Shown piece by piece: positions 1 through 64,000 of a stretch of 64,000 nucleotides of DNA (position 1 is its first letter; each line of letters opens with the position of its first letter). The position numbers and the translations under genes are program-made. Source of the stretch: Thermodesulfobium narugense DSM 14796 (GTDB taxonomy: Bacteria > Thermodesulfobiota > Thermodesulfobiia > Thermodesulfobiales > Thermodesulfobiaceae); NCBI RefSeq assembly GCF_000212395.1, contig NC_015499.1, positions 248,001 through 312,000 on the forward strand, written 5' to 3'. The notes under the pieces are model-generated. The model did no database searches. It was not told the origin of the DNA and saw only the letters and a program-made list of their open reading frames with translations.

Positions 1-2
1 TA

Positions 3-311
3 CTAAGTTTTGGTGCACCTGAAATTGAACCCTTGTTTTCTATAGGCAAATATGTAACGTTTGTTTCTATGTTTGTGTTTGTCTTTGGTTTGCTTTTTGA
101 AATGCCAATTGTGCTTTTGGCCTTGGTTAGACTTGGAATAATAAACTCAAAGCAACTTGCTTCTCAGAGAAAAAGGGCAATACTAGGTTTTTTTATACTT
201 GCGATGTTGGTTAGCCCAAGCACTGATGTATTTACACAATGTACTATGGCAATCCCATTGGTTGCTCTTTATGAAATAAGTATTTGGATAGCAAGATTGT
301 GGAAAAAATAA
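3..311 (+). CDS. tatC: Sec-independent protein translocase TatC, C-terminal part (cut by window start)
   Basis: TatC is the multispanning membrane receptor of the twin-arginine export system, which moves folded, often cofactor-loaded enzymes across the cytoplasmic membrane. The open frame runs in from the window edge, so only about the last 102 residues are seen. They read SFGAPEIEPLFSIGKYVTF, then hydrophobic stretches with FGLLFEMPIV, as in the C-terminal half of TatC. The sequence ends ARLWKK and stop. The next gene (mobA-fdhD) begins inside its last codons and tatA follows, so this is one operon. The gene appears intact to its stop; its start lies outside the window. Confidence 0.9.
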   Translation, partial: LSFGAPEIEPLFSIGKYVTFVSMFVFVFGLLFEMPIVLLALVRLGIINSKQLASQRKRAILGFFILAMLVSPSTDVFTQCTMAIPLVALYEISIWIARLWKK

Positions 312-1660
312 ATTTTTCTATAGCTATTTTGGCTGGCGGCAAAAGTTCTCGAATGGGGCAGGAGAAGTCTCTAATTGAACTCAATGGAAAGACTATGATA
401 GAAAGAATTGTTGAAGAGTTCTCCTCAGTTTCTGATGATATATTTATAATTACTAACAAAGAGGAACTTTATTCTTTTTTAAATATTGAAAAATACCAGG
501 ATATATATAAAGACTTTGGCCCTCTAGGCGGGATCCACAGTGCTCTTAAACATTCAACAAATCAAAAGGTGCTTGTCATAAGTTGTGATATGCCATTTGT
601 GGATAAGGATTTTGCACAATATTTATTTGGTCAATCAACTGATTATGATGTAACAGTACCTGTCTATAGGGGGTCTTATGAACCGCTCTTTGCTATATAT
701 GACAAAAAAATTGTTGATGTTATAGAGAGTTATTTAGAAAAGAATGAAAGAAAGATAATCTCTTTTTACCCAGATGTAAAGGTGAAGAAAATAGAAGAAG
801 AAGAGATATCAGAGTGGTTTGACTGTGAACTCTTGTTTTTTAATGTAAACACTCCGTCAGACCTAGAATATGCCAAACAGATTTTGAAACTAAAGTTAAA
901 TATATCCCCTTTGGAAAGAATAAAGGTATCTAATTACAAGGACGGTTTGTTCGAGAATTCAAAAGTGTTTGTTCCGTGTGAAGAAGAGATAGATATCTTC
1001 GTTAATAATAATTTTTTTGTCTCATCAAGACTGTCTCCAACCCATTTGACCGAATATATAAAGGGTTTTTTGTTCAGCGAGGGAGTAGTAGCGTCTAAGG
1101 ATGACATAAAGGATATTAAGATAATAAACAAAAAGTTGTTTGTAGAGTTAGCTTATCCATTTAACAAACAAGATATGATTCTTACATCGGGCTGTTTTGG
1201 TGGAAAATCTTTTAGAAGAATGAGAAAGCAAAATTTGCCAAAAATAAAAAGCGATCTCAAAGTTAGTCTTGAAACAATTTTTAAAAGACTAAGAGATTTT
1301 TTACACACAAATAATCTTTACAGAATAAGTGGTGGTATACACGCTGCTGCACTTTCCACAAAGGATTCGCTTCTCTTTCTTTGCGAAGATATAGGCAGAC
1401 ACAGTGCTGTTGACAAGGCAATTGGCTGGGCTCTAGAAAAGGAGATATCTGATGTATTTTTGTTTGTTACTGGTAGAGTCTCTTCCGAAATGGCTATGAA
1501 AGCTATTTATTTTGGCATTCCAATTATTGTTTCTATGACAGCAGCTTCAAACGTTGCAATAGATTTTTGCAATTTTTCTAATGTTACTCTAATTGGTTAT
1601 GCTAAAATGAATAGTTGTAAAATATATACAAATAGAGAAAGAATTCTGGAGGTGTTTTAG
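284..1660 (+). CDS. MobA-FdhD fusion: molybdenum cofactor guanylyltransferase joined to formate dehydrogenase sulfurtransferase
   Basis: Residues about 10-200 are a MobA nucleotidyltransferase, with the loop LAGGKSSRMGQEKS at residues 16-29 and the ISCDMPF motif. MobA adds GMP to molybdopterin cofactor. Residues about 210-458 are FdhD, the sulfur carrier that sulfurates the Mo or W of formate dehydrogenase. Marks are TSGC with one cysteine near residue 304, SGGIHAAAL, CEDIGRHSAVDKA and VTGRVSSEMA. Many FdhD proteins have CxxC at this point; here only the first Cys is kept. The TTG start at 284 overlaps the end of tatC by 28 bases; GTG at 299 is an alternative. tatA begins on the base after the stop. 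The context suggests cofactor loading coupled to Tat export of a formate dehydrogenase. Confidence 0.88.
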   Translation: MDSKIVEKINFSIAILAGGKSSRMGQEKSLIELNGKTMIERIVEEFSSVSDDIFIITNKEELYSFLNIEKYQDIYKDFGPLGGIHSALKHSTNQKVLVISCDMPFVDKDFAQYLFGQSTDYDVTVPVYRGSYEPLFAIYDKKIVDVIESYLEKNERKIISFYPDVKVKKIEEEEISEWFDCELLFFNVNTPSDLEYAKQILKLKLNISPLERIKVSNYKDGLFENSKVFVPCEEEIDIFVNNNFFVSSRLSPTHLTEYIKGFLFSEGVVASKDDIKDIKIINKKLFVELAYPFNKQDMILTSGCFGGKSFRRMRKQNLPKIKSDLKVSLETIFKRLRDFLHTNNLYRISGGIHAAALSTKDSLLFLCEDIGRHSAVDKAIGWALEKEISDVFLFVTGRVSSEMAMKAIYFGIPIIVSMTAASNVAIDFCNFSNVTLIGYAKMNSCKIYTNRERILEVF

Positions 1661-1870
1661 ATGATTGGTACTCAGGAGTTAGTTATTGTTTTGGTAATAG
1701 CTTTAATCTTGTTTGGGCCAAGCAGATTGCCAGAATTAGGGAATTCTGTTGGTAAGGCTATAAAGTCCTTCAAAGAAGGGATGGATGAGGTTACGCAAGA
1801 GCCTAAAAAAGAAGAGAAAAAAGATGCTACAGAGATTAGTGCAAAGGTTGAGGATAGCGAGAAAAAGTAA
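1661..1870 (+). CDS. tatA: Sec-independent protein translocase subunit TatA
   Basis: A small TatA/E-type pore subunit of 69 residues. It has a short N-terminal membrane helix (ELVIVLVIALILFGP), the hinge motif FGPSRLPELG, then an amphipathic helix (VGKAIKSFKEGMDE) and a charged, Lys/Glu-rich tail, as in the family. The start ATG directly follows the stop of mobA-fdhD, with the ribosome site GGAGGTG just upstream. Together with tatC 1.3 kb upstream it forms a minimal TatAC system. Whether it also serves as TatB cannot be told from the sequence. Confidence 0.93.
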   Translation: MIGTQELVIVLVIALILFGPSRLPELGNSVGKAIKSFKEGMDEVTQEPKKEEKKDATEISAKVEDSEKK

Positions 1871-1877
1871 AGAACTT

Positions 1878-3200
1878 TTAATGTAGCCTCAAAATAAAGT
1901 TTATCAAAAAGGCTATTGCAATAATTAAAGAAATGAAGTTGATTTCTTTAAATCTTCCAGTTAGGACTTTTAGTGAGACATAAGATATAAAACCTGCAGC
2001 GATTCCGTTCGCAATTGAAAAAGAAAGTGGCATCAATATAATTGTCATAAAGGCAGGAAAGCTTTCTGTCAAATCTGAAAAATCTATTCTGTGAATTTCT
2101 GTAAACATTAGAGTTCCTACCATTATTAAAGCTGGAGACGTGGCTAAAGCTGGCACAATTCCAATAAGAGGGGTAAAAACCACTGCAAGCCCAAAACACA
2201 ACGCTACAACTAAAGCACTAAGGCCAGTTCTACCTCCTTCTGCAATTCCAGCTGCGCTTTCTATATATGATGTAACAGTAGAAGTTCCAAAAATCGCGCT
2301 AATCATGGTTCCCACTGAATCTGACACAAGGGCTTTGTTTAAATTTGGTATGTTGCCGTCTTTGTCAATAATCTTTCCCTTTGTGGTAAGACCTATAAGA
2401 GTACCCATATTATCAAAGAGTTCTACTATAGAAAACGTAAATATGATGCCCAATATCCCATAGTGGATTGCTCCTAATAAATTCATTTTTAAAAACGTAT
2501 CAGAGACGTTTGGTATAGAAAAAGAGATGATGTTACTTATTGAAGAAGGGGCTTTTGCTATGCCAAAGATTATCGACAACAAAGTAGTCAAAAGAATGCC
2601 AATTAAGATTGCACCCTTTGTTCCCTTGCTTATTAAAGCAGCAGTGATAAACAAACCTAACGTTGCAACTAGAACTTCTGGTGATAAAAGATGCCCAAAT
2701 GATACTAGAGTGTCTTTGTTTTCAACTATTATTCCTGCATTTTTAAAACCTATAAGAGCAATAAAAAGACCTATTCCGACTGCTATAGAAGTTCTAAGAA
2801 CTGCTGGAATTCCCATAAATATTGCCTTCCTAATATTTGTTACGCTTAAAATAAAGAAAAATATCCCAGAAATAAAAACTGCTCCTAAAGCAGTTTCCCA
2901 AGAAAGTCCCATCCCTATTACTACAGTATAAGTAAAAAAGGCATTTAAACCCATGCCAGGCGCTACAGCTATTGGCAGATTTGCCCAAAGACCCATTAAA
3001 AGCGTTGCGATTATAGTAGAATAAATTGTCGCCCCTATTGCAGCTTCTTTCGGTATTCCTGCTTGAGAAAGTATCGTTGGATTTACAAAGATAATATAAG
3101 AGAGCGTAACAAAAGTCGTAAAACCAGCAATAATTTCAGTTTTGATGTTTGTTTTTCTAGAACTTAGATGAAAGACTTTTTCCACGAGATCTGTTATCAA
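1878..3200 (-). CDS. NCS2-family purine permease (AzgA type)
   Basis: A 440-residue polytopic membrane protein of the nucleobase transporter family that includes adenine/guanine/hypoxanthine permeases of the AzgA-PbuG-GhxP type. Typical motifs are PTILSQAGIP near the N-terminus, VAPGMGLNAFFTYTV (substrate site region) and FGTSTVTSYIESAAGIAEGGRTG. About twelve membrane segments are visible. Family members are usually proton-coupled importers of adenine, guanine or hypoxanthine; which base is used here cannot be read. The TTG start is chosen because GAGGTGA stands just upstream. The gene converges on tatA with a 7-base gap and is transcribed alone. I looked upstream for a purine riboswitch and saw none. 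Confidence 0.88.
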   Translation of the reverse strand: MITDLVEKVFHLSSRKTNIKTEIIAGFTTFVTLSYIIFVNPTILSQAGIPKEAAIGATIYSTIIATLLMGLWANLPIAVAPGMGLNAFFTYTVVIGMGLSWETALGAVFISGIFFFILSVTNIRKAIFMGIPAVLRTSIAVGIGLFIALIGFKNAGIIVENKDTLVSFGHLLSPEVLVATLGLFITAALISKGTKGAILIGILLTTLLSIIFGIAKAPSSISNIISFSIPNVSDTFLKMNLLGAIHYGILGIIFTFSIVELFDNMGTLIGLTTKGKIIDKDGNIPNLNKALVSDSVGTMISAIFGTSTVTSYIESAAGIAEGGRTGLSALVVALCFGLAVVFTPLIGIVPALATSPALIMVGTLMFTEIHRIDFSDLTESFPAFMTIILMPLSFSIANGIAAGFISYVSLKVLTGRFKEINFISLIIAIAFLINFILRLH

Positions 3201-3292
3201 TTTTCACCTCAAAAAAAGTATAATTTATATATTTTACATCTTTCTAAAAAAATTGAAATAGAATGTAGCACTTTTTTGTAGAAATTATTTCT

Positions 3293-3318
3293 TAAGTAGA
3301 GTGAACTACCTCTACTTA
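3293..3318. repeat. Inverted repeat upstream of the purine permease and typA
   Basis: Arms TAAGTAGAG (3293-3301) and CTCTACTTA (3310-3318) match perfectly, with an 8-base loop. The right arm is also part of the degenerate hairpin described for the possible IS200/IS605 end. No U-tract follows on either strand, so it is not a standard terminator. Confidence 0.5.
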
Positions 3319-3420
3319 CAGAAATAGGAGCTTTTTGCTTCAACGAATGATGACTTGTAAGCTAATGGTATAACCAAGTTTTGTTTGGATATGCTCTATA
3401 TAAGATGAAGACTTCTTGCT
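3301..3420 (-). mobile_element. Possible relic right end (omega-RNA-like) of an IS200/IS605 element
   Basis: Read on the minus strand, 3341 down to 3301 gives GAAGC, AAAAAGCTCCTATTT, CTGT, AAGTAGAGG, then TAGTTCAC. A leading GAAGC, an imperfect hairpin of about 9 pairs and a closing TAGTTCAC resemble the subterminal right-end hairpins of IS200/IS605 elements, which also form the 3' part of TnpB guide RNAs. No tnpA or tnpB lies nearby, so it would be a solo remnant. The comparison rests on memory of the family, not on a search. The rest of 3201-3487 holds only the typA promoter and AT-rich sequence. Confidence 0.3.
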
Positions 3421-3425
3421 AAAGT

Positions 3426-3454
3426 TTGTTAAAATGTTAATCTGGTTTTATATA
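3426..3454 (+). promoter_or_regulatory. Putative sigma-70-type promoter of typA
   Basis: TTGTTA at 3426-3431, a 17-base spacer, and TATATA at 3449-3454, about 35 bases before the typA start. In such AT-rich DNA a chance match is possible. Confidence 0.4.
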
Positions 3455-3487
3455 AATAATTTTTGGATAATTTTTGGAGGTAAAAGC

Positions 3488-5281
3488 TTGTTAAGAAAAG
3501 ATATAAGAAATGTTGCAATAATAGCGCATGTTGATCATGGTAAAACCACTTTAGTTGACGCCATGTTAAAGCAAAGCGGTGTTTTTAGGGCTAACGAGGT
3601 TGTGGCAGAAAGGATTCTTGATTCAAACGACCTTGAAAGAGAAAGAGGAATAACAATATTATCTAAAAACACGTCAATTTTTTATAAAGGCGTGAAAATA
3701 AATATTGTAGATACCCCAGGGCATGCTGATTTTGGCGCTGAAGTTGAAAGGATTTTGAATATGGTGGATGGGGTTTTGTTACTTGTTGATGCATTTGAAG
3801 GGCCTATGCCTCAAACAAAATATGTTTTAAGAAAGGCTCTTGAACAAAACCTTAAGCCTATAGTTGTAATAAACAAGATAGATAGGCCAGATCAAAGAGT
3901 TGACGAGGTTTTGGACGAAGTATTGGAGTTATTTATCGATTTGGATGCTCCTGAGCCCTTTTTAGACTTTCCAGTTGTTTATACTTCTGCAAAACAAGGC
4001 ATTGCCAAATTATCAATGGATGAAAATAGTTCAAATTTAGCGCCTCTCTTTGAAACACTTATAAAGGAAATCCCTATACCTGATGGCGATGTTGAGGCGC
4101 CCTTTCAGGTTCTTGTAACTACGTTGGATCACGATGAATATATAGGTAGAATTGCTATAGGGAGGGTAATGAGAGGTAAAATTACAAACAAACAAAACGT
4201 TTTGGTATTAAATGGATATGAAGAAAGAAAGGCTAAAATTAGCAAACTATTTACTTATGAGGGCCTTAAAAGAGTTGAAATTCAAGAAGCAATGTTTGGA
4301 GATATTATTGCAATATGTGGTATTGATGAAATTAAAATTGGAGAAACAATTGCTGATCCCAATGAACCTGAAATGTTGCCGGGCATTTATATTGACGAGC
4401 CAACTGTTTCTATGATTTTTTCAGTTAACAATAGTCCCTTTGCAGGACAAGAAGGCGAATTTGTAACCTCAAGACACTTAAGTGAAAGACTCTTTAAAGA
4501 GCTTCAAACTAATCTTAGTCTTAGAGTAAATCCAACAGAATCTACTGATTCATTTGAGGTATGTGGAAGAGGAGAACTTCACCTTTCTATATTAATTGAA
4601 ACTATGAGAAGAGAAGGTTATGAATTTCAGGTTGAAAGGCCAAAGGTAATTAATAAGGTAATAAATGGTGAAAAATGTGAGCCAATGGAATTTTTGACTG
4701 TAGATGTGCCAAAGGAATATATGGGGACAGTAATGGATTTATTGGGCAGGAGAAAAGCAGAGCTAACCAATATGATAGAGTTGGCAGGATATATAAGACT
4801 TGAATTTATTGTACCAGCAAGAGGACTTATTGGATTTAGATCAACATTTTTGACCAGTACAAAGGGCACAGGTATTATGCATCACGTATTTCATGGCTAT
4901 GCTCCTTATAAAGGAGATGTGTTGCAAAGACAAAATGGTGTTTTAGTTTCAATGGAGACCGGTCAGGTTACTTCGTATGCATTGTCAAACCTTGAAGACA
5001 GAGGGGTGTTGTTTGTAGTGCCTGGGACAGAAGTTTATAAGGGAATGATTGTAGGAGAAAATTCTAAAGAAGTAGATTTGTGGGTAAATCCGTGCAAGAA
5101 AAAACACCTTACAAATATACGTTCTGCTACTAGCGACGAAGCTATTAGGCTTAATACTCCAAGAATTTTTAGTCTTGAACAGGCTTTAGAGTACATTAAC
5201 GATGATGAATTAGTAGAAATAACCCCAAAAAGTATTAGGTTGAGGAAAAAGATTCTTAATAGAAACCCAAGAACGGGTTGA
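3488..5281 (+). CDS. typA: Ribosome-associated translational GTPase TypA/BipA
   Basis: TypA (BipA) is an EF-G-like GTPase that binds 70S ribosomes and helps ribosome assembly and stress adaptation. With the TTG start at 3488 (GGAGG 7 bases upstream) it has 597 residues, the usual size. G1 is AHVDHGKT at residues 13-20. Switch I carries [12 protein letters not shown]3 is DTPGHADF with the catalytic His, and G4 is NKID. Domain II follows, then the EF-G-like domains III and V ([37 protein letters not shown]) and the TypA-specific C-terminal domain ([10 protein letters not shown]). The open frame extends 24 codons further upstream, but that stretch lacks a ribosome site and family similarity. Confidence 0.95.
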
Positions 5282-5315
5282 AAAATTAAATTCATAATTT
5301 TTAAGGAGAGGTAAA

Positions 5316-6374
5316 ATGAAGCCATGGTTGGAAATTGATTTGGATGCAATTTTATCAAATTACAAAATAATAAAAGAATACGTAAAAAGCGATTTAATAC
5401 CAGTCATAAAAAGCAATGCTTATGGAATGGGACTTATCCCTGTTGCCAATGCTTTAAAAGACGTTGCAAATCTGATTGCAATTGGCGATATAGAAGAGGC
5501 GCAAACGCTTAGACGCTCTGGATTTGAGGGCAATTTACTCTTAATAGTGCCTATTTTTTCTAGAGAAGAAGCTGAACTTTGTGTTGAATATAACGTTTTT
5601 ACTGCTATTGACTCCTTTGATATGGCATCGTTTCTATCTGATATAGCGAAAAAGAGCGGTAAAACTGTAGGAGTCCATGTTAAAGTTGATATAGGCATGC
5701 ACAGGTTCGGCGTGAAACCTGAAGAGTTAGACAACTTTATAAAGCAAATAAGTTATTTGCCAAATATACAACTAATGGGAATATTCTCACATTTTCCTCT
5801 TGGTTTAAACCTTATTACTGAAGAGCAGCTTATTCTTTTCGATAGGATTTCTGAAAAGTATAAAAACTTAATTGTTCATTTGCCAAACTCTCAAAATACT
5901 GTAGAAAATTTTGAATCTCTAAAGTTTATACCAAGGTGTGGTCTTCTAATTTATGGAGCTATGCCTTCTGATGTTAAAAGCTTTGTTCTAAAAAATGTTG
6001 TTAAGTTAAAAGCAAATATTGTAAAGATTCATGATATTAGTGCAGGGCAAAGTTGGTCCTATGGATATTCTTATACTGCTCATAAGGATTCAAAAATTGC
6101 AGTAATTTCAATTGGTTATGCTGATGGTTTGAAAAGAGCTCTTTCAAATAAGTGGAGCGCTAAAGTTAAGGGGAGTATATGCCCATTAAGGGGAACTATT
6201 AATATGAACTTTTCTTTTGTAGACATTACAGGCGTTGATAACGTTCGTGTGGGCGATGAGGCGATCTTGTTAGATGAGGATCTAAAGATAGAAGACATGG
6301 CTAAAACAATAGATACTGTACCTCATGAAATCCTTGTGTCATTCAGGGAGAGTATGAAAAGGATTTACGTTTAA
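5316..6374 (+). CDS. alr: Alanine racemase
   Basis: A PLP-dependent enzyme converting L- to D-alanine for peptidoglycan. The catalytic lysine lies in VIKSNAYGMG at residue 32, the start of a TIM-barrel domain. The C-terminal beta domain has YGYSYTA, IGYADGLKR near residue 267 and the INMNFSFVDI region, where many homologues have a Met-Asp pair. At 352 residues it is slightly shorter than most (about 370-390). The ATG has AAGGAGAGG upstream. It lies 34 bases after typA in the same direction, so the two are probably co-transcribed. Confidence 0.93.
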   Translation: MKPWLEIDLDAILSNYKIIKEYVKSDLIPVIKSNAYGMGLIPVANALKDVANLIAIGDIEEAQTLRRSGFEGNLLLIVPIFSREEAELCVEYNVFTAIDSFDMASFLSDIAKKSGKTVGVHVKVDIGMHRFGVKPEELDNFIKQISYLPNIQLMGIFSHFPLGLNLITEEQLILFDRISEKYKNLIVHLPNSQNTVENFESLKFIPRCGLLIYGAMPSDVKSFVLKNVVKLKANIVKIHDISAGQSWSYGYSYTAHKDSKIAVISIGYADGLKRALSNKWSAKVKGSICPLRGTINMNFSFVDITGVDNVRVGDEAILLDEDLKIEDMAKTIDTVPHEILVSFRESMKRIYV

Positions 6375-6590
6375 TTTTTATAAACATAAATTAAACTTAT
6401 TAAGTCATTGCTGAATTTGATTAATAATATTAGAATAATATCTTAATATTTTACTGCTGATTTCTACACTTTACTATTACAATTTTAGAAAAATTTAATT
6501 TTGTCCATAACTTATGCATTCTTTTTGATTATTAAAAAATACTTTTTAAAATCTTATTTTAATCTTTTTTTAAGCTATAAAAAGACTTTA
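6375..6590. other. AT-rich intergenic stretch without a recognised gene
   Basis: Between alr and the promoter of the binding-protein gene I see only AT-rich sequence with short weak inverted repeats. There is no convincing terminator, RNA gene or open frame. Confidence 0.5.
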
Positions 6591-6606
6591 TGTCAAGTAA
6601 TTGACA
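6591..6606. promoter_or_regulatory. Perfect palindrome overlapping the -35 box (operator candidate)
   Basis: TGTCAA-GTAA-TTGACA is a perfect inverted repeat with 6-base arms. Its right arm is itself the -35 hexamer of the promoter at 6601-6629. A dimeric regulator bound here would block or position RNA polymerase. The regulator is unknown. Confidence 0.5.
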
Positions 6607-6629
6607 TAATAGTCAGATAGCTATAAAAT
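6601..6629 (+). promoter_or_regulatory. Strong sigma-70-type promoter of the binding-protein gene
   Basis: A consensus TTGACA at 6601-6606, 17 bases, then TAAAAT at 6624-6629. It lies 35 bases before the GTG start at 6664. Confidence 0.7.
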
Positions 6630-6663
6630 TTCAATAATTTGACGAGAGGAAGGGGTGTGTTTT

Positions 6664-7815
6664 GTGAAACGTTTTGGGTTGTATGGGTTGTTTTTTGTTT
6701 TGATTGGAATTGGAATTTTTCTAATTTCGGGGTGTGCAGGCCAACAAAACAAGCCAGCAGGCGAATCTAATGTTATAAAAATTGGCTTTGCTGCACCACT
6801 AAGCGGTTCTCAAGCTGAAATGGGCACGTATCTTAAGAATGGTGCGCTTATGGCCATTGACAAGATAAATGCAAAGGGCGGAATCAATGGCAAAAAGCTT
6901 GAGCTTGTTGCAATGGATGACAAGGCCGATCCAAAAGAAGCTGTATCAGTTGCGCAAAAATTTGCTGCAGATCCATCAATAGTAGCCGTTATAGGACATC
7001 TTAATTCAGGAGCTTCTATACCTGCTTCTGCTATTTATCATCAGGCGGGACTTGTGATGGTTTCTCCATCTTCAACTAATCCCAAGCTTACTGAACAGGG
7101 ATTTAACAACGTATTTAGAGTTTGTACTACCGATGCTATGCAAGGTCCTTTTGCCGCAAAGTTTGTAAAGGACAAGTTGAAAAAGGATACGGCAGTTGTT
7201 TTAGATGACAAGACAGCATATGGGCAGGGGCTTGCAGATGAGTTTGCAAAAGCATTTCAAGCGGATGGCGGAAAGATATTGATGAGAGAGGGTATAAACC
7301 AGGGAGACAAAGATTTTACTGCTCTTTTGACAAAGATAAAATCTCTGAATCCTCAGGTTATTTATTTTGGAGGCATGTATCCTGAAGCAGGTCAAATGGT
7401 TAAACAGATGAAGTCTCTTGGTATGAACAAGATAGACTTTGTAAGCGGAGACGGAGTAGAGGATCCTGCTTTTATAAAGATTGCTGGTGCGGATGCTAAT
7501 GGCACTTATGCAAGTAACGTTGGTCCTGCAATTGAGAAGATTCCTGGAGCAAAAGCATTTATTGACGAGTATACAAAGAAATTTGGAAATCCTCCTGGAC
7601 CATATGCGCTTTTTGGTTACGATGCAGCTCTTGCGGTAATTACTGCTCTCGAAAAGGCGCCCAAACCAGATAGGGCAGATGTATTGAAAGTTATGCCTAC
7701 TGTAAGTTTCGAGGGAATGCTTGGGAAGACATCTTTTGACAGCAAGGGTGACACTACAAACAAGATTCTTACGATGTTTGTAGTTAAAGATGAAAAATGG
7801 CAACCGGTTGATTAA
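6664..7815 (+). CDS. Branched-chain amino acid ABC transporter substrate-binding lipoprotein (LivK-like)
   Basis: A 383-residue periplasmic-binding-type lipoprotein. The N-terminus has a basic, hydrophobic signal and the lipobox LISGC, which would lead to lipidation at the membrane surface. The mature part is a type I binding fold: IKIGFAAPLSGSQAEMG, NGALMAIDKINAKGGINGKK, VIGHLNSGASIPASAIY and VSPSSTNP, as in LivK-type proteins for leucine, isoleucine or valine. GTG at 6664 is preferred over GTG at 6655 because GAGGAAGGGG lies at good distance only from the former. No permease or ATPase gene (livHMGF) is nearby. It has its own promoter and a strong terminator, so it is a single-gene unit. Confidence 0.88.
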   Translation: MKRFGLYGLFFVLIGIGIFLISGCAGQQNKPAGESNVIKIGFAAPLSGSQAEMGTYLKNGALMAIDKINAKGGINGKKLELVAMDDKADPKEAVSVAQKFAADPSIVAVIGHLNSGASIPASAIYHQAGLVMVSPSSTNPKLTEQGFNNVFRVCTTDAMQGPFAAKFVKDKLKKDTAVVLDDKTAYGQGLADEFAKAFQADGGKILMREGINQGDKDFTALLTKIKSLNPQVIYFGGMYPEAGQMVKQMKSLGMNKIDFVSGDGVEDPAFIKIAGADANGTYASNVGPAIEKIPGAKAFIDEYTKKFGNPPGPYALFGYDAALAVITALEKAPKPDRADVLKVMPTVSFEGMLGKTSFDSKGDTTNKILTMFVVKDEKWQPVD

Positions 7816-7832
7816 AAAGACTGCTTAACTCT

Positions 7833-7867
7833 AAAAAGATGGCGAATAGTTCGCCATCTTTTTTTTT
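7833..7867 (+). terminator. Rho-independent terminator after the binding-protein gene
   Basis: Perfect stem GATGGCGAA / TTCGCCATC with loop TAG, preceded by an A-run and followed by nine T. It closes the lipoprotein transcription unit. Confidence 0.9.
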
Positions 7868-7918
7868 GGTTAAAAAATAGTTAGAATTAATTAAAAACTT
7901 ATTAGTAGGTGGAATAAT

Positions 7919-9148
7919 TTGATCAGAATTGATATAAACAGACTTAAAGATGGTCAAAAATTGAGTTCTCCAGTATTAGATTCAAAGGGAAGGCTCCTTA
8001 TAGGTGAAGGTATACCTTTGGATTCACGTATGATCAAACACCTCAAAGAATTGGGGTTGCAATTTATTCCTATTATTGTTCCTGGATATGAAGATATAAC
8101 TCCTCTTGAAGCGATATCCAGAAAGGTCGAAATGTTTATGAAAAAAGAGGCTAATGAGATAATCAAAGCCGCAAGAAAAACCGCTATGATAAACCCAGAG
8201 AGAATTATAAATGCTATAGACTATGTTATGAACGATATGCTTGCAAAAAGTAAGACAGGAATAGTGGTCGATGACCTTAGGACTAACAAGGAATTTTTGT
8301 TTGATCATCTTACAAGAGTTTGTATTTATTCAGGTATATTGGGTACTGCATTGGGGTTAAACGATTTAAGATTAAGAACTCTTATGATTATTGCATACTT
8401 GCATGACGTTGGGTTAGCGTTAATTGATGATGAAAGCATTTTAAATGGTAGTTATATTACAGATAATCCAGATTATAAGGTTAAGGAACACCCAAAGCTT
8501 GGAAGAGATTTGTGCAATAGAGCCGGGTTTCCTTTTGTTGTTAATCAATCAATTTATCAACACCACGAAAGACTTGACGGTAAAGGTTATCCACGTGGTC
8601 TAACTGAAAAGGATATAACTATTTATGCAAAAATAGTTTCGGTTGTTGACGTATATGATATACTTACCTCGCCTTTACCTAATAGAAAACCGTATTTACC
8701 CAATGAAGCAATAGAATTTATTATGGCCTTAAGCAGTAGCGCTTTTGACAAAGATGTTTTAAAAACTTTTTTGAAGAAGGTAGTTCCATATCCACCTGGA
8801 ACTCTAGTTTTGTTATCCGACAATCAAATATGTGTGGTAAAGGATTGTAATAATAATCTGCCTTTAAGGCCAGTTTTGAAAACTTATGCTTATCTTGAAA
8901 ATAATCAGGTGAAATATGTTGATGAACCAAAAATAATAGATCTTAAAGATCATTTGAATCTTACTATTGTAGGCCAGGTTGACAGTTCAGGTAAAATTAT
9001 TGATTACGAGAGTTCAAATATTTCAAATATCTTAAAAGATTTTGAAGAAGAGAATGATAAAACTGAAGAATTTCCTAAAAAGATCTTAAAGAAAAAGATA
9101 ATAAGATTCAAAAGGAGTGCGAAGCTAGTTGATAAAAATAGATATTGA
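7919..9148 (+). CDS. HD-GYP domain protein (cyclic di-GMP phosphodiesterase family)
   Basis: A 409-residue soluble protein. Residues 1-60 form the small N-terminal module often seen before HD-GYP domains (DINRLKDGQKLSSPVLDSKG). Residues about 125-280 are the HD-GYP domain, with DHLTRV, HD at residue 162 (HDVGLAL), HHERLDGKGYP ending near residue 225, and VDVYDILTS. The usual HDIGK is altered to HDVGL. The C-terminal part (PYPPGTLVLLSDNQ) is typical of this subgroup. HD-GYP enzymes usually break down c-di-GMP; activity here is inferred. The TTG start has TAGGTGG upstream. A decayed copy of the same gene overlaps its end. Confidence 0.85.
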   Translation: MIRIDINRLKDGQKLSSPVLDSKGRLLIGEGIPLDSRMIKHLKELGLQFIPIIVPGYEDITPLEAISRKVEMFMKKEANEIIKAARKTAMINPERIINAIDYVMNDMLAKSKTGIVVDDLRTNKEFLFDHLTRVCIYSGILGTALGLNDLRLRTLMIIAYLHDVGLALIDDESILNGSYITDNPDYKVKEHPKLGRDLCNRAGFPFVVNQSIYQHHERLDGKGYPRGLTEKDITIYAKIVSVVDVYDILTSPLPNRKPYLPNEAIEFIMALSSSAFDKDVLKTFLKKVVPYPPGTLVLLSDNQICVVKDCNNNLPLRPVLKTYAYLENNQVKYVDEPKIIDLKDHLNLTIVGQVDSSGKIIDYESSNISNILKDFEEENDKTEEFPKKILKKKIIRFKRSAKLVDKNRY

Positions 9149-9769
9149 CGAAATACCTTCTGGCAGTGAACTGCAATTTCCTATCTTTGATGGGTTTGGC
9201 AGAATGCTTATCAGTAAAGGGGTATTTATCACAGATAAAATGCTAGAAAGGTTAAAAAAGTTAGGCGTCAAAAAGATTCCAAAGTTTCTAACGCAATAGC
9301 ACAACACCATGAAAGGCTTGACAAAACTGGCTTTCCCAATGCAATCAAGCTTTCAAATGACTATGCTCAAATAATCAGCATAGTTAGTTTTTTTGATTAT
9401 CTTACTCAGCCTTTTAGGGGAGAGGGATATTTGCCGAGTGAAGCTTTGGAGCTAATTATGGGAAACTCAGGTTTGATGTTTGACCAGGAAATTGTTAAGG
9501 CGTTTGTTAAAAAAGTGATGCCATATCCACCTGGAACGCTAGTTCTTTTGTCAAATGATATTGTTTGTGCGGTGAAAAGCGTTGAGCCCAATTTTGTTTT
9601 AAGACCTGTGGTTAAAACTTATGGACTTTTAAAGGATGGTAAAATTGTAAAATTCGCTCCTAATCAAATTGAAGAAATAGATCTCGTTAAAGAGCTTTCG
9701 CTGACTATAATAGGACAAATTAATTCTAAGGGTGAGCTTAAAAGGTTTGTTAAGCCTGATTTTATGTAA
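9129..9769 (+). pseudogene. Tandem HD-GYP duplicate with internal deletion and frameshift
   Basis: A TTG start at 9129, overlapping the end of the intact HD-GYP gene, opens a 56-codon frame. It matches the first about 43 residues of that gene (KIDIDEIPSGSELQFPIFD against RIDINRLKDGQKLSSPVLD) and stops at 9297-9299. In another frame, from about 9281, the sequence resumes as SNAIAQHHERLDKTGFP and runs to the stop at 9767-9769. That part matches the neighbour's QSIYQHHERLDGKGYP and PYPPGTLVLLS stretch to the C-terminus. About 160 residues, including the first half of the HD domain and the HD pair, are missing between. It therefore looks like a duplicated copy inactivated by deletion. Confidence 0.85.
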
Positions 9770-9794
9770 TACTAGATCTTTTTTATATTAAAAA

Positions 9795-9803
9795 TGATAT
9801 AAT
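9795..9803 (+). promoter_or_regulatory. Extended -10 promoter element before glmU
   Basis: TGATATAAT fits the extended -10 form TGnTATAAT; no clear -35 box lies 17 bases upstream. It would start the glmU-prs transcript about 50 bases before glmU. Confidence 0.45.
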
Positions 9804-9862
9804 TCAATGTAATGTATAAGATATACTTATGACTTATAAAAATAATATATAAGGTGATAAAT

Positions 9863-11263
9863 TTGACATATAACAAAATGATTTATCCAGTTATATTGTG
9901 TGCTGGTGTAGGGAAGAGGATGAAATCTGTTTTCCCAAAGGTAATGCACTGTGTTTTAGATAAGCCAATGTTGTGGTGGGTTTTAAGGTCTTTTCGAGGG
10001 TTGATAGATAATGAGCCTATTGTTGTAGTCGGGAAAAATAAAGATCTTATTTCTCAGTATTTTGCTGGTGAAAAGATAAACTACGTAGTTCAAAGTGAAC
10101 CGCTGGGAACTGCGCATGCGCTTCTTTGTGCATATAAGAGTTTAAAGTCATTTTCTGAAGAGGATTATTTTCTCGTCATGCCTGGCGATATGCCATTGAT
10201 AAAACAAGAAACCATAAAAAATTTGTGTAAAATGTCTGAACAAAATAATGATATTACCTTTATTACTTGTAAAGTTGATGATCCTAAAGGTTATGGAAGA
10301 ATACTTAGAGATAAAGACAACAACTTTTTGAGAATAGTTGAGGAAAAGGATGCGAAAAGCGATGAATTGAATATAAAAGAGGTAAATGTTGGCATATATC
10401 TTATAAAGATTGCTTTATTAAAACTGCTTTATAATATCGAAAATAACAATGCACAGGGGGAATATTATCTTACAGATTTATTGGAACTTGCTTTGAAAAT
10501 GGGATATAAAATCGGCACAATGGAAATCTTCGATCAAAAAGAGGTATTGGGAGTTAACTCGCAAAAGGATCTTTTAGAGGCACAAAATGAAGCAAAAAGA
10601 ACCATAATTGACGTTCATTTAGATAATGGTGTTCAGATATTTGATATAAATTCAACGTGGATTGGACCTGAAGTTTGTATAAGTTCTGGTGCAAAAATTA
10701 TGCCTGCTTCAGTTATATATGGTAAAAGCAAAATTGGTTCCTCAACGATAGGGCCTTTTTCAAATGTAGAGAACTCAACTATAGGCGATAATTGCAACGT
10801 TATATATAGCGTTATAAGAAATTCTACAATAGGAAATAGTGTAAATATTGGTCCTTTTTCCCATATAAGAGAAGAAACTGTTGTTCATGACAATATCAGA
10901 ATAGGAAATTTTGTAGAACTAAAAAAAACAGAGATCAGAAACAATTCTAAGGTATCACACCTGTCTTACCTTGGAGATACCAGTGTAGGATCAAACGTTA
11001 ACGTTGGGGCTGGAACAATTACGTGCAATTATGATGGTTTTGATAAGCATAGGACTACTATTGAAGATGACGTGTTTGTGGGAAGTGACTCAATATTGGT
11101 TGCCCCAGTTAAACTTTCGAAAGGGTCAATGGTTGCGGCTGGTTCGGTTATTACCAGAGATGTACCAGAGGATTCATTAGGCATTGGCAGAGCTTCTCAG
11201 GTGAACAAAGCTGGATGGGTAAAGATTTTTAGAAGTACAAAAGCCAAAAAGAAAGATGATTAA
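9863..11263 (+). CDS. glmU: Bifunctional N-acetylglucosamine-1-phosphate uridyltransferase / glucosamine-1-phosphate acetyltransferase
   Basis: GlmU makes UDP-GlcNAc, the precursor of peptidoglycan and surface glycans. The N-terminal uridyltransferase shows ILCAGVGKRMKSVFPKVMH (consensus LAAGxGTRM, here with Cys for Ala), QSEPLGTAHALL and GDMPLI. The C-terminal half is a left-handed beta helix of hexapeptide repeats, ending with HLSYLGD, GAGTITCNYDG and FVGSDSILVAPV, the acetyltransferase site. TTG at 9863 is chosen because AAGGTG lies 6 bases upstream; GTG at 9854 would overlap that site. It has 466 residues. prs follows after 42 bases. Confidence 0.93.
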   Translation: MTYNKMIYPVILCAGVGKRMKSVFPKVMHCVLDKPMLWWVLRSFRGLIDNEPIVVVGKNKDLISQYFAGEKINYVVQSEPLGTAHALLCAYKSLKSFSEEDYFLVMPGDMPLIKQETIKNLCKMSEQNNDITFITCKVDDPKGYGRILRDKDNNFLRIVEEKDAKSDELNIKEVNVGIYLIKIALLKLLYNIENNNAQGEYYLTDLLELALKMGYKIGTMEIFDQKEVLGVNSQKDLLEAQNEAKRTIIDVHLDNGVQIFDINSTWIGPEVCISSGAKIMPASVIYGKSKIGSSTIGPFSNVENSTIGDNCNVIYSVIRNSTIGNSVNIGPFSHIREETVVHDNIRIGNFVELKKTEIRNNSKVSHLSYLGDTSVGSNVNVGAGTITCNYDGFDKHRTTIEDDVFVGSDSILVAPVKLSKGSMVAAGSVITRDVPEDSLGIGRASQVNKAGWVKIFRSTKAKKKDD

Positions 11264-11305
11264 ACACGAAGTTTTTAACTTAGCTAAAGGAAGGAGTATA
11301 TTTTA

Positions 11306-12250
11306 GTGGACAACTCTTCATATGCTATATTTTCTGGCTCTTCGAATATAGCTTTGAGTAAAGAAGTCTCAAGCTTTCTTGGAAGAAATCTTGGGGCTGT
11401 AAATATAACGCGTTTTAGCGACGGAGAAATTTATGTGAGGGTCGAAGAATCAGTCAGAGGGAAAGATATATTCCTTATACAATCCACTTCTAGTCCAGTA
11501 AATGAAAGACTTATGGAACTTTTGATAATGGTTGACGCCTTTAAAAGGGCATCTGTGTCTTCTATAAATGTTATTATCCCATATTTTTGCTATGCAAGAC
11601 AGGATAGAAAAGTGAGAGGCAGAGAACCAATTTCTGCAAAATTAGTTGCAAACCTTATTGAGCGTGCTGGCGTTGACAGAGTTATTGGCATAGATTTTCA
11701 TACTGGTCAGATTCAAGGTTTTTTTGATATATTAGTTGATCATCTTACTGCTATACCAGTATTTGATAACTATCTCAGATCGAATTTTGAACTAGATAAC
11801 CTGGTAATTGTATCTCCAGATATAGGAGGAGTTGGGAGAGCAAGACTTCTTGCTGAAAGAATGGGAGTCCCACTTGCAGTCGTAGACAAAAGAAGACCTC
11901 TCCCAAATCAGGCAGAAGCGGTTAATATAATTGGCGATGTGGTAGGGAAGAGATGCGTTGTAATTGACGATATAGTTGATACCGGAGGAACTATGGTTGA
12001 GGCAGCTCACATATTGAAGAAAAATGGAGCGAAAGAAGTATTAGGAGTTGCAACACATGGTATTTTGTCTGGACCTGCTGTAGAAAGGCTTACAAAATCT
12101 GATTTTTCGCATTTTATAGTTACAAATACTATTTATCATCCAGAGGAATTTTATGGGCCCAAGATTAAGATTATTTCTGTTGCAAGGCTTATTGCAGAAT
12201 CTATCAAACGTATTGCTTTATCAGAGTCAGTTAGTGAGCTTTTTAGATAA
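11306..12250 (+). CDS. prs: Ribose-phosphate pyrophosphokinase
   Basis: Makes PRPP from ribose-5-phosphate and ATP for nucleotide, histidine and tryptophan synthesis. Family motifs are FSDGEIYVRVEESVRG, YFCYARQDRKVRGREPISAK (ATP and flexible loop region), and the PRPP loop VIDDIVDTGGTMVEAA. The usual DLHA before QIQGFFDI reads DFHT here. Length is 314 residues, the normal size for class I enzymes. The GTG start has AAGGAAGGAG upstream. The glmU-prs pair is a common bacterial gene order. Confidence 0.95.
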   Translation: MDNSSYAIFSGSSNIALSKEVSSFLGRNLGAVNITRFSDGEIYVRVEESVRGKDIFLIQSTSSPVNERLMELLIMVDAFKRASVSSINVIIPYFCYARQDRKVRGREPISAKLVANLIERAGVDRVIGIDFHTGQIQGFFDILVDHLTAIPVFDNYLRSNFELDNLVIVSPDIGGVGRARLLAERMGVPLAVVDKRRPLPNQAEAVNIIGDVVGKRCVVIDDIVDTGGTMVEAAHILKKNGAKEVLGVATHGILSGPAVERLTKSDFSHFIVTNTIYHPEEFYGPKIKIISVARLIAESIKRIALSESVSELFR

Positions 12251-12254
12251 TAAG

Positions 12255-12285
12255 TTTTCTAATTAAATTTAATCTAATTAGAAAA
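12255..12285. repeat. Perfect inverted repeat between prs and the lysR-type gene
   Basis: Arms TTTTCTAATTA (12255-12265) and TAATTAGAAAA (12275-12285) pair perfectly over 11 bases around a 9-base loop. It stands 33 bases before the LysR-family start. It could end the prs transcript, but there is no long T-run. It could also be an operator, since TTCTAATTA-N9-TAATTAGAA contains the T-N11-A form bound by LysR proteins. Confidence 0.5.
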
Positions 12286-12318
12286 TTTAAGATAATATTT
12301 AGTTAAAAGGAGGATACC

Positions 12319-13236
12319 TTGTATTTAAGACAATTCAAGGTTTTTTTGGTAGCGGCTGAAAGAGAAAGCTTTACTCAGGCTGCAAAGGAACTTTATTTGA
12401 CACAACCTGCTGTTTCATTTCAGATTCAAGCATTAGAGGATTTTTTTGGGGCAAAGTTATTCAAAAGGACAGGAAGAAAAGTAGAGCTTACTGATGCAGG
12501 AGATGCGCTTTTGCCATACGCAAAGAAGATTATCGAAGCTATGGAGGAGTCCAAAAAGGCAATAGAACAGGTGGGCGCTGCAAAAACAGGTAAGTTAGTG
12601 GTGGGCGCTAGTACAACAATAGGCATATATATTTTGCCCCCATTGATTGCAATATACAGATCCAAATATCCTCAAACGATAATTTCTATAAGAGTAGAGA
12701 ATACTGAAGGAATAGAAGAAGCCTTGTTAAGGAAGGACATAGATTTTGGCTTAATAGAAGGGTTTGTCAAAAGCTCTTATGTAAAAAGAGAGAAATTTAG
12801 AGACGACGAGCTTGTTTTAATTGTTCCTGCCCATCATCCGTGGCCAGACGTTATTGAATTATCGGATCTTATGATTGAGCCACTAATCTTAAGAGAAGAG
12901 GGATCAGGTACTAGAATGGTTCTCGAAGGTGCTTTAATGGAAAAGAGTCTTTCTGTGTCTGATCTTAATATTAATATGGTTCTGGGAAACACGGAGGCAA
13001 TCAAACATGCAGTTGCTGCAGGCTTGGGAGTATCTTTTGTTTCAAAGTGCACAATTGGTAAGGAACTGGCACTTGGTCTTTTAAGAATTGTAAGGGTAAG
13101 AGGTTTTAACGTAATGAGAGAGCTTTTTATAATCAGGAGAGAGAATGAAGATTTGTCGCCATATGCTGAGAGAATTTTAAGATTTCTAAACAAACCTACA
13201 CCTATTGAAACGCCTTTTTCCCCTGCAGACAAATAA
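12319..13236 (+). CDS. LysR-family transcriptional regulator
   Basis: A 305-residue regulator. Residues 1-60 carry the winged helix-turn-helix (RQFKVFLVAAERESFTQAAKELYLTQPAVSFQIQALE is read across residues 4-41). They are followed by the linker helix and a two-lobed effector domain (LVVGASTTIGIYILPPLIAIYR, AAGLGVSFVSK). The effector region looks like the CysL/CbbR group, but no target gene stands divergent to it, so the ligand cannot be named. The TTG start has AAAGGAGGA upstream. dnaX begins 2 bases after its stop, which is unusual for a LysR gene and suggests read-through into dnaX. A palindrome just upstream may be its own operator. Confidence 0.88.
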   Translation: MYLRQFKVFLVAAERESFTQAAKELYLTQPAVSFQIQALEDFFGAKLFKRTGRKVELTDAGDALLPYAKKIIEAMEESKKAIEQVGAAKTGKLVVGASTTIGIYILPPLIAIYRSKYPQTIISIRVENTEGIEEALLRKDIDFGLIEGFVKSSYVKREKFRDDELVLIVPAHHPWPDVIELSDLMIEPLILREEGSGTRMVLEGALMEKSLSVSDLNINMVLGNTEAIKHAVAAGLGVSFVSKCTIGKELALGLLRIVRVRGFNVMRELFIIRRENEDLSPYAERILRFLNKPTPIETPFSPADK

Positions 13237-13238
13237 GT

Positions 13239-14720
13239 ATGGAGGTATTGTATAGAAAATACAGGCCAATAACGTTTGACGATATGATTGGCCAGGACGT
13301 TGTAAAAACTGTTCTCGAAAATGCATCAAAGCTTGACGACCCTCCTCACGTTTATCTTTTTGCTGGTATGAGAGGCACGGGGAAAACTACAGCTGCAAGA
13401 ATATTTGCAAAAGCACTTAACTGTACTTCAGAAGGCAAAAAACCATGTCTTAATTGTGAATCTTGTAAAAAATTTCTTGAGGGCTCTCTCGATTATGTGG
13501 AAATAGATGCTGCAACCCACAGTAGCGTAGATGATGCAAGATCTTTAAGGGAAATGGCATTAATTGCTCCCATGTCTTCAAAGTATAGGATATTTGTAAT
13601 AGATGAGGTACATCGTTTAAGCCCTTCAGCTTTTGATGCCCTACTTAAAATAATTGAAGAACCTCCTCCTTTTTCAATATTTATCTTTGCAACAACTGAA
13701 CCACACAAAGTGCCAAAGACTATTCTTTCGAGGGTATTAAGGTTAGATTTTTCTCCCATAAACCCAGAACTTTTAGCATCATATCTTGACAAGATAGCTA
13801 ATCTTGAAGGGTACAAGCTTGAAAAAAATCTACTCTTAGCTATTGCAAGGAGATCAGAAGGTTCTGTTAGAGATTCTCTTTCCTTTTTACAACAAATTTT
13901 TATGCTTTTTGAAAAGAAGAACCTATCAACAAGGGACATTTATTTAGTTTTAGGCATACCAGATGACGAGATCATTTCAAATATGATGCAATTTATTTAC
14001 AAGGGAGATCTTGACAATCTTGTTAACCTTATGGATTCTTTGAGGACGTCAAGCTTTAGTCCGCTTGCAATTGTTGATTCTTGGATATATTTTGTATTGT
14101 CAAAGATTAATACTGATACGAGGCCTCTAAAATTTATTGACAGGCTTATTGAGGCAAAAGGTGATTTAAGGTACGATCCTAACCCGTTTATGAGATTCGA
14201 ATTGGAAGTTTATGCTATATTTTCACTTTTAAATAGCAACATGAGAGTAAGCGACGAAAGTGATAATAGAATTTTAGAAAAGACAGAAGATATAAAAGAG
14301 GTTATAAATAAGGATATAAAATTATTAACTCCTGAGAGTTCTATAGAACAAAAGAGAGTAGATCTTAGTATTGAGCAAATTAATAAAGCATATTTAAAAG
14401 TTCTCGAACAAATAAAAAGTACTAATCCACTTTTGCATGCAAAATACGTTGCGGCTAAGCCCATAAAATTCGAAAACAATAAAGTTACTTTTGGCTTTTC
14501 TAAAAAAGAATCGAGGTGGCACAAAGAGCAGTTTGACTCCAATAAAGAAGAAAGAGAAATGATAAAGATTATGCTTTCAAAAGAATTAGGCGTTGATGTA
14601 GATGTTGCAAGCGAATTTATCGAGAAAGAAACTAAGAAGGATTCTAAGGCTAAATCTTCTACTTTAACGTTTCCAGATATTTTACAACACTTTAATGCAA
14701 AAGAGATAAAAAACGACTAA
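13239..14720 (+). CDS. dnaX: DNA polymerase III gamma/tau subunit
   Basis: DnaX is the ATPase of the clamp-loading complex. Residues 43-51 are the Walker A loop GMRGTGKTT. The zinc-binding cysteines are C62, C70, C73 and C76. VIDEVHRLSPSAFDALLKIIEEPP holds the DEAD-like Walker B with the sensor region TTEPHKVPKTILSR. The C-terminal about 130 residues are charged and divergent, as expected for the tau-type extension. At 493 residues it is of moderate length. It is followed by ybaB and recR, the classical dnaX-ybaB-recR order. Confidence 0.94.
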   Translation: MEVLYRKYRPITFDDMIGQDVVKTVLENASKLDDPPHVYLFAGMRGTGKTTAARIFAKALNCTSEGKKPCLNCESCKKFLEGSLDYVEIDAATHSSVDDARSLREMALIAPMSSKYRIFVIDEVHRLSPSAFDALLKIIEEPPPFSIFIFATTEPHKVPKTILSRVLRLDFSPINPELLASYLDKIANLEGYKLEKNLLLAIARRSEGSVRDSLSFLQQIFMLFEKKNLSTRDIYLVLGIPDDEIISNMMQFIYKGDLDNLVNLMDSLRTSSFSPLAIVDSWIYFVLSKINTDTRPLKFIDRLIEAKGDLRYDPNPFMRFELEVYAIFSLLNSNMRVSDESDNRILEKTEDIKEVINKDIKLLTPESSIEQKRVDLSIEQINKAYLKVLEQIKSTNPLLHAKYVAAKPIKFENNKVTFGFSKKESRWHKEQFDSNKEEREMIKIMLSKELGVDVDVASEFIEKETKKDSKAKSSTLTFPDILQHFNAKEIKND

Positions 14721-14773
14721 ACTTAAACAAAATAATTAAGTTTTTAAATCAAATAATTTTAGGAGGTTATATT

Positions 14774-15052
14774 ATGATTCCTGGAATGAAAAAGGCCCAA
14801 CAAATGTTAGAAAAGTTTCAAGCAGAACTTGCCTCTTTAGAAGTTGAAGCCAAAGCTGGCGGAGATCTTGTAAAGGTAGTTGCTACAGGTGATCAAAAGA
14901 TAAAGTCTATAACTCTTGATCCTTCCCTCAAAGATGAAGATTTACAAACTTTGGCTGATCTTGTAATGGTAGCTGTTAATAATGCTCTTGAAGAAGTAAA
15001 GGAAGCTGGCATGAAAAAGATGCAAAAAATGGGACTTCCAGGCCTATTTTAA
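14774..15052 (+). CDS. YbaB/EbfC-family nucleoid-associated protein
   Basis: A 92-residue DNA-binding protein of the YbaB/EbfC family, which binds DNA as a dimer. It begins MIPGMKKAQQMLEKFQAEL, then EVEAKAGGDLVKVVATGDQKIKSITLDPSL, and ends with an amphipathic helix and the Met-rich tail MKKMQKMG. TAGGAGG lies before the ATG. Its stop overlaps the start of recR (TAATG), so the two are translationally coupled. Confidence 0.92.
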   Translation: MIPGMKKAQQMLEKFQAELASLEVEAKAGGDLVKVVATGDQKIKSITLDPSLKDEDLQTLADLVMVAVNNALEEVKEAGMKKMQKMGLPGLF

Positions 15053-15663
15053 TGAAGTACCCCAAGCCCTTGAGCGATTTGTCTCATGAATTATCCCTTC
15101 TTCCGGGGATTGGGCCAAAGTTGGCTTTGAGGTTAGCTTTCTTTATTTCTCAGAGAGGCGAAGAAAAAAATCTTTCTCTTATTGAAGCGCTGCAAAATTT
15201 AAAAAATATAAAAAAATGTTCTCAGTGTAACGCTTTGTCTGAGACTGATCCATGTGAAATATGCTCGGATCCATCTAGAAATAACGAAATCTTATGTGTT
15301 GTTTCGGACGTGAGAGATCTGTGGAAGATAGAATCAACTAAATCTTATTCTGGCAGGTATTTTGTTTTAAACAGCCTGATTGTACCGCTGGAAGGTATTG
15401 ACCCAGAGAAAGCTGGTATGACAGAACTCTTCAGTTTGATTCGTGCAAAAAAACCTAAAGAAATTGTTATAGCGTTCGACTTCAGTATGGAAGGACAAAC
15501 TACTTCCTTATATATAAAAGAAAGGCTCTCAAGCCAAAGAGATCAGTTAGGTTATATACCACAATTAACCCGTCTTGCGGTAGGGCTTTCTATGGGTGAT
15601 AACCTTGGCAACACAGACGAGTTTACCATTTCACAAGCAATATTGCATAGACAAAAAATATAG
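15052..15663 (+). CDS. recR: Recombination protein RecR
   Basis: RecR acts with RecF and RecO to load RecA at gaps. The 203 residues show the N-terminal helix-hairpin-helix (LSLLPGIGPKLALRLAFFI), a four-cysteine zinc finger at C56, C59, C68 and C71, and a Toprim domain (ILCVVSDVRDLWKIE, FDFSMEGQTTSLYI). The ATG overlaps the stop of ybaB by one base. Confidence 0.95.
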   Translation: MKYPKPLSDLSHELSLLPGIGPKLALRLAFFISQRGEEKNLSLIEALQNLKNIKKCSQCNALSETDPCEICSDPSRNNEILCVVSDVRDLWKIESTKSYSGRYFVLNSLIVPLEGIDPEKAGMTELFSLIRAKKPKEIVIAFDFSMEGQTTSLYIKERLSSQRDQLGYIPQLTRLAVGLSMGDNLGNTDEFTISQAILHRQKI

Positions 15664-15761
15664 CGCCTTAATGCTTAGGATAAGTTAAATGCTTCTAACT
15701 CTTCAAAGTTTCAAAAGGTTTTTATCCTATAATTCTAAATCTTTTAAATTTCATTTTAGAT

Positions 15762-16895
15762 ATGTTTAAGATTATTAGTGAAGAATACAAAGATTATCTT
15801 TTGTCTTTAGGAGAAAATCTAATCCTTGTGCCTCAGGAAAATGTAGGTAAAATAATTTATCTAAAAGGCAACATAGATCATATAGAGTGCATAAGAAATT
15901 TCAGAAAACATCTTTTTTCAAGAGAAAAACTAATAGAATTTGTAGTTTTTCTAAACGATAATACTTCATTTCGGGCTATTTCCGATGAAAAAATCTTCCT
16001 AAAGCTTCACCAATTAGCAAAATATACAAAATGCGAAAGTCCTGAAAATATATCAAACAAAAACGTTTTTTCAAAGCAATATCTTTCTTTAATTCTACCG
16101 AAAGTTCCAATTATACTTCTTATTTTATCGACTTTGTTTGCATTTTTTGTTTTTACAAGTAAGCTTTACAATAATCCATCCAAAATCTTTTATAGTGAAC
16201 CTTATATTAGCATTATTTATCCTCAGGGCGATTCAATAGAACTCAAAGATATCGAAAATGGTTTATATCTTGAAGTGGAGTCTAATTTCAATCCAAAAGA
16301 GATTGATATTTTAGTGGATGGAAGTATAGTTTATCAAAAAAGTAATTCAAAAGATGTCTACTATCAGTGGTTTCCTCCAAATCCAGGCATATATAAAATT
16401 GTTGCCCGTTCTCAATTTAATGGTAGAGATATTTTTTCGAAAACCTTGACAGTTTACGCACAAGTTCCAGAAAGCAAAAGCTCTAATCAAGCTAATATAG
16501 AGGCTAAATCAATTTATAAAGCTACAAAAATAGTAATTGGGAATCCAGTCACGATGTACTCAAGTCCTGATGAATCTGTGGTGGTTGGGACAATTGACAA
16601 CGGATCAAAGGTGGAAGTTATTGAAAGGGCTGTAAGTCACAATTCAAAGCTTTATATGCTGAAGGAGGACCTTAGTTTATATACTGATGGAGTTTTTATA
16701 AACCTTAAAAAAGGCCAGTTATTGAGGCTTTATGATTTTTCTGGAGACATTTTTACATTGTTGTATAAAAATAGTGATTCTATTGGTCTTGTGAGACTTC
16801 AGAGAGAGTATCTCCAAAAAGTTGATACAGAAGAGTGGTATAAGGTAATCTATAATAAAAAAGAAGGATGGATAAGTTCTTTCTTTACGAGGTGA
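15762..16895 (+). CDS. Single-pass membrane protein with SH3-like C-terminal segments, function unknown
   Basis: I do not recognise a characterised family for the whole protein. Of 377 residues, about 1-105 are predicted cytoplasmic and have no known motif. Residues about 111-133 form one membrane helix (ILPKVPIILLILSTLFAFFV). The rest would lie outside. Residues about 145-240 look like a beta-sandwich (VDGSIVYQKS, GIYKIVARSQFNG). Residues about 250-377 contain two stretches like bacterial SH3 domains (MYSSPDESVVVGTIDNGSKV and WYKVIYNKKEGWISSFF), which often bind cell wall. The glycosyltransferase gene starts 4 bases after its stop, so it may belong to the envelope carbohydrate locus. TATAAT at 15728 could be its -10 box. 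Confidence 0.7.
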   Translation: MFKIISEEYKDYLLSLGENLILVPQENVGKIIYLKGNIDHIECIRNFRKHLFSREKLIEFVVFLNDNTSFRAISDEKIFLKLHQLAKYTKCESPENISNKNVFSKQYLSLILPKVPIILLILSTLFAFFVFTSKLYNNPSKIFYSEPYISIIYPQGDSIELKDIENGLYLEVESNFNPKEIDILVDGSIVYQKSNSKDVYYQWFPPNPGIYKIVARSQFNGRDIFSKTLTVYAQVPESKSSNQANIEAKSIYKATKIVIGNPVTMYSSPDESVVVGTIDNGSKVEVIERAVSHNSKLYMLKEDLSLYTDGVFINLKKGQLLRLYDFSGDIFTLLYKNSDSIGLVRLQREYLQKVDTEEWYKVIYNKKEGWISSFFTR

Positions 16896-16899
16896 TGAT

Positions 16900-17907
16900 A
16901 TGAAAGTTGCTATGATTGCGCCAATCGCCTGGAGAACTCCTCCAAGACATTATGGACCCTGGGAACAGGTTACCTCGCTGCTAACAGAAGGCCTTGTAAA
17001 AGAGGGTTTGGATGTAACCTTGTTTGCAACTGCCGATTCTATTACCTCTGCAAAACTTGTTTCTGTAGTGCCAACGGGTTACGAGGAAGATAAAGAGGCT
17101 GATCCAAAGGTTTTGGAATATCTTCATATTTCTAATGTTTTTGAGAGGGCAGACGAATTTGATATAATACACAATCAATTTGACTTTATGCCACTTTGCT
17201 ATTCGAAACTTATAAAGACGCCAATGGTTACCACTATACATGGCTTTTCATCTGAAAAAATATTGCCTATTTACAAAAAGTACAACAAACACGTAAGTTA
17301 TGTTTCTATCTCAAACTCGGATAGACATCCTGACCTTGATTATATCTCTACAATTTATCACGGAATTGATATTAACAATTTTCCATTTAACCCGGATCCA
17401 AAGGATTATCTTTTATTTTTTGGCAGAATGCATCCTGACAAAGGCGCTCACGATGCCATTAAAATAGCAAAGTTTTTTAAAATGAGACTTTTTTTGGCTG
17501 GTCCTATACAAGATGAGATCTATTTTAAGGAAAAAGTAAAGCCTTATCTATCGGAAGATATAAAATATTTAGGCAGCGTTGGTCCTGAAAAAAGAGGAGA
17601 GATGCTTTCAAATGCTATCTGTCTTCTTCATCCAATATACTTTAATGAACCATTCGGTTTGAGCGTAATAGAATCTTTAGCTTGTGGAACACCTGTTTTG
17701 GCTTATAACAGAGGTAGCATGAGGGAGATAGTTGATGAGTCTGTTGGTATATTGGTTAATTCTTTCGAAGAGGCAGTTGAGAAATTTGGGCTTATTTATA
17801 ATATCAAGAGAAGCGACTGTAGAAAGTATGTGGAAAAAAGGTTTACTTCTCAAAGAATGGTAAGTGAATATATTGAAGTTTATAAGAGGATATTGAATAG
17901 TAATTAA
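16900..17907 (+). CDS. GT4-type glycosyltransferase
   Basis: A 335-residue GT-B fold retaining glycosyltransferase of the GT4 family. The N-terminus reads MKVAMIAPIAWRTPPRHYGPWEQVTSLLTEG, split here as the nucleotide-free acceptor half. The C-terminal half has LLFFGRMHPDKGAHDAIKIAK, LLHPIYFNEPFGLSVIES (the E-x7-E motif) and ACGTPVLAYNRGSMREIV. The donor sugar cannot be read; the adjacent GH130 gene hints at mannose (inference). ATG follows GAGGTGATGAT. It lies between the SH3-type membrane protein and a GH130 gene, with 14 bases to the latter. Confidence 0.87.
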   Translation: MKVAMIAPIAWRTPPRHYGPWEQVTSLLTEGLVKEGLDVTLFATADSITSAKLVSVVPTGYEEDKEADPKVLEYLHISNVFERADEFDIIHNQFDFMPLCYSKLIKTPMVTTIHGFSSEKILPIYKKYNKHVSYVSISNSDRHPDLDYISTIYHGIDINNFPFNPDPKDYLLFFGRMHPDKGAHDAIKIAKFFKMRLFLAGPIQDEIYFKEKVKPYLSEDIKYLGSVGPEKRGEMLSNAICLLHPIYFNEPFGLSVIESLACGTPVLAYNRGSMREIVDESVGILVNSFEEAVEKFGLIYNIKRSDCRKYVEKRFTSQRMVSEYIEVYKRILNSN

Positions 17908-17921
17908 GGAGGAGTTATGCG

Positions 17922-18872
17922 ATGAATTTGAATTTATATAAAGGTTCTGGGATAGTAAAAAGATACATATTTAATCCTATTCTTACTAAATATGATGTTC
18001 CTTATGATGTTTCAACGGTTTACAACCCAGCTATTACCACCTATCAAAATAAATATATATTAGTATTTAGAGCAGCTAAGCTTAATGGCAGGTCAATTTT
18101 AGGGAAGGCTATTTCTGAAGATGGATTTAACTTTGAAGTTGAAAAAGAACCGTTTATGGTGCCTGAAAGCGATGGATATTTTGGCAGGTATGAAAGTGCT
18201 GGTATAGAAGACCCACGAATTACTAGAATTGGCGACGAATACCTTATTACTTATAGTGCTTATTCTGAATATGGAGTAAGAATTGGCCTTGCAAAGACGA
18301 CTGACTTTAAGAAAGTTGAAAGAATTGCTTTGATTACAAGTGCGGATCATAGAAATATAGTAATTTTCCCAGAAAAATTTGGATCTGACTATGTTAGATT
18401 AGATAGACCTCACTCAGATATAATTCCCTGGTCCATCTGGATTTCTTATTCAAAAGATTTAATACACTGGGGCAGATCGGAAATTTTGATAAAACCAAAG
18501 TCATATCACTGGGACGAACTAAAAGTTGGCCCCGGGGCTCCTCCTATTAAAACAAAGGATGGTTGGTTAAGTATTATACACGGGGTTTATATGATTATGA
18601 GCGGTTCTGTTTATAGATTGGGCGTAGTTTTACATGATTTAAAAGATCCAAGTAAAATTTTGGGCATATCTGACGAATGGATTCTTGAACCAGAAGACCA
18701 GTGGGAAAGAGTTGGCTACGTTCCGAACGTTGTTTTTTGTTCAGCTGCCTTGAAGGAAGGTGATTTTATAAGACTGTGGTGGGGCGCTGCTGATAGCGTC
18801 ATTTGTACCGGGATAGCAAAAGTAGATGAACTCGTAGAAAAATGTCTTAAAAATAAAAGAAAACCTTTATAG
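17922..18872 (+). CDS. GH130-family glycoside phosphorylase, first copy
   Basis: GH130 enzymes are five-bladed beta-propeller phosphorylases that cleave beta-mannosides with phosphate, releasing mannose 1-phosphate. The 316 residues show NPILTKYD, VYNPAITTYQNKYILVFR, and GIEDPRITRIGDEYLITYSAY, where E96-D97-P98-R99 is the family motif I take to hold the general-acid Asp. They also have GPGAPPIKTKDGWLSIIHG and AALKEGDFIRLWWGAAD. The exact linkage cannot be told. The AAGGAGG site stands before ATG. It is separated by the mqn operon from a second GH130 gene at 23342. Confidence 0.87.
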   Translation: MNLNLYKGSGIVKRYIFNPILTKYDVPYDVSTVYNPAITTYQNKYILVFRAAKLNGRSILGKAISEDGFNFEVEKEPFMVPESDGYFGRYESAGIEDPRITRIGDEYLITYSAYSEYGVRIGLAKTTDFKKVERIALITSADHRNIVIFPEKFGSDYVRLDRPHSDIIPWSIWISYSKDLIHWGRSEILIKPKSYHWDELKVGPGAPPIKTKDGWLSIIHGVYMIMSGSVYRLGVVLHDLKDPSKILGISDEWILEPEDQWERVGYVPNVVFCSAALKEGDFIRLWWGAADSVICTGIAKVDELVEKCLKNKRKPL

Positions 18873-18884
18873 TAATCTATTTTC

Positions 18885-19907
18885 TTATTTTATTATGTTG
18901 TAAAAGGCATCTCTTTGGGCACTCTCAAAACCAGCTGATTTTATAAGATTTTCGAGTTCTTCTGTACTTTGAGGCCTATGACTTTGTCCTATTGCACTTG
19001 CAACAACGTTTTCTTCAAGCATCACTGACCCTAAATCGTTTGCTCCGCAAAGTAGGGCAACTGGCGCTACGTCTTTTCCTACTGTAAGCCACGACGCACC
19101 TATGTTTGGTATATTGTCAAAAAATATTCTTGATAGAGCTACGGTTTTAAGGTAATCAATTTTGTTTTCCCATTTTGTTTTGTTTTTTGATTTAAAGATC
19201 CAGGGGATAAATGCTATAAATCCGCCAGTTTCATCTTGGAGATCTCTTACCTTTTTAAGATGTTGCAGTCTATCGTCGATCGTCTCGCCGAAGCCTATTA
19301 CCATGGTAGCAGTACTCATTAGACCTGAATAGTGAGCGATTCTATGAATATGTAACCACGTAGAAGATGAGATCTTTTTTGGACTAATTTCTTGTCTAAT
19401 TTTGTCTACCAATATCTCTGCTCCTGCACCGGGAAGCCCTTGAAGTCCAGCATCTTTTAATTTTTCTATTACATCCTTGTAAGAGATACGCTCAATTTTC
19501 GAAAAGTGATCTATTTCTGCAGCTGATAGTGAGTGAAGCACTAAATCAGGATATTTTTTCTTAATATGTTTGAAAATTTCTATTATATCTTTAAGTCTAA
19601 ATTCAGGATCTAGGCCACCTTGAAGCATAATTTGTGTTGCTTTGAGCTCTACAGCTTCATCTACTCGTTTATAAATTTCTTCTTTAGAGAGCCTAATAGA
19701 ATTTTTACTTCCTACAGGTACGCTAAAATAACAAAATTTGCAGTTTGAGGTACAGACGTTGCTATAATTTATGTTTCTGTCTATGATATAGGTTACTTTT
19801 CTGTGACCGAATTCAGCCCTTGTTTTGTCAGCCAATTTTGCAAGTTCAAATAATGGCAGATCAAAAAGCTTTTTTGCCTGTGATATGCTTATCCTGTTTT
19901 TTATCAT
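18885..19907 (-). CDS. mqnC: Cyclic dehypoxanthinyl futalosine synthase (menaquinone, futalosine pathway)
   Basis: MqnC is a radical SAM enzyme that cyclises dehypoxanthinyl futalosine. It carries the CxxxCxxC cluster motif at C52, C56 and C59 (VCTSNCKFCYF). It also has QGGLDPEFRLKDIIEI, GLPGAGAEILVD and the C-terminal GANDLGSVMLEENVV, all typical of the MqnC/MqnE/CofH group. The ATG at 19907 is chosen because GAGGGG lies 5 bases upstream; the GTG two codons earlier would overlap that site. It is the last gene of the tetR-mqnDEAC run and converges on the first GH130 gene. Confidence 0.92.
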   Translation of the reverse strand: MIKNRISISQAKKLFDLPLFELAKLADKTRAEFGHRKVTYIIDRNINYSNVCTSNCKFCYFSVPVGSKNSIRLSKEEIYKRVDEAVELKATQIMLQGGLDPEFRLKDIIEIFKHIKKKYPDLVLHSLSAAEIDHFSKIERISYKDVIEKLKDAGLQGLPGAGAEILVDKIRQEISPKKISSSTWLHIHRIAHYSGLMSTATMVIGFGETIDDRLQHLKKVRDLQDETGGFIAFIPWIFKSKNKTKWENKIDYLKTVALSRIFFDNIPNIGASWLTVGKDVAPVALLCGANDLGSVMLEENVVASAIGQSHRPQSTEELENLIKSAGFESAQRDAFYNIIK

Positions 19908-19926
19908 GTACACCCCTCAAAATATA

Positions 19927-20670
19927 CTAGTAATCTAAGCTTTTTATTATTTTTTCTAATTCAAACAGTCCTTTCAGGTCATTAGTATCAAGGATATATG
20001 ATAGATTTGAATAATATTCCTTTGAAGATATTTTTTTATATTTCCAGTCTAAATTATTTTTCTCTATCTCAGCGAATTTTAGGGCAAGCGAATATGTTTT
20101 AATAAAGTCTAATAAAAGGTCGTTTTTAATATCTCTTCTTGCGGCAAGAAGTGAAAAAACAGTGGGCAAATTTGTGTATTGTCTCCAAAGTTCTGAGACG
20201 TCGTAGATAAAATTATTATTTTTGTTTTCTATAAAGTTTAGGGCATCGTCTCCAATAATAACCTGTGCACAAAAGTCATTTGAATCCTTAGAAAATATAG
20301 GATCGATTTTGTAAAACTTTCTAAGTATACATACTACTATGTTGTTAATAGTGTTTGATGTGCATGATAGCCTTATTACCTTTTTGTCAAGCTTTTCAAT
20401 GGGTTCGTTTGACACAAGAAAAGTACTAAGAACTGGTCCAAAACAAGAGAGCCCAAATGGCAAGATTGGCTTAAGTAGGTCTTGGTTATTGATCCACGTA
20501 ACTGAGGATATTGTTGCAACATCTAACTCATTGTTTAACAACATATTGTTTAGGGTTGCAGGATCCGACAAGAAAAATTTATAACCAATTTTTTCGAATC
20601 CCAGCTTTACTGGCAAAAAATTGTAAAACTTTATCAAACCAAATCTTAAAAAATTCTTGTTAGTTGTCAT
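19927..20670 (-). CDS. mqnA: Chorismate dehydratase, MqnA family (futalosine pathway)
   Basis: MqnA converts chorismate to 3-enolpyruvyl benzoate, the first committed step. The 247-residue protein has a periplasmic-binding-like fold. Family marks are LIKFYNFLPVKLGF near the N-terminus, DPATLNNMLLNNELDVATISSVTW, VIIGDDAL and the YDVSELWRQYTNLPTVFSLLAAR stretch. The sequence is rather divergent, so I rely partly on its place between mqnE and mqnC. The ATG start is 38 bases after mqnE. Confidence 0.85.
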   Translation of the reverse strand: MTTNKNFLRFGLIKFYNFLPVKLGFEKIGYKFFLSDPATLNNMLLNNELDVATISSVTWINNQDLLKPILPFGLSCFGPVLSTFLVSNEPIEKLDKKVIRLSCTSNTINNIVVCILRKFYKIDPIFSKDSNDFCAQVIIGDDALNFIENKNNNFIYDVSELWRQYTNLPTVFSLLAARRDIKNDLLLDFIKTYSLALKFAEIEKNNLDWKYKKISSKEYYSNLSYILDTNDLKGLFELEKIIKSLDY

Positions 20671-20708
20671 TTTTTCTCCTAAATCTTTCTAAAATGAACA
20701 AACAATTT

Positions 20709-21716
20709 TTATCCTATTTTCTCGTAAAGAGAATTTCTTTCGAAAGGAACAAGACCAATATCCGTTATCATATTCTTTAAGCTTTCAGCTGATAGGCCTC
20801 CTGGTTCTGGAGAACCACCTTCATGCATAATCTTTTCATCCACTAAAGTGCCTTCGAGGTCATCTGCTCCTGCCCAGAGTGCCATAAGAGCACAATCTTG
20901 TCCTATTGATGGCCAATACGCTTTTATGTGAGGAATTGATAAAACTAAGCGCGAAATTGCAATGGTTTTAAGAGTTTTAATGCTTGTTGCTGGTTTTATG
21001 TGTCTAAATTTTGTATTTAAAGGTTGAAATTTCAAAGGGATAAAAGCCTGGAAACCTCCTGTTTTCTGTTGTAGTTCTTCTAGAAGACTCAGGTGGTCTA
21101 ATATGTCATCAAAAGTTTCAAAGTGACCATACAAAATAGTAGCATTCGATTTTAATCCCATTTTGTGAGCAATCTCATGAATTTTGAGCCACATTTTCGG
21201 AGATGTCTTCTTTGTTAGAAGCTTTGATCTCATAGAGTCTTTTAGTATTTCTGCTCCTCCGCCTGTAAGGGATACGCTGCCGTGATTTAAAAGGTCTTCA
21301 ATTATACCTTCTATTGGTTTGTTCTCTTCTTTGGCGTAGAATTCAACTTCTACTGCTGTAAGAGATTTTATTGTGACTTTTGGAAGCGTATTTTTAATTG
21401 AATCTAAGATTTTAAGTACTTCATTCCACTTCAAATCAGGATTAAGACCTGATGTAATGTGGACCTCACTTAACCATGTTAGATTTTGTAATTTAGAGAC
21501 AACTAGATCTGGCGTCAGCTTATATGCATCAAGATCGTTTTTATTTCTAGCAAAAGGGCAAAACCCACATCTTTCTACGCAAATATTAGTGAGATTTAGA
21601 TGAATATTCTTTGCGAAGAAGACGTTTTTGCCATACAAAGAATTTTTCTTTTTGTTGGCTTCGTTGAACAAATCGATTGGATTGTCTATTAAGTATTTTA
21701 AGTCTGCTCTATTCAT
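20709..21716 (-). CDS. mqnE: Aminodeoxyfutalosine synthase
   Basis: MqnE is a radical SAM enzyme joining 3-enolpyruvyl benzoate to SAM-derived adenosine, giving aminodeoxyfutalosine. The cluster cysteines are C46, C50 and C53 (ICVERCGFCPF). HITSGLNPDLKWNEVL, GSVSLTGGGAEIL, SNATILYGHFETFDD, GGFQAFIPLKFQPLNT and HEGGSPEPGGL are characteristic. It overlaps mqnD by 8 bases, so the two are translationally coupled. Confidence 0.93.
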   Translation of the reverse strand: MNRADLKYLIDNPIDLFNEANKKKNSLYGKNVFFAKNIHLNLTNICVERCGFCPFARNKNDLDAYKLTPDLVVSKLQNLTWLSEVHITSGLNPDLKWNEVLKILDSIKNTLPKVTIKSLTAVEVEFYAKEENKPIEGIIEDLLNHGSVSLTGGGAEILKDSMRSKLLTKKTSPKMWLKIHEIAHKMGLKSNATILYGHFETFDDILDHLSLLEELQQKTGGFQAFIPLKFQPLNTKFRHIKPATSIKTLKTIAISRLVLSIPHIKAYWPSIGQDCALMALWAGADDLEGTLVDEKIMHEGGSPEPGGLSAESLKNMITDIGLVPFERNSLYEKIG

Positions 21717-22533
21717 TTAATATCTCCTCTGGTATGCTGGGGATAGAGGGAATCAAAGATTTTTCAAATGCAACCTTGTACAATATATTTAGAGAGTTAT
21801 ACAAACTTTCTTGAAATTTAATAGTGTAATCGTTTACGTACATGTTTACAAATTTTTCGTTCATTTCAAAATTAAGATCTCTGCCAAATTTCATTGCATG
21901 ATTGAGTGCCTCTTGAGGATGTGCTTTGCCCCACTTTATGGATTCTCTTAATAGATTATTTATTGAAGTTCTTTCGTTTTTTAAGCTTTTGTGTACAATA
22001 TTTCCACCTAAAGGAAGGGGTAAGTTATACCTTTCATACCACCACTCTCCAAGATCTACTATCTTTTTTAATCCCATGTTTCTATAAGAAAGCTGCCCTT
22101 CATGAATTAATAAACCTGCATCCACTTCTGAGTTAATAACCTTTTCCATTATTTGATCAAAAGGCACGAACACTTCCTTGTGACCTTGTGAATATATGCG
22201 AAAGACTAAAGTTGCAGTGGTTAACTCTCCTGGAAGGGCAATTACTTTGTCTTCAAGATTTGTGAGACTTTTTTTTGAGATAAGTATTGGACCATATTTG
22301 TCGCCTACACTTGAGCCTACGCTCATGAGATCGTACTTGTCTATAACGTATGGCAAAGCATGATAAGAAATCGCACTAATGTGATAACGTCCATTCATAG
22401 CCTCCTTGTTAAGGGTCTCTATATCTGACAGTGTTTCTTCAATTTCGTATTTTGATTTGATTTTCCCGTGTGTTAATGCATAAAACATAAATGCATCATC
22501 AGGATCTGGGCTGTGTGCAACTGTTAATTTCAT
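21709..22533 (-). CDS. mqnD: 1,4-dihydroxy-6-naphthoate synthase
   Basis: MqnD turns the cyclic futalosine derivative into 1,4-dihydroxy-6-naphthoate. The 274 residues begin MKLTVAHSPDPDDAFMFYAL, the family hallmark. They continue with ISAISYHALPYV, SVGSSVGDKYGPILIS and AGLLIHEGQLSY, in a binding-protein-like fold. ATG is preceded by AGGAGG. It is the first biosynthetic gene after tetR, 21 bases apart. Confidence 0.93.
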   Translation of the reverse strand: MKLTVAHSPDPDDAFMFYALTHGKIKSKYEIEETLSDIETLNKEAMNGRYHISAISYHALPYVIDKYDLMSVGSSVGDKYGPILISKKSLTNLEDKVIALPGELTTATLVFRIYSQGHKEVFVPFDQIMEKVINSEVDAGLLIHEGQLSYRNMGLKKIVDLGEWWYERYNLPLPLGGNIVHKSLKNERTSINNLLRESIKWGKAHPQEALNHAMKFGRDLNFEMNEKFVNMYVNDYTIKFQESLYNSLNILYKVAFEKSLIPSIPSIPEEILNE

Positions 22534-22554
22534 CGAAAACCTCCTAAAAATTAA

Positions 22555-23118
22555 TTATTTTTTTACTATTTTCAACAATTTTTCAATAAAAAGATCTGAT
22601 ATTTCGGCAAGTGATTTGTCGGATGTAATAGAATCGATTACAAACTCTGTTATTGCACCAACGATAATTGTTACAACAATATACTTTTCAATTTCTTCAA
22701 ATCTTTGATCAGAAAGCATATTGCAAAATAGCTTTTCTAACTTTTTTCTCACAGAAAATCTTTGCTCTTCAAACTGAGGACCAAGACTAAAGGCTTCAAT
22801 GAAGATGAATTTTGTTAATTCACGATACTTGTCTAGTATTCTAAAACCCTCTTTTAAAGACGATCTAAAAATTTCTTCAAAAGTATCACCTTTGGCTTTG
22901 GTTTCAATTTTTTTGATAAGTTGATCGCTTAACTCTTCAACTAGTTTTATTACCAGGTCTTTTTTTCCCGGGAAATAGAAGTAAAATGCTCCTTTAGAGG
23001 TATTTGAGTCTTCTACAATCTCATCAACGTTTGTATAATGATATCCTTTGTTTGAAAAAAGTCTTAAAGCGCTTTTTAGTATTCTATTTTTTATAACAGA
23101 AGTTTTTTTAGTTCTCAT
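22555..23118 (-). CDS. TetR-family transcriptional regulator heading the mqn operon
   Basis: A 187-residue repressor-type protein. Residues about 8-55 hold the helix-turn-helix (RILKSALRLFSNKGYHYTNVDEIV, then SNTSKGAFYFYFPGKKDLV). The remaining helices form a ligand-binding and dimer domain with no recognisable specificity. It lies 21 bases upstream of mqnD in the same direction, so it is probably in the mqn transcript. A perfect 14-bp palindrome abuts its -35 box, which points to autoregulation and, by extension, to control of the mqn genes. The ligand is unknown. Confidence 0.88.
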   Translation of the reverse strand: MRTKKTSVIKNRILKSALRLFSNKGYHYTNVDEIVEDSNTSKGAFYFYFPGKKDLVIKLVEELSDQLIKKIETKAKGDTFEEIFRSSLKEGFRILDKYRELTKFIFIEAFSLGPQFEEQRFSVRKKLEKLFCNMLSDQRFEEIEKYIVVTIIVGAITEFVIDSITSDKSLAEISDLFIEKLLKIVKK

Positions 23119-23124
23119 GTTGAT

Positions 23125-23153
23125 ATAATAACAGTTTTTGAAATATTTGTAAA
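23125..23153 (-). promoter_or_regulatory. Promoter of the tetR-mqn operon
   Basis: On the minus strand TTTACA (23153-23148), a 17-base spacer, and TATTAT (23130-23125), a few bases before the tetR ATG. The operator palindrome touches the upstream edge of the -35 box. Confidence 0.6.
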
Positions 23154-23166
23154 CCGACTAGTCGGT
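23153..23166. promoter_or_regulatory. TetR-type operator palindrome
   Basis: ACCGACTAGTCGGT is a perfect 14-bp palindrome of the form often bound by TetR-family repressors. It sits directly upstream of the tetR -35 box and is the only GC-rich patch in the divergent region. Confidence 0.75.
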
Positions 23167-23341
23167 CTATAGATATTGAAATAACTCACAATTCAAAACT
23201 CAAGAAGAACCGATGCGTTTTTTAAAGGATTTTCCATTTTAAAATTTAAAAGTTTATTTTGTATAAAATTAGCTATATATTTAGTATATATGATAAAATT
23301 AATTAATTTTGATAATATTAAACAATAAGTCGGGGTGAATT

Positions 23342-24295
23342 ATGGGTACTCATGCTCTCTTTAAAAGATATGAAGGAAATCCTATTATTACAGCAGAGGA
23401 TGTTTCCTGCGAAGCTCACACCGTTTTTAATCCTGCAGCTGCAAAGTTTGAGAACAAAGTTATTCTTGTTTTGAGAGTAGAGGAGCAAAGAGGATTTTCT
23501 TATCTCATAAGAGCCTTTAGCGAGGACGGCATTAACAACTGGAAAATTGACGATAAACCTTTTATGATTCATGAACCCCAGATGGGAGAACAGTTCTGGG
23601 GGCTAGAAGATCCCAGGATAACTTACATGGAAGAATTCGATCAATATTATCTGACTTATGTTTCGTTTGCGCCAGGTGGTCCACAACTTTCTTTAGTTAC
23701 TACTAGAGATTTTGAAAGAATATGTAGGCACGGCAATCTTTTTTATCCGGATAACAAAGATGGTGCTTTTTATCCAAAAAGATTCAATGGCAGATGGGCT
23801 TTGATCCATAGACCATACGCAAGAGGAAGGGCTGAAATATGGCTTTCTTTTACCCCTGACCTAAAGCACTATGGTGATCATACCTGTATTATACCAGTAA
23901 GAGAGGGTTGGTGGGATTGTACTAGGGTTGGTATGGGACCACCACCAATAGAGACCCCTGAAGGGTGGCTTTTAATATATCATGGAGTTAGAACTACTGC
24001 TTCTGGATCTCTTTATAGGGTTGGATTAGCTTTGTTTGATTTAGACGATCCTACCAAGCTTATTTGTAGGACTAATAGATGGGTACTAGCTCCAGAAACG
24101 CCATATGAACTGATTGGAGACGTTCCTGGCGTATGTTTTCCATGTGGTGCTATATGTGATGAGAATACTAGGGAGATAATGCTTTATTATGGAGGTGCTG
24201 ATACATCGACCTGTGTGGCATTTTCTACTATTGACGATATACTTGACTTTATTAAAGAGGATCAAAAAATAGGAAGGACTTTTTATTCGTTATGA
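23342..24295 (+). CDS. GH130-family glycoside phosphorylase, second copy
   Basis: A 317-residue beta-propeller phosphorylase of family GH130, paralogous to the gene at 17922. Motifs are NPIITAEDV, VFNPAAAKFENKVILVLRVE, WGLEDPRITYMEEF with E89-D90-P91-R92, GMGPPPIETPEGWLLIYHGVR and IMLYYGGADTSTC. The TPEGWLLIYHGV stretch resembles the beta-mannoside phosphorylase branch, but substrate cannot be fixed. The ATG has GGGGTGA upstream. The next gene starts within its stop codon (ATGA), so it is made together with the fused glycosyltransferase. Confidence 0.88.
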   Translation: MGTHALFKRYEGNPIITAEDVSCEAHTVFNPAAAKFENKVILVLRVEEQRGFSYLIRAFSEDGINNWKIDDKPFMIHEPQMGEQFWGLEDPRITYMEEFDQYYLTYVSFAPGGPQLSLVTTRDFERICRHGNLFYPDNKDGAFYPKRFNGRWALIHRPYARGRAEIWLSFTPDLKHYGDHTCIIPVREGWWDCTRVGMGPPPIETPEGWLLIYHGVRTTASGSLYRVGLALFDLDDPTKLICRTNRWVLAPETPYELIGDVPGVCFPCGAICDENTREIMLYYGGADTSTCVAFSTIDDILDFIKEDQKIGRTFYSL

Positions 24296-26583
24296 GGGGC
24301 ACTACAAAGAGCGCATCTCCAGATTTTAATGTAGCCTTTGTGGGCACGTATGTGCCAAGGCTGTGTGGGATTGCTACTTTTACCAATGACATTGCTAAAT
24401 CTGTCGCCAGGTGGTATCCAGATGATGCTTTTGAAAACAGATATGTAAGAGTCGTCGCAATGTCAAATGGCGTTTATTCGTACCCGAAGGAAGTCTTCTT
24501 CGATATTAGAGAAAAATTTAAAACGGATTATATAAAAGCAGCGGAGTTCATAAACATTTCAAACGTTAATGTTGTAAGCCTTCAACATGAATTTGGTATA
24601 TATGGCGGTGAGCACGGAAGTTATGTTCTTGATTTTTTAAAAAATCTGAAAAAACCTGTTGTAACAACTCTTCACACGGTGTTAGAGAAGCCAATCGAAG
24701 GTCAAAAAGAAATTTTAGAAGAGATCTGTAACCTTTCATCAAGAATTGTTGTTTGTGCGCAAAAAGCTCAGGAAATATTAGAAAGGGTTTATAGAATTTC
24801 ATCCGAAAAGATTTCTATGATTTATCATGGCGCTCCTGATGTCCCCTTTATGGATCCCTCGTATTATAAAGATATTCTTAATCTTGAAGGAAAAACAGTT
24901 ATTTTGACTTTTGGGCTCTTAGGTCCCAGCAAGGGAATAGAATACGGCATTGAAGCGTTAAGCAAAGTCTACAGAGATTATCCAAACGCTGTATACGTAG
25001 TGCTTGGCGCAACTCATCCAGAAGTAAAAAGACTCTACGGCGAAAGCTATAGGATTAGCTTGCAAAAAATGGCTTATGAGGAAGGAATAGCTGATAACGT
25101 AATTTTTATTGACAGGTACGTATCCTTCGAAGAATTGATGAACTTTTTGATTATGGCCGACATATATCTAACTCCTTATTTATCTTTAGAACAGATAGTT
25201 TCAGGAACCTTAACTTATGCAATTGCAGCTGGAAAAGCTATAATTTCTACTCCATATTGGTATGCTCAAGAAATGCTTCAAGACGAAAGAGGCATCCTTG
25301 TTCCGTTTAGAGATAGTGATGCTTTGTCACAGGCGCTTAGAAGGCTCTTAACAGATATACCTTACAGAAATAGATTGAGAAAAAATGCTTATGATTTTGG
25401 CAGAAAGATGATTTGGAAGAACGTTTCAAGAGAATATATTGAGCTTTTTGACGAAGCAATTAAAACTTATTCTAAGGAAAAAAATTTTATTTATATTTCA
25501 AAAAGAGACTTAATCGAAAAGGAATCTTTTCAAACAAAACTCCCTTCTGTTCACCTTACACATCTAAAATTCTTAACTGATGAAACAGGTATATTGCAAC
25601 ACGCTTTATACAATATGCCGAATAGAAATCACGGTTACTGCGTTGATGACAATTCCAGAGCCTTTATGGCTCTTCTCTTATATTATGAACTTTTCAAGGA
25701 TCAGAGCATACTATATCTCTTGTATAGATTCTTATCTTTTATTCACAACGCATTTGATGAAAAAACTGGCAGATTTTTAAACTTTTTGAGATATGATAGA
25801 ACATGGATTGATGAATTTAGTGAAGATGCGCATGCTAGAACTCTTCTTGCTTTAGCTACAGCAATACAGTGGCCAGCAGTTCCAGAATTGATTCCTATTT
25901 GTGCTACTATTTTTGAAAAGGGCATTAAGCAAGTTGAGAATTTTACATCTGTAAGAGGAATTAGCCTTTCTATTATTGCTTGTGATAAGTTTGTTAGAAC
26001 TTATCCGGGAGCTAAAGAGATCAAAGACATATTAATTAATCTTTCAGGGAAGTTGTTTGAACTTTACAAAAACAATATTTCTGATGATTGGATTTTTCCT
26101 GAAGATATACTTACTTATGACAACGCAAGACAGCCTCAAGCCTTAATTAGGGCTGGCCAACAACTAGGCAGTGATGAAATGATTGAGCTTGGTATTAGGA
26201 GCCTAAGGTGGCTAATAGAAATCCAAACAAATCCAGAGACACAATACCTAAGCATTATTGGGAACAGGGGATGGTATGAGAGAGGGTCTCAAAAGGCTCA
26301 ATTTGATCAACAACCAATAGAATTAAGCAGTATTTCCTGCGCGTGTATAGATGCATACTTTCAAACGGGTGACAAATATTTTTACAATACTGCTATGAAG
26401 GCCTTAAGATGGTTTTTAGGAGAAAATGACTCCTTTTGTCCTGTTGCAAGAGTTGAAACAGGTGGTTGTTATGATGGTCTAGAACCTCAGGGAGTTAACA
26501 AAAATATGGGAGCAGAGTCAACAATATCTTATTTAATGACGTTGCTTCATTCATACAAATTAACATTTAAAAGAGGCGATTGA
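24292..26583 (+). CDS. GT4-type glycosyltransferase fused to a helical carbohydrate-active-like domain
   Basis: A 763-residue two-domain protein. Residues about 12-400 are a GT4 glycosyltransferase (FVGTYVPRLCGIATFTNDIA, VSLQHEFGIYGGEHG, LTFGLLGPSKGIEYGIEAL, IVSGTLTYAIAAGKAIISTPY). Residues about 420-763 are helical and resemble alpha/alpha-barrel enzymes: GYCVDDNSRAFMALLLYYE, DEFSEDAHARTLLALATA, DNARQPQALIRAGQQ, GGCYDGLEPQGVNKNMGAEST. I cannot assign that part a catalytic family. The start overlaps the stop of the GH130 gene. With the phosphorylase it may build or recycle a mannose-containing glycan (inference). Confidence 0.82.
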   Translation: MRGTTKSASPDFNVAFVGTYVPRLCGIATFTNDIAKSVARWYPDDAFENRYVRVVAMSNGVYSYPKEVFFDIREKFKTDYIKAAEFINISNVNVVSLQHEFGIYGGEHGSYVLDFLKNLKKPVVTTLHTVLEKPIEGQKEILEEICNLSSRIVVCAQKAQEILERVYRISSEKISMIYHGAPDVPFMDPSYYKDILNLEGKTVILTFGLLGPSKGIEYGIEALSKVYRDYPNAVYVVLGATHPEVKRLYGESYRISLQKMAYEEGIADNVIFIDRYVSFEELMNFLIMADIYLTPYLSLEQIVSGTLTYAIAAGKAIISTPYWYAQEMLQDERGILVPFRDSDALSQALRRLLTDIPYRNRLRKNAYDFGRKMIWKNVSREYIELFDEAIKTYSKEKNFIYISKRDLIEKESFQTKLPSVHLTHLKFLTDETGILQHALYNMPNRNHGYCVDDNSRAFMALLLYYELFKDQSILYLLYRFLSFIHNAFDEKTGRFLNFLRYDRTWIDEFSEDAHARTLLALATAIQWPAVPELIPICATIFEKGIKQVENFTSVRGISLSIIACDKFVRTYPGAKEIKDILINLSGKLFELYKNNISDDWIFPEDILTYDNARQPQALIRAGQQLGSDEMIELGIRSLRWLIEIQTNPETQYLSIIGNRGWYERGSQKAQFDQQPIELSSISCACIDAYFQTGDKYFYNTAMKALRWFLGENDSFCPVARVETGGCYDGLEPQGVNKNMGAESTISYLMTLLHSYKLTFKRGD

Positions 26584-26589
26584 TACTTT

Positions 26590-27417
26590 GTGAAAATTGG
26601 CATTAAAAGATTTAACGATGAGTATATATCAAATGAAAAAAAATTTTCTGTACTTGCTTTTGATTTAGGCAACTCTAGATTAAAATGTTCTTATTTTGAA
26701 GATTCGTGTATGAAGCATTACGGTGCCTTTCGATTAGAGGAAATTTTTGTCAATAGTAAATTTGACTCTAATCTTCTTGATAAGTGGTTGAAAGAAAACA
26801 AAATCGATAATAAGGTTAAGTGCTTTATCTCTTCTGTAAATTTAACCATAGAAAAGCACCTTTTGTCATTTTTGAACGAGCGCCTTTTTTCTGCTAAAGT
26901 AATTGAACCTAGGGATCTTGTTGGCATAATTGGGATTGAATATGATATAGATATGATAGGGATTGATAGACTGCTACACTCTATTGGAGCATCACTTTTT
27001 TATGGGGAAGGAGTGTGCGTTGTAGATATGGGGACAGCAATTACAGTTGACCTAACCAAGGAGAACGTGTATAAAGGCGGTTTTATCATGCCAGGAATAG
27101 ATATGATTTGTAAATCTATAAACCTTTTTTTGCCTCATTTGCCAATGGCAGATATTACAATAAATCATACCAACGTTCCTTCAAGGAATACTAATGATGC
27201 TTTAAATAATGGCATATTTTATTCTATAGTTTTTGGCCTTGAGGGCATTATTAGGTCATGGCATGAAAAGTTTGGCGACTTTACTACTGTTTTGACCGGT
27301 GGTAGTGCAAGGTTTTTTGAAAGCGAGTTGTCATGGCCATATTTTCCTCATCTAACTCTTTGGGGAATATATAGATACGCAGAGTACAAAGAATCTTTGA
27401 ATGAGAAAAGTTCTTAG
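26590..27417 (+). CDS. coaX: Type III pantothenate kinase
   Basis: CoaX phosphorylates pantothenate, the first step to coenzyme A. It belongs to the ASKHA fold and shows FDLGNSRLKCSYF (phosphate loop), GIDRLLHSIGASLFYG and VVDMGTAITVDL. It also has GGFIMPGIDMICKSI and LTGGSARFF. Its 275 residues include about 18 extra N-terminal residues before the first beta strand, so a later start is possible, but none has a good ribosome site. GTG at 26590 is used. panC, another gene of this pathway, lies at 58866. Confidence 0.9.
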   Translation: MKIGIKRFNDEYISNEKKFSVLAFDLGNSRLKCSYFEDSCMKHYGAFRLEEIFVNSKFDSNLLDKWLKENKIDNKVKCFISSVNLTIEKHLLSFLNERLFSAKVIEPRDLVGIIGIEYDIDMIGIDRLLHSIGASLFYGEGVCVVDMGTAITVDLTKENVYKGGFIMPGIDMICKSINLFLPHLPMADITINHTNVPSRNTNDALNNGIFYSIVFGLEGIIRSWHEKFGDFTTVLTGGSARFFESELSWPYFPHLTLWGIYRYAEYKESLNEKSS

Positions 27418-27462
27418 TTTAAAGTTAAATATATTCAATAAAATTTTGAAAGGGATGGTAAT

Positions 27463-29532
27463 ATGGGGAAAACTATCAAAACAATTAGTTTAGCCTCTCA
27501 TGTTGGGGCAGGGAAAACTTCACTAACCGAAGCGCTTTTGTTTCATGCAAAAAAGATTTCAAGGTTAGGTTCTGTAGATTCTGGGAATACTGTTACAGAT
27601 TATGATGTAGAAGAGATAAAAAGAAAAATGACTCTTGCGCTTTCTGTAGTAAACTTCGAAGAGGAAGGTACTAAATATAACATTATTGATACGCCAGGAT
27701 TTTTTGATTTTGAAAGCGATGTGGTAGCTGCAGAAAGCGTGTCGGACGGCTTGGTTTTACTATTAAATGCTACAAGCTCGCTGGAAGTTGGCATCGAGAA
27801 GATCTTAAAGAGACTAAGGGCGAATCCAAAACCGTTTATGGTTGTAGTAAACAAAATGGACAAAGAGGGATCAGATTTTTTTAGCGCTGTCAGTGAATTA
27901 AGATCAAAGTCTTTAGGCTTTAATATTGCTTGTATGTATCTGCCTTTTGGCAATGCAGGTGAGTTTAAAGGTATGGTCCATGTAATGAGCAAAAAAAGCA
28001 TCGTCTTTGATGGTGATTTCAAATTTCATCTTGAAGAATCATTTCCAAAAGAATTGGAATCAAAAATTGAAGAAGAGCAAGAAAGATTAAAAGAGGCTGC
28101 GGCTGAGGGCGATGACGCTATTTTGGAAAAATATCTTGCAGGAGAAGACCTGAGCGAGGAAGAAATTGTTTCAAGTTTGAAAAATGCGGTAAAGCTCGGT
28201 AAGACTGCTTTGGTAATACCCGTTTCTTCTGTAAAGGGCTACGGTATAGCCCAATTGGTTAGAGCGTTTGGCTATTATTTCCCAGATTATAGTGAAAAAG
28301 AGAACCTTGAAGTATACTCTGAAGAGGAAAAGAAGGTTTTTTCAATAAGCTCAGACTCTGAGCTCATAATACAAATTTTTAAGACCGTGCTAGACCCCTT
28401 TGTCGGAAAAGTTAGCTATGCGAAAATTTTAAGTGGTTCGTATAAGGGAGAATCTGTTTTATATAACGTTACCAAGCAACAAGAAGAAAGGATAGCAAGC
28501 GTTAGCTTTCCGTTTGGCAAAGAGCCCGTTGTTACTAAAGAAGCTGATTGTGGAGATATAATCACCTTTTCCAAGCTTCAGTTTACGACTACCAATGATA
28601 CTCTTTCTCGCTCTAAGATAAAGTATGAGCCAAAAAAGATAGAGTTTCCAAAACCAACCTTTTTTATGGGCGTTTACCCAAAGGCAAAGGGTGATGAGGA
28701 GAAACTGGGTTCTGCTATTATAAAGTTTATTGAAGAGGATCCATCAATGTTCTATGGGAAAAGTCCAGAAACAGGCGAATTTTTACTCGGCGGTTTAGGG
28801 GATATACAGATGGACGTTCTGATGGAGAAGGTTAAAAGGAGATTCAAGGTGGAAGGTAATCTCGTAAAACCAAAAGTTGCTTATAGAGAGTCTATTAAGA
28901 TTCCGGTTGTAGCGGAAGGTAAACACAAAAAACAAACAGGAGGACATGGTCAATATGGTCATGTCATAATAAAATTTGAACCTATTGGCTATGAAGAAGA
29001 GTTTGTTTTCGAGAGCCAGATTGTAGGTGGGGTTGTTCCAAAACAGTATGTCCCTGCTGTAGAAAAGGGTCTTCGCGAAGTTTTGAGCAGCGGGCATTTA
29101 GCGGGCTATCCAGTAATAGGCATTAAGGCGATTTTGGTAGATGGATCTTATCACGAAGTAGATTCTAACGAGCTTTCATTTAAGATGGCTGCGCATCTTG
29201 CTTTCAAAAAGGCTATGGAAAAGGCGAAACCGGTTTTACTTGAGCCAATTAACTATATTGAGGTAACGGTACCGAAAGACTTTACTGGAGATGTTATGGG
29301 AGACTTGAATTCTAAAAGAGGAAGAATTCAAGGTATGGATTCTATAAAGGATTCTGAAACTGTTATTAAAGCATACGTTCCTCAAAGTGAAATTGTAAGT
29401 TATGCAATGGATTTGAGGTCTATTACTCAAGGCAGAGGTTCTTTTATAACCAGATTTGATCACTTTGAAGAAGCCCCTCCTCAGATTGCTGAAAAGGTTA
29501 TAAAGGAAGCTAATGTTGAAAGCAACAAATAG
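27463..29532 (+). CDS. EF-G-like translation factor (EF-G2 type) without the catalytic histidine
   Basis: A 689-residue EF-G paralogue. G1 is SHVGAGKTS, G3 is DTPGFFDF at residues 76-83, and G4 is NKMD. Domains III to V follow, with KQTGGHGQYGHVIIKFEP, GDIQMDVLMEKVKRRF and VMGDLNSKRGRIQGMD. In canonical EF-G the G3 reads DTPGH and the His is needed for GTP hydrolysis; here it is Phe80. As I recall, EF-G-like paralogues often carry Tyr at this site. It probably binds the ribosome with slow or no hydrolysis (inference). It has a ribosome site AAAGGGATGG. The DNA ligase gene overlaps its last 20 bases. Confidence 0.87.
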   Translation: MGKTIKTISLASHVGAGKTSLTEALLFHAKKISRLGSVDSGNTVTDYDVEEIKRKMTLALSVVNFEEEGTKYNIIDTPGFFDFESDVVAAESVSDGLVLLLNATSSLEVGIEKILKRLRANPKPFMVVVNKMDKEGSDFFSAVSELRSKSLGFNIACMYLPFGNAGEFKGMVHVMSKKSIVFDGDFKFHLEESFPKELESKIEEEQERLKEAAAEGDDAILEKYLAGEDLSEEEIVSSLKNAVKLGKTALVIPVSSVKGYGIAQLVRAFGYYFPDYSEKENLEVYSEEEKKVFSISSDSELIIQIFKTVLDPFVGKVSYAKILSGSYKGESVLYNVTKQQEERIASVSFPFGKEPVVTKEADCGDIITFSKLQFTTTNDTLSRSKIKYEPKKIEFPKPTFFMGVYPKAKGDEEKLGSAIIKFIEEDPSMFYGKSPETGEFLLGGLGDIQMDVLMEKVKRRFKVEGNLVKPKVAYRESIKIPVVAEGKHKKQTGGHGQYGHVIIKFEPIGYEEEFVFESQIVGGVVPKQYVPAVEKGLREVLSSGHLAGYPVIGIKAILVDGSYHEVDSNELSFKMAAHLAFKKAMEKAKPVLLEPINYIEVTVPKDFTGDVMGDLNSKRGRIQGMDSIKDSETVIKAYVPQSEIVSYAMDLRSITQGRGSFITRFDHFEEAPPQIAEKVIKEANVESNK

Positions 29533-31387
29533 CTTACAATCCAGCTTTATTTTATTAGCCCAGGTCTTTGAAAAGCTCGAAAAAGAGACCTCAAGGCTAA
29601 GAATGATGGAGATTCTTGCAGATTATTTCGAAAATATTTCTCCAGAAGACGTAAAGATCGCTATCTATCTTTTATCAGGGAAAACAGGACCATCCTTTGA
29701 AGCTGTTGACTTTGGCGTGGGAGAAAAGTTTGTTATCGAGTCTTTACTGAGAATATATGGTGGTTTTAAGGTTGAGATTGAAGACATGTATAAGGAGTTA
29801 GGAGATCTTGGTTTGGTAGCAAAAAACATAGTTAAAGATAAGCAAAGTAGCCTAAGCCTTAATGAGGTTTTTAATTATCTTAAGACAATAGCTCTTACTT
29901 CAGGACCTAGTTCTCAGGACAAAAAAATAGAACTTCTTACAGAAATGTTAGATAGAGCAAGTTCATTAGAGGCCCTTTACATAGTAAGAATTATTCTTGG
30001 CAGGCTTAGATTAGGTGCACAGGATGCTACAGTAATTGAGGCTCTCTCCTTTGCCAGAGTTAAGAGCAAGGATTTGAAGCCAAAAATTGAAAGATGTTAT
30101 AACCTTACTTCTGATCTTGGCTATGTTGCATATATGTTATTTAAAGAAGGAGAAGAAGCTCTCGACTTTGTACACGCTATTGTTGGAAATCCTATTAGGA
30201 TGGCGCTGGCAGAAAGAATGGAAAATCCAGAAGAGATTTTTAATAAGTTAGGCAAGTGCATTGTAGAACCTAAGTATGATGGGTTTAGATGTCAGGTTCA
30301 TAAAATTGGCGATAAGGTTAAAATTTATTCAAGAAATCTTGAAGACAATACCCATATGTTTCCAGAAATAGTTGAGTCTACAATCAAGTATTGTAGGGCA
30401 AAAAATTGTATTTTTGAGGGAGAAGCAATTAGTTTTGATCCTAAAACCTTGCGCTTTATGCCCTTTCAAATAACTGTCCAAAGAAAGAGAAAACATAATA
30501 TTTTAAAAGTAGCTGCAAAATTTCCGCTAAGATTAGAGGTATTTGATCTACTTTATAAAGATGATCTTGATATTACCTCCAAACCTCTATTTGAGAGAAA
30601 AAGGCTTCTAAACGACACTATATTGAAAAACGACACGATTGTAATATCTGATTCCTCTGAAGCTGATAGCCCAGAAAGGATAAAGAGTTTGTTTGAGAAG
30701 TACGTTTCTGAAGGCATGGAAGGAATAATGATAAAGAGATTAGACGGAGTATACCAAGCAGGTTCAAGAAACTTTAACTGGATAAAATTGAAGAGATCTA
30801 TGAAACAGTCAATTCTTTCTGATACTATTGACGCTGTTATCATGGGATATTTTTATGGAAAAGGACAGAGGATAAAATTGGGTATAGGTTCTTTGTTAAT
30901 AGGCTTGTATAATCCTGAGATGGATTGTTTCGAAACGATAGCGAAACTTGGTTCGGGATTTACTGAAGAAGAGTGGGTTGAGCTTCTTAAAAATCTTGAA
31001 GAAATAAGGACTAGCTTTAAACCTAACAATTATATTTCAAAAATAAACCCGGATTTTTGGGTAAAACCAAAGATAGTAGTTGAAGTTGAAGCAGATGAAA
31101 TAACTGTTAGCCCTGTACATACTGTCGGAAGAAAAGAATTGGGTAATGATTCTTTAAATACTTTATCCTCAGGAAGCGGTTTTGCGCTTAGGTTTCCTAG
31201 AGCAAAAAGAATAAGATATGACAAAAGTCCCTTTGATTCTACTACACCAAATGAAATTTTTGAAATGTTTGAAATCTCAAAAAATAAAAAGAGCAAGAAT
31301 GTTTCAGAAAATTCTGTTAATTTAAATACTACAAAATTATTAAAAAAAACTAAAATTAAGGATAAAGATAAGACTCTATTTGACTAA
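29513..31387 (+). CDS. ATP-dependent DNA ligase of archaeal/eukaryal LigI type
   Basis: A 624-residue ligase. Residues about 1-210 are the all-helical DNA-binding domain (VFEKLEKETSRLRMMEILADYF). The nucleotidyltransferase domain has the AMP-accepting lysine K254 in EPKYDGFRCQVH, then FEGEAISFD, EGMEGIMIKRLDGVYQAGSRNFNWIKLK. An OB domain follows, ending in a Lys/Asn-rich tail. Bacteria normally use NAD-dependent LigA for replication, so this is an extra ligase; no ku gene is beside it. Its start lies inside the EF-G-like gene, with AAGGAAG upstream. Transfer from archaea is plausible, but base use looks like the neighbours. Confidence 0.9.
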   Translation: MLKATNSLQSSFILLAQVFEKLEKETSRLRMMEILADYFENISPEDVKIAIYLLSGKTGPSFEAVDFGVGEKFVIESLLRIYGGFKVEIEDMYKELGDLGLVAKNIVKDKQSSLSLNEVFNYLKTIALTSGPSSQDKKIELLTEMLDRASSLEALYIVRIILGRLRLGAQDATVIEALSFARVKSKDLKPKIERCYNLTSDLGYVAYMLFKEGEEALDFVHAIVGNPIRMALAERMENPEEIFNKLGKCIVEPKYDGFRCQVHKIGDKVKIYSRNLEDNTHMFPEIVESTIKYCRAKNCIFEGEAISFDPKTLRFMPFQITVQRKRKHNILKVAAKFPLRLEVFDLLYKDDLDITSKPLFERKRLLNDTILKNDTIVISDSSEADSPERIKSLFEKYVSEGMEGIMIKRLDGVYQAGSRNFNWIKLKRSMKQSILSDTIDAVIMGYFYGKGQRIKLGIGSLLIGLYNPEMDCFETIAKLGSGFTEEEWVELLKNLEEIRTSFKPNNYISKINPDFWVKPKIVVEVEADEITVSPVHTVGRKELGNDSLNTLSSGSGFALRFPRAKRIRYDKSPFDSTTPNEIFEMFEISKNKKSKNVSENSVNLNTTKLLKKTKIKDKDKTLFD

Positions 31388-31403
31388 GGAGGTCAAAAGT
31401 TAA

Positions 31404-32534
31404 ATGAACAAGAAAACCATTTTGATGTGTCCAGGTCCATCTGAGGTTCATCCAGAAGTGCTTTTAGCTATGGCTAAACCTCTTGTAAGTCACGTTGATC
31501 CATCTTTCTTTGCTCTTTTAGATCAGTTGCAAGGTCAACTTAAAACAATATTTCAAACTGAAAATACTTGCATGCTTTTGCCTGGTACCGGGACTTCTGG
31601 TATGGAGGCATCTCTAATTAACTTCCTTGATCCAGGAGATAAAGTTCTAGTTGGTGTAATAGGGCATTTTGGCGATAGAATAAGAATGATTGCAGAAAGA
31701 ATTGGCTGTAATGTAAAGGTAGTTAGTGCTCCTGAAGGCAAGGCACTTAACCCAGAAGATGTAGAGATATCTATAAAGGGATTTTCCCCTAAGCTTTTCG
31801 CTTGTGTCCATGCAGAAACATCTACTGGCGTACTTCAGCCTCTTGAAGATATTATGAATATTTGCAAGAAATATGAAGTTTTAACTTTAGTTGATACTGT
31901 TGCCTCTTTGGGCGGAGTTAATGTTCCTGTAGATGATTTGGGAATTGATATAGTTTATAGCGGTTCACAAAAGTGCTTAGGTTGCCCTCCTGGTGTAGCT
32001 CCTATAAGTTTTAGTCCAAGAGCTGAGAGGATTTTAGAGTCTTTAGCGCCCAGAAACTATTATCTTGACCTTAGACTCATAAGAAAATACTGGTTAGAAA
32101 GGGCATATCATCACACTCCCCCAGTAAGTCTTTTCTATGCGTGCAACAAGGGATTTGACCTTATTATTGAAGAGGGTTTAATAAACAGATTTGAGAGACA
32201 TAGAAAAGTTGGTCTTGCTTTACAGAAGGGACTTGAAGCTATGGGCTTTAAATTGGTTGCCGAAAAGAACGTTCAGAATCCTGTGGTGACTGCAGTCTAT
32301 CTTCCTGCTGAAATAGAGGATATAAAGCTCAGAAAGATACTATTGGAGGAATTTGGGATTGAAATAGCTTTGGGAATTGCTCAGCTAAAGGGAAAGATTG
32401 CCAGGTTTGGAACTATGGCTGAATCTGCAAGGCCTCAAAACGTTTTATATTTGTTGAGCGCGCTAGAAAATATATTGAAGCGTTATGGGTTATTTAAAGA
32501 AGGCGGCACAGACGTTGCGTCAAGTATGCTTTAG
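31404..32534 (+). CDS. Class V aminotransferase, alanine-glyoxylate / serine-pyruvate type
   Basis: A PLP enzyme of 376 residues in the family that includes alanine-glyoxylate and serine-glyoxylate aminotransferases. It shows MCPGPSEVHPEVLLAMAKP, LPGTGTSGMEASLINFLDPGDKVLVG, HAETSTGVLQPLEDI, and VDTVASLGGVNVPVDDLGIDIVYSGSQKCLG with the PLP lysine near residue 190. Likely substrates are glyoxylate or pyruvate with alanine or serine, which fits one-carbon and serine metabolism. ATG follows TAAGGAGG. The gene is 16 bases after the ligase and probably co-transcribed. Confidence 0.9.
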   Translation: MNKKTILMCPGPSEVHPEVLLAMAKPLVSHVDPSFFALLDQLQGQLKTIFQTENTCMLLPGTGTSGMEASLINFLDPGDKVLVGVIGHFGDRIRMIAERIGCNVKVVSAPEGKALNPEDVEISIKGFSPKLFACVHAETSTGVLQPLEDIMNICKKYEVLTLVDTVASLGGVNVPVDDLGIDIVYSGSQKCLGCPPGVAPISFSPRAERILESLAPRNYYLDLRLIRKYWLERAYHHTPPVSLFYACNKGFDLIIEEGLINRFERHRKVGLALQKGLEAMGFKLVAEKNVQNPVVTAVYLPAEIEDIKLRKILLEEFGIEIALGIAQLKGKIARFGTMAESARPQNVLYLLSALENILKRYGLFKEGGTDVASSML

Positions 32535-32597
32535 AAAAAAAGAAATAGACTTTTAAAAATTTATTTTGGTGACTTTTGAGGACAGTGGATAAATTTA

Positions 32598-35234
32598 TTG
32601 TTATTCTTTGAAAATTTTAAGAAGCTTTTGAATTATGTGAAACATTTTTGGGCAGGGCTCAGACTATACAAAAAGATGAGCCTTGTTTTTATTGGTTTGT
32701 CTTTAATTATAATTTCTTTAAACGTTATTTTTATGATCTACGAACAATCCAGAGATTATAGAGATTTTATGAACGTTAATTTCCAAAGCGCTTTAGAGAT
32801 TGAGTCGAACTATATAAACTCGAAAATTTCAAACGATATAGTAAATCCAATCACAAACTTAAGTTCAAATTTGGGAAGAATTAATTTTAGAGCTGGATCT
32901 ATAAATTTGCTGAAAGATTTTTTGCTAAGAAATCAAGCTTTTAGTTCTATATTAGTTGTTGAAGCAAATGGCAACGTAATTGAGGGTTTTGATAAAGAAA
33001 AGGGAGCAATTTTAAGTCACGAAAACCTCTCTCAAAGGACATACTTCAAAAGTGCATTAGAGAACAAGTCATTTGCTATGTTTGGACCTCTTCAATTGGA
33101 TTCAAAAAATATGATTGTGGCTATTTATCCCATATTTACTCAAGAAAATAGCATTGAAGGCTTTATAATTACATCAGTGTCTCTTAAGTGGTTTGATTAT
33201 TTATCTGATGAGATTAACAAAGGGGTTAATGCTCCATTCAAGTTTTTTATTGTATCGGGAAAGATGGACTCAATAAGTTTAAGCCATCCAATAAAATTTA
33301 ATTTTCCAATAGAAAACTTTTTTGACAAAAAATTTTTCAAAACTTATATTGATGGTTCGCAATTTACAATGTTTTCAAAAAAGATTGACTACACGCCATT
33401 TTTTATTGTTGGTGGATATCCTGATTACGAGATAGACCTTAAAATTGGAAGTCTTATCTTGGGTTCGTTGTTTCCCATGTTTTCCCTGCTTATTTTAGCA
33501 GGATATTTTGGTTTGATTCTAGGCAAATATTTATCTCGCCCTTTAGAAAATTTAGCTGATGAAGCTGAAAGAATTTCTAAGAATCCAATATCTGGAGAGG
33601 CATTTACAATCTTTGAAGGCAAGGATGAAATTGCAAGACTTTCCTTTTCACTTCAGGTTATGCTTGATGAGTTTTACGCTGCTCAGCAACAACTTAGGGC
33701 TACTGAGGAAGAAAGCAGATTTGTAGCACAAAACAACTCTGTTTTAATGAAAATAGCATCTTATATTAATAGCTTTGATTCAAAAGAAAAGATATTAGAA
33801 AAATCTTTGCAGCTAATTAAAGAGATAACTAATGCCAACGTTGTTATGCTTTATTTGTTGGATTCTTGTGGGCAAAATTTAATAATTGATAGCCTAGTGG
33901 GCGAAATTCCTGATGATCTTTATTTAAAACTTAATAAACTTGAAATATTGAATTTTTGGGTCGGTCAGGTATTTTTAGATAAAAAGGTTTCTGTAATTTT
34001 TGACTTGAGAGCCAATCCTATTTTGAAGTATTCTAATGAGATATTAGAAAAAGGTTTTTACTCAGTTATATGTTCTCCTCTAAATTCTAAGGAGATGCCT
34101 ATTGGTTCAATTTTGTTATTTTTTGACAAGCCATATGTCTTTCAGTCAGAACAAAGAGAATTTCTAATAAGAGTGTCAGATATGCTTTCTTTGTATCTTT
34201 CTAGAATTGAAAGGGAAGAAATTTTAGAAGATTCTACTGAGATGAACTTTTACTTTAGGGACATTTCGATAAAGCTTTCTGGTATGGAAAATATTGACGA
34301 TACTATTAATCTTGCTGTTAACTTTCTGGTGGATAATTTGAACTTTGTGTCGGATGCAAGGTGTATCTATCTTAACGAAGAGACTAGTTATAGTGACATA
34401 TCAGAAACGTGTATTTATGCTATGCCGTTTAGTGATTTTAAAATTGTGCCTATAAGAAAGATAAATTGCCCAAATTTGCCCAGCGACGCTGTAAGGATTG
34501 CTATAATGCCACTACGCTTGTACGATAAGCCTTATGCCAATGTCATTGTTTACCTAAGAGCATTTGACATGAGGGTGATTCACTCTGAATTCTTCATGAA
34601 CTTAAACGATATTTTGAATCAAAAGATTGGTTTCACTTATTCAATCCAACACTCAAAAGATCTTTACAAGGAAGCTCTTGAGAGCATAGCTCAGGCTTTA
34701 GATGCAAGGGACCCGTTTTCTGCAAAGCACTCCAAAAGAGTTAGTACCTTTTCTGTAAGATTTGGAAAATATCTGAAACTGGATAAAAAGGACATAGACG
34801 TTCTTGGATTTGGCGCACTACTTCATGATATAGGCAAGGTAGGAATTCCAGATACTATACTAAAAAAGCCCGATAAATTAACACAAACGGAGTATATTCT
34901 AATGCAGTCTCATCCAATTGTTGGATATAATATTTTAAAATCCATAAAGGAAGAGCTTATGCCAGGGCTTTTGGAGATTATTTTGTATCACCACGAAAGA
35001 TATGATGGGAAGGGTTATCCATATGGTCTAAGCAAAGACGAAATACCATTTCTTGCAAAGTTAGTTTCTATTGCTGATTCTTTTGAGGCTATGATTTCTG
35101 ATAGACCCTACAGGAAAGGAATGACGAAGCTGGATGCTCTTGCAGAAATAAGCAGGTGTTCTGGTACACAGTTTGATCCTTATCTTGCTCAGATGTTTGT
35201 TAGGATGATTTCCCAAACAGCCGATGAAGATTAA
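32598..35234 (+). CDS. Membrane-bound HD-GYP sensor protein with Cache-like, HAMP and GAF regions
   Basis: An 878-residue signalling protein. A membrane helix lies at about 28-48, then an extracytoplasmic Cache-like sensor (LSQRTYFKSALENKSFAMFGPL) to about 282, and a second helix to about 308. HAMP (GKYLSRPLENLADEAERI) and one or two GAF-like domains (about 385-680) follow. The C-terminal HD-GYP domain is complete: HDIGK at about 743, HHERYDGKGYP ending near 808, and DSFEAMISDRPYRKG. It is likely a c-di-GMP phosphodiesterase controlled by an external signal. The TTG start is uncertain: GAGG lies about 15 bases upstream and later TTG, GTG and ATG codons exist. Confidence 0.88.
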   Translation: MLFFENFKKLLNYVKHFWAGLRLYKKMSLVFIGLSLIIISLNVIFMIYEQSRDYRDFMNVNFQSALEIESNYINSKISNDIVNPITNLSSNLGRINFRAGSINLLKDFLLRNQAFSSILVVEANGNVIEGFDKEKGAILSHENLSQRTYFKSALENKSFAMFGPLQLDSKNMIVAIYPIFTQENSIEGFIITSVSLKWFDYLSDEINKGVNAPFKFFIVSGKMDSISLSHPIKFNFPIENFFDKKFFKTYIDGSQFTMFSKKIDYTPFFIVGGYPDYEIDLKIGSLILGSLFPMFSLLILAGYFGLILGKYLSRPLENLADEAERISKNPISGEAFTIFEGKDEIARLSFSLQVMLDEFYAAQQQLRATEEESRFVAQNNSVLMKIASYINSFDSKEKILEKSLQLIKEITNANVVMLYLLDSCGQNLIIDSLVGEIPDDLYLKLNKLEILNFWVGQVFLDKKVSVIFDLRANPILKYSNEILEKGFYSVICSPLNSKEMPIGSILLFFDKPYVFQSEQREFLIRVSDMLSLYLSRIEREEILEDSTEMNFYFRDISIKLSGMENIDDTINLAVNFLVDNLNFVSDARCIYLNEETSYSDISETCIYAMPFSDFKIVPIRKINCPNLPSDAVRIAIMPLRLYDKPYANVIVYLRAFDMRVIHSEFFMNLNDILNQKIGFTYSIQHSKDLYKEALESIAQALDARDPFSAKHSKRVSTFSVRFGKYLKLDKKDIDVLGFGALLHDIGKVGIPDTILKKPDKLTQTEYILMQSHPIVGYNILKSIKEELMPGLLEIILYHHERYDGKGYPYGLSKDEIPFLAKLVSIADSFEAMISDRPYRKGMTKLDALAEISRCSGTQFDPYLAQMFVRMISQTADED

Positions 35235-35256
35235 ATTCAAATTTAAGGAGGGCAAA

Positions 35257-35700
35257 ATGATAGTGTTGTTTTTTAGATTATTGAAAAAAAATATCCTTTT
35301 ATTGTTAATGTTTTTGCTTACTTTGTGCTTAGCGCTTCTTCCCACAAATGCGTATGCTTTTCAAGTAGTCGATCAGGGAATATCCAAAATGGCTCCAAAC
35401 AATCAGGACCCAAATAGTTTTGAGAAGCTAACTGTCTTCCCCCAAGACTGGCCTATTTTATACTATTGGGTAAAATATGCCGATGCAGTGCCCAATGATA
35501 AGTTGGTAGCAAGATTTCAGTATATAGATCAGGAGCCAACTACTTTCTCTGAGATCTCAGAAGTGGTAGAAAAACCTGACGAATTATGGATTACACATGT
35601 AGCCCTTAATCCGGGTAAAAGTTGGCCAGTAGGGAAGTATGAGATAATCCTTTTGTTGAACGGCAAAGAAGTATCAAAGCTTGATTTTGAGGTGAAATAG
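35257..35700 (+). CDS. Small exported protein of unknown function
   Basis: I do not recognise this 147-residue protein. It begins with a clear signal peptide: basic RLLKK, a long hydrophobic core and a likely cleavage site after NAYA. The mature part of about 110 residues is predicted soluble and beta-rich, with two Trp-Pro pairs (DWPILYYWVKY, SWPVGKYEIILLLNGKEV), which suggests a small immunoglobulin-like or lipocalin-like sandwich. ATG at 35257 is chosen because AAGGAGG lies just upstream; the open frame extends 11 codons further. It lies between the HD-GYP sensor and a YchF-like gene, without an obvious link to either. Confidence 0.75.
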   Translation: MIVLFFRLLKKNILLLLMFLLTLCLALLPTNAYAFQVVDQGISKMAPNNQDPNSFEKLTVFPQDWPILYYWVKYADAVPNDKLVARFQYIDQEPTTFSEISEVVEKPDELWITHVALNPGKSWPVGKYEIILLLNGKEVSKLDFEVK

Positions 35701-35701
35701 G

Positions 35702-36745
35702 TTGGTTGGAATAACTGCCTTCCCTTTTTCAGGAAAAACTACAGTTGTTAACCTTTTACTGAAAAGAAGCAGCTTGCAAAAATCGGAAAGCGAGGGAAGG
35801 ATACCGGTTCCTGATGAAAGACTTGAAACTTTGGCCAAAATCTTTGAACCACTTAAAAAAACTCCAGCATTTATTCCCATAAAAGAGCTAAGTGCATTTG
35901 ACTTAAGAAAGAAAATAGATCCATCGCTTATAAACGAGATGAAAAACGCTGATGTTATATCCTTTGTGGCTAGGTCTTTTGACATTTCGCTTTATCCATA
36001 TATATACCCAGATGTTGATCCGAGGCGAGATATAAGAAAATTTTTAGATGAACTTATAATTGAAGATATTGCCGTCGTAGAAAAGAGGATAAAAACTTCT
36101 TTAAAAGGGGTTAAGAAAAATAGTCAGGAAGAAGAAATAGAAATTCTAAGAAAAGCTCTTCCAATATTAGAAGAAGGGAAGTTATTCAGAGAGGTAGAAC
36201 TTTCAAATGATGAAGTAACACATCTAAAGCATTATTCATTTTTGACCCTTAAGCCATTTCTTTTGCTACTCAATATTGGTGAAAATGATCTTGCCAATAT
36301 TGGGCAAATTGAAGATGAATTCACCCGTTTTCTTGGGAAGAGTGCTAAAGTTCTTGCGCTTTCTGCGAAGTTAGAAGAAGAGTTATCAATGCTTGAGCCT
36401 GAAGAGGCAAAGGAAATGCTCTTAAGTTTTGGTTTAACAAGTTTTGGTCTTGAAAGATTTATTCAAGCTTGTTACAACCTGTTGGGATATATGACGTTTT
36501 TTACAGTTGGTAAGGATGAGGTTAGAGCTTGGCAAGTAAGAAAAGGTGCAAGTGCCTTAGAGGCTGCGGCAAAGATTCATTCTGATATTGCAAGGGGATT
36601 TATCCGCGCTGAAGTTATTTCGTATGAGGATTTTATAGGTTGCGGCTCAATGAATGAGGCGAAGAAGAGAGGCCTTTTAAGGTTAGAAGGCAAGGAATAT
36701 TTGGTAAAGGATGGCGACATCCTCCACGTTAGATTCAATATCTAA
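35702..36745 (+). CDS. YchF-like P-loop protein with TGS domain, lacking switch motifs
   Basis: A 347-residue relative of the ribosome-binding ATPase YchF. The P-loop is FPFSGKTTVVN. RIPVPDERLETLAKIFEPLKKTPA matches the YchF stretch that follows switch I. However, the G3 region (usually DIAGLVKGASxGEGLGN) is replaced by KELSAFDLRKKIDPSLI, so the switch II Asp and Gly are absent. The coiled-coil insert and a nucleotide motif (LLNIGENDL, like YchF NVxE) remain. The C-terminal about 85 residues are a good TGS/DUF933 domain (FTVGKDEVRAWQVRKGASALEAA, EAKKRGLLRLEGKEYLVKDGDILHV). TTG start with GAGGTG upstream. It is likely a nucleotide or RNA-binding protein with altered or lost hydrolysis. Confidence 0.8.
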   Translation: MVGITAFPFSGKTTVVNLLLKRSSLQKSESEGRIPVPDERLETLAKIFEPLKKTPAFIPIKELSAFDLRKKIDPSLINEMKNADVISFVARSFDISLYPYIYPDVDPRRDIRKFLDELIIEDIAVVEKRIKTSLKGVKKNSQEEEIEILRKALPILEEGKLFREVELSNDEVTHLKHYSFLTLKPFLLLLNIGENDLANIGQIEDEFTRFLGKSAKVLALSAKLEEELSMLEPEEAKEMLLSFGLTSFGLERFIQACYNLLGYMTFFTVGKDEVRAWQVRKGASALEAAAKIHSDIARGFIRAEVISYEDFIGCGSMNEAKKRGLLRLEGKEYLVKDGDILHVRFNI

Positions 36746-36764
36746 ATTTAGATGACTAAAGATC

Positions 36765-37508
36765 GTGTATTTAGACTATAAAAGAAGATTTTATGTTGAA
36801 AACTTGCATAGCGAACTGAAACCTACCTTTGTCGATGTTGGAGAGTCAAAAATCTTGATCCTTTCTAATAATATACTGCCAGAAGCAAGGGATATTGTGT
36901 ACAATCTTAGAAAGGATATCATCGAACACATTGAAAGGGAAAATTTTTTTAGATACTCCTTAATTCCAATAGAAAATACTTTAGGTGAACCTTATATCGT
37001 GAAAGTTATGAAAAATTATTCAAAAATTATGAACGTTGGACCTATGGCGTGTGTGGCAGGTGCTATAGCTCAAATTCTTGGCGAAAAACTTTTTAAGGGG
37101 GATGATTTAATAATAGAAAATGGAGGGGACATTTTTATTTACAAAAAGGGTCTAGTAAACATAAGAGTTTATACAAACGATGAAGTATTTAAGGACAAAA
37201 TTATTATAACTGTTGATGAAAGACATGATCACAAACCCCTTGGGATTGCTACATCATCCGCAACCATTGGTCCTTCTCTATCCTTTGGTAAAACTTGTGC
37301 GACTTTAGTTGTGAGTAACAATTGTGCCCTGTCTGATGCTGCTGCCACCAGGATAGCAAACGATATCAAAACTTCTCATGATCTTAAAAGAGTTTTGGAC
37401 AAGTATAAGAAGATGATATATGATTTTAATATACCGATTTTGGGAGTTGTTTGCGTAATCGATTCAAATATGGCTATATTTGGTAAGATAAAGGTTAGTT
37501 TTGGATAA
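36765..37508 (+). CDS. UPF0280 / ApbE-like family protein
   Basis: A 247-residue protein of the UPF0280 family, which is related to the flavin transferase ApbE. Evidence is GPMACVAGAIAQILGE, ENGGDIFIYKKG, GIATSSATIGPSLSFGKTCATLVV and CALSDAAATRIAND, which match the ApbE core glycine-rich and Asn-Gly-Gly-Asp motifs. ApbE moves FMN from FAD to proteins; whether UPF0280 members do so is not known to me. GTG start at 36765, without a strong ribosome site. It is the last protein gene before tRNA-Ser. Confidence 0.82.
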   Translation: MYLDYKRRFYVENLHSELKPTFVDVGESKILILSNNILPEARDIVYNLRKDIIEHIERENFFRYSLIPIENTLGEPYIVKVMKNYSKIMNVGPMACVAGAIAQILGEKLFKGDDLIIENGGDIFIYKKGLVNIRVYTNDEVFKDKIIITVDERHDHKPLGIATSSATIGPSLSFGKTCATLVVSNNCALSDAAATRIANDIKTSHDLKRVLDKYKKMIYDFNIPILGVVCVIDSNMAIFGKIKVSFG

Positions 37509-37551
37509 AATTTGTCGCCGTTTTTGGTTGTTTTCTCTATATTGATAACTG

Positions 37552-37560
37552 TGTTATAAT
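37552..37560 (+). promoter_or_regulatory. Extended -10 promoter of tRNA-Ser
   Basis: TGTTATAAT has the extended -10 form TGnTATAAT and lies 14 bases before the mature tRNA 5' end. No good -35 box is seen at 17 bases. Confidence 0.6.
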
Positions 37561-37574
37561 ATGTTTTGCTTTTT

Positions 37575-37669
<95 letters not shown>

Positions 37670-37678
37670 TTTTATCCC

Positions 37679-37696
37679 TGCCCTTTAAAAAGGGCA
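37679..37696 (+). other. Hairpin in the rpsF leader
   Basis: TGCCCTTT-AA-AAAGGGCA is a perfect 8-bp stem with a two-base loop, between tRNA-Ser and rpsF. It has no T-run after it. It may be a processing site, a weak terminator of the tRNA or part of a ribosomal-protein leader; I could not match it to the S6-S18 leader motif. Confidence 0.45.
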
Positions 37697-37718
37697 AAAC
37701 CCATAGGGAGGTGTATTG

Positions 37719-38099
37719 TTGGCAAATTCAAAGCTTTATGAGTTGGTAATTTTGTTTAACCCCAATGCTGAAGAGGAAAAGATTGATGCGTTGATGAAAC
37801 GTATTCACGATCTGATCTCTAAAAGTTCTGGAGAACTCTTGAAAAGCGATAATTGGGGCAAAAAGAGATTAGCTTACACTATTGATGACTTGCGCGAGGC
37901 CATTTATATCTATGACGAATTCAGACTTCCAACGTCTGTAGTAGCTGAGGTTGACAGAATTTTGAAAATTAGCGAAATCGTTATTCGTCACATGATTGTT
38001 AAAAAACCAGACGTCCTTCAAAAGGCTGCTTTGAGTGCTGAAAAGGAGGATAATCAGTCAAAAGAGGGAGAGACTGATTCTAATGAGCAGGTTCAATAA
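37719..38099 (+). CDS. rpsF: 30S ribosomal protein S6
   Basis: S6 binds the central domain of 16S rRNA together with S18. The protein shows KLYELVILFNPNAEEEKIDALMKRI, NWGKKRLAYTIDDLREAIYIYDEF and the conserved EISEIVIRHMIVK core, here read as KISEIVIRHMIVKKP. About 126 residues include an acidic C-terminal tail. Two adjacent TTG codons (37716 and 37719) could start it; 37719 has better spacing to GGGAGG. ssb starts inside its last codons, then rpsR, the usual rpsF-ssb-rpsR order. Confidence 0.94.
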   Translation: MANSKLYELVILFNPNAEEEKIDALMKRIHDLISKSSGELLKSDNWGKKRLAYTIDDLREAIYIYDEFRLPTSVVAEVDRILKISEIVIRHMIVKKPDVLQKAALSAEKEDNQSKEGETDSNEQVQ

Positions 38100-38508
38100 G
38101 GTTATTCTGGTAGGTAGATTGGTTAAGGATCCAGAGCTTAGATACACTGCTGATGGCGTTCCAGTGGCAAGCTTGACTATTGCTGTTAATAGAATTAACA
38201 GGAAAAATTCCACTGATCAAACAAATGCAGATTTTTTTAATATTGTTGCTTGGCGCTCTACTGCAGAGTTTGCTAGTAACTTTATGAGAAAGGGAATTCT
38301 CTTTCTTGTAGAGGGTAGATTGCAAAATAGAAGTTATGAAACAAAGGAAGGCTCTAAGAGAACTGTTACCGAAATTATTGCGGACAGTATTCAGCTTTTG
38401 AGCCCAAAGCAAGAAAATGCTCAGAAATCTGAGGTAGGCGAAGATACTACAGAGTTAGATGATTTTATCTTTGACGAGGATTTTTCAAAAGGAGATTCTC
38501 CATTTTAA
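38083..38508 (+). CDS. ssb: Single-stranded DNA-binding protein
   Basis: SSB protects single-stranded DNA and recruits repair and replication proteins. ATG at 38083 gives MSRFNKVILVGRLVKDPELRYT, the family start; the open frame before it is without homology. The OB fold continues with PVASLTIAVNR, FFNIVAWRSTAEFASNFMRKG and FLVEGRLQNRSYE. The tail is acidic and ends DSPF, close to the usual DDIPF protein-binding tip. It overlaps rpsF by 17 bases. Length is 141 residues. Confidence 0.95.
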   Translation: MSRFNKVILVGRLVKDPELRYTADGVPVASLTIAVNRINRKNSTDQTNADFFNIVAWRSTAEFASNFMRKGILFLVEGRLQNRSYETKEGSKRTVTEIIADSIQLLSPKQENAQKSEVGEDTTELDDFIFDEDFSKGDSPF

Positions 38509-38588
38509 TTTCTAAATCTATTGATTTGTTCTAAAATTTACTAAAGAATGTGAAGTAGTTATTTTTTAAATTTTAAGGAGGGTTTTGA

Positions 38589-38822
38589 TTGGCTTTACAA
38601 AATACAAGAAAAAGGGTTAGGCGAAAGGCTTGCTCCTTTTGTGCCGAAAAGGTTAAATATATTGATTACAAAGACGTTAATCGCTTAAAGAAGTATTTAA
38701 GCGACAGGGGAAAAATTTTACCAAAAAGGGCTACTGGACTTTGTGCCAAGCATCAAAGACAGCTCACAACAGCGATTAAAAGAGCAAGGATGATAGCTCT
38801 TTTGCCATTTACTGTTGACTAG
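38589..38822 (+). CDS. rpsR: 30S ribosomal protein S18
   Basis: The 77-residue S18 partners S6 in the small subunit. Core motifs are [28 protein letters not shown] and [17 protein letters not shown]. It retains C15, C18, C52 and H55, a possible zinc site seen in Cys-containing S18 forms. The TTG start is supported by AAGGAGGG. Confidence 0.95.
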
Positions 38823-38833
38823 AAGATAATTAT

Positions 38834-38898
38834 GGGTAGTTAGCTATAAGTTTTTAGAGCTTGGCTGTAGGATCTAAAACCCTTTGCTAACTACTCCC
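38834..38898 (+). other. Nested stem-loop between rpsR and the DUF2232 gene
   Basis: The outer stem pairs GTAGTTAGC (38836-38844) with GCTAACTAC (38886-38894), flanked by GG and CCC. The inner stem pairs TTTTAGA (38852-38858) with TCTAAAA (38873-38879). The 3' side runs into TTTATGTAAGGAGG, the ribosome site of the next gene. No long T-run follows, so it looks like a structured leader or processing element, not a plain terminator. Confidence 0.55.
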
Positions 38899-38916
38899 TT
38901 TATGTAAGGAGGTTAT

Positions 38917-39855
38917 TTGTTTAAAAAAAACTTTGATGCCATTGAGGTTTTGCTAGCGTCAGCCTTAGTGGTGTTTTTTGTTTTATTTGGCGTTTATGTT
39001 CCAACTTTGGGTTTTTTGGGACTTCTTTTAATGGCTGTGCCTATATGTACAGTGACGTACAGAAGGGGCATTTTTTATGGAGTATCGACCCTTCTTTTAT
39101 CAGGCATATTCCTTGCAATCTTTTTGCCATACATTATTTCTATAATATTTTGTGCAATCAATTTCTCTCTTGGTATTGTTATGGGACTGATTTTAAAGAA
39201 AGAAAAACCAATAAACGTCCTTCTTGGTACAACTGCAGCATTGTCTGGATTATTTGCTTTAGGCGTGGCATTCGTTATCCTAACTGGGCCAAAGGATCTT
39301 TTAAACAACCTTTATACAGCATTTGAATCGTATATGATATCTTATTATCAGGGTTCTTCGGGCGTAACAACCGAAGAGATAAAGCAATTTGTGAAGTATC
39401 TTGAGATCTACCTTCCTTCTTTGGTAATACTTTTATTCTTCGTTTGGTCAATATTTCAATATAGGATTGTTTCGTATGTTTTAAGATATTTATACAAGAT
39501 TGAAGTTTTACAATTTGGTGATTTTAAAGATATTCGAATTCCTTATGAATTAAGTTTGTTGTTTTTAACCTCACTAGTAGCTAGTTTTTTGCCCATTTCA
39601 AACGAGATCAAAAATGCTTTTTTAAACGTTGAATTGATACTTACTTTTGTATATATGTTTGCAGGCGCATCTGTACTCTTTTTTATTCTGTCTAAAAAAT
39701 TATTTTTTAAGAACGATATCTTTACTAAAGTTATAAACTTGATCGTAGTATTACTGTTTGTGATAGTGCCGTTTTTAAGCTTTTTATTGGTTTTTTTGGG
39801 TGTGTTTGATTCTGTATTTAATATTAGAAAGTACTTTAACTCTAGATTTAATTAA
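38917..39855 (+). CDS. DUF2232 family membrane protein (YybS-like)
   Basis: A 312-residue protein with about eight membrane segments and no soluble domain. It fits the DUF2232/YybS family by its hydropathy, the early IEVLLASALVVFF and TYRRGIFYGVSTLLLSG stretches, and its place directly before rplI, as yybS is in Bacillus. Function is unknown. The TTG start has TAAGGAGG. Its leader contains a long nested stem-loop. The yybT-type phosphodiesterase gene often found between yybS and rplI is absent here. Confidence 0.78.
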   Translation: MFKKNFDAIEVLLASALVVFFVLFGVYVPTLGFLGLLLMAVPICTVTYRRGIFYGVSTLLLSGIFLAIFLPYIISIIFCAINFSLGIVMGLILKKEKPINVLLGTTAALSGLFALGVAFVILTGPKDLLNNLYTAFESYMISYYQGSSGVTTEEIKQFVKYLEIYLPSLVILLFFVWSIFQYRIVSYVLRYLYKIEVLQFGDFKDIRIPYELSLLFLTSLVASFLPISNEIKNAFLNVELILTFVYMFAGASVLFFILSKKLFFKNDIFTKVINLIVVLLFVIVPFLSFLLVFLGVFDSVFNIRKYFNSRFN

Positions 39856-39895
39856 AAATTATTTTTTAATCTTGTTAGAAAGGAAGTGATATATT

Positions 39896-40354
39896 ATGGA
39901 CAAGATTAAGGTTCTTTTAACTCAAGATATAAAATCTCTTGGCAAGGCAGGGGATATAGTTGAGGTGTCTCAAGGATATGCAAGGAACTATTTGTTTTTA
40001 AAAAACCTTGCGAAAGAAGCCACAAAGCCAATTATAGAAGAGTATGAAAAAAGAAAAATAGCTAGTAAAAAGAAAGAAGACAAAAGATTGGCTGAAGCCA
40101 AAACTATAGCGCAGAAGCTTTCCTCGACTAATATACTAATCAAAGCAAGGATGGGAGAAAATAATAAATTTTATGGAGCGATAACCTCCAAAGACATATC
40201 AAACAAGTTGAAGGAAATGGGATTTGATTTTGATCCAAAACAAATAACCTTTGAAGGAGCAAAAGTTCCTGGTGAATATGAAGCAAAAATAAGAGTTTAT
40301 CCGGGAGTATTTTCTGTTATAAAATTAACAGTGGAAGGTGTTTCAGATTCATAG
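39896..40354 (+). CDS. rplI: 50S ribosomal protein L9
   Basis: L9 binds 23S rRNA near the L1 stalk. The N-terminal domain reads KVLLTQDIKSLGKAGDIVEVSQGYARNYL, with the expected glycines and the PxxxA-type RNLF region. A long connecting helix (IIEEYEKRKIASKKKEDKR) and a C-terminal domain (GAITSKDISNKL) follow. The length of 152 residues is normal. ATG has AAAGGAAGTG upstream. dnaG follows 34 bases later, without dnaB between them. Confidence 0.94.
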   Translation: MDKIKVLLTQDIKSLGKAGDIVEVSQGYARNYLFLKNLAKEATKPIIEEYEKRKIASKKKEDKRLAEAKTIAQKLSSTNILIKARMGENNKFYGAITSKDISNKLKEMGFDFDPKQITFEGAKVPGEYEAKIRVYPGVFSVIKLTVEGVSDS

Positions 40355-40388
40355 TTATTTAATTTTAAAAACAAGAAAATAGATTGAT

Positions 40389-42071
40389 ATGACTGATTTT
40401 GATTATATTAAAAAGCAAATTTCTATTACTGACGTTATTGGACACTACGTTCACTTAAGACAAAGAGGTAACAGTTTGGTTGGGCTTTGCCCTTTTCACA
40501 ATGAGAAAACTCCATCCTTTTACGTTAATCCAGAAAAGGGGCTTTTTTATTGTTTCGGATGCAAAGTTGGTGGAGACGTTTTTACCTTCCTTATGAAGCT
40601 TGAAAACCTTACCTTTGTTGAAGCATTTAAAAAAGCGGCTTCAATTTGTGGAGTTGAGGTTTCATCTGAATTTGAAAGTTCTTCAAAGGATCAAGTTTTA
40701 AGAGTTCTAAGAGAGGCAGGGCTATTTTTCCGAGAAAGTTTGTGGAAAGAATCGGGGAAAAATGCTTTAGAATATATGCGCTCACGAGGCTTTTCTGATG
40801 ATTTTTTGAAAGAATATGAAATCGGCTTTGTTCCAGAAGATGCAAGCGAATTAGTTGAAAGATTAAAAAAACTTTCTTTTTCTGAGGATATAATTTATAA
40901 ATCTGCAATCTTTTTAAACTTTAAGGAAGGCGTTTTAAGGCTTTCTGGAAGAGTTTCATTTCCTATAAAAAATGTAGAGAGCGAGATAGTTGCATTTGGT
41001 GGGAGGCTTATTAAAAACGATCTTGATTCCCCAAAATATCTAAATTATCCTGATACGCTTGTCTTCAGAAAAAAGAACACCCTTTTCTTAATTGATAAGG
41101 CATTTGAGCACATAAAGAGTTCGCAAAGAGTTATTCTTGTAGAGGGCTATTTAGATGCTTTGATGATGCATCAAAAAGGCTTTAGAAATACAGTTGCATC
41201 TTTGGGCACTACCCTTAATCCATCTAGTTTCAAGAGAATTGATAAACTAGTGGAAAGATTGATAATTATGTACGATTCTGATGATGCGGGAAGAATTGCT
41301 ACTAACAGACTTTTGAATATGACAGACCAGTTTAGCTGTAATTTATCTGTTGCAAGCCTTCCAGAAGGGCTGGATCCACATGATGTTTTAACAAAATATG
41401 ACAAAAGCGTAATGGAAAGAATATTGCAAAATTATATCAGCGGGGTTGATTTTAGAATTAATCTTATATTTTCTGATCCTTCTAACACAATAGAATCAAA
41501 AAGGCAAAAGTATAGGTTAGCTATTAGAGAACTGCAAAATCTTGGAGCAGAAGAGATTGAAGATTTTGTAAAAAAGGTCAGTGAAAAATTGCACGTTCCT
41601 GAATCAAGAATTTTGTCCGATTCAGAAAGAATGTCTAAAAGAAAGATGTCAGGGGAAAAAATTTTTTACAATTTGGTTAACTATTTTGATAGACACATTT
41701 TGAGAACTATTATTGAAAGACCTGATTTCTACTTTTTGCTTAAGTCTTTTGATTATTCTATGCTCTTTAACGATGAAGAGTTTTTACAAGCTGCAGAAGA
41801 GATTTTTAATATGGACAGCTTTGATATAGATGAAAATATTCTTGACCTTTCTGATAAAACAAAGGCAAAAGTAAGCCAAATTATACTAGAAGATGTACCA
41901 ATTATTCCAGACGATCAGTGGGAAGAGATATTGCAACTGGCATGGACAAGAAAAAATATGTTGCTACTAAAAGAAAACTTGTCCAAAGATAAGGATGCTA
42001 TGGTCGAATTTTTGGAATTAGCAAAAAAAGAAAAGGAGTTATCTTCAAAAATTGCAAGAATTAACGATTGA
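40389..42071 (+). CDS. dnaG: DNA primase
   Basis: DnaG makes RNA primers for replication. Residues 30-60 are the CHC2 zinc domain (C34, H37, C55, C58 in LCPFHNEKTPSFYV and GLFYCFGCKVGGD). The catalytic core has GFVPEDASELVE, GRVSFPIKN, FGGR, and the Toprim VILVEGYLDALMMHQKGF followed by MYDSDDAGRIA. The C-terminal part is the helicase-binding region. It has 560 residues, within the family range. The ATG lacks a strong ribosome site. Confidence 0.93.
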   Translation: MTDFDYIKKQISITDVIGHYVHLRQRGNSLVGLCPFHNEKTPSFYVNPEKGLFYCFGCKVGGDVFTFLMKLENLTFVEAFKKAASICGVEVSSEFESSSKDQVLRVLREAGLFFRESLWKESGKNALEYMRSRGFSDDFLKEYEIGFVPEDASELVERLKKLSFSEDIIYKSAIFLNFKEGVLRLSGRVSFPIKNVESEIVAFGGRLIKNDLDSPKYLNYPDTLVFRKKNTLFLIDKAFEHIKSSQRVILVEGYLDALMMHQKGFRNTVASLGTTLNPSSFKRIDKLVERLIIMYDSDDAGRIATNRLLNMTDQFSCNLSVASLPEGLDPHDVLTKYDKSVMERILQNYISGVDFRINLIFSDPSNTIESKRQKYRLAIRELQNLGAEEIEDFVKKVSEKLHVPESRILSDSERMSKRKMSGEKIFYNLVNYFDRHILRTIIERPDFYFLLKSFDYSMLFNDEEFLQAAEEIFNMDSFDIDENILDLSDKTKAKVSQIILEDVPIIPDDQWEEILQLAWTRKNMLLLKENLSKDKDAMVEFLELAKKEKELSSKIARIND

Positions 42072-42100
42072 TAACTTAAATGTGTTAAAAGATTAGTTGT

Positions 42101-42547
42101 ATGCTAAAGTGTGAAGGCGAAACCTTTAAAGTATCGATTAAGGACGAACAAGAGATGATTGAGTTTGGTTCTAAGATTGGATCTTGCCTTGAGAAAAAAG
42201 ATATCTTGCTTTTGGAGGGGGAGCTTGGATCTGGTAAGACCACCTTTGTGCGAGGGATAACAAAGGATGCTTTTAGCCCAAGTTTTACTCTTTTAAACAA
42301 GTATAATTTTAAAGATACTCAGATTTACCATCTTGATTTTTATAGATTAGAAAAACCTGATTATGATCTTTTTATGGAACTCGAAGAGGTTGAAGATGCT
42401 ATAGTGATCGTTGAATGGCCAAAATTTGACCTGCCAATATTCGAAAAATCTAATATTTTAAAGTTTGTTGTTTTTGAAGATCATAGAGAAGTTATTATTT
42501 GTGGGGAGAAAGCACGTGAATTTTATCAAAGCTATACTAAAAAGTAA
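42101..42547 (+). CDS. tsaE: tRNA threonylcarbamoyladenosine biosynthesis protein TsaE
   Basis: TsaE is the ATPase that works with TsaB and TsaD to add the t6A modification at A37 of tRNAs reading ANN codons. The Walker A loop is GELGSGKTT at residues 40-48. It is followed by FSPSFTLLNKY, the Walker B-like YHLDFYRLEKPDYDLF and VIVEWPKF. The 148 residues are normal in size. tsaB and rimI follow directly, the classical order. Confidence 0.93.
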   Translation: MLKCEGETFKVSIKDEQEMIEFGSKIGSCLEKKDILLLEGELGSGKTTFVRGITKDAFSPSFTLLNKYNFKDTQIYHLDFYRLEKPDYDLFMELEEVEDAIVIVEWPKFDLPIFEKSNILKFVVFEDHREVIICGEKAREFYQSYTKK

Positions 42548-42552
42548 TCTTA

Positions 42553-43155
42553 ATGAATATTATGAATAGAAAAAATAAGTTCTTTATAGCGCACATTAAC
42601 GATGAAACCTATTTCTTACTAGATAATGGGGAAAACATTAAAGATTACAGTTTTAAGGGGCACTTATCAGATCAACTCCATCTAAAATTTAAACAGTTTT
42701 TGGATTTGTATGGCTTTAATCTAAACGATATTGATTCAATTTATGTATCAAGAGGACCCGGCTCTTTTACCGCTCTGAGAACAGTTATATTATTTGCCAA
42801 AACTTTATGCCTATGCCTTAGGACAAAACTTTTTTCGGCGAATATTTTTGAGATTTTTTTATATGGCACAGATTCTTCAAAAGAAATTCAAAACATAGCT
42901 CTTTTTTCTAAAAAAAACAGCTACTATCTGGCGAAAGTTGTTTCAACTAAAGGTCTTTGTGGATATAATCTAGTTGCAGAGGAAAAGTTAAACGATCTGT
43001 GTGGTCTTTTTATAGGAAATAACCCTTTTAAAAATTTTAAGAGCGTTTCTTTCAAAGACATAAAAATAAATTTCAATGTTTTTAGAGAAGAAGATGTGTA
43101 TAGCTTTGAGCCTGAATATGGGATTGATCTCAATGTTAAGGTCTTCAGTCGATAG
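42553..43155 (+). CDS. tsaB: tRNA threonylcarbamoyladenosine biosynthesis protein TsaB (divergent)
   Basis: TsaB is the inactive ASKHA-fold partner that positions TsaD in t6A synthesis. The 200-residue protein retains the family signature SRGPGSFTALRTVILFAKTLC near the middle, while the rest is divergent and the start of the fold is poorly conserved. Identification rests on that motif, length and position between tsaE and rimI. tsaD is not in this window. Confidence 0.83.
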   Translation: MNIMNRKNKFFIAHINDETYFLLDNGENIKDYSFKGHLSDQLHLKFKQFLDLYGFNLNDIDSIYVSRGPGSFTALRTVILFAKTLCLCLRTKLFSANIFEIFLYGTDSSKEIQNIALFSKKNSYYLAKVVSTKGLCGYNLVAEEKLNDLCGLFIGNNPFKNFKSVSFKDIKINFNVFREEDVYSFEPEYGIDLNVKVFSR

Positions 43156-43168
43156 AATTTGAGTTACT

Positions 43169-43642
43169 ATGGATATAAAAAATACAGATTCTTTTAAAGT
43201 AGACTTTTCGAAAGTTGATATTATTCCTGCAACTCTCTCTCATTGCGAAAGCTTAATGGAATTTGGCAGAGAACTGCCATCCTTTTATTCGAATATAGAG
43301 TTTCTAAAAAAAGATTTATTTGATCCTTTAAAATGTTTTTTTGTAGCGATTTATGAAGATCTGGTGGTTGGTTTTATTTCATTCTTCAAGTTATATGACG
43401 AGATTCATCTTGCTTATATATATGTGAAGAGAGATTTTAGAAATTTCGGTTTGGGAAAGAGACTCTTCAAATTTGCTTATGACAAGTTTTATCTTAAAGG
43501 AAAAGAGATATGGCTTGAAGTAGAAACTACGAATACAGCTGCTTGTCTTTTTTATACTAAACTGGGCTTTAGGATAGTATATAAGAGAAAGAATTATTAT
43601 GGAGAAAACAAAGACGCCTGGATAATGAAGAGAGAAGCTTAA
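43169..43642 (+). CDS. GNAT acetyltransferase, RimI-like
   Basis: A 157-residue GNAT-fold N-acetyltransferase. The acetyl-CoA loop is KRDFRNFGLGKRLF, preceded by IHLAYIYV. EIWLEVETTNTAACLFYTKLGFRIVYKRKNYYG is read across residues 111-143 and gives the RimI-type C-terminal motif with the Asn and Tyr pair. RimI acetylates the N-terminal Ala of ribosomal protein S18 in enterobacteria; the target here is not known. It ends the tsaE-tsaB-rimI unit and converges on mfd with 3 bases between stops. Confidence 0.88.
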   Translation: MDIKNTDSFKVDFSKVDIIPATLSHCESLMEFGRELPSFYSNIEFLKKDLFDPLKCFFVAIYEDLVVGFISFFKLYDEIHLAYIYVKRDFRNFGLGKRLFKFAYDKFYLKGKEIWLEVETTNTAACLFYTKLGFRIVYKRKNYYGENKDAWIMKREA

Positions 43643-43645
43643 GAA

Positions 43646-46600
43646 TTAACTTGAGAGCGATGAAAGTATTGAAATAGCAAAGCCCAATGAATCAATTGGG
43701 CTGGTCGGCCTAACTACTATTTCTTCTTTTGTAGATTTGACAAAGAAGCCATTCTTTTTAATTTTTTCAAGAAAGTTGGTAGTATTTGGAGCTATTTTTA
43801 TGCTGTCTTTTAAGATACTTAATTCCTTTATTCCAATTTTTGTGGCTTTTAGTTTTATTAACGTCAGCAAGAAAAGATTTGATAGTTCTTTTGGCATTTT
43901 TCCAAATCTGTCTTCAATTTCTTCTTGCAATGAAAAAAGTTCTTCTTCACTGTCAACCCTTTGAAGCCTTTTGTAAAGATCAATTCTTAATCCCTCTTCG
44001 TTTATATAATTTTTGTCTATATAGAGTTCAATTTCAGCTCTTACCCTAGTAAATTCCTTGGCTGTCCCTTTTATTCTTGCAAGCTCTTCTGCTATCATCT
44101 CTGTGAATAGTTCAACTCCAATATTTTCCATGTGCCCGTGTTGTTCTGTTCCCAATACGTTTCCAGTTCCTCTTATTTCCATGTCTTTCAGACTAATATT
44201 AAAACCGCTAACTAGTGCAGAGTTCATTTGGATGGTTTGTAATCTTCTTTTTGCGTCTTCTGTAATCTTTTTGTCAGAACTGTATAAAAAGTATGCATAA
44301 CCTTGTTTGAAACTCCTACCTACCCTGCCTCTTAGTTGATAAAGCTCAGAAAGTCCAAATAGATCTGCGTTGTTTATAATTATGGTATTTACCTCTGGGA
44401 TATCTAAGCCAGATTCTAATATTGCTGTTGATATGAGAAGGTCTATTTCTTTGTTTAAAAATCTTTCTAAGGTTGTTGATATCTCTTGAGGGCTTTTTTG
44501 ACCATGTAATACTGCACAACTAACATTTCCTACTATACTTTCTATCTTCTCTTTCAAATTATTTAAATTAGAAATTCTTGCATCGACGACAAAAATTTGA
44601 CCCCCTCTGTCAAGCTCTCTTAATATGGCTTCTCTAACAATTGTGTCTTTAAAGGGTGAGACTATTGTTCGAATTGGCATTCTGTTTTTTGGTGGGGTAA
44701 AGATGGTTGATATATCCCTTAGGCCGCTTAATGCCATATTTAAAGTTCTGGGTATAGGCGTTGCAGATAAAGACAACACATCCAGTTCTGTTCTTAACTT
44801 CTTGAATTGTTCTTTTTGCATGACGCCAAACTTTTGTTCTTCATCTATAATTAATAAACCCAAATTTTTAAATTTTATACCTTTTGACAATAGCGAGTGT
44901 GTTCCAATAATGATATCTATTTTATTCTCTTTCAAATCTTCTAGGATTTTATTTTTGTTTCCTGATCTGGAAATCCTTGACAAAACTTCTACTCTTACCC
45001 CAAGGGGGTCAAATCTATTTTTGAAAGTTCTATAGTGTTGATCGGCTAATAGTGTGGTAGGAGCAAGTAACGCAACTTGTCTTGATGCTAACACTGCCCT
45101 ATATGCTGCTCTTATTGCTATTTCTGTTTTTCCGAAGCCAGCATCAGCTACTATTAATCTATCCATTGGGTATGGCTTTGACATATCTATAAAAACATCC
45201 TCAATAGCTCTTTCTTGATCTGGGGTTTCCTCATAGCCAAAACTCTCTTTCAGCTCTAATTCTTCTATTGTAGGGTTTTTGCTATTTGAATATATTGGTC
45301 TTTGAACGTTTCGTCTTGAAGCTTCTATAAAAACTATTTCATGAGCTATTTTTTCTGCAAAATCTTTGGCTCTTTTTTTCTTTGAAGTCCAATCGTTCGA
45401 CCTTAAACTGGAAAGTTCTGCATCGTCTGGACCAATATATTTTGATAGTCTGGTAAATTCTTCAACAGGGATGTATAGGATGTCGCCATCCTTGTATAGG
45501 ATTTGCGCGTATTCTCTTTGAATCTTGGTAAAGTTCATGAGCTTTAATCCGATAAATCTTCCTATTCCGTGATCTGTGTGCACTACCAGATCGTTGTACT
45601 GAAGTTCCTGGAGGCTAGATATATTTTTATGTCTTGTTATTTTTTCTTTTGTTTGCTTTGTAGAAAACTCTTGTGAGGTAAAGATTATTAAATTTTCTTT
45701 GATGCTGTATTTTTTTGTTATTTCTTTGTTTATACCTAATATCTCTATGCCTGCTGGATAATTTCTCTCTGAAAATATTAATTGAGTGTTTTCCAAGTCT
45801 TTTAAGTAGTCAGGTATATGATTCATAGATATTTCTACTGTGTAATTGGCATTTAAGTACCAATTAAGAGTGTTTTTTACGTCTTCAGGTCGTCCTCTTG
45901 GTAAAAGAGGAGCTGTTTTAACCTCTTTTGAAAGAGGTTTAATTAGCTCTGTGTTAAAATCAATTATTTTGAAGCGCTCGTCCAAATTAAAATCCTTTGT
46001 AGCCAAATTTTCAGGATTCCCTATTAACTTGTAAACAAAGGATGGCATCTTGACATATATTTTGTTTTCAATCTGAAAGCTTCTTAATTTTTCAATCTCC
46101 TGTAGAAGTCTTGTTGCTTCTGATTGAACTTGATCTTTATCAACGAAAAAGATGGTGTCAAAGTCATCTAAAATGAATTGTAGGTCATTTTTAAAGTATA
46201 GATAATTCTCAATGCCAGAAAAGTTGATGTCATTTTCTATATTCTTTATTTCTTCTGAAATAATATCTCTTTCTTCCTTTGATAGGGCATTGAAAAACTT
46301 TCTGATCTTTTCTTTTTCATCTGGTAAAAATTTTAGTGCTTCTATAACAATTAAATTGAAGCTATCAACTTCTTTGATAGTCCTTTGATCTTCTGGGTTG
46401 AAATATTTTATTGCGCTGATAGTATTATCGCTGAAGATTAATCTGATTGGATCTTCTGAGTAGAATGGGAAAACGTCTAAAAGCATTCCTCTTACTGCAA
46501 AATCTCCGGGCAATTCACATAGGCTCTTTCTTGTATAGTTCTTGCTTAGTAAGTTTATTAGTTCTTCTCTATCAATTTCTATATTTTTTTTCAGAAAAAA

Positions 46601-46981
46601 GCGTTGGAAATTATCTTCTTTGGGGGAAAGTATAGCCTTTACAGAACTTATCAACGGGGCATCTTTCTTTTGTGCGATTATTCTTTGGGAGATTATTCTA
46701 AAAGATGGGGAGAGTCTTTCGCCAAAAAGGATATCCCATGCTGGATACAATAAAAAATTAAATCCTTCTTCTGAATCAATTTTTGAACTTCTTTTAAGCA
46801 AATTATAGGCATCGTGAGAGACTTTCTCGTTTTTATATACAAAGAGAGCCTTTTTATTTTTTTGTGCAAAGTAATGTACCAGAAACAAAGATGTTTCAAA
46901 TTGTATGTTGATTATTTTGTTTTTGTAGTTTGTTGTGCATTTTTCAAGAACGCTGTTAAAGAATTCATCTAAAAATTTCAA
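43646..46981 (-). CDS. mfd: Transcription-repair coupling factor
   Basis: Mfd removes RNA polymerase stalled at DNA lesions and recruits UvrA. The 1111 residues show the UvrB-like N-terminal region (LYPAWDILFGERLSP, LPGDFAVRGMLLDVFPF), the CarD-type polymerase-binding domain (LQYNDLVVHTDHGIGRFIGL), and the translocase core with DAGFGKTE near residue 610. The DEEQKFGV box lies near 712, then SATPIPRTLNMALSG and QLRGRVGRSFKQGYAYF. The C-terminal regulatory domain is present. The TTG start is the last gene of a minus-strand run after pth. Confidence 0.95.
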   Translation of the reverse strand: MKFLDEFFNSVLEKCTTNYKNKIINIQFETSLFLVHYFAQKNKKALFVYKNEKVSHDAYNLLKRSSKIDSEEGFNFLLYPAWDILFGERLSPSFRIISQRIIAQKKDAPLISSVKAILSPKEDNFQRFFLKKNIEIDREELINLLSKNYTRKSLCELPGDFAVRGMLLDVFPFYSEDPIRLIFSDNTISAIKYFNPEDQRTIKEVDSFNLIVIEALKFLPDEKEKIRKFFNALSKEERDIISEEIKNIENDINFSGIENYLYFKNDLQFILDDFDTIFFVDKDQVQSEATRLLQEIEKLRSFQIENKIYVKMPSFVYKLIGNPENLATKDFNLDERFKIIDFNTELIKPLSKEVKTAPLLPRGRPEDVKNTLNWYLNANYTVEISMNHIPDYLKDLENTQLIFSERNYPAGIEILGINKEITKKYSIKENLIIFTSQEFSTKQTKEKITRHKNISSLQELQYNDLVVHTDHGIGRFIGLKLMNFTKIQREYAQILYKDGDILYIPVEEFTRLSKYIGPDDAELSSLRSNDWTSKKKRAKDFAEKIAHEIVFIEASRRNVQRPIYSNSKNPTIEELELKESFGYEETPDQERAIEDVFIDMSKPYPMDRLIVADAGFGKTEIAIRAAYRAVLASRQVALLAPTTLLADQHYRTFKNRFDPLGVRVEVLSRISRSGNKNKILEDLKENKIDIIIGTHSLLSKGIKFKNLGLLIIDEEQKFGVMQKEQFKKLRTELDVLSLSATPIPRTLNMALSGLRDISTIFTPPKNRMPIRTIVSPFKDTIVREAILRELDRGGQIFVVDARISNLNNLKEKIESIVGNVSCAVLHGQKSPQEISTTLERFLNKEIDLLISTAILESGLDIPEVNTIIINNADLFGLSELYQLRGRVGRSFKQGYAYFLYSSDKKITEDAKRRLQTIQMNSALVSGFNISLKDMEIRGTGNVLGTEQHGHMENIGVELFTEMIAEELARIKGTAKEFTRVRAEIELYIDKNYINEEGLRIDLYKRLQRVDSEEELFSLQEEIEDRFGKMPKELSNLFLLTLIKLKATKIGIKELSILKDSIKIAPNTTNFLEKIKKNGFFVKSTKEEIVVRPTSPIDSLGFAISILSSLSS

Positions 46982-47019
46982 TTAGCCTATCCTCTTTCTA
47001 ATATCTTTTTTTATAATTG

Positions 47020-47598
47020 TTAAGAGACGATCTTAACTTTTCCACACTTCATAAGAGCTTCATTTTCTCCTCTTTCAAGAAATATTTCAAGACACATTGC
47101 TGCACTTTCAAAAATTTTGGGAAGGTATGAAAGCTCAGCATCGTCAAAATTTGAAAGAACCCAATCTTTTGGTTTTACACCATCTTTTCTTCCTATGCCA
47201 ATCTTTATCCTTGGGATCAGTTGAGTCCCAAGCTCTTCTATAATTGATTCCATTCCTTTATGACCTGCTGAGCTACCTTTTGGCCTAAATCTAATTGTTT
47301 TAAAGTCTAAGTCTAAATCGTCGTATATGACTATTATATTTTTGTGAGCAATTTTATAAAAGTCTGAAACTCTTTTTACTGCAATTCCAGATCTGTTCAT
47401 ATATGTATCAGGTTTGAGAAATATTAAACTGTTGATTTTTGCTTCAAATCCTGAAAATTTGAAACCAAGATTTTCGGATAAAAAATCCAAAAACAAAAAG
47501 CCAACGTTATGTCTGGTTAGAGCATATTCTTTGCCTATGTTTCCAAGTCCTACTATTAAATATAACTCTTGTTTCGTTGACAATCTGATTAAACTCAC
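47020..47598 (-). CDS. pth: Peptidyl-tRNA hydrolase
   Basis: Pth frees tRNA from peptidyl-tRNA that drops off ribosomes. Motifs are LIVGLGNIGKEYALTRHNVGF with the catalytic H30, FLKPDTYMNRSG, IYDDLDLDFKTIRFRPKGSSAGHKGM and IKIGIGR. The 192 residues are normal. It overlaps the upstream exchanger gene by 4 bases and is followed by mfd; pth-mfd is a common order. Confidence 0.95.
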   Translation of the reverse strand: MSLIRLSTKQELYLIVGLGNIGKEYALTRHNVGFLFLDFLSENLGFKFSGFEAKINSLIFLKPDTYMNRSGIAVKRVSDFYKIAHKNIIVIYDDLDLDFKTIRFRPKGSSAGHKGMESIIEELGTQLIPRIKIGIGRKDGVKPKDWVLSNFDDAELSYLPKIFESAAMCLEIFLERGENEALMKCGKVKIVS

Positions 47599-48581
47599 AA
47601 TCTAGCTCCAGAATTTAAAGATATCAAAATATAGATAACGTATAAAATAAAGTTTAAAAACAATAATTTTGGATTTATACTTCCCCTTTTGATAAGAGAA
47701 TACAAGTATAATGAAGAAAAGATTGTTATGAAACACAAAGTGAAAGCCTTTTCATCCAACTGCCACTTGCTTAAGATTAGACCTACCATTATAGGAAAGG
47801 AGGATTGAAATACCATTGCTCCTGTAATGTTTGAAATTGCCAGATGATCTTTCCCTTTAATTATCCAAGAAATTGAGTTAAACTTTTCTGGCAGCTCAGT
47901 AGCTATGGGAGAGAGTATTACTGAAACTATAAAAGGACTGAGCCCAATAATTTTTGATATAGATTCAATGCTTGTTACAAAAAAATAAGATGATAATAAA
48001 ATTCCACACAAGCCAATTCCCAGTTGTAAAAATACAAGAAGGTTACCAGGTTCTTTTGATTTAAAAAACAAAAGTGGGTGCAAGTCTTCTTCTTCAAACC
48101 CCTCGTCCTTTTTGAAAACCATATATATATAAAATAGGTATGATATCAGAAAAAATATTGCAAAAAAATACTTTAATGTAATTGCAAAAACTGATATAAA
48201 GAGAGCTATAGAGAAGTTAAATATGAAAAATTTTATATCTAAGAGTATTGCATCCTTTTTAAAGTTGAGATTTTTATTATCTTTTCTAAAAAAAGCAGGT
48301 ATTGCCAGGAGAGAAAAGGTTAGAGTTGAAAGCATAAGAGGAGCACCTAAGATTGCTCCAATACCAATTTCCTCTTTTGAAGCATGTGAAGGTAGGGTTA
48401 TGAGAGCTATTATTGGGACAATTGTTTCTGGAAGAGCAGTTGAAACAGCGCTAAACACGCTTCCAACTACAGAATGCCCAAAATTTAAATTTTTTCCGAG
48501 CCATTCTACAGCGTTTGTAAATAGTTCACAAAATGCTAATATAGCAAGTAAAGATAAAATTAAAGTCAAAAACTCCATCAT
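47595..48581 (-). CDS. CaCA-family sodium/calcium exchanger-like membrane protein
   Basis: A 328-residue protein with about ten membrane segments and two alpha repeats typical of cation/calcium exchangers: SAVSTALPETIVPIIAL in the first half and SPIATELPEKFNSI in the second, each with the conserved acidic residue after the proline. A charged loop in the middle (KKDEGFEEEDLHPL) separates the halves. The ion cannot be told. Two ATG codons in tandem start it. It lies 18 bases after the acetyltransferase gene. Confidence 0.85.
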   Translation of the reverse strand: MMEFLTLILSLLAILAFCELFTNAVEWLGKNLNFGHSVVGSVFSAVSTALPETIVPIIALITLPSHASKEEIGIGAILGAPLMLSTLTFSLLAIPAFFRKDNKNLNFKKDAILLDIKFFIFNFSIALFISVFAITLKYFFAIFFLISYLFYIYMVFKKDEGFEEEDLHPLLFFKSKEPGNLLVFLQLGIGLCGILLSSYFFVTSIESISKIIGLSPFIVSVILSPIATELPEKFNSISWIIKGKDHLAISNITGAMVFQSSFPIMVGLILSKWQLDEKAFTLCFITIFSSLYLYSLIKRGSINPKLLFLNFILYVIYILISLNSGARL

Positions 48582-48599
48582 CGAAATTTAGAATCTTTT

Positions 48600-49052
48600 T
48601 TATATTTTTCTAATCATCGCAACTTCATCACAATCAGGAAACTTTGGGCACTTTACACATTCAGACCATATTTTTTGCGGAAGATGTGACTTATCTACTA
48701 TTTCAAAACCTATTGATTTAAAAAAGACTACTTGATACGTTAAAGCAAACACCTTTTTTAGCTTAAGTTGCCGTGCTTCTTCAATCAAAAAATTTACAAT
48801 TTCTTTTCCTAACCCCTTTCTCTGATATTCACTATTTACACACAAACTTCTTATTTCTGCAATATCTTCCCAAAAGATGTGAAGTGCGCCGCAACCGCAG
48901 ATTTTCCCATCAATTTCTAACACGCAAAAGTCTCTTATGCATTCATAAATGTCCGAAAGAGGCCTTATGAGCATAAGATTTTGTTTTGCAAAGCCTTCTA
49001 TTAATGTCTTTATCTTTTTTGCGTCGTCGATCCTGGCTTTTCTAATAATAAT
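48600..49052 (-). CDS. ArgA-like GNAT acetyltransferase with a probable AUU start codon
   Basis: A GNAT protein similar to short N-acetylglutamate synthases. The core is FWEDIAEIRSLCVNSEYQRKGLGKEIV, with YQVVFFKSIGFEIVDKSHLPQKIWSECVKCPKFPDC at the C-terminus; the Cys-rich end is typical of this subgroup. The first ATG in frame (48974) would lack the N-terminal strand. The frame continues upstream as IRKARIDDAKKIKTLIEGFAKQNL, a clear match to the family start, and reaches AGGAGG with 6 bases to three ATT codons at 49052-49044. No ATG, GTG or TTG is available there, so initiation at AUU is inferred. The protein then has about 150 residues. Confidence 0.85.
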   Translation of the reverse strand: MIIRKARIDDAKKIKTLIEGFAKQNLMLIRPLSDIYECIRDFCVLEIDGKICGCGALHIFWEDIAEIRSLCVNSEYQRKGLGKEIVNFLIEEARQLKLKKVFALTYQVVFFKSIGFEIVDKSHLPQKIWSECVKCPKFPDCDEVAMIRKI

Positions 49053-49078
49053 TTTTGTCCTCCTAAAAATTAATTGTT

Positions 49079-49432
49079 TTATGTAATAAGGGCAACTGCT
49101 ACCGAATAATCTTTTTCGTGAGATATAGAAACTAATATTTCTAAACTAGATAATTCTATATCATTGGCATGTATTTTTACAGTTACTCCTTCATCCCTTT
49201 TGCCAATTATTTCTATTTGTTTCATCTCCAATCTTGTAAAACAGTGTTGATAAATGGCTTTTATGCAAGCTTCTTTTGCTGCAAACCTTGCAGAAAGACA
49301 TTCTATATAAGTTTTTTTACTTAGGCAATATTCTATCTCGCTTTTTGTAAATATTTTTTCTAGGAATTTAGACTTATATTTATTTAACGCTCTTTCTATT
49401 CTTTTGTTACTAACTATATCGATTCCTATCAA
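49079..49432 (-). CDS. acpS: Holo-[acyl-carrier-protein] synthase
   Basis: AcpS moves phosphopantetheine from coenzyme A to acyl carrier protein. The 117 residues show MIGIDIVSNKRIERAL with the metal-binding Asp, IFTKSEIEYCLSK, and SARFAAKEACIKAI with the second metal ligand Glu. The C-terminal VSISHEKDYSVAVAL is also characteristic. The start overlaps the previous gene by 4 bases. Confidence 0.93.
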   Translation of the reverse strand: MIGIDIVSNKRIERALNKYKSKFLEKIFTKSEIEYCLSKKTYIECLSARFAAKEACIKAIYQHCFTRLEMKQIEIIGKRDEGVTVKIHANDIELSSLEILVSISHEKDYSVAVALIT

Positions 49433-49848
49433 TCTTTCTCCTTTGTATTTCTTATTCTTTTGGGATCAAGGAGCTCTCTTTCATTAAGGTTTATATAAGG
49501 AAAGAGTTTTTCAGTAATTTGGGGTACATAGATAATAACTTCCTTTTTTGCAGTTTTGAAAAAATTTCTTAGTTTATTTATAATTTCACAGCTTTCATCT
49601 TCAGAATCTAACATTTGTAAAAATTTTGAATTCTTTAAAAGAAAATCTTTGAACTCAATTTTCTCATTGCTTTTTTTCCAGAGCGTTCTTAATTCCTTTA
49701 TTTCTAAACCTGGTAAATTTTTTTCTATATATGCAATGGCAAATTCTATTATAAAGAAACTCGAACTATCAAGTGGGCATAACATAGAATATAGCAAAAG
49801 ATAGTCCTCAATAGCGTTTATAAACATATGTGAAATTTTGTAATTCAT
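49429..49848 (-). CDS. Conserved-looking hypothetical protein
   Basis: A 139-residue, mostly helical, soluble protein that I do not recognise. It has no cysteine cluster or nucleotide motif. The centre (GLEIKELRTLWKKSNEKIEFKDFLLKNS) is charged and helical. It is real by its coupling: its stop overlaps the acpS start by 4 bases and it opens the minus-strand run leading to acpS, acetyltransferase, exchanger, pth and mfd. It faces infC across a 146-base divergent region. Confidence 0.65.
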   Translation of the reverse strand: MNYKISHMFINAIEDYLLLYSMLCPLDSSSFFIIEFAIAYIEKNLPGLEIKELRTLWKKSNEKIEFKDFLLKNSKFLQMLDSEDESCEIINKLRNFFKTAKKEVIIYVPQITEKLFPYINLNERELLDPKRIRNTKEKD

Positions 49849-49994
49849 AGTTTATATTATTATAGATTATAAGAATTAATTGTTGTTATTTTTTTTATTT
49901 TCTCGTATAATCAAATATATTTTAATTTGAGTTGCTTTTGTTTATAATTTAGGTTAAAATTATTGTCTTATATTTAAATTCGGAGGTGAACGTT
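49849..49994. promoter_or_regulatory. Divergent promoter region between the acpS-mfd run and infC
   Basis: A 146-base AT-rich region that must hold promoters for both directions. TATAAT at 49943-49948 is a reasonable -10 box toward infC, with no clear -35 box at 17 bases. Confidence 0.4.
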
Positions 49995-50549
49995 ATAAGT
50001 AAAGAATATGCCGTTAATGAGGAGATCCAGATCTATCCAAGTGTTAGATTGATAGATGTGGATGGGCAGCAGCTAGGTGTTCAGTCTACAGAAGAGGCTC
50101 TTAGGCTGGCAAGAGCAAAAGGTAGTGATCTAGTCCTAATTGCTCCTCATGGAAGCCCCCCAGTGGCAAGGATAATGGATTACGGGAAATTTAGATTTGA
50201 GCAGTCAAAAAAAGAAAAATCCCAAAGAAAACATCAGAGACAGACTGTTGTCAAAGAAGTTCGCTTAAGGCCTGCTATAGGTGGAAACGATCTTCTTACA
50301 AAAGCAAAAGCTGCGCAAGACTTCATTGACGAGGGCAATAAGGTTAAATTGAGCGTTATCTTTAGAGGACGGGAAATGATCCACATGAATCAGGGCATAG
50401 ACCTTGTTAACAGATTTTTCGCTCTACTTAAAAACGCTGTTATGGAAAAACTCCCTGAGGTCGAAAGCGAGAAACATCTTGTTGCAATAATCGGCCCAGC
50501 TAAAATAAAGCAGAAAACAGAACAAAAAGGAGGGTTGAAGGATGCCTAA
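49995..50549 (+). CDS. infC: Translation initiation factor IF-3 with a probable AUA start codon
   Basis: IF-3 keeps ribosomal subunits apart and checks start codons. The sequence reads ISKEYAVNEEIQIYPSVRLIDVDGQQLGVQS, then APHGSPPVARIMDYGKFRFEQSKKEK and a C-terminal domain with KVKLSVIFRGREMIHMNQG. GGAGGTGA (49982-49989) lies 5 bases before ATA at 49995. The GTG at 49986 would lie on that ribosome site. infC starts at AUU, AUC or AUA in many bacteria and represses itself that way, so ATA is preferred. rpmI overlaps its end by 8 bases, and rplT follows. Confidence 0.92.
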   Translation: MSKEYAVNEEIQIYPSVRLIDVDGQQLGVQSTEEALRLARAKGSDLVLIAPHGSPPVARIMDYGKFRFEQSKKEKSQRKHQRQTVVKEVRLRPAIGGNDLLTKAKAAQDFIDEGNKVKLSVIFRGREMIHMNQGIDLVNRFFALLKNAVMEKLPEVESEKHLVAIIGPAKIKQKTEQKGGLKDA

Positions 50550-50748
50550 GATGAAAACTTGTAGGGCAGCAGCAAAGAGATTTAGGGTAACGGGTTCTGG
50601 CAAAATAATAAGAAGACAGCAAAATAGGAGTCACCTCCTTTTTCATAAGAGCCCAAAGAGAAAAAGAAGGCTTGCAAAGACATTGGTAGTTTCGAGTTCT
50701 GATTTGCCAAGATTGATGTCTCAACTTCCATATCACAGTGTAAACTAA
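50542..50748 (+). CDS. rpmI: 50S ribosomal protein L35
   Basis: The 68 residues start MPKMKTCRAAAKRFRVTGSGKI and continue RRQQNRSHLLFHKSPKRKRRL, the conserved L35 sequence. It sits between infC and rplT as usual, and overlaps infC by 8 bases, with AAGGAGGG upstream. Confidence 0.95.
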   Translation: MPKMKTCRAAAKRFRVTGSGKIIRRQQNRSHLLFHKSPKRKRRLAKTLVVSSSDLPRLMSQLPYHSVN

Positions 50749-50769
50749 GTTTTATTTAGGAGGAAAGGT

Positions 50770-51117
50770 ATGCGCGTTAAAGGTGGTTTTGTGACTCGTA
50801 GACGTCACAAGAAAGTTTTGAAAATGACCAAGGGCTTTAGGGGTTCTTTGCATAAACTATATAGAACTGCTAATCAGCATTTGTTACATGCCCTAAAATA
50901 TGCTTTTGTAGACAGAAGGAGAAAAAAGAGAGAATTTAGGAGTCTGTGGATTGTAAGGATCAACGCAGCTGTCAGAGAATATGGCCTTTCATACAGCAAG
51001 TTTATGAACGCATTAAAGAAATCGGGTCTTGATATTGACAGAAAAGTGCTAGCCCAAATGGCACTATCTTATCCTGAACAATTTAAGAAAGTAGTTATGA
51101 AAGTTAAGGAAATGTAA
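50770..51117 (+). CDS. rplT: 50S ribosomal protein L20
   Basis: L20 is an early 23S rRNA-binding protein needed for large-subunit assembly. The 115 residues show [25 protein letters not shown], the basic N-terminal tail, followed by [32 protein letters not shown] precedes ATG. Confidence 0.95.
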
Positions 51118-51121
51118 GTTT

Positions 51122-51883
51122 GTGAACGTAGACTTTGCTTCAAAGTCTAAGATAAAAGAATTGCTCAGAATGAAAAAGTCTGGGCAATTTATTTTTTTTG
51201 AGGGAGTTCATGCGCTTGAAGAAGCGCTTTTAGCAAATTATATCCCAGATTATGTCCTTATAAAGGATGTTGATATCCTGGAGAAAAAATTTTTTAAAGT
51301 TAAAATTTTTGAGATATTTCTTGAAAGGTTAAAATTTCTTGTAGTTAAAGAAGATGCTATTAAAAGACTTTCGAGCGAGAGCACCCCAACAGGAATTATT
51401 AGTGTAGGAAATTTGCCTAAAGAAAAAGACTTTGGTCCTTTTCCCTGGGTCTATCTTGACAAGATTCAGGATCCCGGAAATCTCGGAACCATACTTAGAA
51501 GTTCTCTTGCATTTGGTTGCGGGGGCATATTTTTATCCGAAGACTCGTGTAATATTTATAACCCAAAGGTTATAAGGTCTTCTGCTGGGGCTTTTTTTAA
51601 GGTTCCTTTTAGAAAGAGAAACTTTAGCGATATTGTTAGAGATATGGATACAAGTTTAAGGGTATTTTCTTTTTCTCCACGAGCAAAAGAGCCATTTTTT
51701 TTACACAATTACGATGGGAGATGCTTGCTTGTTTTTGGCAATGAAGGGAGAGGAATAAGTAGTGAAATTGAAAGCAAGTCTTATAAAAGAGTATATATAC
51801 CTACTCAAAACGTGGAGTCATTGAATGTGGCTATGTGTGTAAATATCGTTCTTTCTTTTTTATACTTTAAAAAATTTAATTAA
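51122..51883 (+). CDS. TrmH/SpoU-family RNA 2'-O-methyltransferase
   Basis: A 253-residue SPOUT methyltransferase of the SpoU branch. Residues 1-90 are the substrate-binding domain (FFEGVHALEEAL). The catalytic knot domain has LDKIQDPGNLGTILRSSLAFG (motif 1, with the Asn and Arg), LLVFGNEGRGISSEI (motif 2) and YIPTQNVESLNVAMCVNIVLSF (motif 3). It likely methylates a ribose in rRNA or tRNA; the site is unknown. GTG start, 4 bases after rplT, a frequent neighbourhood for such genes. Confidence 0.92.
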   Translation: MNVDFASKSKIKELLRMKKSGQFIFFEGVHALEEALLANYIPDYVLIKDVDILEKKFFKVKIFEIFLERLKFLVVKEDAIKRLSSESTPTGIISVGNLPKEKDFGPFPWVYLDKIQDPGNLGTILRSSLAFGCGGIFLSEDSCNIYNPKVIRSSAGAFFKVPFRKRNFSDIVRDMDTSLRVFSFSPRAKEPFFLHNYDGRCLLVFGNEGRGISSEIESKSYKRVYIPTQNVESLNVAMCVNIVLSFLYFKKFN

Positions 51884-51915
51884 TAGTTATAAATTAAAAA
51901 TCATAAGTTAAAAAT

Positions 51916-51949
51916 TTAAGCTCTGTAATTAATTAAGCTCTACAATCAA
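51916..51949 (+). repeat. Two adjacent 17-bp direct repeats before the orphan sensor gene
   Basis: TTAAGCTCTGTAATTAA (51916-51932) is followed at once by TTAAGCTCTACAATCAA (51933-51949). They share 14 of 17 positions and the three differences are transitions. They end 17 bases before the sensor's ATG. Tandem sites with this phasing could bind a response regulator. Confidence 0.5.
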
Positions 51950-51966
51950 TATTGATGGAGGGGAAT

Positions 51967-52479
51967 ATGAAAAAATTCAAGTGGTACGTTTACTTCATTT
52001 TTATTTTGCTTGCTAGCCTGATTGTATCAAACGTTTACTGGATTTTTATAGTCAACTTTACTAAAGAAACTTATGATAGGAACTGTCAAACAAACATTGA
52101 AAATGTGAAAAATGATTTGAGAGAAAAGTTTGTTAATGATGTCAAAAACTTTTTGATAGATGTCTCAATACCATTAACTTTTTTTGTTAGAGACAATATC
52201 CAGTCAAATAGGATTTATCAAGTAGAAGAGTGTTTTAATCAAATTGTTAGAAATAAAGGCTTCAAAGAAATTAGTTTTGTAAGTGGTAATACAATTCAGA
52301 TATCTACTAATAAAAAATATGAAGGTTCTAACTTTTCAAGATTTTATCCTGAAGAGTTTTCAAGTTTTCAGAAAATGACTGTTCTGAATGAAAAGAATAT
52401 TCTTTTCGTAGTATCTCCTGTAATGAATGTCAATGAAAAAATTGGCTTTATAATAATTTCTTATGATTTATCTCAGTAA
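51967..52479 (+). CDS. Orphan membrane-anchored extracytoplasmic sensor-like protein
   Basis: A 170-residue protein with a short basic N-terminus, one membrane helix at about 5-27 (YFIFILLASLIVSNVYWIFIV), and an external domain of about 140 residues. The helical start (NVKNDLREKFVNDVKNFLIDV) and the later strands (FVSGNTIQISTNKKYEGS, FVVSPVMNVNEKIGFIIISYD) resemble single Cache sensor domains of histidine kinases. There is no second helix and no output domain, so it ends where a kinase would continue. ATG is supported by GGAGGGG. It lies 100 bases before cstA and may sense its substrate (inference). Confidence 0.65.
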   Translation: MKKFKWYVYFIFILLASLIVSNVYWIFIVNFTKETYDRNCQTNIENVKNDLREKFVNDVKNFLIDVSIPLTFFVRDNIQSNRIYQVEECFNQIVRNKGFKEISFVSGNTIQISTNKKYEGSNFSRFYPEEFSSFQKMTVLNEKNILFVVSPVMNVNEKIGFIIISYDLSQ

Positions 52480-52550
52480 AAACTAATTAATATGTGATAA
52501 AATAAGGAAGTTTATTTTATTTTTTAGTTATTAAAAAGGAGGGAGAGATT

Positions 52551-52583
52551 TTGCTAAATTCTTTAAGGGGGTTTGAAAAGTGA
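52551..52583 (+). CDS. Possible 10-residue leader peptide coupled to cstA
   Basis: A TTG codon 7 bases after the excellent ribosome site AAAAGGAGGG opens the frame MLNSLRGFEK. Its TGA stop overlaps the GTG start of cstA (GTGA). The arrangement would couple translation of the two. No homology can be judged at this size, and the ribosome site could also serve cstA alone. Confidence 0.4.
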   Translation: MLNSLRGFEK

Positions 52584-54457
52584 AAGCAACTTCTATTTTT
52601 GGGATTGTATTACTTCTAATTGTGGCTTTATTATCTTTATTGTCAGTTTTAAGTTTTCCGAGTGCGTTGTTGCTTTTGGTTTTCGGATTTGCTGTTTGGG
52701 CTATTGGCTATCGTTATTATAGTGCCTTTATTGCTGCAAAGGTAATGTGTTTGGATTCTGGTGCTGAAACTCCTGCATGCAAAATCAATGATGGGAGAGA
52801 TTTCGTTCCAACTAATAAATATGTTTTGTTTGGTCATCAATTTGCTGCTATATCGGGCGCTGGACCGCTTATTGGCCCCGTATTGGCTGCCCAATTTGGC
52901 TTTATGCCGGGACTTCTTTGGCTTGTCATAGGAGCAGCTCTTGCTGGTGCCGTACACGACTTTGTCGTGCTGGTGGCGTCTACAAGAAGAGGGGCATGTT
53001 CTCTTGCTGATATTGCAAGACAGGAAATTTCTTCTCCTACAGGGAAGGTTTTATCTCTTGCTACATTTTTAATTCTTGTTCTTGCAATGGCTGGTCTTTC
53101 AATAGCAGTGGTAAACGCCCTGAAGAGCTCTTCCTGGGGTGTAATAACTGTAGGCCTAACTATTCCAATTGCTTTTATAATGGCGTTCTGGATGTATGTC
53201 TTTAGACCAGGGAAAGTCTTGGAGGCTACTTTAATAGGCGTGGCGCTCTTATTTGTGGTTACATGGATTGGCGGTTTGGTACCACCACAATCAGATCTTG
53301 GAAAGGCGCTTACTCTTAGTGAAAATACTGTAAAGATTATTTTGCCTACTTATGCTTTTATAGCATCAGTATTGCCCGTTTGGATGCTTTTGCTCCCAAG
53401 AGACTACTTGTCTAGTTACATGAAGATAGGCGTAGCTGTCGCAATTGCAATATGTGTTTTTATAGTGCATCCTAATCTTCAAATGCCAGCTTTTACTAAA
53501 TTTGATGCAGGCGGCGGACCCATTATTCCGGGACCACTTTTTCCATACCTTTTTATTACAATTGCCTGTGGTGCTATATCGGGTTTTCATGCGCTGGTAG
53601 GTTCTGGTACTACCCCAAAGATGCTAAGCTGTGAAACCGACGCAAGATTTATAGGTTATGGTGCAATGTTAATGGAAAGTTTCGTAGGCGTTCTTGCTCT
53701 TATTGCAGCTTGCGTTCTTCCACAAGGAGATTATTTTGCAATCAATACTCCTCCTGCTGTATTTGAGAAATTGGGCATGGTAGCTAACCAGGTACCTGTG
53801 CTCTCTCAAATGGTTCACGAAAATCTTGCTGGAAGACCTGGCGGTGCTGTTTCTCTTGCTGCTGGCGTAGCATATATAACGGAGCAGGTGCCCTTTCTTT
53901 CTGGCATGATGGCATATTGGTATCACTTTATAATAATGTTTGAGGCGATGTTTATTTTATCTGCTATTGATGCAGGGACAAGAGTCGGCAGATATCTTTT
54001 GCAAGAATTTTTTGGTTATTTTGTTCCGCAGTTTAGGGATATGCACTGGAATTTTGGCATAATATCTACAGGATTCTTGGTTTCTTTCTTCTGGGGATAT
54101 CTTTTGTACTCTGGTAGTGTTTCTACTATATGGCCAATTTTTGGTGCTACCAACCAGCTTCTTGCAACCTTTGCTCTAATAATATCTACTACAGAGATAT
54201 TAAGAAGAACTGGCAAGTTGTCATATGCAATGGTTACCTTTTTGCCGGGCGTATTTATGACCGTTGTAACATTTTCTGCCTGTTGGCTTAACTTTAGCCA
54301 CATATATTTGCCCCTTGCAATGAAAGGCAACGTTGCTATGGGAATAAACGCCTTTCTCTCTCTTTTACTTTTAGCTATGGGAATATGGCTGATTTTAGAT
54401 TCTGTAAGAATTTGGTCAAATATTTTGTCTGGGAAAGAAGCAAAGAGCAAAGTATAA
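52580..54457 (+). CDS. cstA: CstA-family carbon starvation protein (peptide/pyruvate transporter type)
   Basis: A 625-residue polytopic transporter of the CstA family, whose members take up pyruvate or peptides. It shows GRDFVPTNKYVLFGHQFAAISGAGPLIGPVLAAQFG, split here over the first 110 residues, and GAVHDFVVLVASTRRG. GFHALVGSGTTPKMLSCETDARFIGYGAM, IDAGTRVGRYLLQE and WPIFGATNQLLATFAL follow. About 16 membrane segments are visible. GTG start. E. coli members are induced by sensor kinases that detect external pyruvate; here an orphan sensor gene stands just upstream. A terminator follows. Confidence 0.92.
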   Translation: MKATSIFGIVLLLIVALLSLLSVLSFPSALLLLVFGFAVWAIGYRYYSAFIAAKVMCLDSGAETPACKINDGRDFVPTNKYVLFGHQFAAISGAGPLIGPVLAAQFGFMPGLLWLVIGAALAGAVHDFVVLVASTRRGACSLADIARQEISSPTGKVLSLATFLILVLAMAGLSIAVVNALKSSSWGVITVGLTIPIAFIMAFWMYVFRPGKVLEATLIGVALLFVVTWIGGLVPPQSDLGKALTLSENTVKIILPTYAFIASVLPVWMLLLPRDYLSSYMKIGVAVAIAICVFIVHPNLQMPAFTKFDAGGGPIIPGPLFPYLFITIACGAISGFHALVGSGTTPKMLSCETDARFIGYGAMLMESFVGVLALIAACVLPQGDYFAINTPPAVFEKLGMVANQVPVLSQMVHENLAGRPGGAVSLAAGVAYITEQVPFLSGMMAYWYHFIIMFEAMFILSAIDAGTRVGRYLLQEFFGYFVPQFRDMHWNFGIISTGFLVSFFWGYLLYSGSVSTIWPIFGATNQLLATFALIISTTEILRRTGKLSYAMVTFLPGVFMTVVTFSACWLNFSHIYLPLAMKGNVAMGINAFLSLLLLAMGIWLILDSVRIWSNILSGKEAKSKV

Positions 54458-54478
54458 TTAGTTTTTCTATAAATTTAT

Positions 54479-54515
54479 AAAAATAGGGGCACGATTAATG
54501 TGCTCCTATTTTTTT
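54479..54515 (+). terminator. Rho-independent terminator after cstA
   Basis: ATAGGGGCAC pairs with GTGCTCCTAT (one wobble) around the loop GATTAAT, with an A-run before and seven T after it. Confidence 0.88.
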
Positions 54516-54554
54516 GTTATACAATAATATAAATTTATTTTTTAGGAGGAAAGT

Positions 54555-55523
54555 TTGGCAAAGATTGTTGTTACAGGTGCAGCAGGATTTATTGGATCAA
54601 ATATTGTAGATTACTGGATAGAAAAGGGACATGAGGTCTTATCAGTTGATGATTTATCCAGTGGGAATATTAATAATATCAACTCAAAGAGTTTATTTTT
54701 CCAGGGAGATATATGTTCAAAGAAAACTTCTAAAAAGATTTTAGAATTTTCACCTGATGTAATTTGTCATCAAGCAGCTCAGATATCAGTGCCTTATTCA
54801 GTAACTCATCCTTACATCGATGCAAAAATAAATATACTCGGTACTATAAGAATGCTTGAGTGTGCATCTAAATTAAAGGCAAAATTTTTGTTTGCATCAA
54901 CTGGTGGAGCAATATATGGTGAAATAAAGGATATTGCAAATGAGGACACAGAACCTTCTGCTACCTCTCCCTATGCTCTATCTAAATTAACTTCAGAAAA
55001 TTATATTAAGCTTATGTCTCAAAAATTTGGGTTTAAATACGTGATTTTGAGGTATTCTAACGTATATGGTCCTAGGCAAGTTCCTCACGGCGAAGCCGGG
55101 GTTGTGTCGATATTTCTTGAAAACTTGATTAATAAGAGAAAATCTACTATAAATACTTTTCCAGAAGATAATGAAGGGATGGTTAGAGATTACGTTTTTG
55201 TAAAGGATGTAGCAATTGCAAACGACCGTGCACTTGAATTGGACAAATGTGGAACTTTTAACATATCAACAGGTATACCTACCAAGACAAAGAGAATTTT
55301 TTCTTTAATTGTGGATGCGTTGAAAAGATATGGTATAGAAGTATCTGAAAGCATATCTGTGCCAAATTATGCTGACGCAAGGCCTGGAGATCTTAGAAGA
55401 AGTCTATTAGATTCTAATAGAGCAAAAGAGATTCTTAAGTGGGAACCAACAGTAAATTTAAAGGAGGGAATAGAACTTACTGTAAAGTGGTTTCTGGAAA
55501 GAAGAGGCCAGGTAAGAACCTAG
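54555..55523 (+). CDS. NAD-dependent sugar epimerase/dehydratase (GalE-like)
   Basis: A 322-residue short-chain dehydrogenase of the extended type that acts on nucleotide sugars. The NAD loop is VTGAAGFIGSNI. The catalytic pair is in SPYALSKLTSENY (Tyr-x3-Lys), with FASTGGAIYGE upstream and RYSNVYGPRQVPHGEAGVVSIF following. It most resembles UDP-glucose 4-epimerase relatives, but the substrate cannot be read. TTG start with AGGAGG upstream. It stands alone and converges on the nifV-like gene. Confidence 0.88.
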   Translation: MAKIVVTGAAGFIGSNIVDYWIEKGHEVLSVDDLSSGNINNINSKSLFFQGDICSKKTSKKILEFSPDVICHQAAQISVPYSVTHPYIDAKINILGTIRMLECASKLKAKFLFASTGGAIYGEIKDIANEDTEPSATSPYALSKLTSENYIKLMSQKFGFKYVILRYSNVYGPRQVPHGEAGVVSIFLENLINKRKSTINTFPEDNEGMVRDYVFVKDVAIANDRALELDKCGTFNISTGIPTKTKRIFSLIVDALKRYGIEVSESISVPNYADARPGDLRRSLLDSNRAKEILKWEPTVNLKEGIELTVKWFLERRGQVRT

Positions 55524-55527
55524 CCTC
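55504..55527. terminator. Shared hairpin at the convergent end of the epimerase and nifV-like genes
   Basis: GAGGC-C-AGGT-AAGA-ACCT-A-GCCTC forms a stem-loop with one mismatch, overlapping the epimerase stop codon. On the minus strand it is followed by TTCTTTCC, so it may end the nifV-like transcript. The T-run is weak. Confidence 0.4.
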
Positions 55528-55537
55528 AAAAGTAAAC

Positions 55538-56710
55538 CTAAACTGCTAAATTTGCCCCTTTATTAAGAATCTTTTGGACGTCATTGTAGATGTACATGAG
55601 TTCTTTATCGAAAAGTGGCCTCTTTAACTGAATAGACATATTTCTTACGTTTTCAAGTATCAATTTCGTTTCTTCTTTACTAAGTTCGATGCCAAATTGA
55701 TTAAATTTGCTCTTTATGGCTGCGCTTCCTGAGTGCTTGCCTATTATAATTTGCCTCACAAGACCAACTTCATCGGGGGAGAATGCCTCATAAGTCGTTG
55801 GATTTTTTAGTACTCCATCGGCATGTATGCCCGATTCATGAGCGAATATATTAGCACCAACAATTGTCTTCCATATTGGGATTTGTCTTGACGAGGCATT
55901 AGCTACATACTCGCATATTTCTATAAATTTCTTTGTTTTAAATCCCAGATCGATGTTGTGTATTATTTTAAGAGCCATTACAACTTCTTCTAAAGCAGCA
56001 TTGCCAGCCCTTTCTCCTAAACCATTTACAGTTACTCCCACATACCTTGCTCCGCCTCTTACTCCTGCCAGAGCGTTGGCAGTAGCCATTCCAAAATCGT
56101 TGTGCGTGTGCATTTCTATGTCAATCCCTACGCTATCACGGATTGTCTTGATTTTTGAAAAGGTTTCAAAAGGGTCAAGTATTCCTAAAGTGTCACAAAA
56201 TCTGAGCCTATCAGCGCCACATTCCCTTGCCCTTTCTGCAAACTTTATTAGAAAATCCATTTCTGATCTGGAGGCATCTTCTGCGTTCGCAGAAACATAA
56301 AGCCCTTTTGACTTAGCAAATTCTACAGCTTTAGACATAGAATCTAAAACGTCTTCTCTTGAAGATTTCAATTTGTGTTTGATATGTATATCTGACGTTG
56401 ATATAGAAATAGCTACAGCATCTACTCCGCAATCGATTGAATTCTTTATATCTTCAATAACAGCCCTATTCCATGCCATTATTGAGGCTTTTAAGCCCAA
56501 ATTGACTATAGATTTTATTGCTTCTTTCTCTGCGCCTCCCATAGCGGGTATTCCGGCTTCTATTTGGTTAACGCCTATTTCGTCTAACATTTTTGCAATA
56601 TGGATCTTTTCCTGATTAGCAAAGACAACCCCTGCTGTCTGTTCTCCATCTCTGAGAGTAGTATCCACGATAAAAATCTTATCAACAAAATCTTTAAGAG
56701 TTGGGTACAA
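55538..56710 (-). CDS. Homocitrate synthase (NifV-like) of the isopropylmalate synthase family
   Basis: An enzyme joining acetyl-CoA to a 2-oxo acid. DTTLRDGEQTAGVVF at residues 16-30, HTHNDFGMATANALAG (metal ligands), NGLGERAGNAALEEVVMAL and GKHSGSAAI are family motifs. AEDASRSEMDF is typical of NifV homocitrate synthases. The length of about 390 residues without a leucine-sensing domain fits NifV and not LeuA. No nif genes are in the window. TTG at 56710 is chosen over ATG at 56734 because GGAGGTGA lies 5 bases before it. Homocitrate for nitrogenase or another 2-oxo acid elongation are both possible. Confidence 0.87.
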   Translation of the reverse strand: MYPTLKDFVDKIFIVDTTLRDGEQTAGVVFANQEKIHIAKMLDEIGVNQIEAGIPAMGGAEKEAIKSIVNLGLKASIMAWNRAVIEDIKNSIDCGVDAVAISISTSDIHIKHKLKSSREDVLDSMSKAVEFAKSKGLYVSANAEDASRSEMDFLIKFAERARECGADRLRFCDTLGILDPFETFSKIKTIRDSVGIDIEMHTHNDFGMATANALAGVRGGARYVGVTVNGLGERAGNAALEEVVMALKIIHNIDLGFKTKKFIEICEYVANASSRQIPIWKTIVGANIFAHESGIHADGVLKNPTTYEAFSPDEVGLVRQIIIGKHSGSAAIKSKFNQFGIELSKEETKLILENVRNMSIQLKRPLFDKELMYIYNDVQKILNKGANLAV

Positions 56711-56776
56711 ATTAATCACCTCCACTTTTTTCATATAAAATTGTAGTTTAAATAAATTTCTTTGTAAAATTTTATA

Positions 56777-56791
56777 AATTGTCAGACAATT
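56777..56791. promoter_or_regulatory. 15-bp palindrome between the nifV-like gene and sufC (operator candidate)
   Basis: AATTGTC-A-GACAATT is a perfect palindrome. A wider imperfect repeat surrounds it (TGTAAAATT to the left, AATTTTACA to the right). It lies in the divergent region about 94 bases before sufC and 67 bases before the nifV-like start. Confidence 0.5.
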
Positions 56792-56884
56792 TTACACTAT
56801 ATTTATCCATCTCTTGCTTTTTGGTTCGACTTCTTTTTATGTTAAAATTGGACATATATAAAATCTTTTTAAGGAGTTAAACAT

Positions 56885-57625
56885 ATGCAAGAGATGCTGC
56901 AGGTAGTAGATTTGTGGGTATCTGTAGAGGGAAAGCAGGTCTTAAAGGGTGTAGATTTTTCTATGGGATACGGAGACGTGTATGTCCTTTTTGGACCAAA
57001 CGGTGCAGGTAAGACGTCTTTTATGATGTCTTTAATGGGTTTCCCAAAATATAAAGTAGAACAAGGCAAAATTTATTTTAAGGGGGAGGACATTACAAAT
57101 AAAGACATTTATGAGAGGGCGAAATTGGGCATAGGTCTCTCCTTTCAAAGGCCTCCTACGGTAGAGGGAGTTAGCCTTGAGAGGTTAATAAAGTTGCTTA
57201 GCAAGAACAATGGCATATCTGATGAAGAAGTTGAGAGAATACTAGAGAGTTTGAAAATTAAGGATCACGTAAAAAGATATATTAACGATGGGTTTTCTGG
57301 AGGTGAAATGAAGAGATCTGAAATATTGCAACTTATGCTCCAGAAGCCTGAATTTGTACTTATAGATGAACCTGAATCAGGAGTGGATATGGAAAACATA
57401 TCTCTTGTAGGACATGCAATTAATCATTTGTTAGGTAAAGATAAGGTTAGAAGTCCAAAAAGAAGTGCCTTAATAATAACGCATACTGGTTATATTTTGG
57501 ACTTTGTAAATGCAGACAAAGGATATATTTTTATAAACGGAAGGATAATATGTACGGGCAATCCCAGAGATATGCTAAACGAGATTAAAAGAAATGGCTA
57601 TAAGGGGTGTCAGATATGCCAATAA
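56885..57625 (+). CDS. sufC: Fe-S cluster assembly ATPase SufC
   Basis: SufC is the ABC-type ATPase of the SUF scaffold. The Walker A loop is GPNGAGKT at residues 37-44, the signature is FSGGEMKRSEI near 138, and Walker B is LIDEPESGVD. The Q-loop region reads LGIGLSFQRPPTVEG, as in SufC. 246 residues is normal. The ATG has AAGGAG upstream. sufB overlaps its 3' end. Confidence 0.93.
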   Translation: MQEMLQVVDLWVSVEGKQVLKGVDFSMGYGDVYVLFGPNGAGKTSFMMSLMGFPKYKVEQGKIYFKGEDITNKDIYERAKLGIGLSFQRPPTVEGVSLERLIKLLSKNNGISDEEVERILESLKIKDHVKRYINDGFSGGEMKRSEILQLMLQKPEFVLIDEPESGVDMENISLVGHAINHLLGKDKVRSPKRSALIITHTGYILDFVNADKGYIFINGRIICTGNPRDMLNEIKRNGYKGCQICQ

Positions 57626-58866
57626 GTGAGAAAAGGCTTTCTGAAATAAAATCTCTGGCTAATGCAGCCAGGGAGAAAAAAGCTGTTTTTGGTCCTGATG
57701 TAGATCTCGAAAGATTTAAAGAATTTGTTAAAAGGGATAAGGTTGAAAGTCTGACATCTTTAAAGGCACAGACTATGGAAGCTGCTATTATGAGCGGCAT
57801 GGATATAAAGGAAGAGACTAGAAGTGGGTCCTTTGTCCAATTAAATCACAGCGTTATATATGAAAGCCTTAACGAGAAATATAAAGGTCAACTCCAAATA
57901 ATGAGTACTGATAATGCTATTGAAATGTTTGATTGGATAGAAGATTATTTTTGGAGGGTAGTTAAGCCAGATCAGGACAAATATACTGCAGCAGTTGCGC
58001 TTAACCCTACACATGGCTATTTTATGAGGGTATTTCCCAATCAGCATGTTGAATATCCTTTGCAAGCGTGTTTGCTTGTGGATGAAAACAATATAAGCCA
58101 AAACGTTCATAATATCATAATAGTAGAAGAAGGCGCATCTCTTAACGTCATTACTGGGTGCTCTCTTTCAAAAAACGATGCCGAAGGAATTCATCTTGGG
58201 ATTAGTGAGTTTTATGTAAAAAAGGGTGCAAGTCTAACCTTTACGATGATACACAACTGGGCAGATAACTTTGACGTAAGACCAAGAACAGGGGTATATC
58301 TTGAAGAAGACGCTAGATACGTTAACAATTATATCCTTTTAAAGCCTGTAAAGTCTATTCAATCGGCACCAAATGTATATCTTGCGGGAAAGAATGCTAC
58401 TGCCCAATTTAATAACGTGATATATGGCCTTGGAAACTCATATATTGATCTTGGATCTAAGATGTATCTTGATGCCCCAAACACTCGTGCAGAATCTATA
58501 GCAAGGACTATTGCGGCAGATAAAAGCATAATATATTCAAGAGGAGACATGATAGCAAGGACAAAAGATTTTTGCATGGCGCATCTTGATTGTAGAGGGA
58601 TAGTTTTTTCAAAGGAGGCTACAATGTACGCAATTCCAGCTCTAGTATCAGAGGGTTCCGTGAAAGCGCATCTCTCCCACGAGGCATCAATTGGTCCAAT
58701 TTCTCAAGAGCAAGTAGAATATTTGATGAGTAGAGGCATAGAGAAAGACGATGCTGTTTCTTTGATTACTACAGGCTTTTTGAACCTAAACATTCCTTAT
58801 ATTCCGGCATTTATTGATAATAAGATTAGAGACATTATAAACGCTACTGCAAAGGATGCCCTTTAA
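57616..58866 (+). CDS. sufB: SufB/SufD-family Fe-S scaffold protein (short form)
   Basis: The scaffold that holds nascent Fe-S clusters together with SufC. Its 416 residues are shorter than SufB of the usual five-gene system. The beta-helix core shows HNIIIVEEGASLNVITGC, YVKKGASLTFTMIHNW, CRGIVFSKEATMYAIPALVSEG and AHLSHEASIGPISQEQVEYLMSRGI. No second sufD-type gene and no sufS or sufU follows. This resembles the ancestral two-gene SufBC (Sms) system described in archaea and deep anaerobes. ATG at 57616 is chosen for its distance to AAGGGG; GTG at 57607 is less likely. Confidence 0.88.
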   Translation: MPISEKRLSEIKSLANAAREKKAVFGPDVDLERFKEFVKRDKVESLTSLKAQTMEAAIMSGMDIKEETRSGSFVQLNHSVIYESLNEKYKGQLQIMSTDNAIEMFDWIEDYFWRVVKPDQDKYTAAVALNPTHGYFMRVFPNQHVEYPLQACLLVDENNISQNVHNIIIVEEGASLNVITGCSLSKNDAEGIHLGISEFYVKKGASLTFTMIHNWADNFDVRPRTGVYLEEDARYVNNYILLKPVKSIQSAPNVYLAGKNATAQFNNVIYGLGNSYIDLGSKMYLDAPNTRAESIARTIAADKSIIYSRGDMIARTKDFCMAHLDCRGIVFSKEATMYAIPALVSEGSVKAHLSHEASIGPISQEQVEYLMSRGIEKDDAVSLITTGFLNLNIPYIPAFIDNKIRDIINATAKDAL

Positions 58867-59705
58867 TGAGAGTCTTTTTTGACAAGAAGTCACTAAGAAA
58901 GTTTTTAGAGGAAAAGAGGTCTGCCGGTAAGACAGTTTCTCTTGTCCCGACAATGGGATATTTGCATGAAGGTCACATATCTTTGGTCAGAAGAGCAAGG
59001 GGGATGTCAGGAATTGTAGTGGTGTCAATTTTTGTTAACCCAATACAGTTTGGCCCAAACGAAGATCTGGATAGATATCCAAGAGATCTGGGATCAGATC
59101 TCAGACTTCTTGATAGAGAAGGAGTTGACGCGGTTTTTTGTCCTAATCCTGAAGAGATGTATCCAGAAGAGCAGCTTTGTTTTGTGGAGGTAAAAGGTCT
59201 TCAAGACAAGCTTTGCGGCCTGTTTAGACCTGGTCACTTTAAAGGCGTTTGTACAGTGGTTGCCAAACTTTTTAATATTGTACAGCCAGACTTTGCTCAC
59301 TTTGGTGAAAAGGACTTTCAACAATTGGTAATCTTGAGAAAAATGGTAAAAGACTTAGACTTTCCTATTAAAATTGTCCCATCACCTATTGTAAGAGACA
59401 GCGATAATCTGGCATTAAGTTCAAGAAATTCATATCTAACTCCTGATGAAAGAAAGATTGCTTTGAACCTTAGTAAAGAACTTTTTTGGATAAAAGAAAA
59501 GATAGAATCAGGAAATTATGATATAAAAATTCTTGAAGATTCAAAAGCTAGACTTCAGGAAAAGGGAATAAAACTAGATTATCTTCAGGCTGTTAATATA
59601 GAAAATCTTAATGAAAAATCAGATCTAACTCCCCCTGTCGCGGTTCTTTTGGCGGGTTGGATCGGGAAAGTTCGATTAATAGACAATATTATAGTTGAGT
59701 CATAA
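58866..59705 (+). CDS. panC: Pantothenate synthetase
   Basis: PanC joins pantoate and beta-alanine using ATP. Motifs are VPTMGYLHEGHISLVRRA, SIFVNPIQFGPNEDLDRYPR, FCPNPEEMYPE, FRPGHFKGVCTVVAKLFNIVQPDFAHFGEKDFQQ (read across residues 118-151) and RDSDNLALSSRNSYL. The start overlaps the sufB stop by one base. 279 residues is normal. With coaX at 26590 it belongs to coenzyme A synthesis; panB and panD are not in the window. Confidence 0.95.
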   Translation: MRVFFDKKSLRKFLEEKRSAGKTVSLVPTMGYLHEGHISLVRRARGMSGIVVVSIFVNPIQFGPNEDLDRYPRDLGSDLRLLDREGVDAVFCPNPEEMYPEEQLCFVEVKGLQDKLCGLFRPGHFKGVCTVVAKLFNIVQPDFAHFGEKDFQQLVILRKMVKDLDFPIKIVPSPIVRDSDNLALSSRNSYLTPDERKIALNLSKELFWIKEKIESGNYDIKILEDSKARLQEKGIKLDYLQAVNIENLNEKSDLTPPVAVLLAGWIGKVRLIDNIIVES

Positions 59706-60665
59706 ATGGATTTTTTGATTGGATATTTTGGAGCTGGCAATGTTGGAGATGATGCAATACTCCAGGCATATCTCTTAAAAAACAAAAATCCAGGTAAGAT
59801 ACTTTGGAATTCTAAAAAGTCAGCTTTAAACCACGTGGAGAAAGAAAAAACATTGGATGTTCTGAAGAACATCCTTTTGGCAGATAGAATAATATTTCCC
59901 GGTGGGGGCATTATTCAGGACAAAACTAGCTTTTCTAGCCTTCTCTTTTATACAGGCATAATTTTTATTGCAAGTTTGTTAAAGAAGAAGGTTTACATGC
60001 TGTCTCAATCGTTGGGTCCTATAGGGCACACCAGATCAAAATTTTTTGTTAAGGTACTTAATAACGTTGAGGTTTTGGCTCTAAGAGAGCCTCTTTCTAT
60101 CTCTCTAGCAAAAAGACTTAGATTGAAAAGCGATATTGTTAAAGAAGTTTCTGATATCACTTTGACTATAGATTTTGTTCTGCCAAAAAAAGAAAAGATT
60201 TTTGGGATCAACCTTAGGGCTTGTGAAGAATCTTCAAGGTCAGTTCAAGAGTTAGTAATCTTTTCCGAAAGATTGAGGGGTGAGGGCTTTTTAATAAGAG
60301 GCGTAGCTTTTGACAAAGAAGATGAGAGATTTTTAAAGAGTTTGCCGATAAAGTTTGATGAAATTTTTTATGGTAATTTTATAAATACGTTTAGATCGGT
60401 TGCAGAGTGTGAGGTGTTTGTTGCTACCAGATTTCACAGCGCAGTGTTTTGCACAAAGTCTTTGACTCCCTTTGTTGCAATCGATTACGATCCAAAGGTT
60501 AGAGGCTTTATGAGACAGATTGGTTTAGAGGAATATTGTTACAAATCTCTTTCTTTTGAAAATCTTGTAAAATTTTATAATAATAAAAAATTTGTTGAAA
60601 AACAGATCGCCTTAAAAATAAGTGAACTTGAAAAATTAGCATTTAAAAATTTTGAATTTGTTTAA
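59706..60665 (+). CDS. Polysaccharide pyruvyl transferase, CsaB-like
   Basis: A 319-residue protein of the CsaB family. CsaB adds pyruvate ketals to secondary cell wall polymers, which lets SLH-domain S-layer proteins bind. It shows IGYFGAGNVGDDAILQAYL at the N-terminus, IFPGGGIIQDKTS, VYMLSQSLGPIGHTRSKFFVKVLN and VATRFHSAVFCTKSLTPFVAIDYDPKV. The start directly follows the panC stop. The next gene (wecG/tagA family) also acts on surface polymers, so the pair likely decorates a wall glycan. Confidence 0.87.
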   Translation: MDFLIGYFGAGNVGDDAILQAYLLKNKNPGKILWNSKKSALNHVEKEKTLDVLKNILLADRIIFPGGGIIQDKTSFSSLLFYTGIIFIASLLKKKVYMLSQSLGPIGHTRSKFFVKVLNNVEVLALREPLSISLAKRLRLKSDIVKEVSDITLTIDFVLPKKEKIFGINLRACEESSRSVQELVIFSERLRGEGFLIRGVAFDKEDERFLKSLPIKFDEIFYGNFINTFRSVAECEVFVATRFHSAVFCTKSLTPFVAIDYDPKVRGFMRQIGLEEYCYKSLSFENLVKFYNNKKFVEKQIALKISELEKLAFKNFEFV

Positions 60666-60669
60666 TGCC

Positions 60670-61389
60670 ATGCGAAAATTTTTATTTGACAAAGTTCCTG
60701 TGGATATTATTAGTCTTGAAGAGATATTAAATCTTTTTGAAGAGAGACTTGTTAAAAATTTAGGTCTTAGAATTATAACCCTTAATCCAGAAATGGTTAT
60801 GTATTCAATGAAAAAAAATAATAGCTCAACTATTATGCTTGAAACATTTAATAGAGCAGACCTTGTTGTCCCAGATGGGATAGGGATTGCTATTTTTTTA
60901 AATACAAAAAGAATATGCGGGGTAGATCTTATCCCACATTTTTTGGAGATATGTAAAAAACATGATAAAGGAATTTATTTAATAGGTTCCACAGATGAAG
61001 TAGTTAAATCGCTAAGTGAAAAACTTCTTAAGATGGGAATAAAAGTAGTTGGTTATGAAAACGGATATTTTACTGATTTTAAGCCATCTATAGAGAGAAT
61101 CATTTTATCAGGCGCAACATTTGTAATGTCTGCTATGGGCTTTCCAAAACAGGAGATTTTCTTAAACGAACTTTTTAAAGCTAAGAGCGATATAATTGGC
61201 ATAGGAGTAGGAGGTTCTTTTGATGTTTTGTCGGGCAAAAAAAAGAGAGCACCAGAAATATTTAGAAACCTTGGGCTTGAGTGGTTATATAGACTTCTTA
61301 GCGAACCCACAAGGCTAAAAAGAATGCTTGTTTTGCCAGAGTTTGCTCTGCTTGCATTTTTTTGGAGAATAAAAAATTTTGGAGAATGA
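60670..61389 (+). CDS. WecG/TagA/CpsF-family glycosyltransferase
   Basis: A GT26-type transferase adding N-acetyl-mannosaminyl-like sugars to lipid-linked precursors of teichoic acid or related polymers. Typical stretches are VDIISLEEILNLF, RIITLNPEMV, ADLVVPDGIGIAIFL, IYLIGSTDEVV, FVMSAMGFPKQEIFL, GVGGSFDVLSGKKKRAPEIFRNLGLEWLYRLLSEP (read in parts near residues 180-215). ATG at 60670 fits the family start; TTG at 60652 would overlap csaB. About 239 residues. pyrK follows with 4 bases between. Confidence 0.88.
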   Translation: MRKFLFDKVPVDIISLEEILNLFEERLVKNLGLRIITLNPEMVMYSMKKNNSSTIMLETFNRADLVVPDGIGIAIFLNTKRICGVDLIPHFLEICKKHDKGIYLIGSTDEVVKSLSEKLLKMGIKVVGYENGYFTDFKPSIERIILSGATFVMSAMGFPKQEIFLNELFKAKSDIIGIGVGGSFDVLSGKKKRAPEIFRNLGLEWLYRLLSEPTRLKRMLVLPEFALLAFFWRIKNFGE

Positions 61390-61393
61390 GAAG

Positions 61394-62119
61394 ATGATTG
61401 AAGCAAAGGTTATAAAAACTGAAAAAATTAGCAATTTTCATTTTCTAATGGATTTGAAAGTAGAGGAAAACCTTAGTCCCCTACCAGGACAGTATTTTAT
61501 GCTAAAGTTAAATGACTTAAACGATCCATTTTTTATGAGGCCGTTTAGCGTTTTTGATTCAAATTCTGATAGATTAAGCTTTTTAATAGAAATTAAGGGT
61601 AAGGGAACGAAAATTTTAAGCAAAATGAATGAAGGCCATTTTTTAAAAATACGAGGCCCCTTAGGCAATGGCTTTAAATTTGATAAGATTAAAAGTGCTT
61701 TACTTTATGCAGGGGGAACGGGAATAGCACCAATATTTTATCTGGCAAAGCACCTTAAAAAAGTAGGAATTGAGATAGACGTTGTTTTGGGTTTTAGGAA
61801 CAAGGATAGGGTAATATGTGTAGACAAATTTTCCAATTTTGGCAATCTTTTTGTGTTTACTGATGACGGTTCATATGCAAATAAAGGTACTGTGATTGAT
61901 TTCAAATTAGAAAAGACATATGACTCTATTTTTGCTTGTGGGCCTGTCCTAATGCTTAAGGCTATTCAAAGAAAGCACAGAGGGGCACAGATCAGTTTGG
62001 AATCAGTTTTTGCCTGTGGTGCAGGAGCATGTATGGGATGTGTAGTGAAAAGCATTAGAGGTTATTTAAGAGTTTGCAAAGATGGGCCTGTCTTTAACGC
62101 AGAAGAGATTATATTTTAA
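61394..62119 (+). CDS. pyrK: Dihydroorotate dehydrogenase B electron transfer subunit
   Basis: PyrK passes electrons from PyrD to NAD through FAD and a [2Fe-2S] cluster. The FAD site is FMRPFSVFD, the NAD site starts YAGGTGIAPIFYLAKHL, and the cluster cysteines are in FACGAGACMGCVVK and YLRVCKDGP. Length is 241 residues. The usual partner gene pyrD is not adjacent in this window, so the gene may act with a PyrD elsewhere or in another flavin-linked reductase. ATG at 61394 is supported by GGAGAATGAG; TTG at 61379 is an alternative. Confidence 0.87.
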   Translation: MIEAKVIKTEKISNFHFLMDLKVEENLSPLPGQYFMLKLNDLNDPFFMRPFSVFDSNSDRLSFLIEIKGKGTKILSKMNEGHFLKIRGPLGNGFKFDKIKSALLYAGGTGIAPIFYLAKHLKKVGIEIDVVLGFRNKDRVICVDKFSNFGNLFVFTDDGSYANKGTVIDFKLEKTYDSIFACGPVLMLKAIQRKHRGAQISLESVFACGAGACMGCVVKSIRGYLRVCKDGPVFNAEEIIF

Positions 62120-62144
62120 AGTCGCTAATTTGTAGAATAAAAAA

Positions 62145-62221
<77 letters not shown>

Positions 62222-62231
62222 ACAGATTGTA

Positions 62232-62260
62232 ATTCTAAACTTTTTATAATGTTATGTCAA
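62232..62260 (-). promoter_or_regulatory. Promoter of tRNA-Lys
   Basis: On the minus strand TTGACA (62260-62255), 17 bases, TAGAAT (62237-62232), 10 bases before the tRNA 5' end. The IS target duplication begins on the very next base upstream, at 62261. Confidence 0.8.
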
Positions 62261-62277
62261 TATTTATTTTGAACGTG
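62261..62277 (+). repeat. Left copy of the 17-bp target-site duplication
   Basis: TATTTATTTTGAACGTG stands immediately left of the IS and is repeated exactly at 63754-63770 on its right. Confidence 0.92.
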
Positions 62278-62302
62278 TGTTAACGGACAGTGATATTGTC
62301 AC
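62278..62302 (+). repeat. Left terminal inverted repeat of the IS
   Basis: Outside-in it reads TGTTAACGGACAGTGATA followed by TTGTCAC; it matches the right end at 21 of 25 positions. Confidence 0.88.
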
Positions 62303-62348
62303 CCCTTAAGAAGACAGTAATAATGTCACTATGATGGGAGAGATATTT

Positions 62349-63716
62349 TTGAGTGTTAAGGAATCACGCAGAGTTTTTGTAATTGAACAAGCAATTGAAG
62401 GCAATATCACTAATAGACAGGCAGCTGAAGTTTTAGGCTTAAGTAAACGTCAAATTATTCGTTTGAAGGAGAGGGTGAAAACAGAAGGCGTTACTGGTCT
62501 GGTTCACAAAAATAGAGGCAGAGAATCAAAACAGAGAATACCTAAAGAAACTAGAGAAAGGATTGTTAAATTAGCTCAGGATAGTCTTCACAATGCCAGT
62601 TGTCAGCAAATAGCTGAAATACTTGAAGAGTTTTATAACATAGATGTTTCATCCAAGACAGTAAATCGTATCTTAAAGAAAAATAATATTCCATTAAGTC
62701 ATACGCACAGGTCATCTAAGCTTAAGAGGTCACGTAAACGTTTACCTCAGGAAGGTCTACTTTCTCAAATAGACGCCAGTCCTTTTGAATGGCTTGAAGA
62801 TAGAGGACCAATGCTTTCTTTGCACGGTTCTATTGATGATGCTACTAGTAAGGTTCAGGGATTACATTTTGAACTTCATGAATGTCTTTTTGGTTACTTA
62901 AAACTTATTCAACAAGTAGCACAGAACTTTGGAATACCTAAAAGCATATACAGTGATCGTCATACCATTTTCTTTTCACCTAAAGAGGATAAGTTATCAA
63001 TTTCAGAAGAATTATCTGGGCAAACTGTTCCCTTAACTCAGTTTGGCAGAGCTATTTCAGAATTAGGGATTAGACATATACCCGCTCGTTCTCCACAGGC
63101 CAAAGGACGTATTGAACGTCTTTGGGGCACATTACAAAAGAGACTAACAATTGAACTGCGTATGGCAGGTATATCTACTATTGAAGCAGCAAATGAATTT
63201 CTACCAGACTTTATTAAAAGGTTTAATCAAAGGTTCGCTGTTGTTCCAGATAACCCCAAGTTAACTTATAGCCCTTGCCCTTCATTAGACAAACTAGAAG
63301 AGATTCTATCATGGCATCAAGAACGCAAGGCATCTCACGGCTCTTATATATCTTACCTGGGTCATATTTATCAATTAGTAGATTCTAATGGCAAGGTAAT
63401 ACCTTTAACTCCTAAAAGTACAGTAAAAGTTCTAACTCATCTAGATGGATCATTCAGCGCATTATACGCTGATAAATATTACTTACTACAAGAATTACTC
63501 ATACCACCTAAAGAAAAAGTAAAGAATGGCTCTAAAAACACTTCAACCAAAAAACCTTATATACCTGCTGCAGACCACCCCTGGCGTCATATGGTTATCA
63601 ACAAGTTTAAAAGACCTAATTCAAATTCTAATTCAAGTTCTAATTCAAATTCAAATAGCAATGACAATTCATCATTAGTTGATGAAAGAGGGGTGACAAA
63701 ATCAGTGTCTCATTAA
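62349..63716 (+). CDS. DDE transposase of the ISNCY (IS1202-like) type
   Basis: Residues about 1-135 hold two helix-turn-helix parts (ITNRQAAEVLGLSKRQIIRLKER and the second SSKTVNRILKKNNIP). The catalytic domain has D142 (SQIDASPFEWLED), D203 (IYSDRHTIF) and E256 (KGRIERLWGTLQKR), a DDE spacing of 52 residues between the last two. A beta domain follows, then a tail of alternating Asn and Ser coded by a simple repeat. The last codons lie in the inner right-end motif. TTG at 62349 is preferred because GGGAGAG lies 6 bases upstream; ATG at 62331 or 62334 are possible. No frameshift is present. Confidence 0.9.
   Translation: MSVKESRRVFVIEQAIEGNITNRQAAEVLGLSKRQIIRLKERVKTEGVTGLVHKNRGRESKQRIPKETRERIVKLAQDSLHNASCQQIAEILEEFYNIDVSSKTVNRILKKNNIPLSHTHRSSKLKRSRKRLPQEGLLSQIDASPFEWLEDRGPMLSLHGSIDDATSKVQGLHFELHECLFGYLKLIQQVAQNFGIPKSIYSDRHTIFFSPKEDKLSISEELSGQTVPLTQFGRAISELGIRHIPARSPQAKGRIERLWGTLQKRLTIELRMAGISTIEAANEFLPDFIKRFNQRFAVVPDNPKLTYSPCPSLDKLEEILSWHQERKASHGSYISYLGHIYQLVDSNGKVIPLTPKSTVKVLTHLDGSFSALYADKYYLLQELLIPPKEKVKNGSKNTSTKKPYIPAADHPWRHMVINKFKRPNSNSNSSSNSNSNSNDNSSLVDERGVTKSVSH
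63618..63660 (+). repeat. Simple-sequence repeat within the transposase gene
   Basis: Repeated AATTCA and AATTCT units code for an Asn-Ser run near the transposase C-terminus. Such tracts can change in length between copies. Confidence 0.8.
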
Positions 63717-63728
63717 TTTACTTTTGTA

Positions 63729-63753
63729 GTGACAAAATCAGTGTCCCTTGACA
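63729..63753 (-). repeat. Right terminal inverted repeat of the IS
   Basis: Outside-in (minus strand) it reads TGTCAAGGGACACTGATT followed by TTGTCAC, the partner of 62278-62302. Confidence 0.88.
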
Positions 63754-64000
63754 TATTTATTTTGAACGTGGTGTATAAATTTTTTTTTATTTCTTATTTC
63801 TTTAAAGAATCTTTCTATTAAATTCCTAAACCTTTCGTCAAACATTTCTATACAAAAAATGTCGTTTGATTCAAGAATTTGCCTTGTAGAATTTTTTGAA
63901 CTAACACAAAATATAACGTTTTTTATTTTACACTCTATTATTGCTCCAGCACACATTAAACAGGGCTCAAGAGAACAATAAATAGTAGATCCTTGTATGT
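63738..64000 (-). CDS. tadA: tRNA-specific adenosine deaminase TadA, C-terminal part (cut by window end), 3' end altered by the IS
   Basis: TadA deaminates A34 to inosine in tRNA-Arg(ACG). The frame enters from the right edge and shows GSTIYCSLEPCLMCAGAI, with the zinc-binding PCxxC of the cytidine deaminase fold, then ECKIKNVIFCVS. The 5' half, with the HAE motif, is outside the window. The usual C-terminal helix (FRNLIERFFKEIRNKK) is present. The last four codons, VKGH, and the stop come from the IS right end. Removing the IS and one repeat copy restores a frame ending ...VQNKY and TGA. Confidence 0.88.
   Translation of the reverse strand, partial: IQGSTIYCSLEPCLMCAGAIIECKIKNVIFCVSSKNSTRQILESNDIFCIEMFDERFRNLIERFFKEIRNKKKFIHHVQNKYVKGH
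63754..63770 (+). repeat. Right copy of the 17-bp target-site duplication
   Basis: Identical to 62261-62277. It lies within the last codons of tadA. Confidence 0.92.

Follow-up and report, generated by a model that had tools for sequence, protein, structure and literature searches.

Evidence for an AUU start codon in an acetyltransferase gene of Thermodesulfobium narugense and in a few further genes of its genus

The window analysed here is a stretch of 64,000 nucleotides from the genome of Thermodesulfobium narugense DSM 14796, which comprises 1,898,865 bases in one contig. It carries an acetyltransferase gene preceded by an AcpS-like gene on the same strand, and infC, the gene for initiation factor IF3, on the opposite strand. 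The features of the locus are as follows:

48600..49052, minus strand: coding sequence of a GNAT N-acetyltransferase of the PRK07757 family, 150 amino acids (profile match and codon-position divergence)
49059..49064, minus strand: Shine-Dalgarno sequence AGGAGG, 6 nt upstream of the first ATT and kept in species G001, G002 and G003 (see below)
49050..49052, minus strand: first ATT, 6 nt past AGGAGG (spacing and conservation in G003)
49047..49049, minus strand: second ATT, 9 nt past AGGAGG, homologous to the first ATT of G001 and G002
48972..48974, minus strand: first in-frame canonical codon, an internal ATG (codon 27)
49079..49432, minus strand: AcpS-like upstream gene with a TTG start (identity by sequence motifs only)
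49982..49989, plus strand: Shine-Dalgarno sequence of infC, GGAGGTGA
49995..50549, plus strand: infC (IF3; TIGR00168), with a probable AUA start at 49995 that is kept in all four species

A preliminary description of this DNA placed AGGAGG 6 nt ahead of a run of three ATT codons. These coordinates hold: the minus strand reads AGGAGG (49064-49059), the spacer ACAAAA (49058-49053), ATT at 49052, 49049 and 49046, and then AGA AAA GCC. The reading frame stays open over the 31 codons that precede the first ATT, with no ATG, GTG or TTG among them, and none follows until the ATG at 48974, 26 codons downstream. No ATG, GTG or TTG occurs in any frame within about 50 nt past AGGAGG in the window's own DNA, which leaves the Shine-Dalgarno sequence without another visible client. 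The protein read from ATT matches NCBIfam NF005840 (PRK07757) over residues 2-150 (E=1.1e-63), scoring 213.7 bits over the whole length against a curated cut-off of 154 bits, and Pfam GNAT models match it also; the similarity said to run through the 26 codons ahead of the first ATG is thus real and begins at residue 2. An N-acetylglutamate-synthase-like function is only a guess, because the match to PRK07922 (amino-acid N-acetyltransferase, N-acetylglutamate-synthase-like) reaches 134.2 bits against a cut-off of 180 and that to PRK12308 also falls below its cut-off. The AcpS-like gene ends 26 nt before the first ATT on the same strand, and the acetyltransferase is therefore probably a downstream cistron on a shared transcript. 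The start region does not seem to form any special RNA structure: its folding energies were no better than those of shuffled sequences, and this idea was rejected.

The window's species (G000) was compared with three other species of the genus (G001, G002 and G003), and in all four an ATT stands at the start of the acetyltransferase after a strong Shine-Dalgarno sequence. The start region reads AGGAGG-ACAAAA-ATT-ATT-ATT-AGA in G003 and AGGAGG-AAATTGAA-ATT-ATT-AGA in G001 and G002. As in the window, G003 has no canonical in-frame codon from the upstream stop to the equivalent of the ATG at 48974. The first such codon in G001 and G002 is an internal TTG at codon 16, with no Shine-Dalgarno sequence seen before it; this codon is TTA in the other two species, and an out-of-frame TTG 3 nt past the Shine-Dalgarno sequence of G001 and G002 is likewise absent from the window's species. 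Over the first 24 codons past the ATT run the window and G001 show 2, 0 and 11 differences in codon positions 1, 2 and 3, and the stretch is therefore coding. Homologues outside the genus mostly carry ATG or GTG at the start codon, reading ATG ATT AGA, GTG ATT AGA or similar (for example L154, L156, L159, L162 and L163) where the genus reads ATT ATT AGA, although in some, such as L008 and L014, the canonical codon lies elsewhere. The PRK07757 members outside the genus, whose profile covers the acetyltransferase over its whole length, thus mostly start in the ordinary way, and the second ATT of the window is the homologue of their ATG. The spacing from AGGAGG, 6 nt for the first ATT and 9 nt for the second, would suit either of them as initiation codon.

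Because ATT is found in four species and is homologous to ATG outside the genus, an AUU start of the acetyltransferase is strongly supported, and the original reading of this gene as one that begins at AUU, with no in-frame ATG, GTG or TTG before 48974, stands. The same alignment of orthologues, which had been suggested as a check, excludes the sequencing error that had been named as a possible refutation: an ATG misread as ATT, or altered in assembly, is next to impossible when ATT is present in the genomes of four species. Translation from the ATG at 48974, the first canonical codon in the frame, would give a 124-amino-acid protein and make the upstream similarity a relic. This is very unlikely, as such a start would remove 26 residues that match the family, no Shine-Dalgarno sequence is visible upstream of it, AGGAGG would lose its client, and both the family similarity and the third-position divergence reach up to the ATT. 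Another possibility is that ribosomes reach the cistron by frameshift or read-through out of the AcpS-like gene, which lies on the same strand 26 nt away; a strong conserved Shine-Dalgarno sequence separates the two frames, however, and the upstream stops and the intergenic sequence vary between species, which makes such a route extremely improbable. The AUU start itself places the gene with near-cognate starts on two counts: a conserved protein begins there without an in-frame ATG, GTG or TTG, and a species-conserved Shine-Dalgarno sequence lies at working distance from the ATT.

The start of infC appears to be near-cognate as well. The GTG at 49986 that is listed as the start of the infC reading frame sits inside the Shine-Dalgarno sequence and has none of its own. 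In all four species this sequence is followed by AAC or AAT, GTT, ATA and AGT or AGC; if ATA is taken as the first codon, the second residue aligns to residue 1 of the solved IF3 chain 5me0. For these reasons AUA is the probable infC start throughout the genus sample. Relatives from other families show ATT, ATA or ATC after a strong Shine-Dalgarno sequence at infC (for example L123, L124, L129, L133, L134 and L144); a near-cognate start is ordinary for this gene, the usual IF3-autoregulated arrangement. The distance of about 1 kb between infC and the acetyltransferase had been offered as an argument for IF3 control. This argument fails because infC is divergent, being read from the opposite strand, and because IF3 exerts its effect on 30S subunits in trans. 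A visibly altered IF3 was rejected, since the residues that we take to correspond to E. coli R99, K110, R131 and R133 are preserved; the genus has Asp at position 116, a site that varies elsewhere, and nothing in the IF3 residues inspected points to altered start discrimination. An unusual tRNA was rejected as the cause, since the sampled 45% of the genome showed only CAU tRNA-Met genes of the ordinary type.

Three further genes have a conserved ATT after AGGAGG, AGGAG or GGAGG in 4/4 species:

L073:14263-15960 (G000 C1:584263-585960; L107, L108), minus strand: RNase J, AUU 6 nt past AGGAGG, four-species conservation
L035:15837-16388 (L109, L110), minus strand: GmhB-like HAD phosphatase, AUU at variable Shine-Dalgarno spacing, four-species conservation
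L045:1849-2310 (L117, L118), plus strand: GtrA-like protein, AUU after GGAGG, four-species conservation

For RNase J the start reads AGGAGG-AAATAT-ATT or AAATAC-ATT in G000 and G003 and AGGAGG-ATATAT-ATT in G001 and G002, and the leader contains an indel without regard to frame. The GmhB-like start is AGGAG-TCAAAA-ATT in G000 and G003; G001 and G002 have longer spacers, one base apart, so that here too the lengths vary irrespective of the frame. The GtrA-like gene has GGAGG-CTCAT-ATT or TTCAT-ATT, and its nearest canonical codon, a TTG, is TTT in G001. Two copies of the GtrA-like gene occur in the window's genome, the second at G000 C1:837883-838359, and the copy of G003 in the sample is a shortened reading frame.

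A survey of about 850 kb of the 1.9 Mb genome (about 45%) against 800 kb of G003 looked for a conserved Shine-Dalgarno sequence (at least 5 matches in each of the two species) lying 5-10 nt ahead of a non-canonical codon that is itself conserved, with the first shared canonical codon no fewer than 12 codons further on. The flagged genes numbered 21/727 in the genus and 1/341 in a control genus (comparison of G039 with G043), where the same pipeline returned only infC with an ATA start. Fisher's exact test gives P = 0.004 for this difference, a value to be read with the G+C contents of 0.34 in the genus and 0.45 in the control, the unequal sample sizes, the single control genus and a criterion that was settled only once two previous versions had been applied to this genome. 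Among the 21 flags many do not concern AUU, and some stem from AT-rich or internal Shine-Dalgarno-like sequence, as with a MurD-like gene that has a usable ATG at codon 26. For the hand-picked set, infC included, the counts of 5/727 and 1/341 do not differ significantly (P = 0.67). ATT occupies the 6-nt position at 4 of about 12 sites against a background of 4.1% (binomial P = 0.001), a hand count made after inspection and descriptive only. The four-species conservation of each gene, as read from the alignments, stands independently of these survey tests.

On the simplest history an ancestral AUG became AUU by a G-to-U change, probably before the four sampled species diverged, with the AUU then kept in position by the strong AGGAGG. 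Pairing of the initiator tRNA is imperfect at AUU, and a low yield and sensitivity to IF3 are therefore to be expected, as for infC. Established biology would thus predict that little acetyltransferase is made. The general biology of IF3 makes its IF3 sensitivity plausible, and on this analogy it may be under IF3 control. Overall, we consider it highly probable that translation of the acetyltransferase begins at an AUU held by a strong AGGAGG, as one of a small AUU-started set in the genus that would comprise RNase J, the GmhB-like phosphatase and the GtrA-like protein, with infC beside it at AUA.

The regulatory half of this explanation, though not the AUU start, faces a substantial competitor to which we give a little under an even chance: the AUU may be real and without regulatory meaning, near-cognate starts being tolerated after strong Shine-Dalgarno sequences and drifting in low-level genes. 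AUU starts in several unrelated genes would fit such drift, as would the roughly counted 39% of first shared canonical codons that are GTG or TTG; retention of the AUU may accordingly reflect tolerance instead of regulation. Set against drift, ATT has been kept in 4/4 species at 86-89% protein identity for both RNase J and the acetyltransferase, and no reversion to ATG, GTG or TTG was seen in the four species for either gene.

Non-canonical starts outside infC are already known, and the acetyltransferase adds one. The statement that AUU is almost confined to infC proved too narrow, given the published pcnB and cvfC1 (AUU), ccpN (AUA) and sigR (GUC) and at least three other well-supported AUU genes in this genome. 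Streptomyces sigR, like the acetyltransferase, is a non-infC gene with a non-canonical start (GTC, or GUC), but its repression by IF3 was shown experimentally, with extra infC and fidelity mutants, whereas the acetyltransferase start is known here from sequence comparison (PMC5472188). The cvfC1 (AUU) and ccpN (AUA) genes of S. aureus share with it a near-cognate start conserved among species and a strong, in their case extended, Shine-Dalgarno sequence; they were established by ribosome profiling and by reporters, near-cognate versions of which gave about 10% of the AUG yield in poor medium, and the acetyltransferase by comparative evidence (PMC13009471). E. coli pcnB, an unrelated protein that also has AUU outside infC, is limited by its start according to Binns and Masters (2002) as cited in PMC13009471. 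For infC itself, in E. coli (AUU) and many other bacteria (AUU, AUA or AUC), the near-cognate start is subject to IF3 discrimination (PMC5472188). A near-cognate start and a strong Shine-Dalgarno sequence are common to infC and the acetyltransferase; infC is autoregulated, whereas the acetyltransferase does not encode IF3 and so would lack a direct feedback loop.

The open-access papers searched yielded neither an AUU start for RNase J nor a genus-wide AUU set. Such a set is possible on the present alignments, which suggest that a deep-branching genus uses the weak AUU start unusually often, perhaps to hold certain proteins scarce. We regard it as rather unlikely, though worth stating, that AUU and AUA starts mark a translational regulon of the genus that responds to IF3 and includes RNase J and infC; if so, the level of one initiation factor would jointly set selected enzymes and the decay of mRNA. 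With several AUU starts conserved in it, RNase J among them, the genus is a natural test set for IF3 control beyond infC. Ordinary gene prediction admits ATG, GTG and TTG only, and genes with other starts are therefore annotated too short or missed.

Some weaker candidates were also noted. A LivH-like permease gene (L034:3994-4923, plus strand; L111, L112) has a conserved ATT with the Shine-Dalgarno sequence about 10 nt away, and its downstream TTG is CTT in two species. A DUF4446 protein gene (L038:10292-10774, plus strand) has ATA and a weak Shine-Dalgarno sequence, its next 26 codons being free of canonical ones, and a Gfo/Idh-like gene and a short reading frame are weaker near-cognate candidates only. 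An FtsQ-like reading frame (L076:16138-16878, plus strand; L115, L116) with CTG after TAAGGAGGT was set aside as a near-cognate start: another frame, read by eye, resembles the C-terminal end of the upstream ddl-like gene, so that conservation there is no evidence of a start. The MurA-like gene (L073:10387-11706, plus strand; L209, L210) may have either a near-cognate start or a frameshift: up to codon 47 G000 and G003 have no ATG, GTG or TTG in frame in common, a GTG at codon 35 is present in G000 only, the first 40 codons in G001 and G002 showed no canonical codon, and an out-of-frame ATG lies inside a stretch identical in all four species. We also note a tRNA-SeC gene (L039:5597-5690, plus strand), which suggests selenoprotein use.
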